64,000 nucleotides of DNA from NCBI RefSeq assembly GCF_014202895.1, contig NZ_JACHHV010000002.1, positions 1 through 64,000 of the forward strand, read 5' to 3'. Numbering within the stretch: position 1 is the first letter of the stretch; the number at the start of each line of letters is the position of its first letter. A program made the translations under genes and the position numbers. Below, one piece after another: positions 1 through 64,000 of this stretch. Under the pieces are notes generated by a model. The model had not been told where the DNA came from and ran no database searches. It worked only from the letters and a program-made list of their open reading frames with translations. The DNA is from Lactovum miscens (GTDB lineage: Bacteria > Bacillota > Bacilli > Lactobacillales > Streptococcaceae).

Positions 1-230
1 AAACTCAATTTTAAAGGTTCTTTTTCTTTTTGTCCTTTTTCTGAAATCAAAAAGCGATCGCTCTTTTGAGCTACCGCCAATTATTTTACACTTATATTTA
101 TATGAATACTTTCGAAAATTTTTCCTTTATTCTCACTTTCTACTTTCCGTACACTTATTAAGTTTCACTGAAACAAAAAATCTCATAACTGAGACTTATT
201 AAAATTTATATAACTTAATGACATAGACCT

Positions 231-1082
231 CTAAGCTTTTCCCGTTGAACCAAGTATTACTAACTTCTTTTTCACAAGCTCTTTTACAGCCTGTTTAGCC
301 TTACCATTGTATTTTTTCGGATCAATAACTCCTGGGTCTTCATCAATATACGCTTTTATAGCTTTTGTAAAAACCTGACGTAGCTCTGTTGCATAATTCA
401 CTTTTGCAATTCCCATTGAGACTGCTCTTGAAACATCTTCATCTGGAATACCAGATGTACCGTGCAATACTAAAGGTACATCCCCAGTTTTTTCTTTTAC
501 TGCTTGAAGTATATCAAATCGTAGCTTTGGATCCGCCTTATAGACACCATGAACATTACCTATTCCAATTGCTAAAAAATCAACACCTGTTTGCTTGACA
601 AAATTTTCTGCCTCATAAGGATCTGTAAAAGCTTCTTTTTCTGCAACATTTCCATCCTCCTTACCACCAACAATGCCCAATTCTGCTTCGACCGGAACAC
701 CAACTGCTTTAGCCATACGAATTACATCATTTGTGATTTTAACATTTTCATAAAAATCCTTCTTAGAGGCATCAATCATAATGGAGGTATATCCCGCCCG
801 TAGACATTGAGCTACCCGTTCAAATGAATCACCATGATCTAGATGCATGACAACTGGAACTTTCACTTTATCAGCAACAGATTTTACCATTGCGCAAAAT
901 CGCTCAGGTGGTGTTATGTTTAAGGTGCCTGAAGTAGTTTGCACAATAATTGGAGAATTAGATTCTTCAGCAGCCTCAATAATCGCTTCAACCATTTCCA
1001 TATTCTCTGCGTTGAATGCCCCAATAGCATAGCCAGATTGAACTGCTTTTTGAATGATTTCCTTACTTTTTACTAAAACCAT
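231..1082 (-). CDS. gatY: class II tagatose/fructose-bisphosphate aldolase (GatY/KbaY-like)
   Basis: Zinc-dependent class II ketose-bisphosphate aldolase of about 283 aa, the usual GatY/KbaY/AgaY length. It should cleave tagatose-1,6- or fructose-1,6-bisphosphate to DHAP and glyceraldehyde-3-phosphate in the cytoplasm. Visible motifs are HLDHGD (catalytic Asp plus zinc His), EAELG, GNVHGVY (zinc His) and VLHGTSG (zinc His). The frame is open further upstream, but the start MVLVKSK is chosen because GGGGAG sits 8 nt before its ATG and the extra N-terminus is unlike the family. It overlaps the 3' end of agaS by 20 nt, so the two are translationally coupled. Pairing with AgaS favours tagatose-bisphosphate from galactosamine/N-acetylgalactosamine, but FBP specificity cannot be excluded from sequence. 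Confidence 0.85.
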   Translation of the reverse strand: MVLVKSKEIIQKAVQSGYAIGAFNAENMEMVEAIIEAAEESNSPIIVQTTSGTLNITPPERFCAMVKSVADKVKVPVVMHLDHGDSFERVAQCLRAGYTSIMIDASKKDFYENVKITNDVIRMAKAVGVPVEAELGIVGGKEDGNVAEKEAFTDPYEAENFVKQTGVDFLAIGIGNVHGVYKADPKLRFDILQAVKEKTGDVPLVLHGTSGIPDEDVSRAVSMGIAKVNYATELRQVFTKAIKAYIDEDPGVIDPKKYNGKAKQAVKELVKKKLVILGSTGKA

Positions 1083-2247
1083 TTGAATATCTCCCCACAC
1101 ACCTATATAACGGATGAATCTTAACTCCTTTAACAACTCGGTTAACAGTTCCACTCACCGATGGAGTGTCTGGTGTATTACCAACATTAAGTGAAGCCGT
1201 TAAGGCAATAACATGCGCAAACGCAATAGCTGGAAATACTTGATACGCCGGGTGAATATTTTCAGATGGAAGATAATTAAACCCCTCAACGTTTTGACCT
1301 ATTAAAACTACTTTTGCTGCAATCTCATCCCCTAATACCTCTTTATAGAGATCCACATCATAATTGCGAGTATAATCGTTATTTGAAGCAAAGATAAATA
1401 CTGATGTTTTATCATTAATAAATGATTTTGGACCGTGTCTTAACCCCATAGAAGAGTCAAAAATTGTAGAAATTTGTCCAGCGGTTAATTCCAAAATTTT
1501 TAATTGTGCTTCACGGGTTAAGCCGGCTAATGGACCTGATCCCACGTAAACTACTCGCTTAACATCTAAAGGCAGGTAGTTTGAAATCTCATCCTCTCGA
1601 CTAAAAATGTCTTCAGCTAATCGGGCAGCAATTTCAACCTGTCTCGATTTATCTTCATCAAGTTCTAATGAAAATATTAAAGTAGCAAGAAGAGTCATTG
1701 TTGAGAATGAACTCGTCATCGCAAAACCTTGGTCCAAAGTTTCTGATGGTAAAACATAATTGTATGCATTTGGAACCATATCTAATTTTTTAGATAGGTC
1801 CCCATCAATTGCACATGTAATAGAAAGTTGGTAGGAATCCCTCACATACTGTTCAACTATTTCAACTGCTGCAACAGATTCAGGAGAATTTCCAGACCGA
1901 GCAAATGATACAAGAAGGGTCGGAATGTTTTCTTCAAGTACCGATTGCGGAGCTGACACTATATCAGTCGACCCAATACTTTCAAAATGATAGTGCTTCG
2001 TATCGCCTAATTCATTTAAACTTTTTACGACTGTATCACCTATATATTGTGAGCTTCCAGCTCCAGTAAAAATAACTCTTACATAAGAGTGTTTTGAAAG
2101 TATTACTTTAAGAAAGTCTTCAATCTTTGATTTGTTTTCTAAGTATTCAACAAATGCTTTACGCCAAATCATTGGCTGACCAAGAGTTTCCCTAACAGTA
2201 ATATTAGCCCCTTTTGACTTGAGTTCTTCTTCAGATAATTCAAACAT
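1063..2247 (-). CDS. agaS: sugar isomerase/deaminase AgaS (SIS domains)
   Basis: 394-aa protein with two SIS domains, close to the usual AgaS length of about 385 aa. AgaS converts galactosamine-6-phosphate to tagatose-6-phosphate with loss of ammonia, feeding the tagatose pathway. The N-terminal SIS phosphate-binding loop reads FTGAGSSQYIG and a second Ser-rich loop is SFARSGNSPES; the C-terminal SIS domain has YVGSGPL and the conserved LRHGPKS. A good ribosome site (AAGGAGG) lies just before the start. It is the first gene of a two-gene unit with the overlapping aldolase gene. Two TTGGAAA/TTTC palindromes upstream suggest control by a LacI-type repressor or CcpA. No PTS or kinase gene for the pathway is present here. 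Confidence 0.85.
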   Translation of the reverse strand: MFELSEEELKSKGANITVRETLGQPMIWRKAFVEYLENKSKIEDFLKVILSKHSYVRVIFTGAGSSQYIGDTVVKSLNELGDTKHYHFESIGSTDIVSAPQSVLEENIPTLLVSFARSGNSPESVAAVEIVEQYVRDSYQLSITCAIDGDLSKKLDMVPNAYNYVLPSETLDQGFAMTSSFSTMTLLATLIFSLELDEDKSRQVEIAARLAEDIFSREDEISNYLPLDVKRVVYVGSGPLAGLTREAQLKILELTAGQISTIFDSSMGLRHGPKSFINDKTSVFIFASNNDYTRNYDVDLYKEVLGDEIAAKVVLIGQNVEGFNYLPSENIHPAYQVFPAIAFAHVIALTASLNVGNTPDTPSVSGTVNRVVKGVKIHPLYRCVGRYSNGFSKK

Positions 2248-2283
2248 TTTTTCCTCCTTTTTTAAAAGTTTAACACTAAGCAG

Positions 2284-2331
2284 TTGGAAAGCCTTTCAAA
2301 TCAACCAATGCTGGGTTGGAAATTTTTCCAA
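2284..2331. promoter_or_regulatory. pair of operator-like palindromes upstream of agaS
   Basis: Two related inverted repeats lie 37-84 nt upstream of agaS: 2284-2300 (TTGGAAA, 3-nt gap, TTTCAAA) and 2316-2331 (TTGGAAA, 2-nt gap, TTTCCAA, perfect arms). Their left ends are 32 bp apart, about three helical turns. Both resemble cre/LacI-family operators but lack the central CG of a canonical cre. A dedicated LacI-family repressor is therefore at least as likely as CcpA. Confidence 0.5.
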
Positions 2332-2377
2332 AAAATTTTAATTTCTACTCGTTCACACTAAATTTTTTCAACATAAA

Positions 2378-2397
2378 AGCACTGAAATTCCAGTGCT
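2378..2397. terminator. hairpin downstream of the decayed gene
   Basis: Perfect 7-bp stem AGCACTG/CAGTGCT with a 6-nt loop. The plus-strand exit is followed by CATTTTTT and the minus-strand exit by TTTTATG. It lies 22 nt beyond the last stop of the pseudogene ending at 2420, so it is probably that gene's old terminator. Confidence 0.5.
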
Positions 2398-2419
2398 CAT
2401 TTTTTGTGATTTAAAATAT

Positions 2420-2860
2420 TTATTTTGCCTCCATAATCAACCTTAGAACTTCCTCGGTTAAACGCACATGGCCCAATCAATTGAAAATATACTTTACTGT
2501 GACCTCATGGAGTTCACCTGAGAAATCGGTCATGACATCTGGTACTGTAAATGGCATTAAACCCCGTTGAAAGGTTTCACATGCTGTTGCAATACCAGTA
2601 TTGATGTCACGGTAGCATAATGTAGATACCATAAAAAGCTCCACCAGTTGTGTTTTACTACTTGAATAACACTCTGTGCTTTAGAACTGTTAACCACACT
2701 TATCACTAAATCACTATAATCCCTGTTAAGCTTGATTTTTTAAGTGGCAAACCAATTAATGTTGCCAGAGCTCCGGGACCATAGTTCTTAAAGTGGACAG
2801 ACACGATAAGAGCATCTGTGTTTGCTAATGAAGCTGCAAGTTTTCGTTTTTCCTAAAACC
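2420..2860 (-). pseudogene. decayed gene of unrecognised family
   Basis: No intact reading frame spans 2400-2890, but the minus strand carries protein-like segments in shifting frames. One runs through LAASLANTDALIV and GPGALATLIGLPLKK, a second through DYSDLVISVVNSSKAQS, a third through CYRDINTGIATACETF to a stop after KYIFN, and a last one, GHVRLTEEVLRLIMEAK, to the final stop at 2420. They are collinear and close together, so this looks like one gene broken by at least two frameshifts and a stop. I do not recognise the family and assign no function. It lies between the agaS operon and the arabinose importer operon and is bounded by two hairpins. Confidence 0.5.
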
Positions 2861-3008
2861 TCAGTTACAGAAAAGGGAAAAAAGTCCTTACAGTTTTATA
2901 GTTACTTTCTCTAAATCAGTTATGACAAGGGCAGTTCTCCTTAAATCTAATATGTCAATCATTTGAGTTCTTTTTTCTTTTTGATTTAAACATTTTAAAA
3001 CAAGAAAT

Positions 3009-3043
3009 AAAAAGTCTAGCAATATGAAATTGTCAGACTTTTT
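3009..3043 (-). terminator. terminator of the arabinose operon
   Basis: On the minus strand, AAAAGTCT pairs with AGACTTTT, extended inward by an imperfect helix (ACAAT/ATTG), and is followed by TTTTTATTT. It lies 20 nt after the stop of the last operon gene at 3063. Confidence 0.75.
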
Positions 3044-3062
3044 ATCATCAAATCTTTTAGCC

Positions 3063-3323
3063 TTACTTCTGAGTTCCAGACTCGTCAGCAACACGCTCAG
3101 TCTCGACTTTCACATGCTTTGTCTTTTTCCAAAGTTGATAAGCAGATAAGGCTGTATACCCCGTTACAAAAAGAATGCAAAAATAAAAGATGAGATTATA
3201 TACCGAAAACAGCTCGCCGGCCTTACTTGCTTTCATAAGGGATTGGACAAACCAAATTCCGCAGACAATTGCTGTGATACCGTACAAGCGCGATTTTTGA
3301 GTATCATTTAATTCTTTATTCAT
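3063..3323 (-). CDS. small two-TM membrane protein, function unknown
   Basis: 86-aa protein starting MNKELNDTQKS, chosen because AAGGA lies 8 nt before this ATG; a longer reading would add 25 residues that are not protein-like. There are two predicted transmembrane segments, about residues 15-32 (YGITAIVCGIWFVQSL) and 43-64 (VYNLIFYFCILFVTGYTAL), with a charged C-terminal tail rich in Lys and Glu. It is the last gene of the araB-araD-araA-importer operon, 81 nt after the permease stop, and is followed by the terminator. I do not recognise the family. Its position suggests a role with the arabinose importer, but that is inference only. Confidence 0.7.
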   Translation of the reverse strand: MNKELNDTQKSRLYGITAIVCGIWFVQSLMKASKAGELFSVYNLIFYFCILFVTGYTALSAYQLWKKTKHVKVETERVADESGTQK

Positions 3324-3404
3324 CTTAAATTCCTTCTTTCGGGTTGGACACACCAAGTTGAATGCAAGTAGACTAGGTTGATTAAAGTCTAGTCTCATTT
3401 ATAA

Positions 3405-4598
3405 TTAATGTTTACGTTTTGAGTAGATATCAATAGCGACGGCCAAGAGAAGAACAAGACCTTTGATAGTTTGAATCAAAGCTGAGTCAACACCCATGAT
3501 AGACAAGCCTTGGTTGATAACACCAATCACAACAGCGCCGATCACAACTCCAGGGACAGTCCCAATACCACCAGTTACGGCAGTACCACCAACGAAACAT
3601 GAGGCTATGGCATCCATTTCAAATGAAGTACCTGTTGAAGCTGATGCTGATGACAAACGCGAAAGCATTGCGATTGCCGCAATTGATGACAAGAGACCCA
3701 TATGAATATACAAAGAAAAGTCCACACGTTTGGTATTAATGCCAGAAAGCATTGCTGCACGACGATTACCCCCGACCGCATAGACGTGTCGGCCAAAAAC
3801 AGTCTTCGTCAAGATAAAATGATAAATCAAGACAAGTACACCAACAATCACAAGCATAATTGGAATACCACCTTGAGTTGAATTTCCTGATGAGGCAAAT
3901 TCATAAGTCAGAGCGAGAATAACAATTGCTGCAACTGCAATCTTAATATACGATGTTGAAAGTGGTTCTACTTCAAGCCCAACCTTATCAGCTTTTTTAC
4001 GATTACGCATTGTTGACCATGCAAAGGCAGCAATAATGAGAAGACCAACGACGATTGTTAGACCATCGAAATGACCCCAGAAACCAAAGATATTTGGTAA
4101 ATAGTTTGCTGCAATGGCATTAAATGAGCTGTTGTTAACAGGAATAGAAGCATTGATCATAGTCGTTGCAAGGCCGCGGAAAACCAACATACCTGCAAGT
4201 GTAGTAATAAAACCAGGAATTCCTACAAAAGCAACCCAGAAGCCTTGCCAGGCACCAATAAGTAAGCCAACGACTATGCCGGCTAAAATTGATAAGAACC
4301 AGTTCAAGTGCATGTTTTGCATAAATAAAGCGATACATCCACCAATAAAACCAACAAGAGAGCCAACTGACAAGTCGATATGTGTCGCGATGATAACCAT
4401 TACCATACCTATGGCAAGGATAATTACGTAAGCATTTTGTTGGATCAATTGCACTACAGTATTAGGCTGGAGCAAAAGTCCGCCTGTCAATATTTCAAAA
4501 ACGATGATGATGACAATTAAGGCACCAACAATACCATATTGGCGGATATTTGATGCAAAGGATGCAAGCAAGCCCCCTTTTGTTTCTTTAGTTTCCAT
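3405..4598 (-). CDS. sugar ABC transporter permease (XylH/GguB/MmsB-like)
   Basis: 397-aa polytopic permease of the CUT2 (ribose/xylose) class with about 10 TM segments. The family signature ATHIDLSVGSLVGF lies near residues 70-85 and the coupling-loop/exit region GGTAVTGGIGTVPG near 335-350. Length and pairing match the XylH/GguB/MmsB subgroup, which transports xylose, arabinose or galactose with one long permease that probably homodimerises. Its ATG overlaps the TAA of the ATPase gene by one base (TAATG), giving translational coupling. Location in the ara operon makes L-arabinose the likely cargo; specificity was not read from sequence. Confidence 0.88.
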   Translation of the reverse strand: METKETKGGLLASFASNIRQYGIVGALIVIIIVFEILTGGLLLQPNTVVQLIQQNAYVIILAIGMVMVIIATHIDLSVGSLVGFIGGCIALFMQNMHLNWFLSILAGIVVGLLIGAWQGFWVAFVGIPGFITTLAGMLVFRGLATTMINASIPVNNSSFNAIAANYLPNIFGFWGHFDGLTIVVGLLIIAAFAWSTMRNRKKADKVGLEVEPLSTSYIKIAVAAIVILALTYEFASSGNSTQGGIPIMLVIVGVLVLIYHFILTKTVFGRHVYAVGGNRRAAMLSGINTKRVDFSLYIHMGLLSSIAAIAMLSRLSSASASTGTSFEMDAIASCFVGGTAVTGGIGTVPGVVIGAVVIGVINQGLSIMGVDSALIQTIKGLVLLLAVAIDIYSKRKH

Positions 4599-6163
4599 TA
4601 TTCTCCCACAGCTTTCTTATCTAAAGTTTTTTCTTTTGTCATCCCCTTCATGAGGTATTCCTGTGAAAACTTCTCACGCGGTACTTCATCAGTAATTACT
4701 CCCTGGCTTACAGTGTAAATTCGGTCACAAATTCCAATTAGCTCTGGAAGTTCAGAAGAAATTACAATTACAGCTTTTCCTTCATCAACCAACTGATCAA
4801 TGATTTCATAAATTTCATATTTTGCACCAACATCAATACCACGTGTTGGCTCGTCAAGAATCAGAATATCTGGGTCTGAGACCACCCATTTTGCAAGAAC
4901 AACCTTTTGTTGATTACCACCCGATAGGTTGGAAACACGCTCTTCAATAGTTGGTGTCTTTATATGGAAATCTTTTCGATATTTCTCACTAACAATACGT
5001 TCAATATTATCATCCATAACACCACGCTTTGAGTGTTTCAAAAGTGCTGCTAGCGAGATATTTTCACGAATATTCTGAAAAAGGTTAAGGCCATAAACTT
5101 TACGATCTTCTGTTGCATATGCTAGGCCTACATCAATGGCTTTTTGAGTACTAGAGGTATCTGCCTCTTTTCCATGAACGAAAACTTTACCAGAGATACC
5201 TGAACCATATGAACGGCCGAATACACTCATGGCCATTTCGGTACGTCCTGCCCCCATCAATCCAGCTATTCCAACAATTTCGCCTGAATGAACATTTAAA
5301 TTCATCTGATCAACAACAACACGTTGTTGATCAAGTGGGTGGTGAACTGTCCAATCTTCAATACGCATGATCTCTTCACCAATCTTAGGATCGTGCTCAG
5401 GATAAAGATTCGTCAACTCTCGTCCTACCATGGCTGAAATCAGTTTATCTTGATTGAGTGGTTCTTCTTTGGTATTTTTCATCCATCCAACAGTTGAACC
5501 ATCCCGAATGATTGTGACATTATCAGTAATTGCCTTAATTTCATTTAACTTATGTGAAATAATGACAGATGTCACCCCTTGGTTATCTCTCAAATCACGA
5601 AGAATATTTAATAAGTGCGCTGAATCTTCATCATTCAAAGCAGCCGTTGGTTCATCAAGGACCAAGAGCTTAACATTTTTTGACAGTGCTTTGGCAATTT
5701 CAACCAGTTGTTGTTTACCCACACCAATATCCATTATTTTTGTCTCGGGGCTTTCCATCAAACCGACACGTCCGAGAATCTTAATTGCATCTGACCGGGT
5801 TCTATTCCAGTCAATGATTCCATTTTTTTGCTTTTCATTCCCAATGAAAATATTCTCAGCGATAGATAGAAATGGACTAAGAGCCAATTCTTGTTGGATA
5901 ACTACAATACCAAGTTCTTCTGAATCTGATATCTTTCTAAAATTACATTCTTTACCTTCAAACAAGATGCTTCCTGAGTAAGTACCATGAGGATACACAC
6001 CCGAGAGTACATTCATTAGTGTTGACTTTCCCGCTCCGTTTTCCCCACAAATTCCATGGATTTCTCCACGGGTGATGTCCAAATTAACATCTGTCAGAGC
6101 TTTTACGGGACCGAAAGTTTTCGTGATGTTTTGCATCTGTAAAATTAAATTCGAATCTGACAT
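4598..6163 (-). CDS. sugar ABC transporter ATPase (XylG/GguA/MmsA-like, two NBDs)
   Basis: 521-aa protein with two fused nucleotide-binding domains, typical of CUT2 importers. NBD1 has Walker [10 protein letters not shown], signature region [13 protein letters not shown] and Walker [13 protein letters not shown]2 has a degenerate Walker A (GLMGAGRTE, no Lys), signature LSGGNQQKV and Walker [13 protein letters not shown]. That asymmetry is normal for the family. The start MSDSNLIL is preferred over an 11-residue longer form because GGAG lies about 7 nt upstream of it. It lies downstream of the binding-protein gene after a hairpin-containing gap and is coupled to the permease gene. Confidence 0.9.
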
Positions 6164-6244
6164 TTTACACTCCACTTTTATGCTATCCTCTACCAAGTTG
6201 AAACACTTCTTGAGGAATCGCTAGATTTATAAACTACTAAGAAA

Positions 6245-6284
6245 TTTTATGGCGACTGATAATTTCTTACCAATCGCCATAAAA
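6245..6284 (-). repeat. perfect 11-bp inverted repeat between binding-protein and ATPase genes
   Basis: TTTTATGGCGA (6245-6255) and TCGCCATAAAA (6274-6284) are exact inverse complements around an 18-nt loop. It lies 8 nt after the binding-protein stop and about 80 nt before the ATPase start. There is no U-run beyond a short AAAATTTC, so it is better read as a partial terminator or mRNA 3'-end stabiliser that raises binding-protein output over the downstream transporter genes. Confidence 0.7.
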
Positions 6285-6292
6285 GCTTCAAA

Positions 6293-7504
6293 TTATTTGA
6301 TGATTGGGGCAGCAATATCTTTTTGATATTGAGCGTCTGTAATAAATCCAGTTTTAGGAATATATGATGGATCTTGTTGATCACCAGTAGGTTTCAAAAC
6401 AATATCTGTTGATTTCAATAACCAAGTTGGAACTTGCTTTTTACCATTATTCATTGGAGCATCTACCGATTTTGGCTTGTCACCTTTTGTGAGATCAGTC
6501 AAAATTGATGTTGTTTGCTTAGCAAGGAGTGAAACGTCTTTGAATACAGTTTCGTCTTGGGCACCGAAGTGAATGTTTGTAATCGCAATGTCCATACCAT
6601 CTTGTCCTGTGATGATTGGCCAAGCTGATTTATTTTGTGGGTTTTTAGAATCAAACGGAGTTGCAGTCGTCATATCTGGTCGTGCATTTTGAATTGACTT
6701 CATTACACCCAATGAAATGGCATCATAGGGCGAGAGAACAGCTGCCAATGGTTTATCACCAAGTTTTGTCATGAAGGCATCCATTTGTTTTTGGGCTTGT
6801 GATTGATCCCAAGCATGTACTGAAATCTTCTTCCAGTCAGCATCCGTTGTATCCTTTGTCACAAGGCCAGAAGGATCTACCAATTGTCCAGATTCAAAGT
6901 AAGGTTTCAACAAATCCCAAGCACCTTTAAAGAAGTATGGCGCATTGTTATCGTCGTCTGATCCAGCGAAGAGTGCAATGTTGTAAGGTACAGCTTTTCC
7001 GCCACCATTTTTAAGATCTAGCTTGTTGATAATATCAGTTGCTTCAAGAATGCCTGTACGTTCAAGGTCGAATGTTACATAATAGTTAACCGCATCTGTA
7101 TTCATAATAAGACGGTCATAGGCTATTACTGTCGAGCCACCGGACTCAGCCTGTTTGACAGCAGGGCCAACAGCAGTACCATCTACTGATGCAACAACAA
7201 TAGCTTTAGCACCTGCGGAAACAAGATTGTTGATATCTGTAGATTGTTGAGATGTTGAGTTATTCGCATAGGCAAGTTTTGTCTTAAAGCCCGCAGCTTT
7301 AAGATCCTTAACTAAGTTAGCACCATCGACGTTCCAACGTTGATCGGCCTTTGTTGGCATTGAGACGCCAATTAAATCTCCTTTTTTCAAGGTAGTTGAA
7401 TCTGTTGAGCCACCACGGTTAGTTGATGAGCTTGAGCATGCTGCCAAGCTAGCTAGTGCTAAAAACGTTGTAGTTGCAAGAGCTACCTTTGTAATCTTCT
7501 TCAT
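6293..7504 (-). CDS. chvE: sugar-binding lipoprotein (ChvE/XylF-like)
   Basis: 403-aa periplasmic-binding-protein family protein, anchored as a lipoprotein. It has a basic n-region MKKITK, a hydrophobic core and the lipobox LAAC with lipidated Cys23, followed by a Ser/Thr linker. The type 1 sugar-binding fold is seen in DLIGVSMPTKADQRW at the N-terminus, AIVVASVDGTAVGPAV and YDAISLGVMKSI further on. The ATG is preceded by GGAG 11 nt away. It follows araA after a 114-nt gap and precedes its cognate ATPase and permease. ChvE homologues bind arabinose, xylose, glucose or galactose; arabinose is inferred here from the operon. Confidence 0.88.
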   Translation of the reverse strand: MKKITKVALATTTFLALASLAACSSSSTNRGGSTDSTTLKKGDLIGVSMPTKADQRWNVDGANLVKDLKAAGFKTKLAYANNSTSQQSTDINNLVSAGAKAIVVASVDGTAVGPAVKQAESGGSTVIAYDRLIMNTDAVNYYVTFDLERTGILEATDIINKLDLKNGGGKAVPYNIALFAGSDDDNNAPYFFKGAWDLLKPYFESGQLVDPSGLVTKDTTDADWKKISVHAWDQSQAQKQMDAFMTKLGDKPLAAVLSPYDAISLGVMKSIQNARPDMTTATPFDSKNPQNKSAWPIITGQDGMDIAITNIHFGAQDETVFKDVSLLAKQTTSILTDLTKGDKPKSVDAPMNNGKKQVPTWLLKSTDIVLKPTGDQQDPSYIPKTGFITDAQYQKDIAAPIIK

Positions 7505-7618
7505 TTTGAAGTTTACTCCTTTTTTTTATTAACTTTTCCTAATTATTAAGTTTATTAAGTACTCGGGTTTTATTCCCTAAAAATTTAATTATTTTTTCGA
7601 GCCTGTTTCATTCCTTGT

Positions 7619-9034
7619 TTATCCCAAATTTACATAGGTCAAACCAAACAAATCGCTCAAATCTTGTAATTGTTCAGAATCAATCGCAAATGAAAGAACT
7701 GTATGGTGCCCACCTCCAGTGGTCATCCACAATTCAGCACCTTTTTTAAGGCCCATCTTTGGAGTCCAAAGCTGCTTAGCGACTGGTAAGAATGGTGTTT
7801 CCTCCTCGGGCTTATTTCCTGTTATGTCATATGAAATAAGCTTAAACTCATCACCATAATCAGCCATCGTAATATCCACACCATCTGCAACCATACCTGT
7901 GAAGACTAAACGAGCAGGGTCCTCTTTTCCTCCAATGTCAAGAGGATGAACCTCAACACGAGGACGGTCTGATGCAATTGATGGATCAACTTCAAGCATA
8001 TGTGAGCCTAGTATTGCTTCATGACCTTTACGAAGGTCCAGAGTATAATCTTCCATGAAAACAGTATGAGTATTGTGAGACATGATTTTAAGAAGTCTTA
8101 CCAATGCTGCAGTTTTCCAATCACCTTCACCAGCAAAACCATAACCTTCAGACATTAATAGCTGAGCTGCAAGACCAGGCAATTGTTCAAGACCTACAAG
8201 ATCCTCAAAGTTTGTCGTGAAAGCATGATAGCCTTTTTCATCCATAAATTGCTTGATTGCTAAATATTCACGAAGTTGGTATTTCACATTGTGTTCAAAC
8301 TTTTCAGGACTATTCTGTCCTTGAACATAATCAAATTTTTCTTGAAGTTCAATATAAAGCTGATCAACTTTAACAGGATCAATTGCATTAACGTATTTTA
8401 CAAGATCTCCAACTCCCCAATAGTCGACCGTCCACCCAAATTTAATTTGAGCTTCTACCTTATCTCCGTCTGTAACTGCAACATTCCGCATCTTATCTGC
8501 AAAGGTAACAACTTTGATCTTGAAAGACTCAGTATATGCAACAGCTACATTCATCCATCTCGCAATTTGTGATTGAATGTCTGAATCATCCCAGTGACCG
8601 AAGATAACTTTATTGTGCTTGCGCAACCGAGCGTTAATAAAGGCGTATTCCCTATCACCATGAGCAGATTGATTTACATTCATATAATCAAAGTCAATTG
8701 TTTGATAAGGAATATAATTAAGGAATTGTGTTGCCAAGTGGAGTAGTGGCTTATTTAGAAGTTGAGTTCCACGAATCCAGTTTTTGGCTGGCGAAAAGGT
8801 ATGCATCCAAGTGATGACGCCTGCCACGTTATCATTAAAACTCGCTTCTTTAAGTATACCGGTGATATTTTCGGCTGTTGTGCCAACTAATTTAAAAATA
8901 ATTGGGTAAGGTAAAGACCCTGAAGCATTCATTTTCTTAACAATTACCTTAGAATCTTCTTCTACTTTGGCAAGTGCTTCAGGTCCATACAGGAATTGTG
9001 ACCCCGTTACAAACCAAAATTCTTTTTCATGCAT
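7619..9034 (-). CDS. araA: L-arabinose isomerase
   Basis: 471-aa enzyme converting L-arabinose to L-ribulose. It begins with the family's [14 protein letters not shown] and includes [23 protein letters not shown] (catalytic Glu), [11 protein letters not shown] (second catalytic Glu) and GGGHHTVLS (metal His), so the four metal/catalytic positions of the family appear present. Length matches bacterial AraA (about 470-500 aa). AGGAG lies about 13 nt from the ATG, a slightly long spacing. It is third in the order araB-araD-araA and is followed by the importer genes. Confidence 0.97.
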
Positions 9035-9090
9035 GATTAATAATTTTCTCCTATTTTTTTATTTATTTTACAAGAAATTAATCTTGTATT

Positions 9091-9786
9091 TTATTTTTGA
9101 CCATAATATGCATCCTTGCCATGTTTCCGTAAATAATGCTTATCAAGCACACGTTGAGGCAATTCTGTCGCGTAAGAGTTAATTTGACGCGCAAGTAAAT
9201 TCATTTTGCAAATTTCCTCTAAAACTACAGCATTATAAACCGCACTTTTAGCGTCTTTCCCCCATGTGAATGGGCCATGTCCGTGTAAAAGTATTGCTGG
9301 AACGTCAAGTATTCCAAGTTCTCTTTCTCTGAAAGTTTCTGCAATTACATTGCCTGTTTCGTGTTCATATCCAGAATCAATCTCTTCTTGTGTAAGATAG
9401 CGCGTGCATGGCACAGACCCATAGAATGTGTCTGCATGGGTCGTTCCCATTGGCATCACATCCACCCCTGATTCAGCCCAAGCAGTTGCCCATGTTGAAT
9501 GTGTATGAACGATACCTCCAAGCTCTGGAAACTGTTTATAAAGAATGGCATGGGTGGGTGTGTCTGAAGATGGATTTAACTCGCCCTCAATAATATTGTT
9601 GTCCAAATCAACAACAACCATATCTGAAGGCTTTAAATCTTCGTAGCTCACACCACTTGGCTTTATTACGAAGTAACCAGACTCACGATCCATGGCTGAA
9701 ACATTCCCCCAAGTAAACTTAACTAAACCATGTTTAGGAAGTTCAAGATTCTGTTTCCAAACTTCTTCTTTTATTGCTTCTAGCAT
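9091..9786 (-). CDS. araD: L-ribulose-5-phosphate 4-epimerase
   Basis: 231-aa class II aldolase-fold epimerase giving D-xylulose-5-phosphate, which enters the phosphoketolase or pentose phosphate pathway. Zinc-binding motifs are visible: PSSDTPTH (Asp), VHTHST (two His) and LLHGHGPF (third His). WGNVSAMD near the N-terminus is the phosphate/substrate loop. Length is the normal 230 aa. It starts 9 nt after the araB stop and is 56 nt before araA. Confidence 0.97.
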   Translation of the reverse strand: MLEAIKEEVWKQNLELPKHGLVKFTWGNVSAMDRESGYFVIKPSGVSYEDLKPSDMVVVDLDNNIIEGELNPSSDTPTHAILYKQFPELGGIVHTHSTWATAWAESGVDVMPMGTTHADTFYGSVPCTRYLTQEEIDSGYEHETGNVIAETFRERELGILDVPAILLHGHGPFTWGKDAKSAVYNAVVLEEICKMNLLARQINSYATELPQRVLDKHYLRKHGKDAYYGQK

Positions 9787-9795
9787 CGATTAAAC

Positions 9796-11394
9796 TTATC
9801 CTTTCAAATTCTTAACAGCTGTTCTCTCAATATCAAGACCAGCTTTATACCTCTCGATGAAAATATTATAGCTTTCCAAATTATCTTGGCTCGGTTCAAT
9901 AGTCGTTCCCTTTAAATTAGCAAAGACTTCTTGTTGTAGATAGTTATTAAGGTCATTCTCGCCAGAACTTTCAAAAGCTGCAAGAACTGCCATCCCCCAA
10001 GCACCACCCTCACTTGCAGTTTCCATAACTGTCACAGGGGTTTGAATAGCTCCTGCGAGAATTATTTGTCCAATCTTTGGCGTCTTGAATAGACCACCGT
10101 GAGCAACTAAACCATCGATTTTAATGTTCTCTTGCTGAAGGATATCCATACCCATTCGAATTGCACCAAAGGCACTTGAAATGTGAATATTCATGAAATT
10201 AGCCAAATTAAAATGGCTATCAGGCTGTCTTACAAATAGAGGACGTCCTTCTGAGACTTGGCTAATATTCTCGCCTGAGAAATAACCATAACTCAGTAAC
10301 CCTCCCTTATCCGCATCAGCTTCAAGAGCTTTGTTAAACAAAAGAGAAAAGATTTGATCACGAGAAATATTAAGTCCTAAAGCATCTGTATATTCTTCAA
10401 AAAGTTTGATCCAAGCATTAATATCCGAAGAGCAATTATTCGCATGAACCATTCCAACCAAATGACCATTAGGCGTTGTCACCAAATCAATTTCTGGATA
10501 AACTTTGGAGAGATTCTTTTCAAGCACAATCATAGCAAAGGCTGATGTGCCTACTGAAATATTTCCTTTACGTGGTTCTACACTATTGGTTGCCACCATT
10601 CCAGTTCCAGCATCACCTTCTGGAGGGCAAAAAGGAATTCCTGCTTCAAGATTTCCAGAAAGATCAAGTAACCTCGCTCCTTCCCCACTCAAACATCCAG
10701 CATTCTCACCAGCTTGCAGAACTTTGGGAAGAATTTTATTAATCGGAACACCAGTTGCGAGCCCCTCAAAAAGTTTAATCAACTTCGGATCATAATTCTT
10801 TGTTAATGGGTCAATAGGGAACATACCTGAGGCATCGCCAATTCCAAGTACTTTTTCACCTGTTAATTGCCAATGAATATAACCAGCTAAAGTTGTAAGA
10901 TAATCAATCTGAGAAATATGCTCTTCGTGATTAAGAATCGCTTGATAGAGATGGGCAATACTCCAACGCTCTGGAATGTTAAATTGGAAAAGTTCGGTCA
11001 ATTTTTCTGCTGCTTCAGTCGTAGTTGAATTTCGCCAAGTCCTAAATGGTACTAGAAGCTCATTTGATTGATTAAATGCCATATAGCCATGCATCATTGC
11101 GCTAAATCCAATTGAAGCAACCCTCTTTAAAGTGAAGTTATATTTTATTCTTACTTCAGCAGCAAGCTCTTTATAACTTTCTCTCAAACCATTCCAGATT
11201 TCTTCTATGGAATAGGTCCAATAACCACTTTCAAGTTGGCTTTCCCACTCATAACTCCCTGAGGCGATTGTTTCAAATTTTGAGTCTATCAAGACCGCTT
11301 TAATCCTAGTTGATCCAAATTCAATTCCTAAATTTGTACGGACATTTTTTAAATCCGATACAATGCCATTAAAATCTTTTTTCATTTTGATCAT
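9796..11394 (-). CDS. araB: L-ribulokinase (FGGY family)
   Basis: 532-aa FGGY-family sugar kinase phosphorylating L-ribulose. The ATPase-fold start LGIEFGSTRIKAVLID (phosphate 1) is near residue 18, MMHGYMAF lies in the substrate region, PPEGDAGTGMVATNS in the middle and GLVAHGGLFKTP (adenosine motif) near the C-terminus. The protein resembles the lactic-acid-bacterial AraB subgroup rather than E. coli AraB. The first ATG (MIKMKK) is favoured because AGG lies 4 nt before it. First gene of the ara operon, directly behind the AraR-regulated promoter. Confidence 0.92.
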   Translation of the reverse strand: MIKMKKDFNGIVSDLKNVRTNLGIEFGSTRIKAVLIDSKFETIASGSYEWESQLESGYWTYSIEEIWNGLRESYKELAAEVRIKYNFTLKRVASIGFSAMMHGYMAFNQSNELLVPFRTWRNSTTTEAAEKLTELFQFNIPERWSIAHLYQAILNHEEHISQIDYLTTLAGYIHWQLTGEKVLGIGDASGMFPIDPLTKNYDPKLIKLFEGLATGVPINKILPKVLQAGENAGCLSGEGARLLDLSGNLEAGIPFCPPEGDAGTGMVATNSVEPRKGNISVGTSAFAMIVLEKNLSKVYPEIDLVTTPNGHLVGMVHANNCSSDINAWIKLFEEYTDALGLNISRDQIFSLLFNKALEADADKGGLLSYGYFSGENISQVSEGRPLFVRQPDSHFNLANFMNIHISSAFGAIRMGMDILQQENIKIDGLVAHGGLFKTPKIGQIILAGAIQTPVTVMETASEGGAWGMAVLAAFESSGENDLNNYLQQEVFANLKGTTIEPSQDNLESYNIFIERYKAGLDIERTAVKNLKG

Positions 11395-11414
11395 ATATCC
11401 TTATTTTCAATTTA

Positions 11415-11428
11415 TAATAGCGCTTACA
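11415..11428 (-). promoter_or_regulatory. cre site at the araB transcription start
   Basis: Minus-strand TGTAAGCGCTATTA matches the cre consensus (TGWAARCGYTWNCW) at 13 of 14 positions. It begins about where araB transcription should start, which fits CcpA repression of the arabinose operon in preferred sugars. Confidence 0.75.
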
Positions 11429-11434
11429 AAATAA

Positions 11435-11463
11435 ATGATAGCACTTACGTACGTACATGTCAA
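11435..11463 (-). promoter_or_regulatory. araB promoter
   Basis: Minus-strand -35 TTGACA (11458-11463), exact 17-bp spacer and -10 TATCAT (11435-11440). AraR box 1 lies within and over this spacer, so bound AraR would block RNA polymerase. Confidence 0.85.
11445..11460. promoter_or_regulatory. AraR operator 1
   Basis: Centre GTACGTAC at 11449-11456 within TTACGTACGTACATGT. It resembles the AraR box known from Bacillus (ATTTGTACGTACAAAT) and sits between the -35 and -10 of araB. Confidence 0.8.
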
Positions 11464-11495
11464 CACTTTTATTAGTTTTTTAACAATTTCACTAA

Positions 11496-11511
11496 TTTTG
11501 TACGTACATTT
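11496..11511. promoter_or_regulatory. AraR operator 2
   Basis: TTTTGTACGTACATTT, centre GTACGTAC at 11500-11507. It matches the AraR consensus well and is 51 bp centre-to-centre from operator 1, about five helical turns, so cooperative binding or looping is plausible. Confidence 0.85.
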
Positions 11512-11598
11512 CTAACAAGAACTTTGTAACCCATCACTCTATAAGTATTTTTAGCTATTTTAATCAATTCGCTTTTTTATAGTTTCAAAATTTGTATG

Positions 11599-11607
11599 TG
11601 TTATAAT
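11599..11607 (+). promoter_or_regulatory. araR promoter (extended -10)
   Basis: TGTTATAAT is an extended -10 element with no good -35. The preceding ATTTGTATGTG resembles an AraR half-site, suggesting autoregulation. An ATG at 11606 lies inside this element, which rules it out as the araR start. Confidence 0.6.
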
Positions 11608-11635
11608 GTACTTAAAACGAAAGACAAGGGTAGGT

Positions 11636-12721
11636 ATGAAAACTAAATATCAAAGTATTGCAGATGAAATAAGAAACCAAATCCTTTCGAATTTTTTTCA
11701 AATAGGACAAACAATTCCAGCAGAGCATCAGTTACAACATGACTATCAAGTGAGCCGTGACACAATACGTAAAGCAGTTTCCGTACTGGTTAACGAGGGA
11801 TTCCTACGCCGTGAGAAGGGTTCAGGTACCTATGTGAATGAGATTCACTACCAGAAAACTTCAACAGAAAATAAAAGCCCAAAAACAATTGGTCTGATTA
11901 CTACATACATCTCTGATTATATTTTTCCAACAATTATTCGTGGGATTGAGCAAGAACTTAATGAAAAAGGCTACTCTCTTTTGTTATCAAGTACTAATAA
12001 CAACTATGCGCAAGAAAAAAAATGCTTAGAAAAAATGATTGACTTTGGAGTGGATGGCTTAATTGTTGAGCCAACTAAAAGCAACCAATACAACCCAAAT
12101 CTTGCGACCTATGTAAATTTACGCGAGCATAACATTCCAATTGTAATGATTAACGCTGTCTATGAAGAGCTTAGTACTCCTTTTATCTGTGTTGATGATG
12201 TTCAAGTTGGTTATATAGCCACAAAAGAATTAGTTGATAATAATCATAAAAACTTATTACTTATTACCAAGCTTGACGATTTGCAAGGGAAGCTTCGTAT
12301 GAAAGGCTTCATCAAAGCTTGTGAGGAAGGTCACATTCAAATTTCTTCAGACTCAATTGTTACTTATACAACCGAAACAATCGAAACAGTATATGCGGAA
12401 GTTATCAACCACTTAAAAACGCAAAATATCACCGGAGTCGTCTGTTACAATGACATGGTTGCTAAGGTTCTGATTAATCGCCTCACCGAGCTTGGTTATA
12501 ATATACCGGAAGATTATTCTATTGTCGGAAATGATAATTCAAATCTTAGCCAGATGGGTGGGATTAGTCTTACATCGACAGAACATCCAAAAGTGCTCAT
12601 GGGAATTGATGCGGCTCGTTGGATCGTTCAAACCATTGAAGAGGGGAAGCCAGGAAAAGATATTCTCTACCAGCCAAACCTGATTCAAAGAAACTCAGTG
12701 AGAAAACTAGAAAATACATAA
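11636..12721 (+). CDS. araR: arabinose-responsive transcriptional repressor AraR (GntR/LacI chimera)
   Basis: 361-aa regulator with an N-terminal GntR winged helix (KYQSIADEIRNQIL at residues 3-16; VSRDTIRKAVSVL; GSGTYVNE) and a LacI/GalR-type periplasmic-binding effector domain (TIGLITTYISDYIFPTIIRGIEQEL onward in segments; DNSNLSQMGGISLTS near the C-terminus). This chimera is diagnostic of AraR. The start MKTKYQS is chosen over an ATG 30 nt upstream because that one lies in the promoter and AAGGG sits 5 nt before the chosen ATG. It is divergent from araBDA with AraR boxes between them. L-arabinose is the known inducer of the family. Confidence 0.95.
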   Translation: MKTKYQSIADEIRNQILSNFFQIGQTIPAEHQLQHDYQVSRDTIRKAVSVLVNEGFLRREKGSGTYVNEIHYQKTSTENKSPKTIGLITTYISDYIFPTIIRGIEQELNEKGYSLLLSSTNNNYAQEKKCLEKMIDFGVDGLIVEPTKSNQYNPNLATYVNLREHNIPIVMINAVYEELSTPFICVDDVQVGYIATKELVDNNHKNLLLITKLDDLQGKLRMKGFIKACEEGHIQISSDSIVTYTTETIETVYAEVINHLKTQNITGVVCYNDMVAKVLINRLTELGYNIPEDYSIVGNDNSNLSQMGGISLTSTEHPKVLMGIDAARWIVQTIEEGKPGKDILYQPNLIQRNSVRKLENT

Positions 12722-12753
12722 TAAAGTCTTTAATTTGAAAGATTTTACATATT

Positions 12754-12781
12754 AAAGCCCGACAAATATTTGTCAGGCTTT
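12754..12781. terminator. bidirectional terminator araR/galE
   Basis: Near-perfect inverted repeat AAAGCC..GACAAAT/ATTTGTC..GGCTTT with one mismatch, flanked by T-rich sequence on both sides, between the converging ends of araR and galE. Confidence 0.85.
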
Positions 12782-12784
12782 ATA

Positions 12785-13774
12785 TTAGTCATCATATAGA
12801 TCAGGGTGATTTTTATGCCAATTCCAGGCATTCTCAATAATATGTTCAAGATCATTTTGAGCATGCCAGTTTAAAATATTATTGGCTTTTGTTGAATCTG
12901 CTACCAGCTCATCTGGGTCTCCTGGGCGACGTTCTCCTAAAATGGACGGGATATTTTTCCCTGTTACTTTACGAGCAGTTTCAAGTACTTCAAGATTTGA
13001 GTACCCTTTTGAACTCCCTAAATTAAATTGATTTGATTTACCACCAGCTTTTAAGTATTCCAAGGCTTTTACATGAGCATTTATAAGATCTTCCATATCA
13101 ATATAATCACGAATACAAGTCCCATCAGACGTCTTGTAGTCATTGCCATAAATTGTTATAAACTCACGTTTGCCTTGAGCAACTTGAAGTATAATTGGAA
13201 TCAAATGAGTCTCATTTTTATGAGCTTCACCAATGTGACCATCACTTGAAGCACCGGCTACATTAAAGTAACGAAGCGCTACGTAAGTCATATCAGTTGC
13301 TTCAGACTGCCATTGCATCATTTTTTCCATAATTAGCTTTGACTCACCATAAGGATTGATTGGTTTTTGTGGTGTCATTTCAGTGATTGGCGAGGTTTCT
13401 GGTACTCCAAATGTCGCAGCTGTAGATGAAAATACAATATGCTTCACATCAAACTTCTGCATCGTTTCAAGTATACTAATACAGCCACCAACATTATTAT
13501 CAAAGTACATTGTTGGCTTTTCCATCGATTCACCTACGAGTGAATAAGCACAGAAATGCATAAGTCCTTCAATATTTTTTTCTTTTGCAAAAACATTATT
13601 CAAAAAATCATGGTCACGAACATCACCTTCGTAAAAACGAACATCTAATGGTAATGCTGCTCTATGTCCCGTCACAAGATTGTCAACAACTGCAACATCG
13701 TAACCTTTTTTCAACAACATCTCAACTGCATGTGAACCAACATAGCCCGCACCGCCCAAAACTATTACTGTCAT
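12785..13774 (-). CDS. galE: UDP-glucose 4-epimerase
   Basis: 329-aa SDR-extended epimerase interconverting UDP-galactose and UDP-glucose in the Leloir pathway. NAD-binding GGAGYVGSH lies at residues 7-15, the catalytic Ser/Thr region is FSSTAATFG and the active-site Tyr-Lys is in NPYGESKLI. GERRPGDPDELVAD in the C-terminal substrate domain is typical. AGGAG lies 7 nt before the ATG. It is about 100 nt downstream of the aldo/keto reductase gene and has its own promoter-like sequence, so it may be expressed with and independently of galMKT. Confidence 0.96.
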   Translation of the reverse strand: MTVIVLGGAGYVGSHAVEMLLKKGYDVAVVDNLVTGHRAALPLDVRFYEGDVRDHDFLNNVFAKEKNIEGLMHFCAYSLVGESMEKPTMYFDNNVGGCISILETMQKFDVKHIVFSSTAATFGVPETSPITEMTPQKPINPYGESKLIMEKMMQWQSEATDMTYVALRYFNVAGASSDGHIGEAHKNETHLIPIILQVAQGKREFITIYGNDYKTSDGTCIRDYIDMEDLINAHVKALEYLKAGGKSNQFNLGSSKGYSNLEVLETARKVTGKNIPSILGERRPGDPDELVADSTKANNILNWHAQNDLEHIIENAWNWHKNHPDLYDD

Positions 13775-13801
13775 CTCTTAACTCCTTATTTTGTCCACTA
13801 A

Positions 13802-13832
13802 ATTATATCAAATAAATAAACACACATCTCAA
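13802..13832 (-). promoter_or_regulatory. possible galE promoter
   Basis: Minus-strand TGATATAAT (extended -10; TATAAT at 13802-13807), with TTGAGA at 13827-13832 as a -35 at a long 19-bp spacing. Confidence 0.5.
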
Positions 13833-13873
13833 TCTTTAAAATATTTCCATATAATTATAATAAGTTAAAGTAT

Positions 13874-14887
13874 TTATAATTTTAGTGAAATTTGATCAAT
13901 CAAGAATAATTCATCTGCTGAAAACTCCAATTTATCAAGTGCCTGTAAGTTTTCCAAAATTTGCTTTGAACTACTTGCTCCAATAAGAGCCGAGCTGATT
14001 GGAGTAGACCTTGATTCTGGGCGCTTTTTCAGAACCCAAGAAATGGCCATTTGAGCAAGGCTTTGACCTCTTGAACGAGCAATATCATTGAGCTGTCTGA
14101 TTTGAACCAATCTTTCTTCCGTCATGTCCTCCTCTTTTAAAGAAGAACCTGGCTTTCTAATCCGAGAATCCTCAGGTATACCATTCAAGTACTTGTCTGT
14201 AAGCATTCCTTGTGAAAGTGGTTGAAAGGCAATTGCGCCGATTTTTTCATTCTCTAACTCATCAAGAAGTTCTGCTTCAACTCCCCTGTTAAATATTGAA
14301 TATCTAGTTTGATGTATCAAAAGTCTAAAACCAAGTTTATCTGCCACTGAAAGTGCCATTTTAGTTTGATTTGCATTATATTTCGTAATACCCACATACA
14401 AAGCCTTACCTGAATCTAGAGCAGTTTTCAAGGCACCCATTGTCTCTTCAATAGGTGTACTTGGATCTGGACGGTGAGAATAAAAAATATCTACATAATT
14501 AAGATTCATACGTTCTAAAGACTGATCAAGACTTGCCAATATCGACTTACGACTTCCCCAATCACCATAAGGACCCGGCCACATCAAGTGGCCTGCTTTC
14601 GTTGAGATAATTAATTCGTCTCGATAATTTTCAAAATCCTCGTGAAAGATCTTTCCAAAGTTAATCTCCGCTGACCCAGGTTCAGGACCGTAATTATTTG
14701 CCAGATCAAAGTGAGTGATCCCGTTATCAAAGGCCGTACGTAACATATCACGCGCATTTTCAAAGTCACCTAATGAACCAAAGTTATGCCAGAGTCCCAG
14801 CGAAATTTCTGGAAGCAGTAAACCTGAACTCCCTACCCTACGATAGGACATTTTGCCATAACGATTTATATTTGATATATATTTCAT
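13874..14887 (-). CDS. aldo/keto reductase (YghZ/MgrA-like)
   Basis: 337-aa NADPH-dependent aldo/keto reductase of the voltage-gated K+ channel beta / YghZ (L-glyceraldehyde-3-phosphate reductase) type. The catalytic tetrad is recognisable: Asp and Tyr in HFDLANNYGPEPGS, Lys in ISTKAGH, His in YSHRPDP. The cofactor region SSALIGASSSKQI is near the C-terminus. Its ATG overlaps the galT stop codon (ATGA), so it is translationally coupled to galT. It is not a Leloir enzyme; it may detoxify sugar-derived aldehydes or reduce galactose-related aldoses. That role is inference from position. Confidence 0.88.
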   Translation of the reverse strand: MKYISNINRYGKMSYRRVGSSGLLLPEISLGLWHNFGSLGDFENARDMLRTAFDNGITHFDLANNYGPEPGSAEINFGKIFHEDFENYRDELIISTKAGHLMWPGPYGDWGSRKSILASLDQSLERMNLNYVDIFYSHRPDPSTPIEETMGALKTALDSGKALYVGITKYNANQTKMALSVADKLGFRLLIHQTRYSIFNRGVEAELLDELENEKIGAIAFQPLSQGMLTDKYLNGIPEDSRIRKPGSSLKEEDMTEERLVQIRQLNDIARSRGQSLAQMAISWVLKKRPESRSTPISSALIGASSSKQILENLQALDKLEFSADELFLIDQISLKL

Positions 14888-16365
14888 ATGTTTAGAAAAT
14901 CAATAAATCTACGAAAGCCTTCTTGCCCAGTCTTATTATCTTTAAATACCCCTGCGTTTTCGAGCACTTTTAGAAAGACTTCACCGACTGCTTTTTCAAC
15001 TTTTTCGTGAACATTCTCCGTTGTAAAATTATCTTCAGCTTTTAGTTTAGTAGCCCATAGCTTGTGAATTTCAGCAATCACATTCTCTTTATTTATTAGG
15101 TACTTTTCAACTTCAATTAATTCCATCCTTAAGCGTGCTGGTAAAATAGCTAACCCCATCACTTCAATAAGCCCAATATTCTCCTTTTTGATATGTTGAT
15201 ACTCCTTATGAGGATGAAAGATACCATCAGGAAATTCCTCACTTACATTATTATCGCGAAGTACTAAATCAATCTCATAATGACCATCGCGTTTGCGAGC
15301 GATTGGCGTTATCGTATGATGCAACACACCATCTGGGGTCTTAGCAAGAATATTCAACGACTCATCGTTATATTCTTTCCATGATCCTAGAATATAATCT
15401 GATGCATCAACAAGTTCTATTTTGTTATGGCTTCTTAAACGTAAAACAGACATTGGCCAGTTCACAATTCCTACTGAGACACTAGGATATTTTACTAAAT
15501 GGACCAGTTCTCGATATTCTGCCTCGGACATAGGAAAAATATTATTTCCGGCTTGGTAATGGTCATGTGTCAAAATAGAACCACCTACAATTGGTAAATC
15601 TGCATTAGATCCAATCATGTAGTGAGGAAATAAATCTAAAAAACTAAACAAATTACTAAATGCTCTGCGATCAATGGCCATGGCCTGATGTTCTTCATAG
15701 AGCACGATAGCATGTTCGTTAAAATAAGCATACGGAGAGTACTGAAGTCCCCACTTTTGCCCATTCAGTTCCAGCCTTACAATACGATGGTTCGATCTGG
15801 CAGGCATTACTCCGGTCCCATAAAAACCTTCATTTTCTATACAAAGCTGGCATGCTGGATATGTACTTAGTCTTGTAAATTTCTCCGCAGCAATCACTTT
15901 AGGATCCTTTTCGGGCTTAGATAAATTTATAGTAATTTGCATATTACCATACTTACTTGCGTAAGTAAATTCGATATTCTTAGCAATATCACGTGTTTTA
16001 ACTTGATTGACCTGTTTGGCTAACTGATAAAAATAATTTGTGGCCACCTCAGATCCTCTATGATAATGATCCCAAAAAGCTTTATTTAGCTTGCTTGGAG
16101 TAGGAGTGATAAAATTCATTAGTTCTGACTCGAAAAACTCAGCATCTTCCACATTAAATAAAAAGTGTTCCTCCGAATAAGCAAGTAACTCATCCATTAC
16201 ATCGAGCGATTCACGCAAATTTTCATTTCTTTTAACTTCTTGCCAGTTTTGAATCCCTAAAAATCGAAGTAACTGATTGCGAAGATAAATTTCATCGATA
16301 GCTTCAATCGTGCCATTTTCTAAGGCAATATTTACAAAGTCTTGAATTGTCTGATAAATTGACAT
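14884..16365 (-). CDS. galT: galactose-1-phosphate uridylyltransferase, class II
   Basis: 493-aa class II (Firmicutes-type) GalT, which exchanges galactose-1-phosphate with UDP-glucose. Length around 490 aa separates it from the 350-aa class I enzymes. The family motif GGSILTHDHYQAGNN, with the active-site histidines, lies near residue 255, and YPACQLCIENEGFYGTG precedes it. AGAGG lies about 10 nt before the ATG. It follows galK by 14 nt and overlaps the downstream aldo/keto reductase gene by 4 nt. Confidence 0.95.
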   Translation of the reverse strand: MSIYQTIQDFVNIALENGTIEAIDEIYLRNQLLRFLGIQNWQEVKRNENLRESLDVMDELLAYSEEHFLFNVEDAEFFESELMNFITPTPSKLNKAFWDHYHRGSEVATNYFYQLAKQVNQVKTRDIAKNIEFTYASKYGNMQITINLSKPEKDPKVIAAEKFTRLSTYPACQLCIENEGFYGTGVMPARSNHRIVRLELNGQKWGLQYSPYAYFNEHAIVLYEEHQAMAIDRRAFSNLFSFLDLFPHYMIGSNADLPIVGGSILTHDHYQAGNNIFPMSEAEYRELVHLVKYPSVSVGIVNWPMSVLRLRSHNKIELVDASDYILGSWKEYNDESLNILAKTPDGVLHHTITPIARKRDGHYEIDLVLRDNNVSEEFPDGIFHPHKEYQHIKKENIGLIEVMGLAILPARLRMELIEVEKYLINKENVIAEIHKLWATKLKAEDNFTTENVHEKVEKAVGEVFLKVLENAGVFKDNKTGQEGFRRFIDFLNI

Positions 16366-16379
16366 CTCAATTTCATCCT

Positions 16380-17555
16380 CTAAAGTTTTTTAGAACCATC
16401 ACCAATTTGTGCAACATAAAATTCTGCAGGATAACCAACGACTTTTAAATATTTATCCCCTACAGCTTTTTCAAACGTGGCAATTTTTTCTGTTTTTACT
16501 AAAGCAATTGCGCAACCGCCGAAACCTGCACCAGTCATACGAGCACCAAGTACCCCTTTTTGTTTTTGAGCAGTTTCAGCCAAAGTGTCAAGTTCAATAC
16601 CTGTTACTTCATAGTCATTCTTGAGTGATTCGTGTGAAGCATTAAGCAGTTTTCCAAATTCTTTAAGGTCACCTGCCACAAAAACTTTTTTAGCAATCTT
16701 ACAACGTGTATTCTCATAAACTGCATGACGCGCTCGCTTGATCAAAATTTCATCTCCAATCAAGTTCGTATTTGCATCAAATTCCTCATTTGTGAGCTCA
16801 GCCAAAGATTGAATATCTAACTTTGTTTGAAGGCGCTCCAAAGCAATACGTGTTTCTGCAAACCGTTCATTATATTTAGATTCGGTCAAAGCACGAGATT
16901 TTTTTGTGTTCATAATTACAATAGAATAGTCTCCAAGTCTGACGGGGACCATTTCATACTTCAAGGTATTACAATCCAACAAAATAGCCTCATCTTTTTT
17001 CCCAAAACCAATCGCGAATTGGTCGAGAATACCTGAATTAACTCCAATAAATTCATTTTCAGTCTTTTGACCTAATTGAACTAATTCAAGACGAGGAACA
17101 TTTAAATGGAAAAGTTCATCCAAAATAACCCCAATTAGTAATTCAAGAGAAGCCGATGATGAAAGACCAGATGCAGTTGGAATCTCACCATAAACAAGTA
17201 GATCAAATCCCTTGTCAATTTTATAGCCAGCTCCTTGAAGCATTACAATCATTCCCTTGACGAAATTTTCCCAGCTCCCTTCAACTTTATCATTAACTTC
17301 TGACAAGTCAAACTCAATTAAGCCAATTTCTGAAAAATTTTCAGAAAATAGGCGAATCCTTTTTCCTTCACGAAGCTGAGCCAGACCAGTTGTTCCAATC
17401 GTAATAGCTGCTGGAAAAACATATCCACCGTTATAATCAGTATGCTCACCAATTAAATTAATACGACCTGGAGAGAAAAATTCTTCTATAGCTGATGCCT
17501 CCCCGAATACTTTAAAAAATTTTTCTTTTAATTCTTTTATTTTTTCTGTTGACAT
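16380..17555 (-). CDS. galK: galactokinase
   Basis: 391-aa GHMP-family kinase producing galactose-1-phosphate. The galactose-recognition signature PGRINLIGEHTDYNGG is near residues 29-44, the ATP-binding GHMP loop is PTASGLSSSAS and the C-terminal motif GARMTGAGFGGC is intact. It has a strong ribosome site (AAGGAG). Second gene of galM-galK-galT, 37 nt after galM. Confidence 0.97.
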   Translation of the reverse strand: MSTEKIKELKEKFFKVFGEASAIEEFFSPGRINLIGEHTDYNGGYVFPAAITIGTTGLAQLREGKRIRLFSENFSEIGLIEFDLSEVNDKVEGSWENFVKGMIVMLQGAGYKIDKGFDLLVYGEIPTASGLSSSASLELLIGVILDELFHLNVPRLELVQLGQKTENEFIGVNSGILDQFAIGFGKKDEAILLDCNTLKYEMVPVRLGDYSIVIMNTKKSRALTESKYNERFAETRIALERLQTKLDIQSLAELTNEEFDANTNLIGDEILIKRARHAVYENTRCKIAKKVFVAGDLKEFGKLLNASHESLKNDYEVTGIELDTLAETAQKQKGVLGARMTGAGFGGCAIALVKTEKIATFEKAVGDKYLKVVGYPAEFYVAQIGDGSKKL

Positions 17556-17592
17556 TATTTTTCTCCTTTATTTACTCACTTGTAATAAGACA

Positions 17593-18621
17593 TTATTTTT
17601 TCTCGTTAATTATTTTATAAATAGTTGTTGACTGATAGTTTTGCCCTGCTTTTAGGCTAATATCACCCAGTTCTGGAATTTGTTGTGATCCTGGTGGCAC
17701 TTGTGTCTCGAAGGTAATTGCACCATGATGTACCTCTGATTTTCCACGGAAAACTACACCTTTATCCCCAAAATTAGCCGTAAATATTACAATACTTGGG
17801 CGATCTGTAAACACAGCAATCGATATATCATCTAAAGTTAATCGAGCTTGCTCTACACTTATATCACCTGGTTCATCCAGCAAAAAAGGATGATCAATTC
17901 CCGCTACTAAGCGGACCTGCTCATTTGTACTCTCAAATACTTGATATAATTTTTTCCCATTTCGAAAATCAAGAATAGTCCCTCTTACTGATTTTATGTT
18001 TCCTTTGACAATTTCAGACTTGTCTTTTAAAGGTACAAACCATGAACTTGCCAAAAATAATTCATGATCATCAATTGCTTGACTAGCATCACCTGTCAAA
18101 TTAAAGTAAACGTGCCCTGTTGGATTGAACACAGTGTCCTTATTAGATGTTGCTTGATAATCAATTTTCCATTGCCCCTTTTCATCAAAGCTATGTGTCA
18201 CATGTACTTTTAATTCTCCAGGATAACCATTATCGCCATCTGGAGAAATTAAATAAAAATGAACTCCTGCAACCTCTCCATCATCAAAAATTTCAAAATT
18301 CCAAAGACGACTGTCAAAACTACCGAGCCCACCGTGAAGTGTCTGAGGAAATTCATTTTGATTAAGCTGAATATCTTTACCAGAAATATTGATGAGTCCA
18401 TCTTTGATGCGCCCCGCCGTTCGGCCAATAGTCGCACCCGGATAAGAATCCTTTTCAAGATATTCATCGGCTGAATCAAAACCTAAAACTATATTTCTTC
18501 CATTAACAATTAAGTCTACAATTCTAGCACCAAGATTTGTAAAAGAAATCTTTACTTGATTATTATTTTCTATAGTAATAAGTTTTGCGCTTCTTCCAAA
18601 ATTTCTAGTTGTTACTTTCAT
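17593..18621 (-). CDS. galM: aldose 1-epimerase (galactose mutarotase)
   Basis: 342-aa mutarotase that interconverts beta- and alpha-galactose so galactokinase gets its alpha substrate. Catalytic residues are visible: His in TGHVYFNLTG, His in TLHGGLGSFD and the general-base Glu in ITFETQVPPG near the C-terminus. The ATG is preceded by AAGGAGG. It is the first gene of the gal operon, and the operator-like inverted repeat lies about 70 nt upstream. Confidence 0.95.
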   Translation of the reverse strand: MKVTTRNFGRSAKLITIENNNQVKISFTNLGARIVDLIVNGRNIVLGFDSADEYLEKDSYPGATIGRTAGRIKDGLINISGKDIQLNQNEFPQTLHGGLGSFDSRLWNFEIFDDGEVAGVHFYLISPDGDNGYPGELKVHVTHSFDEKGQWKIDYQATSNKDTVFNPTGHVYFNLTGDASQAIDDHELFLASSWFVPLKDKSEIVKGNIKSVRGTILDFRNGKKLYQVFESTNEQVRLVAGIDHPFLLDEPGDISVEQARLTLDDISIAVFTDRPSIVIFTANFGDKGVVFRGKSEVHHGAITFETQVPPGSQQIPELGDISLKAGQNYQSTTIYKIINEKK

Positions 18622-18690
18622 TTTTGGTTATTCCTCCTTTATAATTTCTATTGTCTCGTATTTGCTTTTCAAATAACCTTTATACTTGAT

Positions 18691-18720
18691 GGTAACATTT
18701 CATTTTTTGAAAATGTTTCC
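18691..18720. promoter_or_regulatory. operator-like inverted repeat upstream of galM
   Basis: GGTAACATTT (18691-18700) and AAATGTTTCC (18711-18720) form a 10-bp inverted repeat with one mismatch. The plus-strand stretch TGAAAATGTTTCCT (18708-18721) also matches the cre consensus at 13 of 14 positions (C7 to T). It could serve a GalR-type regulator, CcpA, or both. Confidence 0.55.
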
Positions 18721-18772
18721 TAAAGATAAAACCTAATTGAAAAAAAAAACAATTTAACTATAGACCAAGAAA

Positions 18773-18793
18773 AGCTACTTTTAAAAAGTAGCT
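18773..18793 (-). terminator. terminator after the GH2 remnant
   Basis: Perfect 8-bp stem AGCTACTT/AAGTAGCT with a 5-nt loop. On the minus strand it is followed by TTTTCTTGG. It lies downstream of the decayed GH2 gene. Confidence 0.65.
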
Positions 18794-18873
18794 CTACCAG
18801 TTCTTTCATTAAATTTTGTAAAGATGATATATACAATAAATAATGTGTATCTGTTCTCACCTTGCTATATCTA

Positions 18874-19259
18874 TCACTCAACATTCAAAACATGAAAGCT
18901 ATCATTAATTTCTCTAATTTTAGACAAATCACACTTTGGTTGACGGCCATAAGTCAATAATCCATTAATTTCCTGCTCCACATCGGTAATTTGAGTGTAA
19001 CAGAATCCCCAAAAATCTTTTGAGGCACATACAGCTTCCATAATTCTCTGGCAATCTTCTACAAATTCTTCTTCATTAGAGACCAATGTATATCTCCACC
19101 CAGGATCACCTGAGACATCAAATCTGATCTCCCCAAAATTCTGTTAATAAAATAGGCTGGTTTTTGTAGGTAAAACCTTTCACAATATTGGCCAAGGGCT
19201 TCCTGGGCAATTGAGTAAATTTTCCAGAACGTTTATGTTTCTTTGAAATATTTATATTT
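18874..19259 (-). pseudogene. 3' remnant of a GH2 beta-galactosidase/beta-glucuronidase-like gene
   Basis: The minus strand encodes the C-terminal end of a glycoside hydrolase family 2 catalytic barrel, including GFTYKNQPILLTEF with the nucleophile Glu and, after a one-base insertion, FGEIRF, DPGWRYTLVSNEEEF, FWGFCYTQITDVEQE and NGLLTYGRQPK to a stop at 18874. The frame changes at the run of four T in the TEF/GEIRF junction. No start or N-terminal domains remain; about 120 residues of a protein normally longer than 600 are left. Its place beside the gal operon suggests a lost beta-galactoside-cleaving enzyme. Confidence 0.85.
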
Positions 19260-19294
19260 TTGAATTTTACTCTTTTGACCAAGAATAATAAAAA

Positions 19295-19316
19295 GGCAAC
19301 TTAATGTAAAGTTGCC
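19295..19316 (-). terminator. terminator of the RpiR regulator gene
   Basis: GGCAACTT/AAGTTGCC, a perfect 8-bp stem, followed on the minus strand by TTTTTATTATT. The stem includes the last codons and stop of the gene. Confidence 0.9.
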
Positions 19317-20086
19317 TCAATCTGATGAACTGGAATTTTTCTATCCAGCTCATTTTTATATATTGAGTAAGAGTCAAACAAAACCCGAACCAGAATATGT
19401 AAAGGAATCCGACTATGCACTGCCAATTCAAAGAAGGTAACTTCAAGTCTACTTTTGTATCCAACCAGAGATATATCAGTAAGTGAGTTAGCCGTACTAT
19501 CCTCTACCGCAGTTAATGTTAAAACCTTAGCTCCATGGCTTTTGGCAATCTCAATTGTTTTATTAATTTCAGGGGTTTCTCCAAAAAGCGTGATTGCAAT
19601 AATCAAATCTGAAGAATTTAGAAACTGAGCATAATATTCCATTGAACTCGCTTCATTTTGGAAAGAGACATGTTTATGATAAAGTTGCAGCTTCTGCAGC
19701 ATTTCTCTGGCAGGGTTTCCGGAAAGGCCGCAGGCAATGATAATTATTTCATTGGCCTTATCAATAGCCTTGACTGCGGCTTCTATGGAATTTGCTGAGA
19801 TACCATTAATAGTTTTCAGTAACTCTTCTTCATTCTTTTGAATAGCATTTAAAACTTCCTGAGAAAATTTATTCGCTTTGAGATCTGTCGTTGTTTTTTC
19901 CTTTACAGAATAACGAAAGTCTGAGTATCCCGCGTAGCCTTTTTTCCTAACGGTCCTATTCACGGTCGAGATAGAAACATAAGCCATCTCTGCCATCTCA
20001 GAAATTGAGATTCTTGGAATTTCTTGGTAATGATTCTGGATGACTTGCCAAGTATGACGCTCCGAGTTTGAAAGTTCTTGCGACAT
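19301..20086 (-). CDS. RpiR/MurR-family transcriptional regulator (HTH + SIS)
   Basis: 261-aa regulator. An N-terminal RpiR-type HTH (about residues 1-77; ISISEMAEMAYVSISTVNRTVRKKGYAGY in parts) is followed by a SIS sugar-phosphate-binding domain (IIIACGLSGNPAREM; TLFGETPEINKTIEIA). Such regulators sense phosphosugars. It has a very strong ribosome site (AAAGGAGGG). A perfect cre lies just upstream, so CcpA probably controls it. It lies beside the gal operon and the decayed GH2 gene and may once have regulated that gene. Target and ligand are unknown. Confidence 0.85.
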   Translation of the reverse strand: MSQELSNSERHTWQVIQNHYQEIPRISISEMAEMAYVSISTVNRTVRKKGYAGYSDFRYSVKEKTTTDLKANKFSQEVLNAIQKNEEELLKTINGISANSIEAAVKAIDKANEIIIIACGLSGNPAREMLQKLQLYHKHVSFQNEASSMEYYAQFLNSSDLIIAITLFGETPEINKTIEIAKSHGAKVLTLTAVEDSTANSLTDISLVGYKSRLEVTFFELAVHSRIPLHILVRVLFDSYSIYKNELDRKIPVHQIEATLH

Positions 20087-20100
20087 TTTCCCTCCTTTCT

Positions 20101-20123
20101 TGTAAACGCTATCTATAATTATA
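20101..20123 (-). promoter_or_regulatory. RpiR gene promoter with perfect cre
   Basis: Minus-strand extended -10 TGTTATAAT (TATAAT at 20118-20123). The plus-strand TGTAAACGCTATCT at 20101-20114 fits the cre consensus at all 14 positions and covers the expected transcription start. Confidence 0.8.
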
Positions 20124-20194
20124 ACAAAAAGAAATCACTTAAGAAGGGTCTTTTATGAAGGTTTCAATATTGTGTGTGTTTATCCCCATGTTTA

Positions 20195-21661
20195 TTATAT
20201 TTTCTCTTCATTAGGAGAAAGTAGATTTATTATAAAAGCAAAAATGCACAAAATTGTTGCCAAAAGAAAAACTTGATGAATGGCTCCTAAAATAATTTGA
20301 TTTAAACTAGGACGGATAGCTTCTGAAATCTCTGAAGAGCTTGTAGAACTTATAAATTTATTCACGCTTTCAAAGCTAACCCTAGGAAAATGATGAAGTT
20401 CCGCATTAATTCCGAGAGTAAAAACAAGTCCAAAGATCCCTGTCATCATTGCTTGCCCTAAAGTTCGAGCAAGAACGACCATAGAACTTGCTTGCCCCAC
20501 CATCTCTTCAGTAACTGATTTTTGAATCAACAAGGTAACGACGGTCAAAATAATACCCATAACCACGCCGATAATGCCTGAAATCACATAAAACGCATAA
20601 ATAGGGAAATGATTATTTGCTATAACTAGCGGGAATACAAATAAGAACATCAGCACAATGAGTCCTGCATAAAGTTGTTTTGCCTTAAATTTATCCATTA
20701 AAAATCCGACAAAGAAACCAACGACCATCCACATAATCGAACTTGGTGTCAGAGCAAGCCCAGCAATGGTTGCAGGAACACGATAGATTGACTGGAGCCA
20801 AATTGGAAAATAAATATTAAAAGAGATGAGAATTCCCGAGAGAAGCATGGTTAGTAAGATCTGAACCATAAAAAATCGAGATCCAAACAACTTAAAATCA
20901 ATAATTGGATCTTTTGACTTTTTTTCAATTCTGAAAAATAGGGCTGATGAAATAATAAAAATTAAAAGATAAACGACTTCAATTACCCAAGAAATCTCGT
21001 TCGCACTTAGCTCTTGAAAAATAAGTAAAAGAGAAATCAAGGATAATGAGAGTGTGATAATTCCACTATAGTCTAACTTTTTGAATCCCTCTCCCTGATA
21101 CACATCCTTGTAACCAAAGGCGGTTAATAAAATTGTCAATATCCCAAGGGGGACATTTATGAAGAAAACCCAATGCCAACCTAAAGTGTCAACAATCCAA
21201 CCTCCTAATAAAGGACCAAGTAGTGCTGAAATTGCCCAGGCAGTATTAGTCATCGCCAAAATCTTTGCACGTTGCTCATGATCCCAAAGATCCGCAATTA
21301 TTGTGAATGTCAAGGGCATTACAGACCCTGCACCAATTCCTTGAATCACTCGAAAAGTAATCAAAAGAACCATATTTGGCGCGAACCCACAAAGAAAAGA
21401 ACCAATCAGAAAAAGTAAGAGTCCAAACATAAATAGAGATTTACGACCAATATTATCTGATAACTTCCCATAAAAAGGCGTTGTAATTGCTGTTGCCAAT
21501 AAATATATTGCAAAAACCCAAGATTGGAGCTCTAAACCATGCAACTCTGAAATAATAGTTGGCATTGCTGTTGAAACAATTGTTACCTCAACTGAAGTCA
21601 TAAAAGTTGCAATGAAAATCGCGACTAAAATATACAATTTACCTTTTCTTAAATTACCCAT
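20195..21661 (-). CDS. MFS drug exporter, DHA2 family (14 TM)
   Basis: 488-aa proton-coupled exporter of the EmrB/LmrB/QacA (DHA2) type with about 14 TM segments. Motif A is GKLSDNIGRK after TM2, the TM4 Arg region is FRVIQGIGAG and motif C is GPLLGGWIV in TM5. The N-terminal motif D1-like stretch TSVEVTIVSTAMPTI also fits. There is no obvious Shine-Dalgarno before the only plausible ATG. It is a single gene with no adjacent TetR/MarR regulator, and the substrate cannot be predicted. Confidence 0.88.
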   Translation of the reverse strand: MGNLRKGKLYILVAIFIATFMTSVEVTIVSTAMPTIISELHGLELQSWVFAIYLLATAITTPFYGKLSDNIGRKSLFMFGLLLFLIGSFLCGFAPNMVLLITFRVIQGIGAGSVMPLTFTIIADLWDHEQRAKILAMTNTAWAISALLGPLLGGWIVDTLGWHWVFFINVPLGILTILLTAFGYKDVYQGEGFKKLDYSGIITLSLSLISLLLIFQELSANEISWVIEVVYLLIFIISSALFFRIEKKSKDPIIDFKLFGSRFFMVQILLTMLLSGILISFNIYFPIWLQSIYRVPATIAGLALTPSSIMWMVVGFFVGFLMDKFKAKQLYAGLIVLMFLFVFPLVIANNHFPIYAFYVISGIIGVVMGIILTVVTLLIQKSVTEEMVGQASSMVVLARTLGQAMMTGIFGLVFTLGINAELHHFPRVSFESVNKFISSTSSSEISEAIRPSLNQIILGAIHQVFLLATILCIFAFIINLLSPNEEKI

Positions 21662-21799
21662 ATTCTTATTCTACCATAGAAAATTTAGCTTCCAAGATAT
21701 TTAGTACAGCCTGTCTATTTTAAAATAATTATGGATGATTTTTTATACAAAGACGTGAAAACAGACTAAAGATAATTGTACAAAAAATTCTCATTAAGT

Positions 21800-22400
21800 A
21801 TGCAATAGTTCTTTATCAATAATTAGAATCGTCAATCCCTTCAACATTTGTGATCAAGCTTACGCTGAGATTCCTGGAGAATCGAATCTATTAAGGATTT
21901 GATATGCACGCATCCTAAACTCATTATTCTCCGTACTTTATCTAAAGCTTTCGATCTTGCTGGTTTACGTATTGGGTTTGCCTTAACCAACAAAGACTTG
22001 ATAAAATATTGCAGGCTGCACAAGGTCCTTTCATAGTAAGTGCAGTCAATCCTAAAATTGCTACTCTAGTTATAGAAAATCATGTGAAAGAGGTTCAATA
22101 ACAAATTCAACTAATAAAAACAGATCACGATGATTTTTATAGGTTTTTGAAAAATTTTCAAGAGCTAATAATTTTTGAAAGTCAGGCAAATTTTATTTAT
22201 TTCAATCACCCAAACGCATCAAACATTCGTGCGAAGCTATTAGCTTACAATATTGATGTTTCTGGTCTTGAGGCCAATAGTGTGCTCAACTAACTATTGG
22301 CAAGCCGTGACAAATGTAACTTATAAAGAATTAGGCTTGAATGTGAAGGATAAGCTGTGTTTCCCGCTTACATTGAAGTATGACACTTCCAAATGTTCGG
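21800..22400 (+). pseudogene. hisC: decayed histidinol-phosphate aminotransferase (hisC)
   Basis: The plus strand has collinear HisC-like segments in different frames: [12 protein letters not shown] (cf. DEAYxEF), then after a frameshift [18 protein letters not shown] with the PLP Lys, [29 protein letters not shown], a stop, FLKNFQELIIFESQANFIYF, and a C-terminal LTIGKP-like stretch. Several stops and at least two shifts break it, and the N-terminal half is missing. No other his genes are in the window, so this is a relic of a lost or relocated histidine pathway gene. Confidence 0.8.
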
Positions 22401-22742
22401 AAAGTTTTAACCTAATCTCTGATTGAATACAAATTGTTAAATTGAGAATTATCGAACGTAATTTCATAATCTTCAATTCCTAATTGAAAATCCTGAACTG
22501 CCTCCCTTTTTAGTTCAAATGAATATTTTTATGCTATAAACGACCTTCTTTTTAGAAAATTATATATTCTTTGGTGATTGTCGATTGTACTTTAGCTTTT
22601 CCAATTTTGATCAATACTCTCACATCATTAGAACGTGCTAAAATTGTATCAATAGCTGATAATTTCTTAGCAATAAGTTTGTTTCTTTTATTGTACCAAG
22701 ACAGTATGAGTAGATAATTAAAAAGTGTGAAGGACAAATTTT
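22401..22742. other. AT-rich intergenic stretch with no recognised gene
   Basis: No supported gene. A minus-strand open frame of 61 codons (22552-22737) looks partly protein-like (KKLSAIDTILARSND) but has no ribosome site or known family. The ribosome site AAGGA for the diguanylate cyclase lies at the right end. Confidence 0.4.
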
Positions 22743-23813
22743 ATGATTGTGGAAATATTAGCAAATATGGCTATTTTGCTTATTGGAAATTATTTGTATT
22801 TAATCAAACACTCCTCAAGAGTTATATCAACATTAATGAGCTTTTGGAAAAACATGTTGCAAGACTCACTGTTACTGAGTATTCAAGGTGTTTTATTAAT
22901 AAATTATGCAGTTGTATTTTCAGGTGGAAGATATGATTTTAGATTCTTGTTACTGGTTATGATAGTTGAATATTATGATTTTCGAGTTGGTTTAATAGGA
23001 ACCCTTTTATTTAGTATAATTAGGTTTGCTTGGGGAGGAACTGCTCATGCTTGGTTTATATTATTTTATTGCCTGGTTACTCTATTTCTTCTTTACTTTG
23101 TGAAAAAAAATATTAAAAATAGGCTTACAAAATTAATTGAAATATTACTTTTAGATTTTATTTCATTTGCGCTTTTTGTGGCTTTAAGTGTCCTGGCATT
23201 TGGAATGCCGAAACCACTTCTTTCAATTTACATGTCCCTTTTTTTTGCCAATCTAATTATGATTCTTGTTTTATTTAAATTTGTTCAAGATGTACGGCAA
23301 GCACAAGAAGTGGCCAATATAGATTTTTTAACACACTTATATAATCGAAGAACACTTTACTCAAATGCCAATCAATTATTTACTGAGAAGGTTAATTATT
23401 GGTTTACTATGATGGACATAGATTTTTTTAAAACTTACAATGATAGGTTTGGGCATGAAATAGGAGATCAGATTCTAGAAGAAGTGGCAAGGACGCTAAC
23501 ATCATATGAATCGAGCAAAATTTATTTTTATCGCTTGGGTGGTGATGAGTTTGCTGGAATTATTGTAAGTGATGAATTTAATTATGCTTACAATAAATTG
23601 GAAGAAGTCCGTGTAGCTGTTTCTAAAGTACCAGTAGACGGAAAACTCAATTCTGAATGTATAGAACATGTGACTGCTTCTTTGGGAATGGTATTTGTTG
23701 ATAAATCTTTAAACTTCAAAGAGGCACTTATGCTAGCTGACAAAGCACTGTATGAAGCAAAAGAATTAGGAAGAAATCACATTTTCGTTAAGGAATCCAA
23801 AACAAAAATTTAA
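22743..23813 (+). CDS. membrane diguanylate cyclase (5TM-LYT-like + GGDEF)
   Basis: 356-aa protein. The N-terminal half (about residues 1-185) has six hydrophobic segments, including SGGRYDFRFLLLV and RFAWGG, which resemble the 5TMR-LYT sensor domain. The C-terminal half is a GGDEF domain: ANIDFLTHLYNRR, metal-binding MDIDFFKTYND, the intact active site RLGGDEFAG (about residues 264-272) and LADKALYEAKELGRN. All catalytic features for making c-di-GMP are present. The RxxD inhibitory site expected just before GGDEF is absent (Ser and Ile at the key positions). AAGGA lies 8 nt before the ATG. No EAL, HD-GYP or PilZ partner is in the window, and all its neighbours are decayed genes. Confidence 0.88.
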   Translation: MIVEILANMAILLIGNYLYLIKHSSRVISTLMSFWKNMLQDSLLLSIQGVLLINYAVVFSGGRYDFRFLLLVMIVEYYDFRVGLIGTLLFSIIRFAWGGTAHAWFILFYCLVTLFLLYFVKKNIKNRLTKLIEILLLDFISFALFVALSVLAFGMPKPLLSIYMSLFFANLIMILVLFKFVQDVRQAQEVANIDFLTHLYNRRTLYSNANQLFTEKVNYWFTMMDIDFFKTYNDRFGHEIGDQILEEVARTLTSYESSKIYFYRLGGDEFAGIIVSDEFNYAYNKLEEVRVAVSKVPVDGKLNSECIEHVTASLGMVFVDKSLNFKEALMLADKALYEAKELGRNHIFVKESKTKI

Positions 23814-24489
23814 GAGGAATAAACATTTTCTAAAGCAATATAGAAAATGTTGCTTGGAATTATACAACGTAAAGTTTAAAGGCATTACGAACTTGTTATT
23901 GTTTCTCTACCGAAGGCAAAGGTGGAAGACACCACTTACTTAAACTTATGGAAAGAAAGACTCGTTTATAATTGATTTAATTAAGCTAAAATATTTCGAC
24001 CTAATCCGTCAACACAATTTTGGGGATATTTCAGGGAAGATATTCGATTCAAATTCATTTCTACGGATAAATGGCTTGAATTTGTACACTTTCACATCAT
24101 AGTGATTTGTCATATTTATTACTGTTGTGCCTGTATGAATTTGAAAGCGGGAACAATGCGAATTATAATCCTATGAGCTATTTCTTGTTACATATTCAAT
24201 AAGAACAACAATAAAATTTTTAGCAACCTTTACTGAAACATAGACAATTCCTGTTCCAAAATAATATTTAATTTGAAGAGTAGTTTAAAACCTTGCTAAC
24301 CATTATTACCATTCAAAATTATTTTATTAAATCAACTAACATTCTAAATGAATATTATTTTTTATCAAAATCAAGCCTATTTTTATTAAGTCTATTATGA
24401 TTTTTTTAATTTTTTACTGTTTTACTGTTTCTCGATTTTTCAATGTTTATTCATATAGCTGAATCAAATTTTTTATTCCAATAATTCTT
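23814..24489. other. AT-rich stretch without a recognisable gene
   Basis: About 675 nt very rich in A and T with no open frame of useful length, no clear terminator after the diguanylate cyclase and no recognised remnant. Confidence 0.5.
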
Positions 24490-24723
24490 TTATTTAAAAA
24501 TATTTTCAAGCCTTTCTTTATCTAGAATATTAATCATTTTTACATCTCGCTCAATTAGTTGAGCATCTTCTAATTACTTTAACTTACGACTGACAGTTTC
24601 AGGGACTTTACTAATGAAGGACGCAAAATCTTTAAATTTCCTTGAAAATTCAACATAGAGACTTCCAGATAATTTAGATAGATCGAGTAGATGATTAGAA
24701 ATGCGCATTTCAATATCTTCCAT
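24490..24723 (-). pseudogene. C-terminal remnant of a Crp/FNR-family regulator
   Basis: On the minus strand a 77-codon frame contains the Crp/FNR DNA-binding end: HLLDLSKLSGSLY, then the recognition-helix region VPETVSRKLK, a stop codon in place of the next residue, then LEDAQLIERDVKMINIL and DKERLENIF to the stop at 24490. The cyclic-nucleotide-type sensor domain is missing upstream. The internal stop and truncation make it a pseudogene. The match to Flp/ArcR-type C-termini in lactic acid bacteria is by eye. Confidence 0.75.
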
Positions 24724-24857
24724 CGAAAAAACCTTCGTTTGATGGAAGATTCATTTTGTTTTTTAACATTTATTTCTAACAGCAAATTGTAAAATTAAGT
24801 TAGCCACCTGAAACTTTTATACTTGAATTTGGAAAAACAAAGTAGAAAAGGATTCAG

Positions 24858-25697
24858 ATGCAAGATCATCCTAACACAAGAGATAAACATTTAACATTGA
24901 TTGAAAGATGGAAGGTGCAATAGAGAAGACCGAAGTGGGAACGGGATTGCACGATTTTTAGGGAAGGTAACACAAATGATTCATTATGACTTCAAGCAAA
25001 CATGGGTTCAATTGAAGATAAAGATAAATATTCTGCTGAGGTAGCTCAAGCTTGAAGGCACTGTGGATGTCTTTTAAAGCTCACAAAGGTTTTAAATGAT
25101 CTGATTTCAAAGGGGCATCTGAGAAAAATTATCACTTGAAATTCTCTTTCTCATAAGTTTTCTCATCCTGTCTGTTTACGTACGCTCTACCACTGCACTG
25201 GATTGGAGTAGGTCGTCTGGATGTAAAGAATGTAAACTATCATGATTTACTTTATTTCCACTACAAAAAGGTGAAAAATTTGGACATTACAGATTGATAC
25301 CGTCCTTATGACGAAAGCGAAGGGAATACTTACAAAAAGGACACGTTCAGAGTTGTTTCGTTTGATTTCAGGTAAGTTTGCTCACTCCCTCAACACGGCA
25401 CTTTTAACACTTCAAAGAAAAGTTAAGTTCAAATCCATCACTTCAGAAAATGGTCGTGAATTTGCACGCCTTCATGAAATGGTGAGGTGTCCAGTTTACT
25501 ATTGTCATGCTTGTACAAGCTTTGAGTGTGGAAGCAATGAAAACCATAATCAGATGATCCGACGGTTATTGCCTAAATAGACACGAACAACCAAAAAAGA
25601 ATTTGTGAGTTTTGTTGAAGGTTGAATTAATTCTTACTCAAGAAAAATGTTTAATTATAAAAATTCGAACCAGATATTAAAACTGGCTAACTTATAA
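24858..25697 (+). pseudogene. decayed IS30-family transposase
   Basis: Collinear IS30-transposase segments lie in shifting frames. Near the start are KHLTLIERWKVQ and a shifted GIARFLGKVTQ (N-terminal HTH region). The end holds the DDE core and tail: SITSENGREFARLHEM (second Asp/Asn region), CGSNENHNQMIRRLLPK and RKMFNYKNSN, with TGA in place of the Trp codon of the conserved WIN. Multiple stops and a missing central portion show it is inactive. A ribosome-like AAGGATT precedes the ATG at 24858. I could not define terminal inverted repeats. Confidence 0.8.
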
Positions 25698-25774
25698 TTG
25701 CAATTTGCAAAATTGACCATATTATTTTACTTACTTTTTAATACATCAAAAGTAGCTGTTTTTATAGAACTCTT

Positions 25775-25783
25775 TGATATAAT
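25775..25783 (+). promoter_or_regulatory. promoter (extended -10) of the XRE regulator gene
   Basis: TGATATAAT is a perfect extended -10 element (TATAAT at 25778-25783) without a convincing -35. Transcription would start about 25790, only a few nt before the hairpin that carries the ribosome site. Confidence 0.65.
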
Positions 25784-25794
25784 AAATTAAAAAC

Positions 25795-25814
25795 TATGGA
25801 GGAGAGAGTCCATA
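25795..25814 (+). promoter_or_regulatory. hairpin presenting the Shine-Dalgarno in its loop
   Basis: TATGGA (25795-25800) and TCCATA (25809-25814) pair perfectly around the 8-nt loop GGAGAGAG, which contains the ribosome site; the TTG start codon follows at once. It could be a translational switch or, at DNA level, an autoregulatory operator palindrome. Confidence 0.55.
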
Positions 25815-26447
25815 TTGTCAAATGAAACTGACCCAAACATTTATCTCAAGAAGTCTATAATGAACACTAATGAAGAAAATCTAAAACAGATATCTAACAA
25901 TGGGCTTGCAGGGCGAATTAGACAAATTCGTGAAGAATTACAATTGACCCTTGAAGAGTTCGGGCGTTGTGTATCTCCTCCTGCTACAAAGAGTATCATC
26001 TGGAACTGGGAAAATAAATTTGTTACTCCAAATAAAAAGAGGCTTGAAAGCATTGCCATGCTAGGTTGCACTTCTGTTCAGTATCTCTTAACAGGAAAAA
26101 ATGATTTATCTAAGGAAATATGGTTTCTCCAAGAAACTGATTCTCTTGCCGGTAAGGCAATGGTCCTTTATAAAGAGGCTTATGACGAATTTAATAAAAG
26201 TTTTATAAATACTTTAGAAGTAATTGGACTAATATCAGAACGTTCAAAAGATGAATCCGAAATTAGTGACCATGAAATTTATACACTCCAGGATAATCTT
26301 ACTTTATACAAGCAAATAAATCATAATATTTTTCAAATAATCTGCCCTAGAAAAGAGCACAATAGAAGTGTTCTCCTTGCATATGCTGAGGAACTCCGGA
26401 ATAATATTGAAGAACTCATCAAAGCTAATGATAGTCCAGTTCTATAA
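25815..26447 (+). CDS. XRE-family HTH regulator with unknown C-terminal domain
   Basis: 210-aa protein. An XRE helix-turn-helix spans about residues 31-95 (GLAGRIRQIREELQLTLEEF; IWNWENKFVTPNKKRLESIA in parts; YLLTGKND). The remaining 110 residues are helical and unrecognised. Start TTG 25815 is preferred because GGAGAG lies 8 nt upstream; the next ATG (25861) has no ribosome site. It is alone in a decayed region, next to an IS30 relic, and may come from a mobile element. Repressor function is inferred from the HTH type. Confidence 0.7.
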   Translation: MSNETDPNIYLKKSIMNTNEENLKQISNNGLAGRIRQIREELQLTLEEFGRCVSPPATKSIIWNWENKFVTPNKKRLESIAMLGCTSVQYLLTGKNDLSKEIWFLQETDSLAGKAMVLYKEAYDEFNKSFINTLEVIGLISERSKDESEISDHEIYTLQDNLTLYKQINHNIFQIICPRKEHNRSVLLAYAEELRNNIEELIKANDSPVL

Positions 26448-27209
26448 TATTTATATACGAGTATGAGTTAGTATAATGAGTTATAAACTATTATTTTACC
26501 TCTGCTGAGAAACTCTTATTAAATATAAAAATTTTTTACAGTATCAAAAAATATGAATCAGTAGCATGAAAATCTTAGGTTTTAAGTATTTACGTTTTAT
26601 TTCTGACAAGGTTTTACATTTCGCAGTACAAAGTAAAACTAACTCTCAATAATCCCATGAAGATATTTAATTACCAAAGGAAGGTCCTCACAAGAGCTTA
26701 CATAGTTTTTAGAATATTGAACAACTTCATTTTTTGTTAGACATTATCTCGAAAAAGCATAATTCTGATTTACAACAACTTGTTATCTTTCAGTTTTTAT
26801 CGTTTATTGTATGCGAAAATCGTAAGTATGGAAAAATCTTATCCTACTCACAATGGAGTTCAATATTAACAATTCTTTGACAATTGATGAAAAATAAAGC
26901 TCCTAAAACAAAAATTTATTGAAGAGTTCTTTTATCTGATTTTGGAACATTTTAAATTTTCAGGAACTGACAACCAGCACAAATAAAGCCAATAATTATT
27001 ATTTACCATAAAATAACACTCCTCTGATTTAGAAACATTCATGTCATTTTACCTTTTGAAAGTGGTTATTACATCAAAGATGTTCAAGAGGATTTGGGCA
27101 CAATGATATTTCAAGAATGGCAAATGCAAGCGCTAATCTTATTTTTAAAATTTAAAGAGATCACAAATCCTTTAATAACAAGGATTTACAAGATATAGAA
27201 AGATATACT
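26448..27209. other. intergenic region with faint gene remnants
   Basis: No intact gene. A minus-strand piece ending near 26650 reads NEVVQYSKNYVSSCEDL to a stop, and a plus-strand piece near 27050-27110 reads PFESGYYIKDVQEDLG; both look like parts of lost proteins I do not recognise. A small hairpin (AAATCCTT/AAGGATTT, 27165-27187) lies just before mnmE. Confidence 0.45.
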
Positions 27210-28577
27210 ATGACATTAACACAAGAATTCGATACCATAGCGGCAATTTCAACACCGCTTGGTGAAGGGGCAATTTCAATTGTACGCTTATCTGGCAGCG
27301 ACGCTGTTAAGATTGCAAATCAAATTTTCCGTGGAAAAAATTTAGAAAATGTGGTTTCACACACAATTAATTATGGACATATCGTCGATAATGGTGAACT
27401 TGTTGATGAAGTAATGCTTACTCTCATGAGAGCACCAAAAACTTTCACTCGTGAAGACGTAGTCGAAATTAATACGCATGGCGGTATTGCCGTGACTCAA
27501 GAAATACTACAAACTTTACTTCGCTCTGGAGCCCGCTTAGCCGAACCAGGCGAGTTCACGAAGCGTGCTTTTTTAAATGGACGTATTGACCTTGCGCAAG
27601 CCGAATCGGTAATGGATATCATCCGTGCTAAAACAGATAAAGCTGCCTCTATTGCAGTAAAGCAACTTGAAGGTAGTCTTTCAAATCTAATAAAAGATAT
27701 CCGTCAAGAAATTCTTGTATCTTTGGCAGAGGTAGAAGTCAATATTGACTATCCTGAATACGATGATGCAGAAGATATAACAAGCTCTGTCCTTTTAGAC
27801 AAAGTCAAGCATTTCCAGGTTTTACTTAGTGGGCTTTTATCCACCGCCAAACGAGGAAAGATCTTGCGTGAAGGTTTAAAGACAGCTATTATCGGTCGAC
27901 CAAACGTTGGCAAATCTTCCTTGTTAAACCAACTTATACGTGAAGAAAAAGCTATTGTCACTGATATTGCTGGAACTACCCGTGATATAATTACTGAGTT
28001 TGTTAATATTGGCGGTGTTCCGCTTGAGCTAATAGATACAGCAGGAATTCGTGAAACAGATAACTTAGTTGAATCAATCGGTGTTGAACGTTCTATGAAA
28101 GCCATGGCGGAAGCAGATTTGGTCCTTCTGGTTTTAAATGCCTCTGAAGAGCTAACTGATCAAGATAAACAACTAATTGAAATATCCTCTTCAAGTACGC
28201 GCATCATTTTATTAAATAAAACAGATCTTCCCCAAAAATTGGATGAGCATGATCTACCTGGAGATTTCATCAAGATTTCAGCCCTTAGAAATGAAAACCT
28301 TGATTCTGTTGAAGGAGCAATTAACAAAATCTTCTTCTCAGGAGAAATTGTGGCACAAGATGCGACAACACTTTCTAACTCTCGACATATTGCTCTCGTT
28401 GAGCAAGCCCTTCAGAATCTTAGTGAAGCAGAGGATGCACTCGTCATGTCTATGCCAGTTGATCTTGCTCAAGTTAATGTCCGTGAGGCTTGGGAAAATC
28501 TTGGAGAAATCATTGGTGACAATGCCCCAGATGAATTAATTACTCAACTTTTTACTCAGTTTTGCCTTGGTAAATAA
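27210..28577 (+). CDS. mnmE: tRNA modification GTPase MnmE (TrmE)
   Basis: 455-aa GTPase that with MnmG adds the 5-carboxymethylaminomethyl group to wobble U34 of tRNAs. The N-terminal formyl-THF-binding domain ([21 protein letters not shown] in parts) is followed by the G domain: GRPNVGKSS (G1, about residues 228-236), GTTRD (G2), DTAGI (G3) and NKTD (G4). The C-terminal FCLGK with the catalytic Cys is intact. The ribosome site is weak (AGAAAG). Housekeeping gene marking the end of the decayed region; its partner mnmG is not here. Confidence 0.97.
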
Positions 28578-28578
28578 G

Positions 28579-28606
28579 AAAAAGCCGTTCAAAAGTGAAT
28601 GGCTTT
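28579..28606. terminator. bidirectional terminator mnmE/recG
   Basis: AAAGCC-G-TTCA pairs with TGAA-T-GGCTTT (one G-U), with T-runs on both strands, between the convergent ends of mnmE and recG. Confidence 0.9.
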
Positions 28607-28613
28607 TTTTTAC

Positions 28614-30650
28614 CTAATCAAAATCTGAATCTGAAAAATTAAAACTTGACAGATAGTTCTCAAAATTCCCATCTGAATCTGCAAAAATCTTTATGGCTTC
28701 TTCACGTGCAACTTCTAAAATATTATAATCATTGACCAAATCAGCCACTGTAAATTCTGGAATTCCTGACTGTCTAATGCCAAAGACTTCACCCGAGCCT
28801 CTCATTTTTAGGTCTTCTTCTGCGATTTTAAATCCGTCTGTCGTATCCACCATGATTTGCATTCGTTGTTTTCCAGACTCGGACTTAGGGTTAGCCACTA
28901 GAATACAGTAGGATTTCTTCTGTCCCCGGCCTACCCGCCCACGGAGCTGGTGCAGTTGAGAAAGTCCAAAGCGATCGGCATCCATAATTATCATAATGGT
29001 TGCGTTTTGAACATCTACTCCCACTTCAATTACCGTTGTAGATACCAACAAGTCAAGCTTTCCAGCTTTAAACATTGCCATGCGTTCTTCTTTTTCATCA
29101 GCTTTCATTTGCCCATGTAGAAGACCAATCCGAGCATCCGCTTTAAAATAGTCAGAAAGTTCCTCATACAGATCTTGAGCATTCTTCAAATCTAAGGCTT
29201 CAGATTCTTCAATTAAAGGAGAAATGACGTAAATTTGTGCTTTCTCTTTTAATATTTCTGTCCTTACCCACTTCAAAACTTCATCAATTTGCTGATGTTT
29301 TACCCATCGCGTTGTGATTGGCTTACGACCGGCTGGTAACTCATCGATAACTGATACGTCCATATCACCAAAAGCAGTAATTGCCAGGGTCCTTGGAATA
29401 GGAGTCGCCGTCATCATCAACACATCTGGATTTTGACCCTTTTCACGCAAAATTTTTCGTTGGTTGACACCAAAGCGATGTTGCTCGTCAGTAATCACTA
29501 AGCCAAGATTGTCAAATTCAACACCATCTTGGATCAAGGCATGAGTTCCTACAACCATGTTTGTATGTCCAGTTGCTAAATCTTCTAAAATTTCTCGTCT
29601 TTCAGAGGCCTTTATTGCACTCACCAATAAAGAAACCTGAAGTTCTGGGAATAACAATGTCAAATTTGCAAAATGCTGTCTAGCTAAAATTTCTGTTGGG
29701 ACCATCAAGGCAGATTGGAATCCTGCTGTATATGCTGCATACATTGATAGTTCCGCAACTACTGTTTTTCCAGACCCGACATCGCCTTGCAGTAAACGAT
29801 TCATGTGTGTCTTACTTATCATATCAGCCAAAATTTCTTGTAGAGCAAATTTTTGGGCAGAGGTCAGTTCAAACGGAAGCTCACTTTCCTTAGCCACCAC
29901 TTTTTCCTTATCATAAGTAACCAATAAGCCTTCTCGACCAGATTTTTCTTGATCCTTCAAAGCTTGCAGCCGAAGCTGAAAAATAAAAAGTTCTTCAAAT
30001 TTTTCTCGCCTTAGTGCTTGCTTGTGCTCGTTTAAATCTACCGGAAAATGCATTGCCTTCACGGCTTGTTGACGGCTTATAAGACGATATTTTCGTAAAA
30101 GTTCTTGCGGGAGATTTTCTTGTAAAAGTTCTAAGGCACCACCTTCAAAAGCTGTTTGAATCAACCTAACTAAGCTAGACTGCTTAACTCCTTGCATGAC
30201 ATGATAAATTGGCTGAAAATCTGCATCCGTCGCAATAACCCCATGCTCGCCTTCAACCGAGGAGAGAACTTTCAAACCAAGTAATTGCTGTTTCTTGCTG
30301 TCCCATTTTCCATAAAGCCCAACTTTTGAACCTACCTCCAACTTATCCTTAAGATAAGGCTGATTAAAGAAAGATACACCAAAAACTGAATTATCCTGCT
30401 TAGCTTTAAAAGTCAATCGGGAACGTCGGGCTCCAAAATAGCTAAGATTTGCTGGAGTCACAATTTCAGCAACAATCGTTGCCTTTTCGCCATCCAATAA
30501 ATCTACCACATTGCGCCCAGCTATGTCTTCATAGCGGAATGGAAAATAAAGTAGTAAATCCTCTACTGTAAAAATCCCAAGCTTTTTATAATTCTCAAAG
30601 GACTTTGGACCAACACCTTTTAGGTATTGTATGGAGTCTGTTAAATTCAT
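28614..30650 (-). CDS. recG: ATP-dependent DNA helicase RecG
   Basis: 678-aa branch-migration helicase that remodels stalled forks and Holliday junctions. It has an N-terminal wedge/OB region (LKGVGPKSFENYKKLGI; GVSFFNQPYLKD), Walker A GDVGSGKT, the DEQH box DEQHRFGV, TATPIPRTLA, and C-terminal RGRVGRG plus the TRG-like end. Length is normal (about 670-690). Transcribed convergently with mnmE. Confidence 0.97.
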   Translation of the reverse strand: MNLTDSIQYLKGVGPKSFENYKKLGIFTVEDLLLYFPFRYEDIAGRNVVDLLDGEKATIVAEIVTPANLSYFGARRSRLTFKAKQDNSVFGVSFFNQPYLKDKLEVGSKVGLYGKWDSKKQQLLGLKVLSSVEGEHGVIATDADFQPIYHVMQGVKQSSLVRLIQTAFEGGALELLQENLPQELLRKYRLISRQQAVKAMHFPVDLNEHKQALRREKFEELFIFQLRLQALKDQEKSGREGLLVTYDKEKVVAKESELPFELTSAQKFALQEILADMISKTHMNRLLQGDVGSGKTVVAELSMYAAYTAGFQSALMVPTEILARQHFANLTLLFPELQVSLLVSAIKASERREILEDLATGHTNMVVGTHALIQDGVEFDNLGLVITDEQHRFGVNQRKILREKGQNPDVLMMTATPIPRTLAITAFGDMDVSVIDELPAGRKPITTRWVKHQQIDEVLKWVRTEILKEKAQIYVISPLIEESEALDLKNAQDLYEELSDYFKADARIGLLHGQMKADEKEERMAMFKAGKLDLLVSTTVIEVGVDVQNATIMIIMDADRFGLSQLHQLRGRVGRGQKKSYCILVANPKSESGKQRMQIMVDTTDGFKIAEEDLKMRGSGEVFGIRQSGIPEFTVADLVNDYNILEVAREEAIKIFADSDGNFENYLSSFNFSDSDFD

Positions 30651-30760
30651 TAATCAAATTATAGCAGAACTTATAAATGTCATATGCATTTTATGAGTTT
30701 TTCATTTATGAACTCATCTTTCCAATTAATCATAATTAAACATAGTAACTTTTTAAAAAA

Positions 30761-31426
30761 TCAATTTTTTTCAGCTATTGCTGGATCATTGATCATCTCA
30801 ACAATTTCATGAATCAAGTACATCCGATCATCTAGAATGTGAATCTGCTCTGCGCAATTCTGTAATTCATCCGACAAGTGTTGAGGCATGTCGCCCCCAT
30901 ACTTATAACGCACCTTATGTTCAAGCTGGGCCCAAAAATCCATAGCTGCTGTTCGAAGTTGAATCTCAACAAGGCAAACCTCATCGCCAAAAAGCCCACC
31001 CAACTTCACTTCCATAATCATGTGATAAGAACGATAACCACTTTGCTTTGGCTCTGTCAAATAATCCTTTTCGCTGACTACATTGAAGTCATCCTGTGCC
31101 CGCAAGACCTCGGCAAGTTCATAAATATTCTTCGCATAAGAACAGATGATCCTCACTCCAGCAATATCCTTTAATTTCTTTTGAGCCTCTTCAGCTGTCA
31201 AAGGTAAATCCTTTTTAAGCAATTTTGCGGCAATTGATTCAGGCGACTTAATTCGTTGCATAAGATGATCAATCGGCGAAATCCCACCGTCTCTATGGTA
31301 ATATGCATCCAGATTATTCAATTTTGTCATAACTATGGCAAGAGCGCAGTTATATTTGACTAGAGCCAATTTTAATTTATCAAATTCATCCTGAGGGAAA
31401 CGAGGTAGCATAATTTCTTTATCCAT
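30761..31426 (-). CDS. small alarmone synthetase (RelP/RelQ class)
   Basis: 221-aa single-domain (p)ppGpp synthetase without the HD hydrolase, TGS or ACT domains of long Rel proteins. The synthetase motifs are present: HLMQRIKSPESIAAKL, DIAGVRIICSY, GYRSYHMIMEV and VEIQLRTAAMDFWAQLEH. The ICSY and AQDDFNV region looks nearer to RelP/YwaC, the overall length fits either RelP or RelQ, so no symbol is given. Stand-alone gene between recG and the ABC-F gene. Confidence 0.85.
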   Translation of the reverse strand: MDKEIMLPRFPQDEFDKLKLALVKYNCALAIVMTKLNNLDAYYHRDGGISPIDHLMQRIKSPESIAAKLLKKDLPLTAEEAQKKLKDIAGVRIICSYAKNIYELAEVLRAQDDFNVVSEKDYLTEPKQSGYRSYHMIMEVKLGGLFGDEVCLVEIQLRTAAMDFWAQLEHKVRYKYGGDMPQHLSDELQNCAEQIHILDDRMYLIHEIVEMINDPAIAEKN

Positions 31427-31759
31427 AGTTTAATTATAGCGCATACAATAAAAATGGCAATCCGACTTTTGACCTATCTGACTATTCAAAATTATATATT
31501 CTCTTGATTTATGGCTAACCAAATCAATTTTGAAAAATCACTTGTACCTGCTTATAACTTCCTCTTATTCACTATAGTTTTATCTCTTTCTTTTAAAAAA
31601 GTACCAAACCAAAATTCATCTTATCACAGGTTATAACCCTCAATAAATTCACAGTATATTCAAGATTATAATACCCAGTACTCAAGCTTCCAAAAATAAA
31701 AAAACAAGTTATAACTTGTTTTTTTATAACCCAAAAGACTTTCTTTTGATAAAAAATAA
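31427..31759. other. intergenic region, terminator only
   Basis: About 330 nt upstream of the alarmone synthetase gene and downstream of the ABC-F gene on the minus strand. Apart from the terminator at 31698-31725 nothing is recognised; it should contain the alarmone synthetase promoter. Confidence 0.5.
31698..31725. terminator. terminator downstream of the ABC-F gene
   Basis: AACAAGTT-AT-AACTTGTT, perfect palindrome extended by A-runs and T-runs on both sides, usable in both directions. It lies 35 nt beyond the ABC-F stop. Confidence 0.85.
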
Positions 31760-33397
31760 TTACTTCTCCCAAAGTTCAGCAACTTTTTTCTGGACCTCAG
31801 TATTTGCTAAGAAATCATCATAGTTTTCATTCACACGATCAATACATCCCTCTTTACCTAGTACAATAATATGATTGGCAATTGTTGAAATAAACTCGTG
31901 ATCGTGCGTGCTAAAAAGAATTGAACCTTTAAAGTTCGTTAAACCATCATTAAGTGAAGAGATTGATTCCAAATCCAGATGGTTCGTTGGATCGTCAAGA
32001 ACCAAAGCATTGGCACGGAGCAGCATCATCTTAGATAGCATCACACGAACTTTTTCACCACCTGAAAGAACTTTGACAGATTTCAAAGATTCCTCACCAC
32101 GGAAAAGCATACGTCCTAGAAACCCACGAAGATATGTGTTATCGTCTTCTTCTCTTGTCTTGACAAATTGACGAAGCCAATCAAGGATGGAATCTTCACT
32201 ATCAAAGTCTTTTGAATTATCCTTCGGAAGATAACTTTGTGATGTTGTAACACCCCATTTAATTTCGCCAGTCACTACCATATTTTCTGAAATATCACCA
32301 ACTACCGCACGAAGTAGAGCCGTTTGTTGAATATCGTTTTGTCCAATCACAACAGTTTTATCACCAGGATTCAGAATGAAAGAAACATTATCAATAATTG
32401 TTTCCCCTTCAATCTTGACTGACAATTTATCCACACGGAGTAGATCGTTCCCGACTTCGCGGTCTTGCTCAAAGTTAATAAATGGATACTTACGTGATGA
32501 TGGCACAAAGGCTTCAACTTCAATTTTATCCAACATCTTCTTACGTGAGGTTGCTTGCTTTGATTTAGAAGCATTTGCCGAGAATCGGGCAATGAATTCT
32601 TTTAAATCATTGATCTTCTCCTCTGCCTTGCGATTCTGATCCGCTTGCAGGCGAAGTGCCAATTCTGAAGACTGCTTCCAGAAGTCATAATTACCAGGGT
32701 AAAGTTTTATTTTTCCATAGTCTAGATCAGCCATATAAGTACACACATTATTCAGGAAATAACGGTCATGGGAAACTACGATAACGGTATTCTCAAAGTT
32801 AATTAGGAACTCTTGGAGCCATTCAATCGCACGAATGTCCAAACCATTGGTTGGTTCATCGAGCAACAATACATCTGGTTTCCCAAAAAGCGCACGCGCT
32901 AAGAGAACCTTAACATGGTCTCCTGAGGTCAAAGACGACATTAAATCATAGTGGACAGTGTCAGGAATACCTAAAGATTGAAGTAACTGAGCTGCTTCAG
33001 TTTCAGCTTCCCAACCACCCATTTCTGCAAATTCAGTCTCTAGTTCGGCCGCTTGTTCCCCATCTTTTTCTGTGAATTCAGCCTTAGCGTAAAGATCATC
33101 CTTAGCATCCCGAATCTCTGCCAAGCGAGAATTTCCTCCCATTACTACATCAAGCGGTGTCTGATCTTCATAGTCGAACTGATTCTGACGGAGAACTGAC
33201 ATTCGTTCATGTGGTCCCATTGATACATGACCTGTTGAAGGAGAAATTTCTCCATCCAAAATTTTTAAGAAAGTTGATTTTCCTGCGCCGTTTGCGCCGA
33301 TAAGGCCATAACAATTTCCTTGTGTAAACTTAATATTCACTTCGTCAAAAAGCTTCCGGTCACTGAAAATCAATGAAATATCCGATACTGTAAGCAT
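31760..33397 (-). CDS. ABC-F family ATPase (YkpA/YbiT-like)
   Basis: 545-aa cytoplasmic protein with two ABC domains and no TM segment, of the ribosome-associated ABC-F class. NBD1: Walker A GANGAGKST, a signature-like LTSGDHVKVLLARAL and LLDEPTNGLD. The linker is basic and helical (about residues 235-285). NBD2: signature LSGGEKVRVML and VLDDPTNHLD, but its Walker A reads IGQNDIQQTALL with Gln for the Lys. Similar degeneration occurs in the YkpA/YbiT subgroup. Likely a translation factor rather than a dedicated resistance gene. Confidence 0.88.
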   Translation of the reverse strand: MLTVSDISLIFSDRKLFDEVNIKFTQGNCYGLIGANGAGKSTFLKILDGEISPSTGHVSMGPHERMSVLRQNQFDYEDQTPLDVVMGGNSRLAEIRDAKDDLYAKAEFTEKDGEQAAELETEFAEMGGWEAETEAAQLLQSLGIPDTVHYDLMSSLTSGDHVKVLLARALFGKPDVLLLDEPTNGLDIRAIEWLQEFLINFENTVIVVSHDRYFLNNVCTYMADLDYGKIKLYPGNYDFWKQSSELALRLQADQNRKAEEKINDLKEFIARFSANASKSKQATSRKKMLDKIEVEAFVPSSRKYPFINFEQDREVGNDLLRVDKLSVKIEGETIIDNVSFILNPGDKTVVIGQNDIQQTALLRAVVGDISENMVVTGEIKWGVTTSQSYLPKDNSKDFDSEDSILDWLRQFVKTREEDDNTYLRGFLGRMLFRGEESLKSVKVLSGGEKVRVMLSKMMLLRANALVLDDPTNHLDLESISSLNDGLTNFKGSILFSTHDHEFISTIANHIIVLGKEGCIDRVNENYDDFLANTEVQKKVAELWEK

Positions 33398-33550
33398 TAT
33401 TTAAATCTCCAATTTTATTATAGTCAGTTGAGCCCAATTATGTTGATATAATTACTCAAGCTAAAATTTCCTATTTGTCTAATTTTATCATAATTTTTAA
33501 CTATTTTCGTCTGACTCCTAGTGCATCCCTGCTTCATTTTTGGCTATTTG

Positions 33551-33595
33551 CACATAAAAACTATCATGTTGTTTATCCATGATAGTTTTTATGTG
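33551..33595 (-). terminator. terminator of the mnaA-glycosyltransferase unit
   Basis: Perfect 18-bp inverted repeat, CACATAAAAACTATCATG (33551-33568) with its complement at 33578-33595 around a 9-nt loop, immediately after the glycosyltransferase stop. Confidence 0.85.
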
Positions 33596-36019
33596 TTATT
33601 TTCTCTCAGTTTTTTTCCAGCTCTCTTGTGCACGAAAATGTCGGATGGCTGATTGTGGATAAATCTGAGATAAAACAGCCATAAACTTACATAAGTAATA
33701 GGTGTCCGTAATCACATTCAAAATTTTTATGCCCCCCTCTCTCTTTCGATTATAGAGAATCGCCCAAACTAAGTTTGTGAGAAGAATATAAATTGCCATA
33801 ATCACAAAAATGATAATAAATGACCTGAATGAAGAAGTTACCCCACCTATAATAAAGAGATCAACCAATAAAACATAGGTAAAGAATACAATGAAATACT
33901 CTATTCCCATGATCCAAGGCTTTAGCAGAGTAAAAAGAAGCTCAATTTTTTGTATTAATTCTAATTTGTTTGATTTAAGAATTGGCAAAATGTATTTGGA
34001 CGATTGAATATTTCCCTGACTCCATCGGACACGCTGCCTAACTAAGGCCTTGTTATCATTTAAAATTCCTGTTTGCTCAATAAAAATATCATCGTATTGT
34101 GTATTTTTTACATTCACGTCTTCCAGAAAAAGCCGCGTTGACAAGTCAAAATCTTCAACTAATGATTTTGTCCAAGGCTTTTCATTGAGGCCTTGCATTG
34201 TACTAAGTTTGCAAAATTGACCATTTCCTCCAAAAGCAACTGTATTTGTTAAAGTTCTTAAAGCTTGTGACGCGTTAATAATTTCCGAAAATTCCAAGTC
34301 TTGAGCAGTATCTCTGTTTTTTGTAATGACTCTGACTTTTGATTGAAGTCCAGTAAGAGCTTCATCTGCATTAAATGCAAGGTTTACCTTTTCAAAATAA
34401 TTTTCTTCAACCTGTGTATCCGCATCAATAATCGCGATCAAGACATCATCAGCTGGAATTCCTTTTTTCTTTATTTCATCAGAAATCTGATAAAATGCCC
34501 AATTTAAAGCTTCTCCTTTTCCTTGTTGAGCTTCAGGCTTGATTCGTTTTAATACACTTAAACGATCATCCTGAACAGCTGATACCTGCTCTAGAGTTTT
34601 ATCTTCACTAGCATCATCAATAATAGTCACTCGTAGATTGCGATATTTATTTCTTAATAGACTCTTTACTGTATTTTGAATAACTAATTCTTCATTCATA
34701 CAGGGAATTAGAACGTACATGTAATAAGACTTCATTAAATCAACATCTTTTAAATCACTCGTTCGCTTTTTTCTACCATAGGCATACCATAAGGAAAAAG
34801 TTTCTGTGGTATAGAACAAAAAGACAAAGGCAGAAAAAACAACGAGGAGAATATTAAATATCTGCACAATATCCGATCCTAAGATGTTATTTCGATTAAC
34901 TATATATTTGATATGTAGAAGATAAAGAATTGGAAAGGTCGAGAAAATATAAATTAGGAGTTTACTCCCCTGCCTATAATATTTTTTTAATCCTATAAAA
35001 AATACCAGTCCCATGATGAGAAAGATTTCTGCAATCTGTAGTATAAAATATGAACCAAAAAGTGTAGTCGTAAAAACATAGTAATCAGATGTTGAATTGA
35101 AGAGGTAAAGAATTAAAGCACAAAAAATGAGGGCTAATAATCCATAGATCATCGGTTTTTTGAAATTCAGCTTCTCACTATTTTCAAAATCCTCACTGTA
35201 AATCAAGAATGTCGCAGAAAATAGGACAACCATAACTTGAGTGACAACTAACAGTATCACTAACCAATTGCTTAAAACAGAACCGTAATCCATTTTTAAA
35301 GTATAGATAACATTTTCTTGAAAGAAGCTAAACAAATTTAAATGGACGATTTTAACTTTTAAAGTAAGGGCAACAAAATAGGAAATAAAACTTCCCAAAA
35401 TGAAGAGAAGTGACATCACTAAGATTCTTTGACCAATTTTTTTGCGATTAGCTTCATCTGATTTATAAAAACCAAGATAGACAATTGACATTACTGGAGA
35501 GATTAAAAATTGAGGATTCATCATATCAATCACAGTAATAGTAAATGTCTTGTAATGAATAATTAAAATAATAGCCAAGGTTAATAAAGTTATAACCCAA
35601 ATGGCTGCTAGAGCAATTGCTAAATTTTGTAATAACTGTCTTTTTCTTGAAAGAAAATAGGCAAAACCAACCAAAACGAGAATAAGAGCAAGGAGAAAGG
35701 GCTTATATAAAGAGAGGTTCATCCCCATCACTTCCCCCCCACTCGAATAAACAATTGATATGATTGAGCTATTGAGAGTATAAAGGGCAAAAGACGATAG
35801 TGCTATTAGACTAAAGATTCGAATCCATTTTGGAACCTTTTCCTTGTCACGAACGATCGTTGTTGCTCCAACAATTAATGGGATAATAAAGAACAACACA
35901 GCATAGGAATTATCTGCAAACGAAAGACCCGTAATTCTAAATAAAAGTTCTAAGTTAAATAAGAATAAGAAGATAAGACTAAATACAGCAATGGCATTAT
36001 AATTTTTTTTGATGTTCAT
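33596..36019 (-). CDS. polytopic family 2 glycosyltransferase
   Basis: 807-aa membrane protein. Residues 1 to about 410 carry roughly 11-12 TM helices, an unusually long N-terminal membrane part. A processive GT2 domain follows (about 430-690): LIPCMNEELVIQNTV, IIDDASEDKT, IIDADTQV (DxD), LVEDFDLSTRL and RQRVRWSQGN (QxxRW-type motif). Three or four more TM helices end the protein. All D,D,D,Q/RxRW residues are visible, as in cellulose-, hyaluronan- and poly-GlcNAc-type synthases. Its start lies 23 nt inside the upstream UDP-GlcNAc 2-epimerase gene, so the two are coupled and the polymer may contain ManNAc or GlcNAc. The product itself is unknown. Confidence 0.8.
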   Translation of the reverse strand: MNIKKNYNAIAVFSLIFLFLFNLELLFRITGLSFADNSYAVLFFIIPLIVGATTIVRDKEKVPKWIRIFSLIALSSFALYTLNSSIISIVYSSGGEVMGMNLSLYKPFLLALILVLVGFAYFLSRKRQLLQNLAIALAAIWVITLLTLAIILIIHYKTFTITVIDMMNPQFLISPVMSIVYLGFYKSDEANRKKIGQRILVMSLLFILGSFISYFVALTLKVKIVHLNLFSFFQENVIYTLKMDYGSVLSNWLVILLVVTQVMVVLFSATFLIYSEDFENSEKLNFKKPMIYGLLALIFCALILYLFNSTSDYYVFTTTLFGSYFILQIAEIFLIMGLVFFIGLKKYYRQGSKLLIYIFSTFPILYLLHIKYIVNRNNILGSDIVQIFNILLVVFSAFVFLFYTTETFSLWYAYGRKKRTSDLKDVDLMKSYYMYVLIPCMNEELVIQNTVKSLLRNKYRNLRVTIIDDASEDKTLEQVSAVQDDRLSVLKRIKPEAQQGKGEALNWAFYQISDEIKKKGIPADDVLIAIIDADTQVEENYFEKVNLAFNADEALTGLQSKVRVITKNRDTAQDLEFSEIINASQALRTLTNTVAFGGNGQFCKLSTMQGLNEKPWTKSLVEDFDLSTRLFLEDVNVKNTQYDDIFIEQTGILNDNKALVRQRVRWSQGNIQSSKYILPILKSNKLELIQKIELLFTLLKPWIMGIEYFIVFFTYVLLVDLFIIGGVTSSFRSFIIIFVIMAIYILLTNLVWAILYNRKREGGIKILNVITDTYYLCKFMAVLSQIYPQSAIRHFRAQESWKKTERK

Positions 36020-37112
36020 TTATAATATTCATAATTTGCACAGAAGTTGTTCCATCCCCATATGGATTTTTACTTTCTGTCATCCTTTCATATGCTTTTT
36101 GGTCTGTCAGCAATTTTCTGGTTTCTTTAACAATGTTCTCTTTTTTAGTGCCAACAAGTTTCAAAGTACCTGCCTCAACTCCCTCCGGCCTCTCGGTTGT
36201 GTCTCTCATAACCAATACAGGTATACCCAGTTGAGCTGCTTCTTCTTGTATTCCTCCGGAATCCGTCAAAATTAATTTTGTATGTTGCATAACATTATGA
36301 AAATTAACCGTATCTAATGGTTCAATTATTTTTATGTTAGGGTGGCTTAAAAGTTTCTGTGCTTTTTCACGAATCGCTGGATTGAGATGAATTGGATAAA
36401 TGATCTTATGAGTTTCACTAAACTCATCTGCAATTTCAGCAATTCCTTCAAAGATTTCTTCCATTTCACTAAGGTTTTCTCTTCGATGTGCTGTAATCAA
36501 GATCATTTCTTTATCAGCTTGCCAGGATAAAACCTCGTGGCTATAGTCGTCTTTCAAGGTATACTGAAACATATCAATTGCACTATTTCCGACAACAAAA
36601 ATAATTTCTTCTTTTTTCCCCTCTTTTAATAGATTTTGTCTTGTCAACTCTGTCGGCGCAAAGTGAAAATCGGCCAATACTCCAACCATTTGCCGGTTCA
36701 TCTCTTCCGGAAAAGGTGAGTACTTGTTATAAGTTCTCAAGCCAGCTTCTATATGAGCAAGTTGAATTTGATTAAAATATGCAACAAGTCCACCTGCCAA
36801 GGTTGCTGCCGTATCCCCGTGAACTAAAATTAGGTCTGGCTTTTCTTGCTTTACAATTGGATCTAGTCCAATGATTGAAGAGGCTACAATATTTGCTAAT
36901 CCAGAATTATGATCCATGATTTTAAGATCATAATCAATCTCAACCTTAAAATAATCCAGTAGGTCATTTAACATTTCCTTATGTTGACCCGTATTCACAA
37001 TAACAAGAGGGTTACCTCGTCTTTTTGCTTCTTGAATCACCGGAAAAACTTTAATAAACTCGGGCCTAGTTCCAAAAATAAACATTAGCTTTTTTAAATT
37101 ATTATCACTCAT
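35997..37112 (-). CDS. mnaA: UDP-N-acetylglucosamine 2-epimerase (non-hydrolysing)
   Basis: 371-aa enzyme that makes UDP-ManNAc from UDP-GlcNAc. Motifs: FGTRPEFIKVFPV at the N-terminus, HGDTAAT, HIEAGLRT, ITAHRREN and the substrate loop LTDSGGIQEEA. The start MSDNNLKK is chosen because GGAAGAG lies 7 nt upstream; in-frame codons upstream lack a ribosome site. The 3' end overlaps the glycosyltransferase start by 23 nt. UDP-ManNAc normally feeds wall teichoic acid or capsule synthesis, but no tagA/tagO genes are nearby. Confidence 0.94.
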   Translation of the reverse strand: MSDNNLKKLMFIFGTRPEFIKVFPVIQEAKRRGNPLVIVNTGQHKEMLNDLLDYFKVEIDYDLKIMDHNSGLANIVASSIIGLDPIVKQEKPDLILVHGDTAATLAGGLVAYFNQIQLAHIEAGLRTYNKYSPFPEEMNRQMVGVLADFHFAPTELTRQNLLKEGKKEEIIFVVGNSAIDMFQYTLKDDYSHEVLSWQADKEMILITAHRRENLSEMEEIFEGIAEIADEFSETHKIIYPIHLNPAIREKAQKLLSHPNIKIIEPLDTVNFHNVMQHTKLILTDSGGIQEEAAQLGIPVLVMRDTTERPEGVEAGTLKLVGTKKENIVKETRKLLTDQKAYERMTESKNPYGDGTTSVQIMNIINEHQKKL

Positions 37113-37449
37113 ACTCAACTCTTCCATTTTCAAATTTTTATTTAATTATATTTTTTTATACATTTAAATCATGTTGTACAAAACTTTCTTTGAAATTTAG
37201 TCATTTTTCAAAATTTGTTCAACCGAATATACCATAAAAACACAACCTATTCAATACTATTTCAGTTATCTTTATGAAATATTTACCTCTTGTGTGAAAT
37301 ATGTAAAATATTGACATTTTCAAGATAGTTCAGAAATATAACATAATAAGAAAGCCAAACCCTATCTTATAATTACTTTCCCTTTAGTTTAAAAGTTGTC
37401 AAATTTAATTTTAGATTTTTGTTCAGACTATTAATCATATCAGCATATC

Positions 37450-37519
37450 TTATCTAAAACTTAAACCTTTTTATCTAAGACTTAGGTCTTAGTATAACTA
37501 TCATGAAATCTACTATACT
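37450..37519 (+). promoter_or_regulatory. regulatory region of sRNA candidate 1
   Basis: Tandem boxes 21 bp apart: TTATCTAAAACTTAAACC (37450-37467) and TTATCTAAGACTTAGGTC (37471-37488). The second forms the palindrome CTAAGAC-TTAG-GTCTTAG (37475-37492). The -10 TATACT is at 37514-37519, with no -35 consensus; the palindrome ends 21 nt before it, as expected for an activator-dependent promoter. The same layout recurs at the second copy. Confidence 0.65.
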
Positions 37520-37524
37520 TGTTC

Positions 37525-37608
37525 TTGTAGGTGATTCCGACACCTACAACTCCTAAATAACTTTTCATAAATTACTCCTAAAAAGACTTGGCTTATGCCA
37601 AGTCTTTT
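37525..37608 (+). ncRNA. candidate small RNA 1 (anti-SD type)
   Basis: Predicted transcript of about 85-90 nt starting near 37525. A 5' hairpin (TTGTAGGTG, loop ATTCCGA, CACCTACAA; 37525-37549) is followed by a single-stranded linker with two copies of CTCCTAAA (near 37550 and 37575), complementary to Shine-Dalgarno sequences, and a rho-independent terminator (AAAAGACTTGGC-TTAT-GCCAAGTCTTTT). There is no start codon with a ribosome site and no open frame. A paralogue lies at 38884. The design resembles streptococcal csRNAs, but homology is not claimed. Confidence 0.7.
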
Positions 37609-37766
37609 AATTTAATGGAGTAAAATTTAAAATCAGTCAGTCTTCATATTGATGTATATAAACACAATCTTATAACATTGGATAATAATTAATTATACGG
37701 ATAAAGACTTTTTAATAAATAAAAATATTGAAATTCAAAAAGTTGCACTTGAAAATTTTCACAAAC

Positions 37767-37804
37767 TAAAAATACACCTCCCGATTAGGAAAGTTGTATT
37801 TTTA
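37767..37804 (-). terminator. terminator of the short-chain dehydrogenase gene
   Basis: TAAAAATACA (37767-37776) and TGTATTTTTA (37795-37804) form a perfect 10-bp stem about 60 nt after the dehydrogenase stop. Confidence 0.65.
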
Positions 37805-37862
37805 ATGTCATCACAGAAAGATTTAATGGTTGTAAACTTGTTGTAAACCTTATTTACACATT

Positions 37863-38684
37863 TTAAATGTGTTTCAAAACAAAATCAAGTCCTTTACGCC
37901 AAAGTTTCGGATGTGCCTTCGCAACGCGTACCATCATTCGATCGCCTATTGAATGATAGTAGCGAAGTTCAGGTTTTGAAGCCGTTGCAGCCTTGTAAAA
38001 GTCTTGAGCCAGCTCTGCAGAAGTTGGGCCTCCCTTATAAACGCGTTCAAATCCTTTTTTCACCGTTGCAACAAGTGGTGCATAGGGCGAATCCGCTTGA
38101 AGATTTTTCTCAGCATTTTCTAAAGCGATGCTATTCCAATCTGACTTCGTGCTACCAGGATTCACACAGACTGAATGAATGCCAAATTGTGCAACCTCTG
38201 TGTCAAGCACATCTGACCACTGTTGAATTGCAGCTTTTGTAGCGTGATAATAAGCGCCTAAAGGCGTGTAAACATAGCCACCAACACTAGAAATGTTGAC
38301 AATTCGACCAAAGCCCTTTGAACGCATAGTTGGTAAAATTAGTTGTGTCAATTCAACAGCACCAAAGAAATTCGTTTCAAATTGCTTACGAATATTAGCC
38401 ATTGGAATTTCTTCAGCTGGCCCATACTCACCATAGCCCGCATTATTAATTAAAACATCAATTTGCCCCTGCTCTGCTAGAATTCGATCAACAAAGGCCC
38501 GATTGCTTGCAGAATTCGTTACATCTAGAGCTAAAGGAATAATTCCCTCATCCGTTGGAATCTTATCAACCCGTCGTGCTCCAGCATAAACAATCCAATC
38601 TTTGCTCGCAAACAATTTTGTTGCTTCTAAGCCCATCCCATTTGATGCTCCAGTAATAGCAACCACTCTCGAATTATCCTTCAT
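37863..38684 (-). CDS. short-chain dehydrogenase/reductase
   Basis: 273-aa classical SDR. The cofactor motif TGASNGMG is near residues 11-18, NNAGYG follows, the catalytic Ser is in NISSVGG, and the active-site Tyr and Lys are in YYHATKAAI. There is a C-terminal extension of about 25 residues (AKAHPKLWRKGLDFVLKHI in parts). AGAGG lies 7 nt before the ATG. It is a single gene lying between the two small-RNA copies, which run on the opposite strand. Substrate unknown. Confidence 0.88.
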   Translation of the reverse strand: MKDNSRVVAITGASNGMGLEATKLFASKDWIVYAGARRVDKIPTDEGIIPLALDVTNSASNRAFVDRILAEQGQIDVLINNAGYGEYGPAEEIPMANIRKQFETNFFGAVELTQLILPTMRSKGFGRIVNISSVGGYVYTPLGAYYHATKAAIQQWSDVLDTEVAQFGIHSVCVNPGSTKSDWNSIALENAEKNLQADSPYAPLVATVKKGFERVYKGGPTSAELAQDFYKAATASKPELRYYHSIGDRMMVRVAKAHPKLWRKGLDFVLKHI

Positions 38685-38809
38685 ACTAAGCCTCTTTTTC
38701 TTTTTATAAAAATATTTTTGTTAGTTAATAAAAGTTCAGAAAATGTAAACTAAGATTATCAAAACTTTTTCAATAGCCTTTATACTAGTTCATTTTAGCA
38801 TAACTTTTC

Positions 38810-38879
38810 TTACTTGAATCTTAAAATATTTTATCTAGGACTTAGGTCCTATAATGAATAAATTTAAAAAAGTTATACT
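38810..38879 (+). promoter_or_regulatory. regulatory region of sRNA candidate 2
   Basis: A degenerate box TTACTTGAATCTTAAAAT (38810-38827) and the main box TTATCTAGGACTTAGGTC (38831-38848) are again 21 bp apart. The palindrome TAGGAC-TTAG-GTCCTA spans 38836-38851. The -10 TATACT is at 38874-38879. The distance from the palindrome's left end to the -10 (39 nt) equals that of copy 1. Confidence 0.65.
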
Positions 38880-38883
38880 GATC

Positions 38884-38981
38884 TTGTAAGTGATTCCGAC
38901 ACTTACAACTCCTAAAAATTTTTCATAAATTACTCCTAAAACGAAAAAAGCTTGGCAACATCAAGCTTTTTTCGTTTTTTT
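38884..38981 (+). ncRNA. candidate small RNA 2 (anti-SD type)
   Basis: Paralogue of the candidate at 37525, about 95 nt. The 5' hairpin TTGTAAGTG / ATTCCGA / CACTTACAA (38884-38908) has the same loop and one compensatory pair change (G-C to A-U) against copy 1. The linker again carries CTCCTAAA twice (near 38909 and 38934). The terminator is a perfect 14-15 bp stem (ACGAAAAAAGCTTG at 38941-38954 with its complement at 38962-38975) followed by TTTTTT; it differs in sequence from that of copy 1. Confidence 0.7.
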
Positions 38982-39106
38982 ATTCAAATTTAAGCTAGTA
39001 TTATAAATAAGTAACTCCTTTTAAAAATATTTTAGATAAGCCAAAAGATGACTTTCGGGATGCACATCATTTAGGACACCCCTTTTTCGTAATATTGATG
39101 AGCTAT

Positions 39107-40258
39107 TCAATTATCAATTTTTTTTGCATTAGCTCTTTGATAAATCCAGTCGTGTATCAGTGCAACGCTAATTTCAAGTTTTGATATATCAGGTGACATT
39201 TTGGAATGATGTAATGGATATTTTCCATCTACTCCAAGCCAAAACATCATACCAGGGAACTTTTGGAGGAGATATCCAAAATCTTCACCTGTCATCAGCG
39301 CATCAATCTCTTGGAAATTTCCACGAGCATTACAAAAATTAATAAATTTTTCAGTCAGGGCATGATCATTAACAACCGGTAGCCAAGCTCCCTGAATAAA
39401 ATTAACTTCAACTTTACAGTTAAAAGATTTCTCAATTCCCTCTGCTACATCCTGTAATCTGTCTTTTACCTTTTTTAATGTCTCTGGTATAAAAGCGCGA
39501 ATTGTACCATCAAGCTTGGCATCCCCAGCGATAACATTGGCAGTTTGTCCCGCTTCTAAATGTCCAAAGGTTAGAACTGCACTGTCTACCGGATTAACAT
39601 TTCTCGAGATAATGGTTTGTGATATTTGAACAAAGCTAGTTGAGGCAATCAACATATCATTCGCATCTTGCGGAAAGGCTGCATGACCACTTTCGCCAGT
39701 AAATCTTACATGAACTTCACAGGTCCCTGCAAAAAGCGTTGAGGGGCGTGTTGCAATAACTCCACTTTTTAAATTTGGATTAACATGCAGTGCATAAAAC
39801 TCATCGACTGACCATTTTTCTTCAAAGCAGCCTGCTTCATACATGAGCTTTGCCCCCCCATGATTTTCCTCTGCAGGTTGAAAAAGGAAGAGTCGATGAT
39901 TCTCAGCAGGATGTTCTAAAGCGAGTTTGAGCAATCCAAGCGCTACCGTCATGTGAACATCATGCCCACATGCGTGCATTCGCCCTTCATGTTGTGATGA
40001 ACAACTTAAACCGGTTTCTTCATCAACTGGTAATCCATCCATGTCCGTTCGCCATGCAATAGTTCTCCGCCCCACAGTTCCAGAAATTTTAATCAAAATT
40101 CCAGTTTTCCAAGTTTTAATCTGCACATCTTCGCGATCCTTAGTCCATACTCTGACCCACTTTAAAATAAGGCTTTGTGTTTCAAATTCCTCAAGGCCTA
40201 TTTCAGGGATTTGATGCAGGGCATAACGGATTTCTTCAAGTTCTTTTTGATTGAGCAT
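39107..40258 (-). CDS. dapL: N-acetyl-LL-diaminopimelate deacetylase
   Basis: 383-aa M20D-family amidohydrolase that removes the acetyl group in the acetylase branch of lysine synthesis. Metal-binding motifs: HACGHDVHM, PAEENHGG, ALHVNP and PLHHSKMSPD. RTDMDGLPVDEETG near residue 70 is typical. The family also contains hippurate/amino acid hydrolases; this role is assigned because the gene is last in the dapA-dapB-dapH-asd-lysC operon, 10 nt after lysC. Confidence 0.9.
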   Translation of the reverse strand: MLNQKELEEIRYALHQIPEIGLEEFETQSLILKWVRVWTKDREDVQIKTWKTGILIKISGTVGRRTIAWRTDMDGLPVDEETGLSCSSQHEGRMHACGHDVHMTVALGLLKLALEHPAENHRLFLFQPAEENHGGAKLMYEAGCFEEKWSVDEFYALHVNPNLKSGVIATRPSTLFAGTCEVHVRFTGESGHAAFPQDANDMLIASTSFVQISQTIISRNVNPVDSAVLTFGHLEAGQTANVIAGDAKLDGTIRAFIPETLKKVKDRLQDVAEGIEKSFNCKVEVNFIQGAWLPVVNDHALTEKFINFCNARGNFQEIDALMTGEDFGYLLQKFPGMMFWLGVDGKYPLHHSKMSPDISKLEISVALIHDWIYQRANAKKIDN

Positions 40259-40268
40259 ACATTTCCTA

Positions 40269-41588
40269 TTATAATGATTTACTTACGAGTTCGTCATAAA
40301 TAACTCGAATCGCTTCCTGATAAAATTGATCCTGAACTCCTAATATAATGTTTAGAGATCTTGGAGATTGAGCAATCATTTCAATCTCAATATTTTTTCT
40401 AGCCAAAGCAGAGAAAATTCTTTCAGTGAGATGACTATCTTTAATCAAAACTTCACCGACTATTGACAGTAAAGAGATCTGTTCTCTAACTGTTAGCTCC
40501 TCTGGTTTTAATTCTTCTTGAAGACTTTCTAAAAGCGACAACAACTTATTTTCAACTTCTTTGGCTTCTAGGATAATTCCAACTTGGTTGATCCCAGTTG
40601 GAATGTGCTCAATATTTATTGAATAGTCTTGGAATATTTTTAGTGTTTTTTGTAAAAATCCCTTTTCCGAAGACATCTGACCTTTGATAATATTAATTGA
40701 AAGATAATTTTTCTTACCTGAAATACCTGCAATTAAGTCTGGCGTCTTTTTATGTCGGCGTAAAATTACTGAACCCTCATCATTTGGTGCATTGGTATTC
40801 TTGATAAATAATGGTATATCCAAGGCTCGAATTGGATAGATGGTCTCTTCATGCAGTACGCTAGCTCCCATGTAAGATAATTCACTTAATTCATCATAGG
40901 TTAATTCTGCAGTACTCATGGGGTTTTCCACAATTGAAGGATCTGCTTTTAAAACACCAGATACATCAGTCCAATTTTCATATTTGTTTGCCTGAAGGCA
41001 ACTTGACAAAATTGCTCCTGTAATATCTGAGCCCCCGCGACTCATCAGTCTTATTGTGCCATTTTCAAAGGCACCATAAAAACCTGGAATTACATATTTT
41101 TTTGTTGGATCAAGTCGCTCTAACAAGTGATGACCTGAAGCCTCAAGATCAATTTCTCCCTGAGAGTTAAAAATAATCACTTCTGCCGCGTCAACAAATT
41201 CAAAAGATAAATAATCTGCCATTAAATTGGCAGTAAAATTCTCTCCTCGACTCACTAAATAGTCTTCAGGAAGATTTTCACTCTCAATTTCTGCTCTCAA
41301 TTCTTGGAGAGCTAATTCTATGTCATAAGTCAATCCTAACTCTGATTTCAAATCACGAAAACGTTGTGAAAAATTTTCCCATAATTCTTCATACGAAACT
41401 CTATGTTCTATGTGAGCTGAAATCAGATAAAGTAAGTCTGTCACTTTATCATCTGACTTTTCTTTTCTTCCAATTGCTGAAACTACAACCACGCGACGAT
41501 TGAGGTCACTATTTATAATAGTTTTGACCTTTTCAAATTGTTGACGACTGGAAAGACTTGAGCCACCAAATTTTGCAACTGTTAACAT
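40269..41588 (-). CDS. lysC: aspartate kinase
   Basis: 439-aa monofunctional aspartokinase, the first step from aspartate to lysine, threonine and methionine. N-terminal KFGGSSLSS, catalytic SRGGSDITG, and LSYMGASVLHEE are in place. Two ACT-type regulatory segments follow (about residues 300-439), so allosteric feedback is likely. Co-transcribed with asd and the dap genes under the lysine riboswitch, so lysine probably controls it at RNA level too. Confidence 0.95.
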   Translation of the reverse strand: MLTVAKFGGSSLSSRQQFEKVKTIINSDLNRRVVVVSAIGRKEKSDDKVTDLLYLISAHIEHRVSYEELWENFSQRFRDLKSELGLTYDIELALQELRAEIESENLPEDYLVSRGENFTANLMADYLSFEFVDAAEVIIFNSQGEIDLEASGHHLLERLDPTKKYVIPGFYGAFENGTIRLMSRGGSDITGAILSSCLQANKYENWTDVSGVLKADPSIVENPMSTAELTYDELSELSYMGASVLHEETIYPIRALDIPLFIKNTNAPNDEGSVILRRHKKTPDLIAGISGKKNYLSINIIKGQMSSEKGFLQKTLKIFQDYSINIEHIPTGINQVGIILEAKEVENKLLSLLESLQEELKPEELTVREQISLLSIVGEVLIKDSHLTERIFSALARKNIEIEMIAQSPRSLNIILGVQDQFYQEAIRVIYDELVSKSL

Positions 41589-41625
41589 TGGATTTTCCTC
41601 TAAATTTAATGATCGTTATCTATGT

Positions 41626-42600
41626 TTATTTCTTAAGTAGCTTCTCTGCAATCTGAACTGCATTAAGAGCCGCACCTTTTCGAATATTGTCTCCTGTACA
41701 ATAAAAGAGCAAACTATTTTCTCTAGATAAATCTTTTCTAAGACGTCCTACGAAAACATCATCCACACCGTTAGATAATTCAGAAGTTGGATAAAGATGA
41801 TGTGGACCATCATCTACAAAAACCAGACCCTCCTGATTCTGAAAGGCTTCGCGAACTCCTTCAAGTGTGAAGTCCTTTTCTAGTGTCACTTGGATACTCA
41901 CACCATGAGAATTTTCCACAGGTACCCGAACACAAGTAGCAGAAATAGCTAAGTCCTCTTGATGAAGAATTTTTCGGGTCTCATTAACCATTTTCATTTC
42001 CTCTTTTGTATAGCCATTTTCAAGAAAAACATCGATCTCTGGAATTGCCGTTTTTGAAATGTTATGAGGAAAATATTGAGGCGCTTCTCCATTTTTAGTT
42101 CGTCTCAAATCATCCACACCTCTTTGTCCAGCACCTGAAACTGCCTGAAAAGTTGTGTAAGTAATTTGTTTAAGACCGTATTTTTTCTGCAATGCATAGA
42201 GTGGTAAAACAGATTGAATGGTGGAACAATTAGGGTTAGCAATAATCTTATTCATACTTGCGTCACCCTGATTAATTTCAGGTATAACCAAACCAATGGT
42301 TGGATCTTCTCTCCAAGCACTGGAATTATCAACAACTGTCGCACCATGTTCACGAGCAATCGGTGCAAACTTCTTGGAAATCTCCCCCCCAGCACTAAAT
42401 AGAGCAAGATCAACATCATCAAAAGAGTGTTCATTCAACTCTTCTATCATATATTCAATATCATTAACTGTTACTTTTTTTCCAGCCGAACGAGATGAAG
42501 CAAGTAACTTCAAATCTTCATATGGAAAATTTCGTTCTTCAATAATCTTAATAAAGGTTCTGCCCACCAAACCTGTGGCGCCTACAATTGCTAAATTCAT
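41626..42600 (-). CDS. asd: aspartate-semialdehyde dehydrogenase
   Basis: 324-aa NADP-dependent enzyme reducing aspartyl phosphate to the semialdehyde. The NADP loop AIVGATGLVGRTF is at the start, the catalytic Cys is in ANPNCSTIQ, and the substrate Arg/His region is CVRVPVENSHGVS. The start MNLAIVG is chosen over a GTG four codons upstream because GGGAAG lies about 6 nt before it and the beta strand begins there. Located between dapH and lysC. Confidence 0.95.
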   Translation of the reverse strand: MNLAIVGATGLVGRTFIKIIEERNFPYEDLKLLASSRSAGKKVTVNDIEYMIEELNEHSFDDVDLALFSAGGEISKKFAPIAREHGATVVDNSSAWREDPTIGLVIPEINQGDASMNKIIANPNCSTIQSVLPLYALQKKYGLKQITYTTFQAVSGAGQRGVDDLRRTKNGEAPQYFPHNISKTAIPEIDVFLENGYTKEEMKMVNETRKILHQEDLAISATCVRVPVENSHGVSIQVTLEKDFTLEGVREAFQNQEGLVFVDDGPHHLYPTSELSNGVDDVFVGRLRKDLSRENSLLFYCTGDNIRKGAALNAVQIAEKLLKK

Positions 42601-42658
42601 TCTTCTTCCCACTACTTCTAATAACTTAAATCTTCATTCATATTTTCTATTTAACTTT

Positions 42659-43369
42659 TTACAAATTACGCAAAGCATCTTCCAAGGCGGTTTTTTGCAA
42701 GGTCTGCTTATCAATCTTTTTAATAACTCTGGCTGGAACTCCTGCTACGACGACATTTTCTGGAACATCTTTGGTTACAATTGCGCCAGCCGCTACAACT
42801 GATCCATCACCAACTTGAACCCCTTCAATTATTACGGCATTTGCACCGACCAAAACATTATCGCCAATTCTGACGGGCTCTGCGCTGGCTGGTTCGATTA
42901 CCCCAGCGAGGACTGCACCTGCTCCAATATGCGCGTGCTTGCCAACAGTCGCGCGACCTCCAAGCACTGCACCCATATCAATCATTGTATCCTGACCAAT
43001 TTCTGCACCAATATTGATAATTGCACCCATCATAATTACGGCTCCATCACCTATTTTGACCTGATCTCGGATAATTGCGCCAGGTTCAATTCGTGCGTTA
43101 ATATTACGGCTATCCAGTAAAGGTACAGCAGAATTACGTCCCTGAAATTCTACAAAATAGTCCCCACCTTCTTTAAGGTTATTCTCTATTAAAAATCCTT
43201 CAAGATGCTTCCAGTCGCCTGTCAATAAACTATTTTCCTGCCAAATTTCAATTCCTTCTGGAATTGTTTTAGTAAATCTGTTTCGCAAATAAACTTTGGT
43301 GAAAGTCTTCTTTTCTGAATTTCCAATAAATTGAATAATTTCTTGAGCTGAGAGTTTTCCTGCTTCCAT
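42659..43369 (-). CDS. dapH: tetrahydrodipicolinate N-acetyltransferase
   Basis: 236-aa hexapeptide-repeat (left-handed beta-helix) acyltransferase, the length of DapH. The repeats run from about residue 90 ([18 protein letters not shown]) through [21 protein letters not shown] in parts to [13 protein letters not shown]. It starts at MEAGKLSAQ, which has AGGA 7 nt upstream; an upstream in-frame ATG overlapping dapB has none. It commits the pathway to the acetylase variant, consistent with dapL in the same operon. Confidence 0.94.
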
Positions 43370-43388
43370 CTTATTCCTATTGTTCCTT

Positions 43389-44096
43389 TCAATCTTTCTT
43401 TCCAAAAATAACATCATCCATTGTGTAGATACCTTTTGCTTGTTTACCTAACCAGATCAAAGCCCGAACTGCTCCATTCACAAAAATCATTTTTGAATGT
43501 GCTTCATGCTTCATTGAGAGAATTTCGTCTTGACCTGCAAATATGACCTCATGTTCTCCTACGATACTCCCCCCACGAACAGAATGAATTCCAATTTCAT
43601 TAGTATGCCTAGGGGATACTCCCTCTCGCCCGTAAACTAAATGATCTACATCTTGATTGAGTAAAGTCTCGGCTAACATTTTAGCAGTTCCAGAAGGAGC
43701 ATCTAATTTTTTATTGTGATGTTTTTCAATAATTTCTATATCAAACTCTTTACCCAACAGAGTTTGCATTTCTTTGATTAGACGTTTCATTACAATTATA
43801 CCTACTGAATAATTTCCAGAATATATTACAGATACTTGGTTAGAGAGCTGATGAATTTCTTCAACCTGTTCAACGGTATAACCTGTAGTCGCAATCACAA
43901 TCGGGCTGGGAAAATGACTAAGATGTGAAATAATTCCCCTTAAGTTATCTGGATGAGAGAAGTCTACTAAACCATCATATTGCTCTTTTGGAATCTCTTT
44001 TGAATAACTCACAGAATCCACCTGATGCCCTTTGTTCATTAATTCTTGCTTAATGAGTTGGCCCATAGATCCTTCACCAATGATAAGATATTTCAT
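43389..44096 (-). CDS. dapB: 4-hydroxy-tetrahydrodipicolinate reductase
   Basis: 235-aa enzyme, slightly shorter than the usual 245-270. Nucleotide-binding loop [11 protein letters not shown], the IATTGY motif, and the family signature [15 protein letters not shown] with the catalytic His and Lys; [13 protein letters not shown] follows. Its ATG overlaps the dapA stop (ATGA), giving coupling. Confidence 0.94.
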
Positions 44097-44965
44097 AATA
44101 ATCCAACCTCTTTCAATGATTGCTTGATTAACTTCTTGTTTTCCTCACTTGGTTCATCTAAAGGTAAACGATAAATTCCATTATCTTTGGCTAAACTTTT
44201 CAAAGCAAATTTAACTGGAATTGGATTTGTTTCAATGGATAGGGTGTGAATTAAATTTAAATATTTCTGCTGAATTTTCAAAGATAGTTCCGAATTATTG
44301 GCAAAATTATCCACCAAAGCTTTCACTTCAACTGGACAAATATTAGCCCATACACTGATAACACCAACAGCACCAATCGACATCATTGGAACCACAATAT
44401 CATCATTTCCACAGAACATAATGAAATTTTCAGACAGTACCGAGGAGAGAGACATGGCATAAGATATATTACCTGAAGCTTCTTTGATCCCTACTATATT
44501 TGGATGATGTGACAATTTTTCAATCACAGATATTGGAAGCTGATAGCCTGTCCGTGATGGCACATGATAAATGAATATCGGAATATGTACTTGGTCTGCG
44601 ATCATTTCAAAATGTTTGATGGCACCGGAGTCGTTGGTTTTATTGTAGTAAGGAGTGATAACCAATAAACTGTCTGCCCCAAGGGCTTCAAAAGCTTCAC
44701 ACTTAATGATTGAAGTTCGCGTATCGTTTGAGCCCGCGCCTACCATTACATGAATTCGCCCCTTTACCTGCTTAACAACAAAAGTCAAGATGGACTTCTG
44801 CTCTTCAAATGTAATAGTTGGTGACTCACCTGTTGTGCCTAGTATAACAAGACCGTCTGTGCCTGATTCAATATGCCATTCAATCAACTTTTTGAGACGA
44901 GGATAATCAATCTCTTCATCTTTGGTAAAAGGTGTGATTAATGCAACAAAACTTCCTTTCAACAT
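44093..44965 (-). CDS. dapA: 4-hydroxy-tetrahydrodipicolinate synthase
   Basis: 290-aa class I aldolase-type enzyme condensing pyruvate with aspartate semialdehyde. GTTGESPT (substrate loop), the Tyr in FIYHVPSRTGYQL and the Schiff-base Lys in VGIKEASG are all seen. The start MLKGSFVALITPF is chosen because GAGGAG lies 8 nt upstream; a further upstream start would run into the leader hairpin. First gene of the lysine operon, behind the riboswitch. Confidence 0.96.
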   Translation of the reverse strand: MLKGSFVALITPFTKDEEIDYPRLKKLIEWHIESGTDGLVILGTTGESPTITFEEQKSILTFVVKQVKGRIHVMVGAGSNDTRTSIIKCEAFEALGADSLLVITPYYNKTNDSGAIKHFEMIADQVHIPIFIYHVPSRTGYQLPISVIEKLSHHPNIVGIKEASGNISYAMSLSSVLSENFIMFCGNDDIVVPMMSIGAVGVISVWANICPVEVKALVDNFANNSELSLKIQQKYLNLIHTLSIETNPIPVKFALKSLAKDNGIYRLPLDEPSEENKKLIKQSLKEVGLL

Positions 44966-45013
44966 GTTTAACTCCTCGATTCTATCCACACAGTCATGTG
45001 GATGATTGTAAAT

Positions 45014-45219
45014 AAAAAGACGTCCAAAGGCGCCTAGAATGATTTTATAATTTATTCATATCATCTAGCGCCAAGCCGAAGCTCGAGTGATACAGATATT
45101 TTCCGCATCCCCACGACTGACAAATGCCTTTGTCCTCGTTCGGCAATGGTTACCTTTCAGCTGAATCTTCGAATGCCTCCTCATCAACTTACTCATTTAC
45201 ATTGCTACCTCTATGCGCT
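45014..45219 (-). promoter_or_regulatory. lysine riboswitch with terminator/antiterminator
   Basis: Minus-strand leader of dapA. The aptamer (about 45219 to 45067) has L-box features: AGAGGTAGC near the 5' end, GAAAGGTAACC, TTGCCGAA, GGCATTTGTCAGTCGTGGGG in part, and TCTGTATCACT. P1 is AGCGC with GCGCT. The P1 3' strand (45060-45072) can instead pair with 45029-45043 as an antiterminator; when P1 forms, AGGCGCC (from 45035) pairs with GGACGTCT (to 45018) and is followed by TTTTT, a terminator. This is an OFF switch. A further hairpin (44984-45003) precedes the dapA ribosome site. Confidence 0.9.
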
Positions 45220-45220
45220 G

Positions 45221-45249
45221 AGTATAACATTTTCTATTTCTTCTGTCTA
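45221..45249 (-). promoter_or_regulatory. promoter of the lysine operon
   Basis: Minus-strand -35 TAGACA (45244-45249), 17-bp spacer, -10 TATACT (45221-45226), placing the start at the 5' end of the riboswitch P1 helix. Confidence 0.8.
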
Positions 45250-45325
45250 GTTAAAATATTTTAAAAAGTGTATAATTGTTAGAAAATAATTGTCTGATAA
45301 AGAGAAGTCATTCAGAGGAGTACAC

Positions 45326-46498
45326 GTGGATTTAAAGAACCGCCTTAATAAGAACTTAAATAAAATTACTGTCTCTGCAATTCGTTTATTTGACCAAGAA
45401 GTGTCAACAATTCCAGGAATCCAAAAACTTACATTGGGAGAGCCTAACTTCTTTACGCCGGATCATGTGAAGCAAGCAGCAATCAAGTCTATTCAAGATA
45501 ATCAAAATCACTATACCCATAATGCCGGCTTAATCGAGTTGCGACAAGCCATCGCTGACTTTTATCAAGAGAAATATGCCCTTAAATTCAGAGCAGAAGA
45601 TGAAATCTTAACAACCGTCGGTGTCACAGAAGCTATTTCCACTGTTATATATTCAATTATTGAAGCAAATGATCAAATCCTCATCCCTGCACCTGCTTAC
45701 CCAGGATATGGTGCCCCAATTCTACTAAACGGTGGGGAAATTGTTGAAATTGATACACGTTCGGAAGGATTTCTGTTAACCCCATATCTGCTCGACAACA
45801 CTTTGAAAAATTCACCCCGTGCTAAAGCTCTAATTTTAAATTATCCTTCAAATCCAACTGGAGCAAGTTACAGCAGAGAACAATTAGCACAATTGGCTAA
45901 AGTCATCTCTCAATACAACATTTTTGTGATCGCCGATGAAGTTTATTCTGAGCTCAGTTATTCTTTGGAAGGCCACCATTCAATCGCAGAATTTATCCCT
46001 GAACAAACAATTATCTTAAATGGGTTGTCAAAATCTCATGCTATGACGGGTTGGCGTATCGGATATATTCTTGCACAGAGAGAATTAATTTCAGAATTTA
46101 CCAAGACACATCAATATCTAGTGACAGCAGCCTCAACTACTTCTCAATATGCGGCTTTAGAAGCACTAAGAAATGGCAAAGATGATCCTAATGTTATGAA
46201 AAAGGCTTATATTGAGCGCCGAGACTTCCTTGTCAAATCCTTAAAAACTTTAAATTTTCAAGTTATCAACCCAGCTGGGGCATTTTATATTTTTGCTAAA
46301 ATTCCAGAGTTTGTTTCTCTTAATTCTCATGACTTCTTACTGGATTTTGCTAAAAAGAAATCTTTCGCTTTTATACCCGGCTCTGCGTTCGGGAAATTTG
46401 GTGAGGGCTATGTCAGAATCAGTTATGCTTCTTCAATGGAGGTCATCAAAAGTGCTATGAGCGCACTAGATGACTATCTAAAAGAATATTTAAATTAA
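45326..46498 (+). CDS. class I/II aminotransferase (AraT/PatA; N-acetyl-LL-DAP aminotransferase candidate)
   Basis: 390-aa PLP-dependent aminotransferase. Motifs: LTLGEPNF, APAYPGYG, NYPSNPTGA, ADEVYSELSY, the PLP Lys in NGLSKSHAMTGWRIGY, and the carboxylate Arg in YVRISYA. Start GTG 45326 is chosen because AGAGGAG lies 5 nt upstream and related proteins begin with DLKNRLN. Homologues are annotated AraT (aromatic aminotransferase) or PatA (N-acetyl-LL-DAP aminotransferase). Divergent position next to dapA, and the absence of another aminotransferase in the cluster, favour PatA. TATAAT at 45271-45276 is a probable -10. Confidence 0.85.
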   Translation: MDLKNRLNKNLNKITVSAIRLFDQEVSTIPGIQKLTLGEPNFFTPDHVKQAAIKSIQDNQNHYTHNAGLIELRQAIADFYQEKYALKFRAEDEILTTVGVTEAISTVIYSIIEANDQILIPAPAYPGYGAPILLNGGEIVEIDTRSEGFLLTPYLLDNTLKNSPRAKALILNYPSNPTGASYSREQLAQLAKVISQYNIFVIADEVYSELSYSLEGHHSIAEFIPEQTIILNGLSKSHAMTGWRIGYILAQRELISEFTKTHQYLVTAASTTSQYAALEALRNGKDDPNVMKKAYIERRDFLVKSLKTLNFQVINPAGAFYIFAKIPEFVSLNSHDFLLDFAKKKSFAFIPGSAFGKFGEGYVRISYASSMEVIKSAMSALDDYLKEYLN

Positions 46499-46505
46499 AA
46501 TATCA

Positions 46506-46558
46506 GGATTAAAAAAACCTTTACCTTCTCGCATAGAAAGTAAAGGTTTTTTTAATCC
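46506..46558. terminator. bidirectional terminator between the aminotransferase gene and lysA
   Basis: A perfect 19-bp inverted repeat (GGATTAAAAAAACCTTTAC at 46506-46524 with its complement at 46540-46558) between convergent genes. Confidence 0.9.
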
Positions 46559-46566
46559 GATTTCAT

Positions 46567-47826
46567 TTAGTCCCAGTTAAGCCCTTTAAATGTTGCAAAG
46601 TAATCATCTTCAGTCTCTGCACGGCGAATCAGCTTGTAGCTACCATCCTCTTTAAGCAAAACTTCAGCTGAACGCAACTTTCCATTGTATTGATTCCCCA
46701 TAGAGTATCCATGAGCTCCAGTGTCATGGATGACCAGTAAATCACCTACTTCAATTTCTGGAAGTTGACGTTCAACCGCAAACTTATCATTATTTTCACA
46801 GAGTGATCCTGTCACATCATAAATGTGTGTCTCTTCCAAATTCTCTTTTCCAGCAATCGTTATATGATGATATGCCCCATAAATAGAAGGTCGCATCAAG
46901 TCAACAGAAGAGGCATCCACTCCAACATAATCCCTATAGGTATGCTTCAAATGCCTGACTCTTGTTACAAGATTTCCATATGGACCTAGCATAAATCTAC
47001 CAAGTTCAGTAAAGATTTTCACATTTGAAACAGAATTCTCTGTTAAAATCTCATGGTAAGCCCGCTCAACTTTTTTGCCAATCTCATAAATATCCGCAAT
47101 TTCATCTGTCGGTTTATAATTTACACCAATTCCACCTGACAAATTAACAAAACTTAAAGTCACTCCAGTTTCTTGTTTGATTTCCAAAAGAAAACTAAAA
47201 AGCTGACGAGCAAGCTCAGGATAATAATTATTTCCTTCAGTGTTAGAAGCCCAAAAAGCGTGAATCCCGAATTCTTTAACTCCAAAATCTTTTAGCCTTA
47301 TAATTCCTGCAAGAATTTGCTCTTTAGTCATCCCAAATTTTGATTCTTCTGGCTGGCTCATAATGTCAGTACCAAGATGAAATTCACCGCCTGGATTATA
47401 ACGCAAACAAATTGTTTTCGGAAAATCAAAATTTGCGTTTTTAAGAAAATCAATATGCTCAAATGCATCAAGATTAATATAAGCACCTAAATCTCTTGCC
47501 TTTTGATAGTCCTCAAGCGGAGTCACATTAGAAGAAAACATAACTTCTCCTGGTTGAAAACTTAGTCTTTTTGCCATGGTTAACTCCACATTACTGGCAC
47601 AGTCCAAACCACAATTTTCCTCCTGCAATATCTTCAAAATTGTTGGATTCGGTGTAGCTTTCACAGCAAAATATTCCTTAAAGCCTTTATTCCAAGAAAA
47701 AGCTTGGTTTAGGGCTTGAGCCTTCTCTCGAATACCTTTCTCATCGTATAGGTGGAAAGGTGTTGGAATATCATGAGCGATCTCTTCTAGTTTTTTCTGA
47801 TTTGTTAGAGCAAGCTTTTTTACCAT
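46567..47826 (-). CDS. lysA: diaminopimelate decarboxylase
   Basis: 419-aa fold type III PLP enzyme, final step to L-lysine. The PLP Lys is in EYFAVKATP (about residue 54), the glycine loop is NLSGGIGVN, the substrate loop is GRFMLGPYGNL and the C-terminal part has TGSLCENND with the conserved Cys and IHDTGAHGYSM. The ribosome site is weak (GTGAG). It is convergent with the aminotransferase gene and outside the riboswitch operon, so its control may differ. Confidence 0.95.
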   Translation of the reverse strand: MVKKLALTNQKKLEEIAHDIPTPFHLYDEKGIREKAQALNQAFSWNKGFKEYFAVKATPNPTILKILQEENCGLDCASNVELTMAKRLSFQPGEVMFSSNVTPLEDYQKARDLGAYINLDAFEHIDFLKNANFDFPKTICLRYNPGGEFHLGTDIMSQPEESKFGMTKEQILAGIIRLKDFGVKEFGIHAFWASNTEGNNYYPELARQLFSFLLEIKQETGVTLSFVNLSGGIGVNYKPTDEIADIYEIGKKVERAYHEILTENSVSNVKIFTELGRFMLGPYGNLVTRVRHLKHTYRDYVGVDASSVDLMRPSIYGAYHHITIAGKENLEETHIYDVTGSLCENNDKFAVERQLPEIEVGDLLVIHDTGAHGYSMGNQYNGKLRSAEVLLKEDGSYKLIRRAETEDDYFATFKGLNWD

Positions 47827-47902
47827 AGCTCACTATAGCATATCTATCTTAATTTTTCTATATAAGTTTCTTTATTTTTATTCAAATTTACTTTGCATAA
47901 TA

Positions 47903-48500
47903 TCAGGTCATCTCACCTCTAAAAAACTCGGAAACACCTTCAAAATCTCGGTCGTAGTTTTTACAAAAACGAGCATCTATAACATACATTTCTGACAAAT
48001 CTTTGTGAGCTTCAGGTGTCACTTGACCAGTCCAATAATGAGATTGCCTATCTCTATAGATTTCAATAGCTTGACATGCTAGTTCTTTGTCCTTAATTGG
48101 AAAATCTTTATTAAGTAAATCGACAACCTTTTCATGTTCTGCTTCTAATTTTTGAAAGTCTTCTTTCGACATTTTAAGGTATTTCCCATTTGACGCGGCT
48201 ATTTTTTCCTTGCCATGCTTTTCAAGAATCTCTTTACCAAATTTGACTTCTTTTTCTGAAAGGCTCAAAATCAATTTAGGCAAAAATAACACCTTTTTTA
48301 AGTCGGATTAAGTGCTGTGATAAGCCTAATTTCTAAGAGAGGTAAATCAAGTTCACGCAAACTCGTGATAAAAAAATTCGACTTATATCTGCTTGACTGT
48401 AACTACGATATGAATTTTCATCCCTTTCAGGACAAAGAATCCCTGCTTCCTCACATACTATGAGTGTTCCAGAACTTAAGCCAATCTTTTTTATATTCAT
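47903..48500 (-). pseudogene. frameshifted MerR-family regulator with TipAS domain
   Basis: The minus strand begins with a shortened MerR helix-turn-helix (MNIKKIGLSSGTLIV, EEAGILCPERDENSYRSYSQ), shifts frame after ADISRIF into LRELDLPLLEIRLITALNP, reaches a stop, then resumes as the TipAS ligand-binding domain to 47903 (FGKEILEKHGKEKI, YWTGQVTPEAHKDL, YVIDARFCKNYDRDFEGV). Two breaks and a loss of the linker make it non-functional as one protein. TipAS regulators sense thiopeptide-like drugs. The 129-codon 3' part is still open but has no convincing start. Confidence 0.75.
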
Positions 48501-48576
48501 TTTCACCTCATATACATATTTTACATCTTGACATGAAGGCAATGTCAACAACTTAAGTAGATTTTCGTAAAAAAAA

Positions 48577-48592
48577 CGTTCCTGAAGGAACG
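48577..48592 (-). terminator. terminator of the origin-proximal cluster after hpt
   Basis: CGTTCC/GGAACG with a TTCA loop; the minus-strand exit is followed by TTTTTTTT. It lies about 13 nt after the hpt stop. Confidence 0.9.
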
Positions 48593-48604
48593 CTTTCTAA
48601 TTGT

Positions 48605-49144
48605 TTATCCCATGTAAACTTCTTGCTTCAAAACACCAACATATGGCAAATTACGATATTTTTCATCATAATCAAGTCCAAATCCAACTACAAATTCATT
48701 CGGAATTGGGAAGCCTGTGTAATCAGCTTCAATTTCAACTTTGCGACCTTCTTTTTTGTCAAGCATAGTAACGATTGTTACCTTTGCTCCACGATGCTCA
48801 AGTAATTCTTTCAGATACTTAAGTGTCAAGCCAGTATCAATGATGTCTTCAACAATAATAATGTCACGTCCATTAACGGGGGTGTCTAGATCCATGATCA
48901 TCTTCACTTCACCAGAAGTCTTAGTTCCACCATGATAAGAAGAAACAGCCATAAAATCCATTTCAACATGTATATCAATTCGCTTTACAAGCTCTGCTAA
49001 GAAAGGAATAGAACCACGGAGAATACCTAAGATTAAAGGAGTCTTTCCTTCAAAATCTTTAGTCAGTTGAGCACCAATTTCTTTCGAACGTATGGTGATT
49101 TCTTCCTCGGTAATTAAAACCTTTTCAATATCTTTTTCAAGCAT
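48605..49144 (-). CDS. hpt: hypoxanthine phosphoribosyltransferase
   Basis: 179-aa purine salvage enzyme making IMP/GMP from hypoxanthine/guanine and PRPP. The PRPP-binding motif [13 protein letters not shown] is near residues 95-107, the PPi loop is ILRGSIPF and the C-terminal base-binding region is [13 protein letters not shown]. Follows tilS by 13 nt, the usual hpt position in Bacillales and Lactobacillales. Confidence 0.96.
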
Positions 49145-49157
49145 TTAGCTTCTCCTC

Positions 49158-50411
49158 TTATCTTGAGCGGACCCTTGTCCAGATTGTTCTCTTAATTTTA
49201 GCACTTTGCAAGTCTAAGCTCAAATCTGAAGTCGTCGAAATTGAGGGAATTGCATAAATCTCTGGCCCTACTGCAATAACTGGAAAATCACGATTTTCCA
49301 AATCTATCTTATTATCAATAAAAAACTTTTTCAGTGTCTTTCTTTTACCGTGAAACTGGATTGAATCCCCACTCTCACGGATTCTTATCTCATAATCCAT
49401 ATCAACTGGAAAATTAACCTCTAAATAACTTGAATTGTTCGGATTTTTCTCTAAAACTTCAAGCTCTTTTTCACTCTTACTTGAATCAATATAAAAATCA
49501 GTTGAATCTTTGACAAAATAATAGACTTTTGAAATTAATCCGTGATATTGTTGCGGGCGCCTAACAATTTTTAGTAGGTCATTAAAGGTTCTTTTATTAA
49601 GTTTCAATTCCTGAAATTGAACCAAGTATTTTTGAAAAATAAAATACTGCAATCCTTCACTTTGGCTCAAAAACATCGATAAATTTACTCGCTTCCCAAC
49701 TAGATCAAGACCATTAATTTGCTCATCAATAATTGCCAATGCAAGCCTACTTTCATCAGCTAAATCAATTAGTACTTCCTGAATTTTAGGATTTTCCACT
49801 TTCAATTCAGGCAAATAAATATTCCTAACTCGATTTCGTAAATGTTCATTTTCGGAATTTGTTTTATCTTCAAAGAAAAAATCAGCATTTAGTTCTGACT
49901 TCTCAAATGTTAAAAAAGGACGAATTAACTCCCCTCCAGCAAAATATTGTCTTTCCAATATGCCATTTAAGTGACGTAAACGTCTTCCAGTCAACAATCG
50001 CATAAAAACAGTTTCAGCTTGGTCTCCTTTATGATGTGCCGTCACTAAAACTGTAAAAGCATTTTCTTTCATAACCTTTTCAAAATAATCATATCTAAAT
50101 TTTCGAGCTGCTTCCTCACTAAAAGTTCCTGAAAACTCAGCAAAGTAAAAAGGAACTCCTAACTCAGCCATTTTGTTTCTGAGGTAAGCTTCTTCATAAT
50201 CAGATGCCTGTCTAACTTTATGATTAATATGGGCGACAGCCAATTTAATTCCAAAAGATTCTCTTAAATTGTAGAGCCAATTAAAAAGAGTCATTGAATC
50301 TTGACCGCCAGATAAGGCAATTAGAACTCGCTTATTTTTCTCAAAGAATTTCTTTTTTAGACAGAGCTTATAGAATTTGTACTCATTTGGACTCATTTTA
50401 GGGTTCGTCAT
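49158..50411 (-). CDS. tilS: tRNA(Ile)-lysidine synthase
   Basis: 417-aa enzyme that converts C34 of the tRNA(Ile) CAU anticodon to lysidine. The PP-loop ATPase motif ALSGGQDSMTLF is at about residues 32-43 and AHINHKVRQAS and VTAHHKGDQAETVFMRL (in parts) follow; the C-terminal TilS domain begins near residue 340 (IQFHGKRKTLKKFF). Its ATG overlaps the preceding gene's stop by 4 nt. An essential gene in this family. Confidence 0.94.
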   Translation of the reverse strand: MTNPKMSPNEYKFYKLCLKKKFFEKNKRVLIALSGGQDSMTLFNWLYNLRESFGIKLAVAHINHKVRQASDYEEAYLRNKMAELGVPFYFAEFSGTFSEEAARKFRYDYFEKVMKENAFTVLVTAHHKGDQAETVFMRLLTGRRLRHLNGILERQYFAGGELIRPFLTFEKSELNADFFFEDKTNSENEHLRNRVRNIYLPELKVENPKIQEVLIDLADESRLALAIIDEQINGLDLVGKRVNLSMFLSQSEGLQYFIFQKYLVQFQELKLNKRTFNDLLKIVRRPQQYHGLISKVYYFVKDSTDFYIDSSKSEKELEVLEKNPNNSSYLEVNFPVDMDYEIRIRESGDSIQFHGKRKTLKKFFIDNKIDLENRDFPVIAVGPEIYAIPSISTTSDLSLDLQSAKIKRTIWTRVRSR

Positions 50412-51745
50412 TTCATCACCTCATAAACTGTTTTGGAGATCTCAGTAATGACGCTGTCCGGCTGGTTTCCTGTTGTCATTACCACCAAAATATATGGTTG
50501 ACTGGTAAAAACAACTGCTGCATCATGATTTTCTTCATCTGTAATTCCTATTTTGTGGGCAACAGAAACTTCATCCGGAATTGCGGCTTCAATACGGCTA
50601 CCATCATAGGATGTATCAAATAAAGAGTTGAATGCTGCACCTCCTTCATCATAGAGACCATTCAGAACATTTGCTACCATATTAGTATTTGCTTTTCTCG
50701 TGTCAAATGACCAAGTCTTTCCAGCTAATTTATTGATTGTCGTTTGGAAAGATAGTGAAAACTTTCCTGTTTCATAATATGACAGCATATTTGATGCCAC
50801 GTTATCAGATTCCTTTGCAGTCAAGTTAATGAGATCCTGCAAACTATACATTTGATCGTCTGCCGTCTTACTCATTGACCCTGTTCCAGATGGAACAAAG
50901 GCTCGCCATGCGGTATCATCAACTTCTGGAACATATTTAAGTTGGTCTGACAGACTTGCTTTGCCATCAAGGATTTGTTTTTGCGTCCAATAAAGAATTG
51001 CAAGCTTCCAGAGACTTGCTGAATAAATCATACGATCGGAGTTGACAGATGCTGTAAACTTGCTGTCAAGTAACTTTGCTGTAATTGAAACATTTGGATT
51101 GTTCCCATATTTTGAAATTAAAGTCTTCTGAAGAACTGTGAGTTTTGGATCTTCTAAACTCACAGATTTTGCATCCAGCCAGGCCGTTCGGCCACCATCA
51201 AATGATACTTCGTAATAAGTTCCCCAGTGAGTAGTTGCTATGGCTAAAGTTTTTAAAGCCTGATTTCCATCAATTGTAAGATATTGCTTATTATCATAAC
51301 TTGTAAAGGGACTGTAAAGGGAGTTGACAGTGTTTGTCGTGTAAACAGTTGTTGAGATTTTTTTATTAGACAAAATAACATCCGAACCAACGTTTTTAGC
51401 ATTTGCAGAGATAAAACTGCCATCTGAAAGTTTGTAAACAGGAGGATATCCAGATTGATCTATTAAGTCAGCAATAGAAAGTCTAGTGTTTGATTTAATT
51501 GTATTTTTGACAGAGTTTAAAGTTTGGTCAGTATAACTTTGAATCTCTTTTAAAGAGATTGCCCTGTCAGGAATTACTGAAAGATACTTGGCAATTGGAG
51601 GTCTTTTGACAACCTCTACTTTATCTTTTTTAGGAAGTAAAAAAAATGCTGGTAACAAAAAAATTATCAGCGCTAAAAGTGGAAGCCATCTCTGTTTGAT
51701 GGCTTCAATTGTTTTTTTACTATTTTGCTTTAGACTTTGCAGCAT
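50408..51745 (-). CDS. membrane-anchored class A beta-lactamase-like serine hydrolase
   Basis: 445-aa protein with one N-terminal TM helix (WLPLLALIIFLLPAFFLL, about residues 20-37), a middle extracellular region of about 180 residues, and a C-terminal beta-lactamase-fold domain. Active-site motifs are SASLWK (SxxK, about residue 243), SDN in KESDNVAS, and HKIG in place of KTG. Homologues lie at the same place beside tilS in streptococci. It is more likely a wall-associated peptidase or pseudoenzyme than a drug-resistance beta-lactamase. AGGA lies 9 nt before the ATG, and it overlaps the HpaB-family gene by 26 nt. Confidence 0.82.
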   Translation of the reverse strand: MLQSLKQNSKKTIEAIKQRWLPLLALIIFLLPAFFLLPKKDKVEVVKRPPIAKYLSVIPDRAISLKEIQSYTDQTLNSVKNTIKSNTRLSIADLIDQSGYPPVYKLSDGSFISANAKNVGSDVILSNKKISTTVYTTNTVNSLYSPFTSYDNKQYLTIDGNQALKTLAIATTHWGTYYEVSFDGGRTAWLDAKSVSLEDPKLTVLQKTLISKYGNNPNVSITAKLLDSKFTASVNSDRMIYSASLWKLAILYWTQKQILDGKASLSDQLKYVPEVDDTAWRAFVPSGTGSMSKTADDQMYSLQDLINLTAKESDNVASNMLSYYETGKFSLSFQTTINKLAGKTWSFDTRKANTNMVANVLNGLYDEGGAAFNSLFDTSYDGSRIEAAIPDEVSVAHKIGITDEENHDAAVVFTSQPYILVVMTTGNQPDSVITEISKTVYEVMK

Positions 51746-53162
51746 CCCCTAAAATCCTATTAATCATATCATTTCCAGCAGATAAATCTTCATTTTGCCA
51801 GTGTTGAATCTTGATGAACATTGGATTACCACCATGTAGTAATTCATAGGTACGTTGACGTTGACCAAATGATTCATTTGCTACATCCCACGCTAAATTC
51901 AAAAGTAATGCACGTTCTTCAGCTAACATCAAAGGACTTGTTAAACTTGATTTTAAAATATCTGCAATCTCAGGGATTTCAAACTGTTTAAAGTCAGGAA
52001 CTCCAACGGCTGAACCACTTGAAAACTCTGCAATCACTGACAAAACTTCATCATAGTATTTAGTCAATGTTGAACGCACTGCCAATAAGATTTGCATATT
52101 AGGTGTGTAAACATCACCTTCCATGTGACCAGTTGATTCACTAGCTACAACAGATGCGCGTATCATTTCCAAGTTGATAGTCAAGTTACCTAGAATTTCT
52201 TGAACACGCGTAAAGCCAGTTAATCCTAACTTCTCAGCCAATTTTACCGCGAGGGCAGTTGCAAATTCAAGTTTGACCGAGCCACGAACCTCATCTTGGT
52301 GCGCTGTATGAACAAAGATACCACTTCCTGCAAAGAAGGCATTTGATAAGTCAACATTACCGCAAACAAAGAGATTTTCATTAGGAATAAAGACATCATC
52401 GAAGATGATGAAGGCATCCAACTCATCAAAGGCATTAGCCAAGGGATGATCACGTAAGTCATCACCTCGAAAGGTTGGCTTACGACATACGGTCTTGACT
52501 CCCTTAGCATTTAGTGGCAACCAAAAAGCCAATGCAAATTTTGAATCTTCTGGATGAAGACCTGGTAAATTAAAAACTAATAGTTGATCCGCAAATGGGG
52601 CAAGTGTATTAACTTGCTTAGCCCCCCGAACTACTACTCCATCTTCTCTTTGCTCTTTAATCCAGACACCAGCAAATTCTTCACCTTGATCTAATAATTG
52701 CTGTAGACCTTTACTACGATCAAGTTGTGGATTTTGAATAGCATGAGAAACGAATAAATCATCATGACGAATTGTTTTTGCCCAATTTAAGGCATTCTCA
52801 AAATAATTCGCTTTCTTATCTGATCCAAGAACAGAGGCATATTCTGGCAAGATTGCTACACCTGTGTCAATAAAGTCTGGTGTACGGCCTAACATACCGC
52901 ACGATTCACGTGCAATCTTCTCGTAAACCTTACGTTTTTCAATCAAGTCTTCAGTTGAACGCGGGGTAATGAAAAGCTTGGATATGGACTCTCCATTTTC
53001 ATCCTCAAAACTCATGGAAGGATCCGTTTCACGCAATTTGTAGTATCTCTGAATTACCTTTAGCGTTTTTGAAAAAATTACTTCAGTGGTCAAATCCTCA
53101 ATTTTTTTTCCATTAAAAAAGACTTCACGACCGTCATTCAAATTTCCGTTTTTGGTTGTCAT
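51720..53162 (-). CDS. HpaB-family flavin-dependent monooxygenase (4-hydroxyphenylacetate 3-hydroxylase-like)
   Basis: 480-aa protein of the HpaB/YoaI two-component monooxygenase superfamily (also including 4-hydroxybutyryl-CoA dehydratase). Features: FFNGKKIEDLTT at the start, HAIQNPQLDR, VVVRGAKQVNTLAPFADQ in parts (beta-barrel flavin region), FDDVFIPNENLF and FVHTAHQDEVRGSVKLEFA in parts (helical domain). Its start codon directly abuts the divIC stop (TAAATG) with AAGGA 7 nt upstream, so it is fully embedded in the cell-division/tRNA operon. No HpaC-type flavin reductase is nearby. Substrate unknown. Confidence 0.85.
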   Translation of the reverse strand: MTTKNGNLNDGREVFFNGKKIEDLTTEVIFSKTLKVIQRYYKLRETDPSMSFEDENGESISKLFITPRSTEDLIEKRKVYEKIARESCGMLGRTPDFIDTGVAILPEYASVLGSDKKANYFENALNWAKTIRHDDLFVSHAIQNPQLDRSKGLQQLLDQGEEFAGVWIKEQREDGVVVRGAKQVNTLAPFADQLLVFNLPGLHPEDSKFALAFWLPLNAKGVKTVCRKPTFRGDDLRDHPLANAFDELDAFIIFDDVFIPNENLFVCGNVDLSNAFFAGSGIFVHTAHQDEVRGSVKLEFATALAVKLAEKLGLTGFTRVQEILGNLTINLEMIRASVVASESTGHMEGDVYTPNMQILLAVRSTLTKYYDEVLSVIAEFSSGSAVGVPDFKQFEIPEIADILKSSLTSPLMLAEERALLLNLAWDVANESFGQRQRTYELLHGGNPMFIKIQHWQNEDLSAGNDMINRILGDAAKSKAK

Positions 53163-53567
53163 TTAATTTCCTTCATTTTGTGTCGCAACACTGCTTGACG
53201 AGCTAGGTGTTGTAAATATTTTCTCGCCCGGCTTCACAAATTGATAGCGTGCTCTTGCATACTTTTGTAAATAAACGGAGTTTTGCATGTTCTTAATAAG
53301 CTCTGCCTGACTAGATGCCATGTATTTTATATCTTTGCTTTGGGAAATGGTCCTTGTTTCTGTTGTCCGGGCACTTTGGAGGGACTGAAAAGATTTAACT
53401 AGACCATAGGTAGGAATTGCTAATACAATAACAACAGTAATCAAAATTAAACCCAAAAACTTTCTTTTTGGTCCACTAGATGTTTGCCTGTGTTTTGCCA
53501 TTTGTTGATTGGTATATTCATTATTTAAACGCACGACGCGTGGTTTATTATTCGTCTGTTGGTCCAT
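53163..53567 (-). CDS. divIC: septum formation initiator DivIC/FtsB-like
   Basis: 134-aa bitopic membrane protein of the divisome. A cytoplasmic basic N-terminus is followed by one TM helix ([20 protein letters not shown], about residues 39-58), a short coiled-coil and the family end [20 protein letters not shown]. The start MDQQTNN is preferred because GGAGG sits 5 nt before it; an ATG four codons earlier lacks a ribosome site. The gene begins within the 3' end of rqcP (20-nt overlap). Confidence 0.88.
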
Positions 53568-53832
53568 CTGAACCTCCATTAATACGAGTTTCCTTCACGA
53601 TTTCATACATTTTTTCAGCGTCATCTTTGCGAACATTTTCAGTAAGTAAAAGTACACGTGCCTCAAGAATTTTATTCCCAAAGCGAATGTTAATGAGGTC
53701 ACCAATTTTTAAACTCGTTCCTGCTTTCGCAAGTTTTCCATTGACTTGAACACGGCCCTTATCTGTGACTTCTTTGGCAACTGGACGGCGTTTAATAATA
53801 CGCGAAACTTTTAAGAATTTGTCTAGTCTCAT
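53548..53832 (-). CDS. rqcP: S4-domain RNA-binding protein RqcP (YabO/HslR-like)
   Basis: 94-aa protein made of an S4 RNA-binding domain ([21 protein letters not shown] at the start, in parts; [23 protein letters not shown]). RqcP binds stalled 50S subunits and works with RqcH in alanine tailing. Located between mfd and divIC exactly as in Bacillus and streptococci. [10 protein letters not shown] tail encodes the downstream ribosome site. Confidence 0.92.
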
Positions 53833-53903
53833 AGGTAAAATTATAGCATTTTAAGCCCCTATTTCAAAGCTACTTGTAAAATTATAACTAATCAGTAAAA
53901 AAT

Positions 53904-53949
53904 AAAGAAACTGCTCACTTTTCAAAATATGAGACGAGCAGCTTCTTTT
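53904..53949 (-). terminator. hairpin after mfd
   Basis: AAAGAA.CTGCTC (53904-53916) pairs with GAGCAG.TTCTTT (53936-53948) with one mismatch; T-rich exits on both strands. It may separate mfd from rqcP-divIC transcription. Confidence 0.65.
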
Positions 53950-53954
53950 AATAA

Positions 53955-53970
53955 TGTTTCACGTGAAACA
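53955..53970. other. parS: parS chromosome-partition site
   Basis: TGTTTCACGTGAAACA is a perfect 16-bp palindrome identical to the core of the conserved Firmicutes parS, the ParB (Spo0J) loading site. It spans the last codons and stop of mfd (…Cys-Phe-Thr-stop). Sites of this kind cluster around the origin, in line with the neighbouring genes. A T-run beside it gives some terminator character, but the match to parS is too exact to be chance. Confidence 0.93.
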
Positions 53971-56900
53971 TTTTTTATTTCGAATATCTGACAAGGCTTC
54001 AGTAAACTTAATAATTTCCTGAAGCCAAAAAATATCTGTTTTTTCAGGTACAAGCTTTATAAGAATTTGCCCTTGTTCCTCAGTTATTGTAGCTTCAAGC
54101 ACAGTTTCTGCCAAGGCTTCAAAGTACTCTTGACCATCATAAATTGCTTTTGAAGAAGAATCAAGCTTCACGATTATTTCATGAGATCTCTTCTCTATTT
54201 TATCGACTAATGCATTATCCGAAAAATACTTCAAAAGACCAATTTCCAAAAGCCACGCAACTTCATCTGGATAAGCTCCAAAGCGATCCAACAACTCTTC
54301 ACCCAAATCTTCATAATTTTTTCGACTATCAATCTGACGAATACGTTTATAAATTTCAATTTTCTGTCGTTCGTCAGAGATATAGTCTGAAGGGAGAAAG
54401 GCGTCAAGACCAAGTTGAATCTCCGCATTAGTTTTGCGTTTCTGTTTGTTTTCTCCCATCCCTTTTTGAACCGCTTCTTCCAGTAGTTGAGAGTATAACT
54501 CATAACCAACAGAGTCAATAAAGCCTGATTGCTCAGCTCCCAACAAATTCCCTGCTCCCCTAATTGAAAGATCACGCATTGCTATCTTAAAACCTGAACC
54601 TAGCTCTGTAAATCCTTTAATCGCTTCAAGTCGTTTTTCTGAAACTTCAGAAAGAATTTTCTCCGGCTGATACATCATATAAGCGTATGCCACTCGATTC
54701 GTACGGCCGACCCGTCCCCTTAGTTGATAAAGTTGAGACAGCCCAAATTTATCAGCATTCTCTATGAAAAGTGTATTAGCATTCGGAATATCCACTCCCG
54801 TTTCAATAATTGTAGTTGAAATGAGCATGTCATACTCGCCATGAATAAATGCAAGGAGCGTATTCTCCAGCTGAATCTCAGACATCTGACCATGGATAGA
54901 GGCAATTCTAGCTTCCGGAATCAAATCTTCTAACTGGGCAACCTTTTGTTCAATTCCCTCAACTCGATTGAAAATATAAAATGATTGTCCACCACGTCCC
55001 ATTTCACGAAGGACTGCATCACGAATTACTCCGTAATTTTGTTCCATTACATAAGTCTGAACAGGGAAACGATTGGTTGGTGGAGTTTCAATAACAGATA
55101 AATCACGAATTCCAAGCATTGACATGTGCAATGTTCGGGGAATTGGGGTGGCTGTTAAGGTTAAGACATCAACTTGACTCTTCAATGCTTTAAGTCTTTC
55201 TTTATGCTTAACTCCAAAACGTTGCTCTTCATCAATCACTAATAGTCCAAGGTCAAAAAATTCAATATCTTTTGACAAGAGACGATGAGTTCCAACAATT
55301 AAATCAATGCGCCCCTTCTTAAGTTTAGCAATAATTTCCGCTTGCTGTGATTTTGTTTGAAAACGCGATAAAACTGCTACATTAACTCCAAAATCAACAA
55401 AACGTTCTGACATATTTTGATAATGCTGTTCTGCCAAAACTGTAGTAGGGACAAGAACCGCAACCTGTTTATGGTCGTTGATTGCTTTGAAAGCTGCTCG
55501 CATAGCGACTTCGGTCTTACCGAATCCGACATCTCCAACAACTAAGCGATCCATAGGACGTGACATTTCCATGTCTTTTTTAACCTCAGCAATTGAACGC
55601 AATTGATCCGCAGTTTCTGGGTAAGGGAAACCCTCATCAAATTCGCTAACATTATCATCGTCTACTGAAAAAGCAAATCCTTTTTGGGCTTGACGAGCTG
55701 CATAAAGCTTGAGTAGATCTTCAGAAATATCCTCAACCTGTTTTTGAACAGACTTATAAGCATTTTTCCAACGGCCATCATTGAGGCGATTGATTTTTGG
55801 AGCTTTACTTTCTCCAGCTGTATACTTACTGAGTGCATCCAGTTGATCAACTGGAATTGAAAGTGTATCACCCTTCTGATACTCAATTGTTAGATAATCG
55901 CGATGAATACCAGAAATTTCTATGGTTGAAATTCCTCGATATTTACCAATACCATGAGTCCGATGAACAACATAATCTCCAACGGACAACTCATTATAAT
56001 TCTTAAGGCGCTCTGCATTCGTAATATTCAAACGCTGAATACGTTTTTTTCTTTCTCGTCCAAAAACCTCAGACTCCGTAATTAAAACAAGTTTCTCGTC
56101 CACATAGACAAAGCCGTTTGAAAGTGAAAAGCCTAAAACATTTACTTTTCCTTCAATAATTTCACCATTTACAGATTTAGTAAACTCAATATCAGTATTT
56201 TTTAAAGCATTCGCTATCTTCTCAGCATTTCCAGTAATAATCACTGTAAACTTTTGCTTTACAAATCTGTCAATTTCAGTGTAAAGCAATTCCATTTGAC
56301 CAAAAAATTGTTGCATTGAATGCTGGTTAAAGTTATATAAAGCATCAAATTTCAAATTTCCTAAACCTTTTTGGAAATTTGAAATATAGGTAACAGCATT
56401 ACGAGATCTAAGTTCATGAAGAGAATCAGCAAGATATTCCTGTCCATCAAAAGCCCTTTCCATTGTCTTCTCGGACAATTGAAAATCTGCTAATTCGAGA
56501 GAGATTTTATGATCCATTTCAGTTATCTTTTGAAAATCATCTACAAAAATTTGTGTATTATTAGGAATATAGTCGATTAAAGTATATTTTTTTTCAAAAA
56601 AATACTCAGCAAACTTACGTAAATCCTTATGAGAATAATGATTTTTTATTGCAGAGAGAATTTCTTGAAAGTAACTATTATCCGAAACATTGTTTTTTTC
56701 CTCAATTAGTTTGGCTCCCCTATCAAACTCTTTGCTAGTTAGAACAAAGTCCGTTGCTGGTGCAATCTCCACAATGTCAAGATCTTGTAAACTTCGTTGA
56801 CTATCAGCATCAAATTCACGAATTGTATCAATTTCATCTCCAAAGAATTCAATTCGAATTGGATTTTCAGCTTCTAGCGTATAGACATCAAGAATGTCTC

Positions 56901-57432
56901 CTCGTAGTGAAAACTCCCCCGGTCCCATGACACGCTGAACTCGCTCATAACCGGAAACAGATAGCAAATGAACCAACTGTATAAGTGGGTACTCGTCGCC
57001 CTGCTCAAAAATAACAAAATTTTCTTGAAAATTATCTGGACTCGGTAATAGTGTTCGTAAAGATAGTAAAGGTATGATTAAAAAACCCGCAGTAGATGGG
57101 TCTAACAAGAAATTTAGTGCGGATAAACGGTAGGCCGTTCGATCTTTACTCGCCATAGCAAATTCAGCAAAGACATTGTCATCAGAAAAATACTGAAAGA
57201 CATTTTCAGTACCTATTAATGTTGATAACTCGTCTACCATTTCATTTGAATGAAATTGATTATCAGTGATTACAACATATTTCTCTGGTTGATTTGAGAA
57301 AGCATTTGCCATTGCTAGAGCTTTACTTGTTCCAGAAAGTCCTGTTAATAGGCTACGTTGTGCCTTTGCAAAACCCATTTCCCATTTTTGTAAATCGCGG
57401 TTTTTATTTAATAATTCGATTAAATCGGACAT
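53959..57432 (-). CDS. mfd: transcription-repair coupling factor Mfd
   Basis: 1157-aa DNA translocase that removes stalled RNA polymerase and recruits UvrA. The UvrB-like N-terminal part includes GEFSLRGDILDVY, the RNAP-interaction domain has GDYVVHRTHGIGKYRGI, and the RecG-like motor has GDVGFGKTEVAM (Walker A), DEEQRFGV, TATPIPRTL and RGRVGR; the C-terminal TRCF domain follows. Length is typical (about 1150-1180). Only a weak ribosome site (GAAAGAAAG) precedes the ATG. Its stop codon lies inside parS. Confidence 0.97.
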   Translation of the reverse strand: MSDLIELLNKNRDLQKWEMGFAKAQRSLLTGLSGTSKALAMANAFSNQPEKYVVITDNQFHSNEMVDELSTLIGTENVFQYFSDDNVFAEFAMASKDRTAYRLSALNFLLDPSTAGFLIIPLLSLRTLLPSPDNFQENFVIFEQGDEYPLIQLVHLLSVSGYERVQRVMGPGEFSLRGDILDVYTLEAENPIRIEFFGDEIDTIREFDADSQRSLQDLDIVEIAPATDFVLTSKEFDRGAKLIEEKNNVSDNSYFQEILSAIKNHYSHKDLRKFAEYFFEKKYTLIDYIPNNTQIFVDDFQKITEMDHKISLELADFQLSEKTMERAFDGQEYLADSLHELRSRNAVTYISNFQKGLGNLKFDALYNFNQHSMQQFFGQMELLYTEIDRFVKQKFTVIITGNAEKIANALKNTDIEFTKSVNGEIIEGKVNVLGFSLSNGFVYVDEKLVLITESEVFGRERKKRIQRLNITNAERLKNYNELSVGDYVVHRTHGIGKYRGISTIEISGIHRDYLTIEYQKGDTLSIPVDQLDALSKYTAGESKAPKINRLNDGRWKNAYKSVQKQVEDISEDLLKLYAARQAQKGFAFSVDDDNVSEFDEGFPYPETADQLRSIAEVKKDMEMSRPMDRLVVGDVGFGKTEVAMRAAFKAINDHKQVAVLVPTTVLAEQHYQNMSERFVDFGVNVAVLSRFQTKSQQAEIIAKLKKGRIDLIVGTHRLLSKDIEFFDLGLLVIDEEQRFGVKHKERLKALKSQVDVLTLTATPIPRTLHMSMLGIRDLSVIETPPTNRFPVQTYVMEQNYGVIRDAVLREMGRGGQSFYIFNRVEGIEQKVAQLEDLIPEARIASIHGQMSEIQLENTLLAFIHGEYDMLISTTIIETGVDIPNANTLFIENADKFGLSQLYQLRGRVGRTNRVAYAYMMYQPEKILSEVSEKRLEAIKGFTELGSGFKIAMRDLSIRGAGNLLGAEQSGFIDSVGYELYSQLLEEAVQKGMGENKQKRKTNAEIQLGLDAFLPSDYISDERQKIEIYKRIRQIDSRKNYEDLGEELLDRFGAYPDEVAWLLEIGLLKYFSDNALVDKIEKRSHEIIVKLDSSSKAIYDGQEYFEALAETVLEATITEEQGQILIKLVPEKTDIFWLQEIIKFTEALSDIRNKKCFT

Positions 57433-57455
57433 TTTTCTTTCTTTCAGCTTAAATT

Positions 57456-58025
57456 TTAACCATTATATTTACTCATGGTATTTTCAAAACTATTACCTTC
57501 AAGATAATATTCAATAGCATCAACCGCCTTACGTATACCAATATTAGCCTCTTCAGTTTCATTCTCATCAAAACGTGAAAGGACATGATTGACAACTGTC
57601 CAACCAGTTTTGGGACGACCAATCCCTATCTTGATTCTTTTCCAATCTTCCCCACCTAAATGGGTAATCAAAGACTTGATTCCTCGTTGCCCTCCAGATG
57701 AACCTTTTTGACGCATCCGAAGTCTACCTGTAGGTGAATCCATATCATCAACTACAACTAGTAAATCTTCCAAATCAAGATTGTAATAAGTTAATAAAGG
57801 TTTAACTGCGCGACCTGATTCATTCATAAAAGTTAAAGGTTTAACCAAAAATATTTTTTCACCGTTCACATAAGCAGTGGCTATGGAAGCTGAAAAAGTT
57901 TTATTCTCCGTAAAACCTACCCCAAGTTCTTGGGCCAAAAGATCGACCGTCATAAAGCCCATATTGTGGCGTGTAATCTCATACTTTTCTCCTGGATTTC
58001 CTAATCCTACAATCATCTTCGTCAT
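57456..58025 (-). CDS. pth: peptidyl-tRNA hydrolase
   Basis: 189-aa enzyme recycling tRNA from peptidyl-tRNA. The catalytic His region is [10 protein letters not shown] with VGLGNPG before it; [12 protein letters not shown] and the Asp region [14 protein letters not shown] complete the active site, and GGQRGIKS is conserved. AAGGAG precedes the ATG. 23 nt upstream of mfd. Confidence 0.97.
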
Positions 58026-58148
58026 TAAATAATACTCCTTTACGAACGCAAAAATGCTGAAAGTTCCGTTTCAGTTTTGTCTTAGTATACTATTTTATTT
58101 CAATTTTTAAATCAAAACTCAAATAAATAGTTTTAAAACATCTAAATA

Positions 58149-58169
58149 AAAATGGTGACCGCTCACCAT
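58149..58169 (-). terminator. terminator after ychF
   Basis: ATGGTGA/TCACCAT perfect 7-bp stem with a 4-nt loop; the minus-strand exit is TTTTTATTT. It lies about 28 nt after the ychF stop. Confidence 0.85.
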
Positions 58170-58196
58170 AGTTAATCAATCTATTGTAAACTAACT

Positions 58197-59312
58197 TTAC
58201 ACATTAAAACGGAACTCCATGATATCCCCATCTTGACCTACATAATCCTTTCCTTCTTCACGAAGTCTACCAGCCTCACGGACCGCCTTTTCAGAACCAT
58301 ATTTAATTAAGTCATCAAAAGATATGGTGACCGCACGAATAAAACCTCGTTCAAAGTCTGTGTGGATTATACCTGCCATCTGTGGTGCCTTCATACCTTG
58401 TTTAAAGGTCCAAGCACGGCATTCTTTTTCACCGGCTGTCAAAAAGGTTGAGAGCCCCAACAAGTGATAAGCAGCGTGTGTTAATTCATCTATACCTGAT
58501 TTCTCAAGTCCAATAGATTCTAGGAATTCTTTTTTATCTTCTTCAGCTAAATCAGCAATTTCTTCTTCAATTTTTGCAGAAATAACAACTACCTCAGAAT
58601 TCTCGGTCGTAGCAAAATCACAAATTTGCTTGACATATTCAATTGAAGCAGGTACACCTACTTCATCCTCTGATACATTTGCAACATATAGTACTGGTTT
58701 GCTTGAAAGAAGGAAAAGACCCTTAACAATCTTTTTCTCTTCTTCATCAAATGAAATTGTACGAACAGATTTACCTTCTTCAAGGACAGATTTAATCTTT
58801 TGTAATACATTAAACTCGGCCACAGCAACTTTATCAGTTTTGGTTTTGGCAATTTTAGCCACACGTTCATATCGTTTGTTGACAGATTCAAGATCGGCAA
58901 GAATTAATTCAAAATTTATTGTTTCTATATCAGAAATTGGATCCACAAAAGCACCTTCGTGGTTTTGCTCACGCATTACGCTCTCATCATCAAAAGCTCT
59001 TACCACATGAATAATTGCGTCGACTTCGCGGATGTTAGCTAAAAATTTATTTCCAAGACCTTCACCTTTTGAGGCACCCTTTACAATACCAGCAATATCT
59101 GTAAACTCAAAGGTTGTATGAACAACTTTTTTTGTGTTATAAATTTTTGCTAATATATCAAGTCGACTGTCAGGTAGTTCAACCACGCCAACATTTGGAT
59201 CAATAGTAGCAAATGGATAATTGGCAGCTTCCGCGCCTGCTCGAGTGATGGCATTAAATAAAGTTGACTTACCAACATTAGGTAAACCTATAATTCCAGC
59301 TGTTAAAGACAT
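58197..59312 (-). CDS. ychF: ribosome-associated ATPase YchF (OLA1 family)
   Basis: 371-aa Obg-like P-loop protein that prefers [12 protein letters not shown] (G1) is at about residues 9-17, [10 protein letters not shown] (G3) near 70, and the NxxE motif in YVANVSEDE replaces NKxD, which is the reason for ATP specificity. The C-terminal TGS domain ends with [11 protein letters not shown] and [14 protein letters not shown]. Involved in translation and stress control. Confidence 0.96.
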
Positions 59313-59418
59313 TTAATAGAAACTCCTCTAAAATAAGTTGTCTACATTTTAGCAAAAATCAACATTTTTTGCTAACTGATAGAATTAATGCCTTTTAATA
59401 ATGTTAATTTCAATGAAT

Positions 59419-59616
59419 TTACAAAATCTTCTTCATCTTTCGCTCAAATTCCCAACGGCTCATCATTATTTCATGTTCACAATTTGAGCAACGAAGTTTT
59501 ATGTCAGCACCGAGGCGTGTGATCTCAAATCTGTTGGCATGTTTTCCTGTTGACTTTATCTTACAGGCATGAGGTTTTTTCATTTCAACGAAATTTCCCA
59601 AGTCATAGCTTTCCAT
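59419..59616 (-). CDS. DUF951 zinc-ribbon-like small protein
   Basis: 65-aa protein of the DUF951 family: YDLGNFVEMKKPHACK at the start, RFEITRLGADIKLRCSNC with a CxxC pair, and a basic tail. The start MESYDLG is chosen because GGGAG lies 7 nt upstream. It lies between rexA (26 nt gap) and ychF, a conserved position in this group. Function unknown; a nucleic-acid or zinc-binding role is inferred from the CxxC and the basic end. Confidence 0.88.
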   Translation of the reverse strand: MESYDLGNFVEMKKPHACKIKSTGKHANRFEITRLGADIKLRCSNCEHEIMMSRWEFERKMKKIL

Positions 59617-59641
59617 AAATTTCTCCCAATAAATTGCAAGT

Positions 59642-62600
59642 CTAATCAAGTTTTTCTACTATCACTTTAGTAGGACCACCTAATAAGATCAAGTATTTTT
59701 CTACAGTAAATCCAGGGTTTGCCTTAACCAAAGCTTCTGAATAAAGCCTCTGCTGTTCAATATATCTATCCTTGATTTCGTCAATTTTTGATTCGTCTTT
59801 AAAGAAATCTGTTTTATAATCAAAAAGAATTATATTATTGGAATCTAAGTAATATCCATCAATAATACCACGAACCACTGTTTGTTCAACAAATTTTCCT
59901 TTCTTTTCAACCGTCTTTAACATTGAAAAAGGTTGCTCCAAATGTAAATTGTTTGCATTTCGAATCAAGGCTTTTCCAAAATTCGTATCAAATAATGTCA
60001 ATATCTTTGGAATGTCAATCGCTTCTTCCAATACTTCTGGTAAGTTCATGTTATCAAGTTGAGACTGTAAAGTAAATAAATCTGGATTTTGAAAATTTAG
60101 ATGTTCCATAAAGCTATGAACAACTGTTCCTCTATCTGTAGAGCTGTAAATTTTACTGTCAAGCATGTCAAGCTCAAATTTAAAGTCTTTTTCAAATGGA
60201 ATATCTTCATCATATTTAAGTATTTGTCTCTCCAACATACTTGGTGAAACGTTGCTTGATAGTCTCGTCGCTTCTATATTGTACGTGTTGAATTCCATGA
60301 TTTTCTTTGCTTTAACAAAATCTTGACCTACTTCCAATTTATTTGACCAGCTTGTTTCATTTTCTGAAAGTTGAAAGAGAATTTCGGGTTTTATATGTTT
60401 CATTTCGATGTTAGATTTAACACCTTCAAAAATTAGTGATCCCTTCTGTTCAGTCAAAAAATTCAACAAAGTCAATATCCAAGTCAAATAACCTTTACTT
60501 GGCAATTTTTCAAGATTTAAAGAAACTTGATTGACAATTTCTTCAGCTTTATTGACTTTTCCAACCATGTAAAGTTTCTTCTTTGCACGTGTAAATGCCA
60601 CATAAAGCATCCTTAACTCTTCCTCAATAATTTGGTGGGTTTGCTTATTCTTATTTATTAGATAAGGGATCGTTTCCATTTTAACCAGGGCATGTGGAAA
60701 GTCTGAAGTAATTTTTTTGTCTTTAACAAGATCAGCTGTAAACTTGATCCCTGCTCCCTCTTCCTTATCAAGCAAGATATCACTTCGAAAATCTAGAGCA
60801 CTAAATTTTGATTGAAAGTTCATTACGAAAACATAATCAAATTCAAGGCCTTTTGATTTATGAATAGTTTGAATACGGACAGCGTTTTGTGGGAGACGAT
60901 TATTTACATCAATTAAATCATTATTTTGTTCCAAATAATTGTCAATCATGTCAATGAACTTCACTAATCCTTTGTAGCCGTTACTTTCATATGACAAAGC
61001 TCGAGAAACTAATGATTGTAAATTTGCTTGACGTTGCTCTCCATTTGGCAAAGCACTAACATATTCCATATAAAACGTATCAAGATAAATTCTATTAAGT
61101 AATTCATGGACGGAAGAAGTAGCTGACAATTTTCTCCAATTCATAAAAGTCACTTCAAAATCAGTCAACTTATTGTAAAGATTACCCTCAAATTGAATGT
61201 TTTCAGAGTGAGCCTTTTCCCAAAAATTTTCTCCTTTTTGTAAGCTGATTCTAGCCAGATCATCATCAGAAAAATTAAATAAAGGAGAATGTAAGGTAGC
61301 AACCAAGGGGAGGTCGAAAAGAGGATTATTAATAGCTCTAAGTACATCCAACATAATTTGAATTTCAATCGATTTCAAGTAATTTTCTGGTACTTCATCA
61401 AGAACAACTGGTATCCCATGAGATTCAAAAATCTTTTTAATCTTTTCATTGTTTGATTTGGTCCGCACTAACACTGCGATATCCTTAGGTGCTACATCGT
61501 CATTAATTAGGTTTACAATTCTGTTAGCTGCTAATTCAATTTCACCATGCGAAATTTCAAAATTCTCAAGTTCGTTTGATTCAACTCTTTCATTCGCTTG
61601 ACCTGATTGCTCTGAACAATAAATTAGTAATTCTGCTTGAGGTGAAATACCCATAGGCAACCGATATTCCTCATTAAACCTATCTAACAATGTGTCTTCC
61701 CGTTTTGGAAAGACTAACTTTTCTTTTTCACCATAGCTCGACATTAGCTTGACAAAAACATCATTGGTAAATCCTAAAACTTCCTCACGCGATCGAAAAT
61801 TTTCCTGCAGGAGAAGCAGCCTATTGTTCTCATTTGATTCATCCTGTGGAAAATTATCATATTTTATTTTGAAAAGGCTAGGATCTGCTTGACGAAAACC
61901 ATAAATTGACTGCTTAATATCACCTACCATAAACATATTATGACCATTTGACAATAATTGATAGAGTTTTTCTTGTGCTTTGTTGGTATCTTGATACTCA
62001 TCGATCATTATCTCAGAATACCTTTCTTGTAAGGTTTGATGAATCTCTGGATGCTCACTCGATTCTAAAATCTCTAAAGCAAAATGAAGAATATCGGAAA
62101 ATTCAAATGCAGCAAGTTCTTTCTTTTTATCCATATATGTTCTCGAGAAATTTTGAATAAAATCTCTTAAATCCTCAAGCATTTTTTGGGCTGGTACATG
62201 ATAATATTCTATTAATTCTGAAAAACGAACCTGTTCTAAAAGAACAAAAATGGAACCTTTAAGTTTTTCTGGACCGCCCCCCATGACTTCATAAAATTTA
62301 TCTTGAAGTCCCAATTCTTTTGCATCTTTACCTTTGAAGTTATTCCCATTTAACTTTGCATTTGTTTTTAAACTACTGACAATTTCTGTAAATTCTTTAA
62401 AGTCTTTTTGATTGATGGCTTCGAATATGTAAGTTGAATTTTCAATCCATTTTTTTACTGCTTCATTTGTATTTTTAGATAAAGCCTTTTGATCTATTGC
62501 CACATTGAAAAGGCCAATTAGATCTTCAATACCTTCCTTGACTTGATCCAAGTTTAACAAATCATCTGGTAAAACTCGAAAATTGGAGTATAATTCAAAA

Positions 62601-63220
62601 CCTTGTAAAAAGTTTGTATTCAACCAATCCGTAACATTTTCTGTTGATTGACAGAAGTTGTAAACTTTGTAAACCACATTTTTAAAACCATCAATATTTC
62701 TATCATTTGAAAAGTTCTTGACTAGTTTTTCAAATTTTACATGATTTTCCGCTGATAGATAATCTTCAATTAAATCTTTAAAAATTTGATTTTTAATTAA
62801 TTCCTGTTCAGCTGAATCAGTTAAAACTCGAAAATTTGGATCAATATTTACAATATTGTAATAATCCTTAACTAATGCATTTGCGAATGCATCTGTTGTT
62901 CCAACCGTTGTAAATGGTAATTCTTGTAAAGCTCTGTTAAAAAGTTGCTTAATTTCTAATGAATTCTCATCATTTTTAAGTTCAATTCTAATTGCAGATT
63001 CTATGCGATTTTTTAATTCTGCTGCAGCCTTTACTGTAAAGGTTGAAATAAAGAGCGAAGATAAAGATACGCCTTTTCGAATTTTTTTGATAATTCGATT
63101 AGTTAACACAAAGGTTTTACCAGACCCAGCACTTGCTGAAACTAATACATTTTTAGGTTCTGAATAAGAGATTGCCAATTCTTGTGAGGCAGTTAACCTT
63201 AATTTGATCTTTTCAGACAT
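59642..63220 (-). CDS. rexA: exonuclease/helicase subunit RexA (AddA)
   Basis: 1192-aa AddA-type subunit of the Chi-recognising double-strand-break enzyme. UvrD-like helicase motifs: SASAGSGKT (residues 28-36), MIDEYQDTN, GDIKQSIYGFRQ and IQTIHKSKGLEFDYVF in parts; LYVAFTRAKKKLYM follows. The C-terminal RecB-type nuclease has GIIDGYYLDSN and LFDYKTDFF. Four nt downstream of rexB. Works with RexB in recombinational repair. Confidence 0.96.
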   Translation of the reverse strand: MSEKIKLRLTASQELAISYSEPKNVLVSASAGSGKTFVLTNRIIKKIRKGVSLSSLFISTFTVKAAAELKNRIESAIRIELKNDENSLEIKQLFNRALQELPFTTVGTTDAFANALVKDYYNIVNIDPNFRVLTDSAEQELIKNQIFKDLIEDYLSAENHVKFEKLVKNFSNDRNIDGFKNVVYKVYNFCQSTENVTDWLNTNFLQGFELYSNFRVLPDDLLNLDQVKEGIEDLIGLFNVAIDQKALSKNTNEAVKKWIENSTYIFEAINQKDFKEFTEIVSSLKTNAKLNGNNFKGKDAKELGLQDKFYEVMGGGPEKLKGSIFVLLEQVRFSELIEYYHVPAQKMLEDLRDFIQNFSRTYMDKKKELAAFEFSDILHFALEILESSEHPEIHQTLQERYSEIMIDEYQDTNKAQEKLYQLLSNGHNMFMVGDIKQSIYGFRQADPSLFKIKYDNFPQDESNENNRLLLLQENFRSREEVLGFTNDVFVKLMSSYGEKEKLVFPKREDTLLDRFNEEYRLPMGISPQAELLIYCSEQSGQANERVESNELENFEISHGEIELAANRIVNLINDDVAPKDIAVLVRTKSNNEKIKKIFESHGIPVVLDEVPENYLKSIEIQIMLDVLRAINNPLFDLPLVATLHSPLFNFSDDDLARISLQKGENFWEKAHSENIQFEGNLYNKLTDFEVTFMNWRKLSATSSVHELLNRIYLDTFYMEYVSALPNGEQRQANLQSLVSRALSYESNGYKGLVKFIDMIDNYLEQNNDLIDVNNRLPQNAVRIQTIHKSKGLEFDYVFVMNFQSKFSALDFRSDILLDKEEGAGIKFTADLVKDKKITSDFPHALVKMETIPYLINKNKQTHQIIEEELRMLYVAFTRAKKKLYMVGKVNKAEEIVNQVSLNLEKLPSKGYLTWILTLLNFLTEQKGSLIFEGVKSNIEMKHIKPEILFQLSENETSWSNKLEVGQDFVKAKKIMEFNTYNIEATRLSSNVSPSMLERQILKYDEDIPFEKDFKFELDMLDSKIYSSTDRGTVVHSFMEHLNFQNPDLFTLQSQLDNMNLPEVLEEAIDIPKILTLFDTNFGKALIRNANNLHLEQPFSMLKTVEKKGKFVEQTVVRGIIDGYYLDSNNIILFDYKTDFFKDESKIDEIKDRYIEQQRLYSEALVKANPGFTVEKYLILLGGPTKVIVEKLD

Positions 63221-63224
63221 GTCT

Positions 63225-64000
63225 TTAATCCTTTCTAGCTTTCATCTCTTCTAAAACTTTTTTCCAATCTTTTGCTTTTACAGAACTACCATCACTAAAA
63301 GTATTAATCTTTCTCCCTATATGTCTTGTAGCTTCAAATTTGCAAATTGATTTGAACGGACAAAAACGACAACCAGTAACATTGTATTGATCATCTGCAT
63401 CTGTGTAAATAGGGTTTACAGCTATTTGACTTGATTGTAACCTCGAAATACCTTCTGAGTACTGATGAACAGCAAAATCAATTAACGCTCCAATGTCATC
63501 TGCTGAAAATTGATTTCCTGAACTATTCCACGTTTCATTTTTGAGTTGAACAAATGAAGCTATTTTATTCGTATCATCAATAGCTGAAGAGTTAATCAAT
63601 CCTTTATATTTCATTTGTTCTAGCAATTTTTGGTTCACGTCTGTCAAACTAGACAATTCAGATAATATTAAAGTTGGGTTTTGAAGATGCAAATATAGCG
63701 CGCCCCAAACACTTGAATCTTTCGATAAAGCTGCTAGATATGTTAAGAGTTGTAAACTTGTCTTGTTAAAAACTTCTGTTAAATTAAAATCATGACGCCC
63801 TGATTTGTAATCAGTTGCTCCTATTAGATTTTCAAAATGATCTACTCTGTCAATCTTACCTTTGATGTTAATTCCTCGAATTTTAGAGAATTCAACTTCA
63901 GTTTGATTCTTTTCAATTTCAAAAACCTGGATAGATTTTTGAATCATTATTTTTGATTGCTCTAAAATTTCTGACAAATTTAATTTTGTAAACATTGACA
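63225..64000 (-). CDS. rexB: exonuclease/helicase subunit RexB (AddB), partial
   Basis: Only the C-terminal 257 codons are in the window; the gene runs off the right edge, so the Met near 63995 is internal. The nuclease motif is visible in IDRVDHFEN and GATDYKSGRHDF. The iron-sulfur cluster end GCRFCPFKSIC shows three of the four Cys (C-x2-C-x5-C); the first would be upstream outside the window. Directly upstream of rexA. Confidence 0.92.
   Translation of the reverse strand, partial: SMFTKLNLSEILEQSKIMIQKSIQVFEIEKNQTEVEFSKIRGINIKGKIDRVDHFENLIGATDYKSGRHDFNLTEVFNKTSLQLLTYLAALSKDSSVWGALYLHLQNPTLILSELSSLTDVNQKLLEQMKYKGLINSSAIDDTNKIASFVQLKNETWNSSGNQFSADDIGALIDFAVHQYSEGISRLQSSQIAVNPIYTDADDQYNVTGCRFCPFKSICKFEATRHIGRKINTFSDGSSVKAKDWKKVLEEMKARKD

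Follow-up and report, generated by a model that had tools for sequence, protein, structure and literature searches.

The 64,000-nt window from Lactovum miscens (the whole stretch of DNA that was analysed) contains two paralogous small RNA (sRNA) genes on the plus strand, at about 37525-37612 and 38884-38980, either side of an SDR-family gene (37863-38684, minus strand; Pfam adh_short) that is a context marker outside the unit. This locus raises the question of which RNA family the two genes belong to and which regulator controls their transcription.

Architecture of the two sRNA units

Both copies share the same order of elements, all on the plus strand: a 16-bp palindrome, 22 bp, the -10 element TATACT, a 9-bp hairpin, a linker of ~31 nt and an intrinsic terminator. 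In copy 1, the palindromic LiaR/CesR-type box TAAGACTTAGGTCTTA (37476-37491) stands 22 bp before TATACT (37514-37519), and the transcript predicted from the fold, the Rfam family RF02379 and the covariance model R1 described below covers 37525-37612, with its start placed within ~2 nt. It comprises the 9-bp 5' hairpin TTGTAGGTG-ATTCCGA-CACCTACAA (37525-37549), which shows two-sided changes relative to both copy 2 and the genome G004, an anti-Shine-Dalgarno/anti-start linker CUCCUAAA ... UUUUCAUAAAUUACUCCUAAA (37550-37582) with CUCCU predicted to be unpaired, and a terminator with a 12-bp stem followed by TTTT (37581-37608). The corresponding elements of copy 2 are the palindromic box TAGGACTTAGGTCCTA (38836-38851), again 22 bp before TATACT (38874-38879), a transcript predicted on the same grounds (38884-38980), the 9-bp hairpin TTGTAAGTG-ATTCCGA-CACTTACAA (38884-38908), the linker (38909-38940; CUCCU unpaired with p 1.0) and a terminator made of a long stem and a T-run (38940-38976).

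With one exception, the features ascribed to this locus in the preliminary description were recovered, including the shared palindrome at a fixed distance before TATACT, the 5' hairpin with its identical loop and a compensatory change (a G-C pair in copy 1, A-U in copy 2), a linker motif present twice (CTCCTAAA at both linker ends in each copy, with TTTTCAT between them), terminators of unrelated sequence, and the lack of an open frame (no plus-strand ORF of at least 40 aa overlaps either unit). The exception is a second box 21 bp upstream, which had been assigned to both copies. In copy 1, a direct repeat of the main box at 37452-37470 (plus strand) matches it at 14 of 19 positions (~6e-5 per position) and is a possible secondary regulator site, whereas in copy 2 the match of 7/19 equals chance and no equivalent site exists, which rules out its conservation in both copies.

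The predicted folds are markedly more stable than those of shuffled sequences (z = -9.2 for copy 1 and -8.5 for copy 2), and leave the CUCCU sites of both copies single-stranded with p 0.98-1.0. Comparison of the copies by segment identifies the box and the RNA body as the conserved parts, since identity is high in the RNA body (56/60), the box (14/16) and the -10 element (6/6), and low in the promoter spacer (12/26) and the terminator (22/40). These two sites are the only ones in the window that match the palindrome with up to three mismatches (three strand matches; 0.68 expected), which makes it a rare sequence there. In copy 2 the palindrome overlaps a TATAAT at 38848-38853, so that transcription could also start within the box or be repressed there.

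Kinship with the csRNAs

Among 4227 Rfam families, the csRNA family RF02379 is the best for both copies, with scores of 34.5 and 31.7 bits (E 0.025 and 0.085), neither of which reaches the gathering threshold of 57 bits. The csRNAs have two stem-loops, a UCCUAAA motif after the first stem, and an unpaired region with anti-Shine-Dalgarno and anti-start sequences (PMC3091779); the same anatomy is found in the window RNAs, and the comparison with streptococcal csRNAs that had been drawn from the sequence thus holds. The predicted folds of both copies place two stem-loops around an unpaired region that carries CUCCU twice and CAU once, and the [A/C]UCCUAAA[A/C] motif, as taken from PMC3091779, stands directly after the hairpin (CUCCUAAAU, 8/9; CUCCUAAAA, 9/9). 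A covariance model built from streptococcal box-csRNAs only (R1) retrieves the two RNAs as its top matches in the window (E 6.2e-6 and 9e-5; next 0.15).

Further traits common to the window RNAs and the csRNAs of Streptococcus (RF02379; PMC3091779, PMC8186281) are the presence of several paralogues per genome and A-T richness. The window RNAs differ in that they score below the Rfam cut-off, belong to a host outside Streptococcus, and have a loop ATTCCGA and a second CUCCUAAA that are features of the host genus. The main difference lies in the promoter, where the csRNA-defining CiaR repeat NTTAAG-N5-TTTAAG ~10 bp before the -10 element is absent in both copies and a LiaR/CesR-type palindrome is found at 22 bp instead. 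Because this defining box was tested and is absent, the window RNAs should not be filed as Cia-dependent. The LhrC sRNAs of Listeria monocytogenes (PMC4132741) are likewise multicopy and are induced by envelope stress through a two-component system, but their regulator LisRK is of a different class, and the resemblance is functional only, with no sequence relation seen.

A LiaR/CesR-type promoter

The preliminary description left the activator open between a LiaR/CesR and a CiaR type, and the sequence favours the former. The VraR, LiaR and CesR motifs are reported to lie 32-34 nt before the transcription start (PMC6560143), in agreement with the window boxes, which end ~34 nt before the predicted start, of which 22 nt separate the box from the -10 element. 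Relative to the CesR motif TCAGHCTnnAGDCTGA (PMC4447274), copies 1 and 2 deviate at 3 and 5 of the 14 specified positions, the boxes of the units L004 (genome G002) and L005 (genome G004) deviate at one position each, and streptococcal box units often have A2, G3, G10 and C14. The spacing to TATAMT is exactly 22 bp in both window units, L004 and L005.

A genome scan for the box before a -10 element found only four exact matches to box-N22-TANNNT in the 1.76 Mb genome; they precede sRNA copy 1, ftsH, a Bax1-I-family gene and an operon encoding PspC and a DUF4097 protein (genes identified by Pfam; ftsH named from its sequence). Copy 2 retains this geometry with two mismatches to the pattern. A liaF-liaS-liaR operon is encoded in the genome, its own promoter reads TCAGCCTTATGGCTGA-N21-TAAAAT, and LiaR is the sole LuxR-type (GerE-domain) response regulator present. 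The box of the Bax1-I-family gene (L093, ~1500, minus strand), 22 bp before its -10 element, is kept in G004 (L199), and ftsH has a box at the same spacing (L101, 1501-1544); both genes are predicted from these promoters to be new members of the LiaR regulon.

The PspC operon offers a link to published regulons. We take SMU.753 to be pspC. The promoter P_SMU.753 is one of those behind the Streptococcus mutans LiaR motif (PMC4447274), and SPV_0803, a putative phage shock protein C, belongs to the pneumococcal regulon (PMC6560143); the PspC operon is thus a known kind of LiaR target. The window units have the same box and spacing as the PspC operon of their own genome, and they have the 16-bp TCAGnCTnnAGnCTGA-type palindrome 32-34 nt before the start that is typical of the LiaR/CesR/VraR regulon in S. 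mutans (PMC4447274), S. pneumoniae and Lactococcus lactis (PMC6560143); the published members of that regulon, unlike the window sRNAs, are protein-coding operons.

The same palindrome might be read by a regulator other than LiaR, given that the window boxes are degenerate, that LiaR binding is a prediction, and that LiaR of S. mutans needs a longer 25-bp motif including a left A-tract (PMC4447274). Such a tract is found left of the palindrome in most streptococcal units and in G002 and G004, and the window copies have only its mirror-image T-tract. We consider control by such a regulator improbable, as the PspC-operon promoters have the same box and spacing and the genome offers no other GerE-domain regulator. 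The lack of a CiaR box, the LiaR-type box with its spacing, the occurrence of this box at targets of a known LiaR type, and the single LuxR-type regulator all lead us to prefer LiaR/CesR. The window RNAs are thus quite probably two csRNA-type sRNAs with promoters of the LiaR/CesR (VraR) envelope-stress regulon and not of CiaR, as judged from sequence.

Distribution in the Streptococcaceae

A pattern combining the csRNA motif, the -10 element, a spacing of 20-23 and the box was searched for in 337 Streptococcaceae genomes, one per species. It occurs in 42 of them, as against two hits for the reversed-pattern control, and a stricter version of the box-csRNA pattern occurs in 11 genomes (control 0). 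An initial scan for streptococcal boxes had allowed a spacing of 21 only and was therefore an undercount. Three of the 42 genomes belong to the host genus, 38 to the genus-level group g4, and one to group g9. Group g4 is taken as Streptococcus because it contains most species of the family, as well as the csRNAs that score above the Rfam cut-off. The g9 match (L157) has neither a terminator nor CTCC and is taken as chance.

When 35 units were tabulated, 34 proved genuine, and all of these combine CTCC and CAT with a terminator. The box stands 21 or 22 bp before the -10 element, which is TATACT in 31 of the 35. In five streptococci, a DUF4097-like gene that occupies the PspC-operon position is preceded by a similar box at 21 bp; the strict LiaR box was not found at streptococcal liaFSR promoters. 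Neither the window unit on plasmids nor the streptococcal unit on phages gave a match.

The syntenic orthologue of copy 1, L005 in G004, adjoins the same SDR gene (80% amino acid identity along most of the protein). Its promoter retains the box and reads TCAGTCTAAAGTTTGA, N22, TATAAT. In its stem a further pair is changed on both sides, and there is one one-sided change that yields G-U. The check set for the reading as functional RNAs, that related genomes should contain homologues whose stem covaries, was thus passed, albeit on a small sample. These data also bear on the view that the window genes are silent, decayed csRNA copies. Their transcripts are predictions and their terminators have diverged in sequence, as decay would allow; the two-sided changes nevertheless keep the stem pairs, the -10 element and box are kept while the spacer is free to vary, and intact orthologous units exist in two other species, which makes decay extremely unlikely.

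Coexistence with the CiaR wiring

The genome encodes a CiaR orthologue (recognition helix VVEVYMSKIRKKL versus VVEVYVSKVRKKL) and two more csRNA-like genes with CiaR-type repeats, L107 on contig 44 (~1553, minus strand) and L108 on contig 17 (1513-1591, plus strand), and thus CiaR and LiaR-type wirings coexist in it. The contig 44 csRNA lies near a T-box leader-like match of 89.4 bits, just under the Rfam cut-off of 93. At L090 (1063-3116), outside Streptococcus, a CiaR orthologue adjoins a histidine kinase; CiaH homologues have been reported only in streptococci (PMC3091779). The range of csRNA-like RNAs with CiaR boxes extends far beyond Streptococcus and includes Lactococcus taiwanensis (L006) and the host genus, where L023 and L059 have the same type of 5' hairpin as the window RNAs and, as read from their sequences, CiaR boxes.

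It could accordingly be argued that the window genes are ordinary CiaR-dependent csRNAs whose CiaR boxes have drifted: the RNA body is csRNA-like, CiaR is at hand, and the sister RNAs L023 and L059 are wired to it. Yet TTAAG-N5-TTAAG 9-11 bp before the -10 element is absent in both copies and in all 35 tabulated box units, and a different palindrome stands at a fixed distance and is kept in orthologues, so that we regard drifted CiaR control as highly unlikely. The host-genus hairpin occurs under both promoter types within the genus and is missing from the streptococcal LiaR-box units; this distribution suggests, from few cases, that promoters have been exchanged more than once.

In G007, G033 and G023, some canonical CiaR-type csRNAs have, 20-21 bp before the CiaR repeat, a palindrome that resembles the LiaR box (e.g. 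TCAGACTTTAGACCGA). The csRNAs concerned are at L033 (~1430-1514), at L034 (~990-1072 and ~1430-1514), and at the same place in L055 and L032. With both boxes at a fixed spacing, these csRNAs may integrate both signals under dual control.

Proposed mode of action and significance

From the promoter and the fold we infer LiaR binding, induction by envelope stress and translational repression. Envelope damage would be sensed by LiaF/LiaS, and phosphorylated LiaR would bind the palindrome, whose centre lies ~42 nt before the start, and activate a promoter that has a TATACT -10 element and no good -35 element. The resulting RNA of ~85-97 nt would be protected by its 5' hairpin and terminator, which would also keep the linker single-stranded, and the linker, with its anti-AUG CAU and two anti-Shine-Dalgarno CUCCU sites, would pair with AGGAG-N6-AUGAAA starts and block the ribosome, in the manner of a csRNA.

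Beyond this locus, we find it somewhat more credible than not that the Streptococcaceae have a second, undescribed csRNA regulon, in which LiaR takes the place of CiaR, promoters have been exchanged repeatedly and some csRNAs have both boxes. To date the csRNAs have been regarded as the sRNAs of the CiaRH system, and because the CiaR box was the starting point of the searches for csRNAs, units under other regulators were bound to be missed. A full-text literature search covering few subscription journals yielded no paper on csRNAs under LiaR, CesR or VraR control, and LiaR is not mentioned in the csRNA review PMC8186281; the LiaR/CesR-type branch is likely new to the literature. Tolerance of bacitracin, bacteriocins and daptomycin-type drugs is governed by the envelope-stress response under LiaR; if the proposal is correct, this response would include, in dozens of species, RNAs of its own that block translation. 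The csRNAs would then provide a clean natural case in which control of one sRNA family has switched between two stress regulators while its pairing core stayed the same.

Candidate targets

The linker is computed to form an unbroken duplex with UUUAGGAGUAAUUUAUGAAAAG. A genus-wide search for perfect complementarity to translation starts gave two non-sRNA matches in the window genome and two for the reversed control. Among 118 start regions, representing part of the genome, the top candidate target inferred by pairing lies in L221 and encodes a membrane protein (18/20 complementary; -23.7 kcal/mol). Feedback on liaR translation was considered as well, the liaR start region ranking 6th of 118 in the window genome, and was dropped because G004 does not preserve this pairing. 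Within the window, the start TTGGGAGAAATTTATGGAAA of a gene for a 65-aa protein (59610-59629, minus strand) is complementary to the linker at 17 of 20 positions and is a weak candidate. Elsewhere in the window, a lysine riboswitch aptamer is found at 45058-45221 on the minus strand (63.9 bits).
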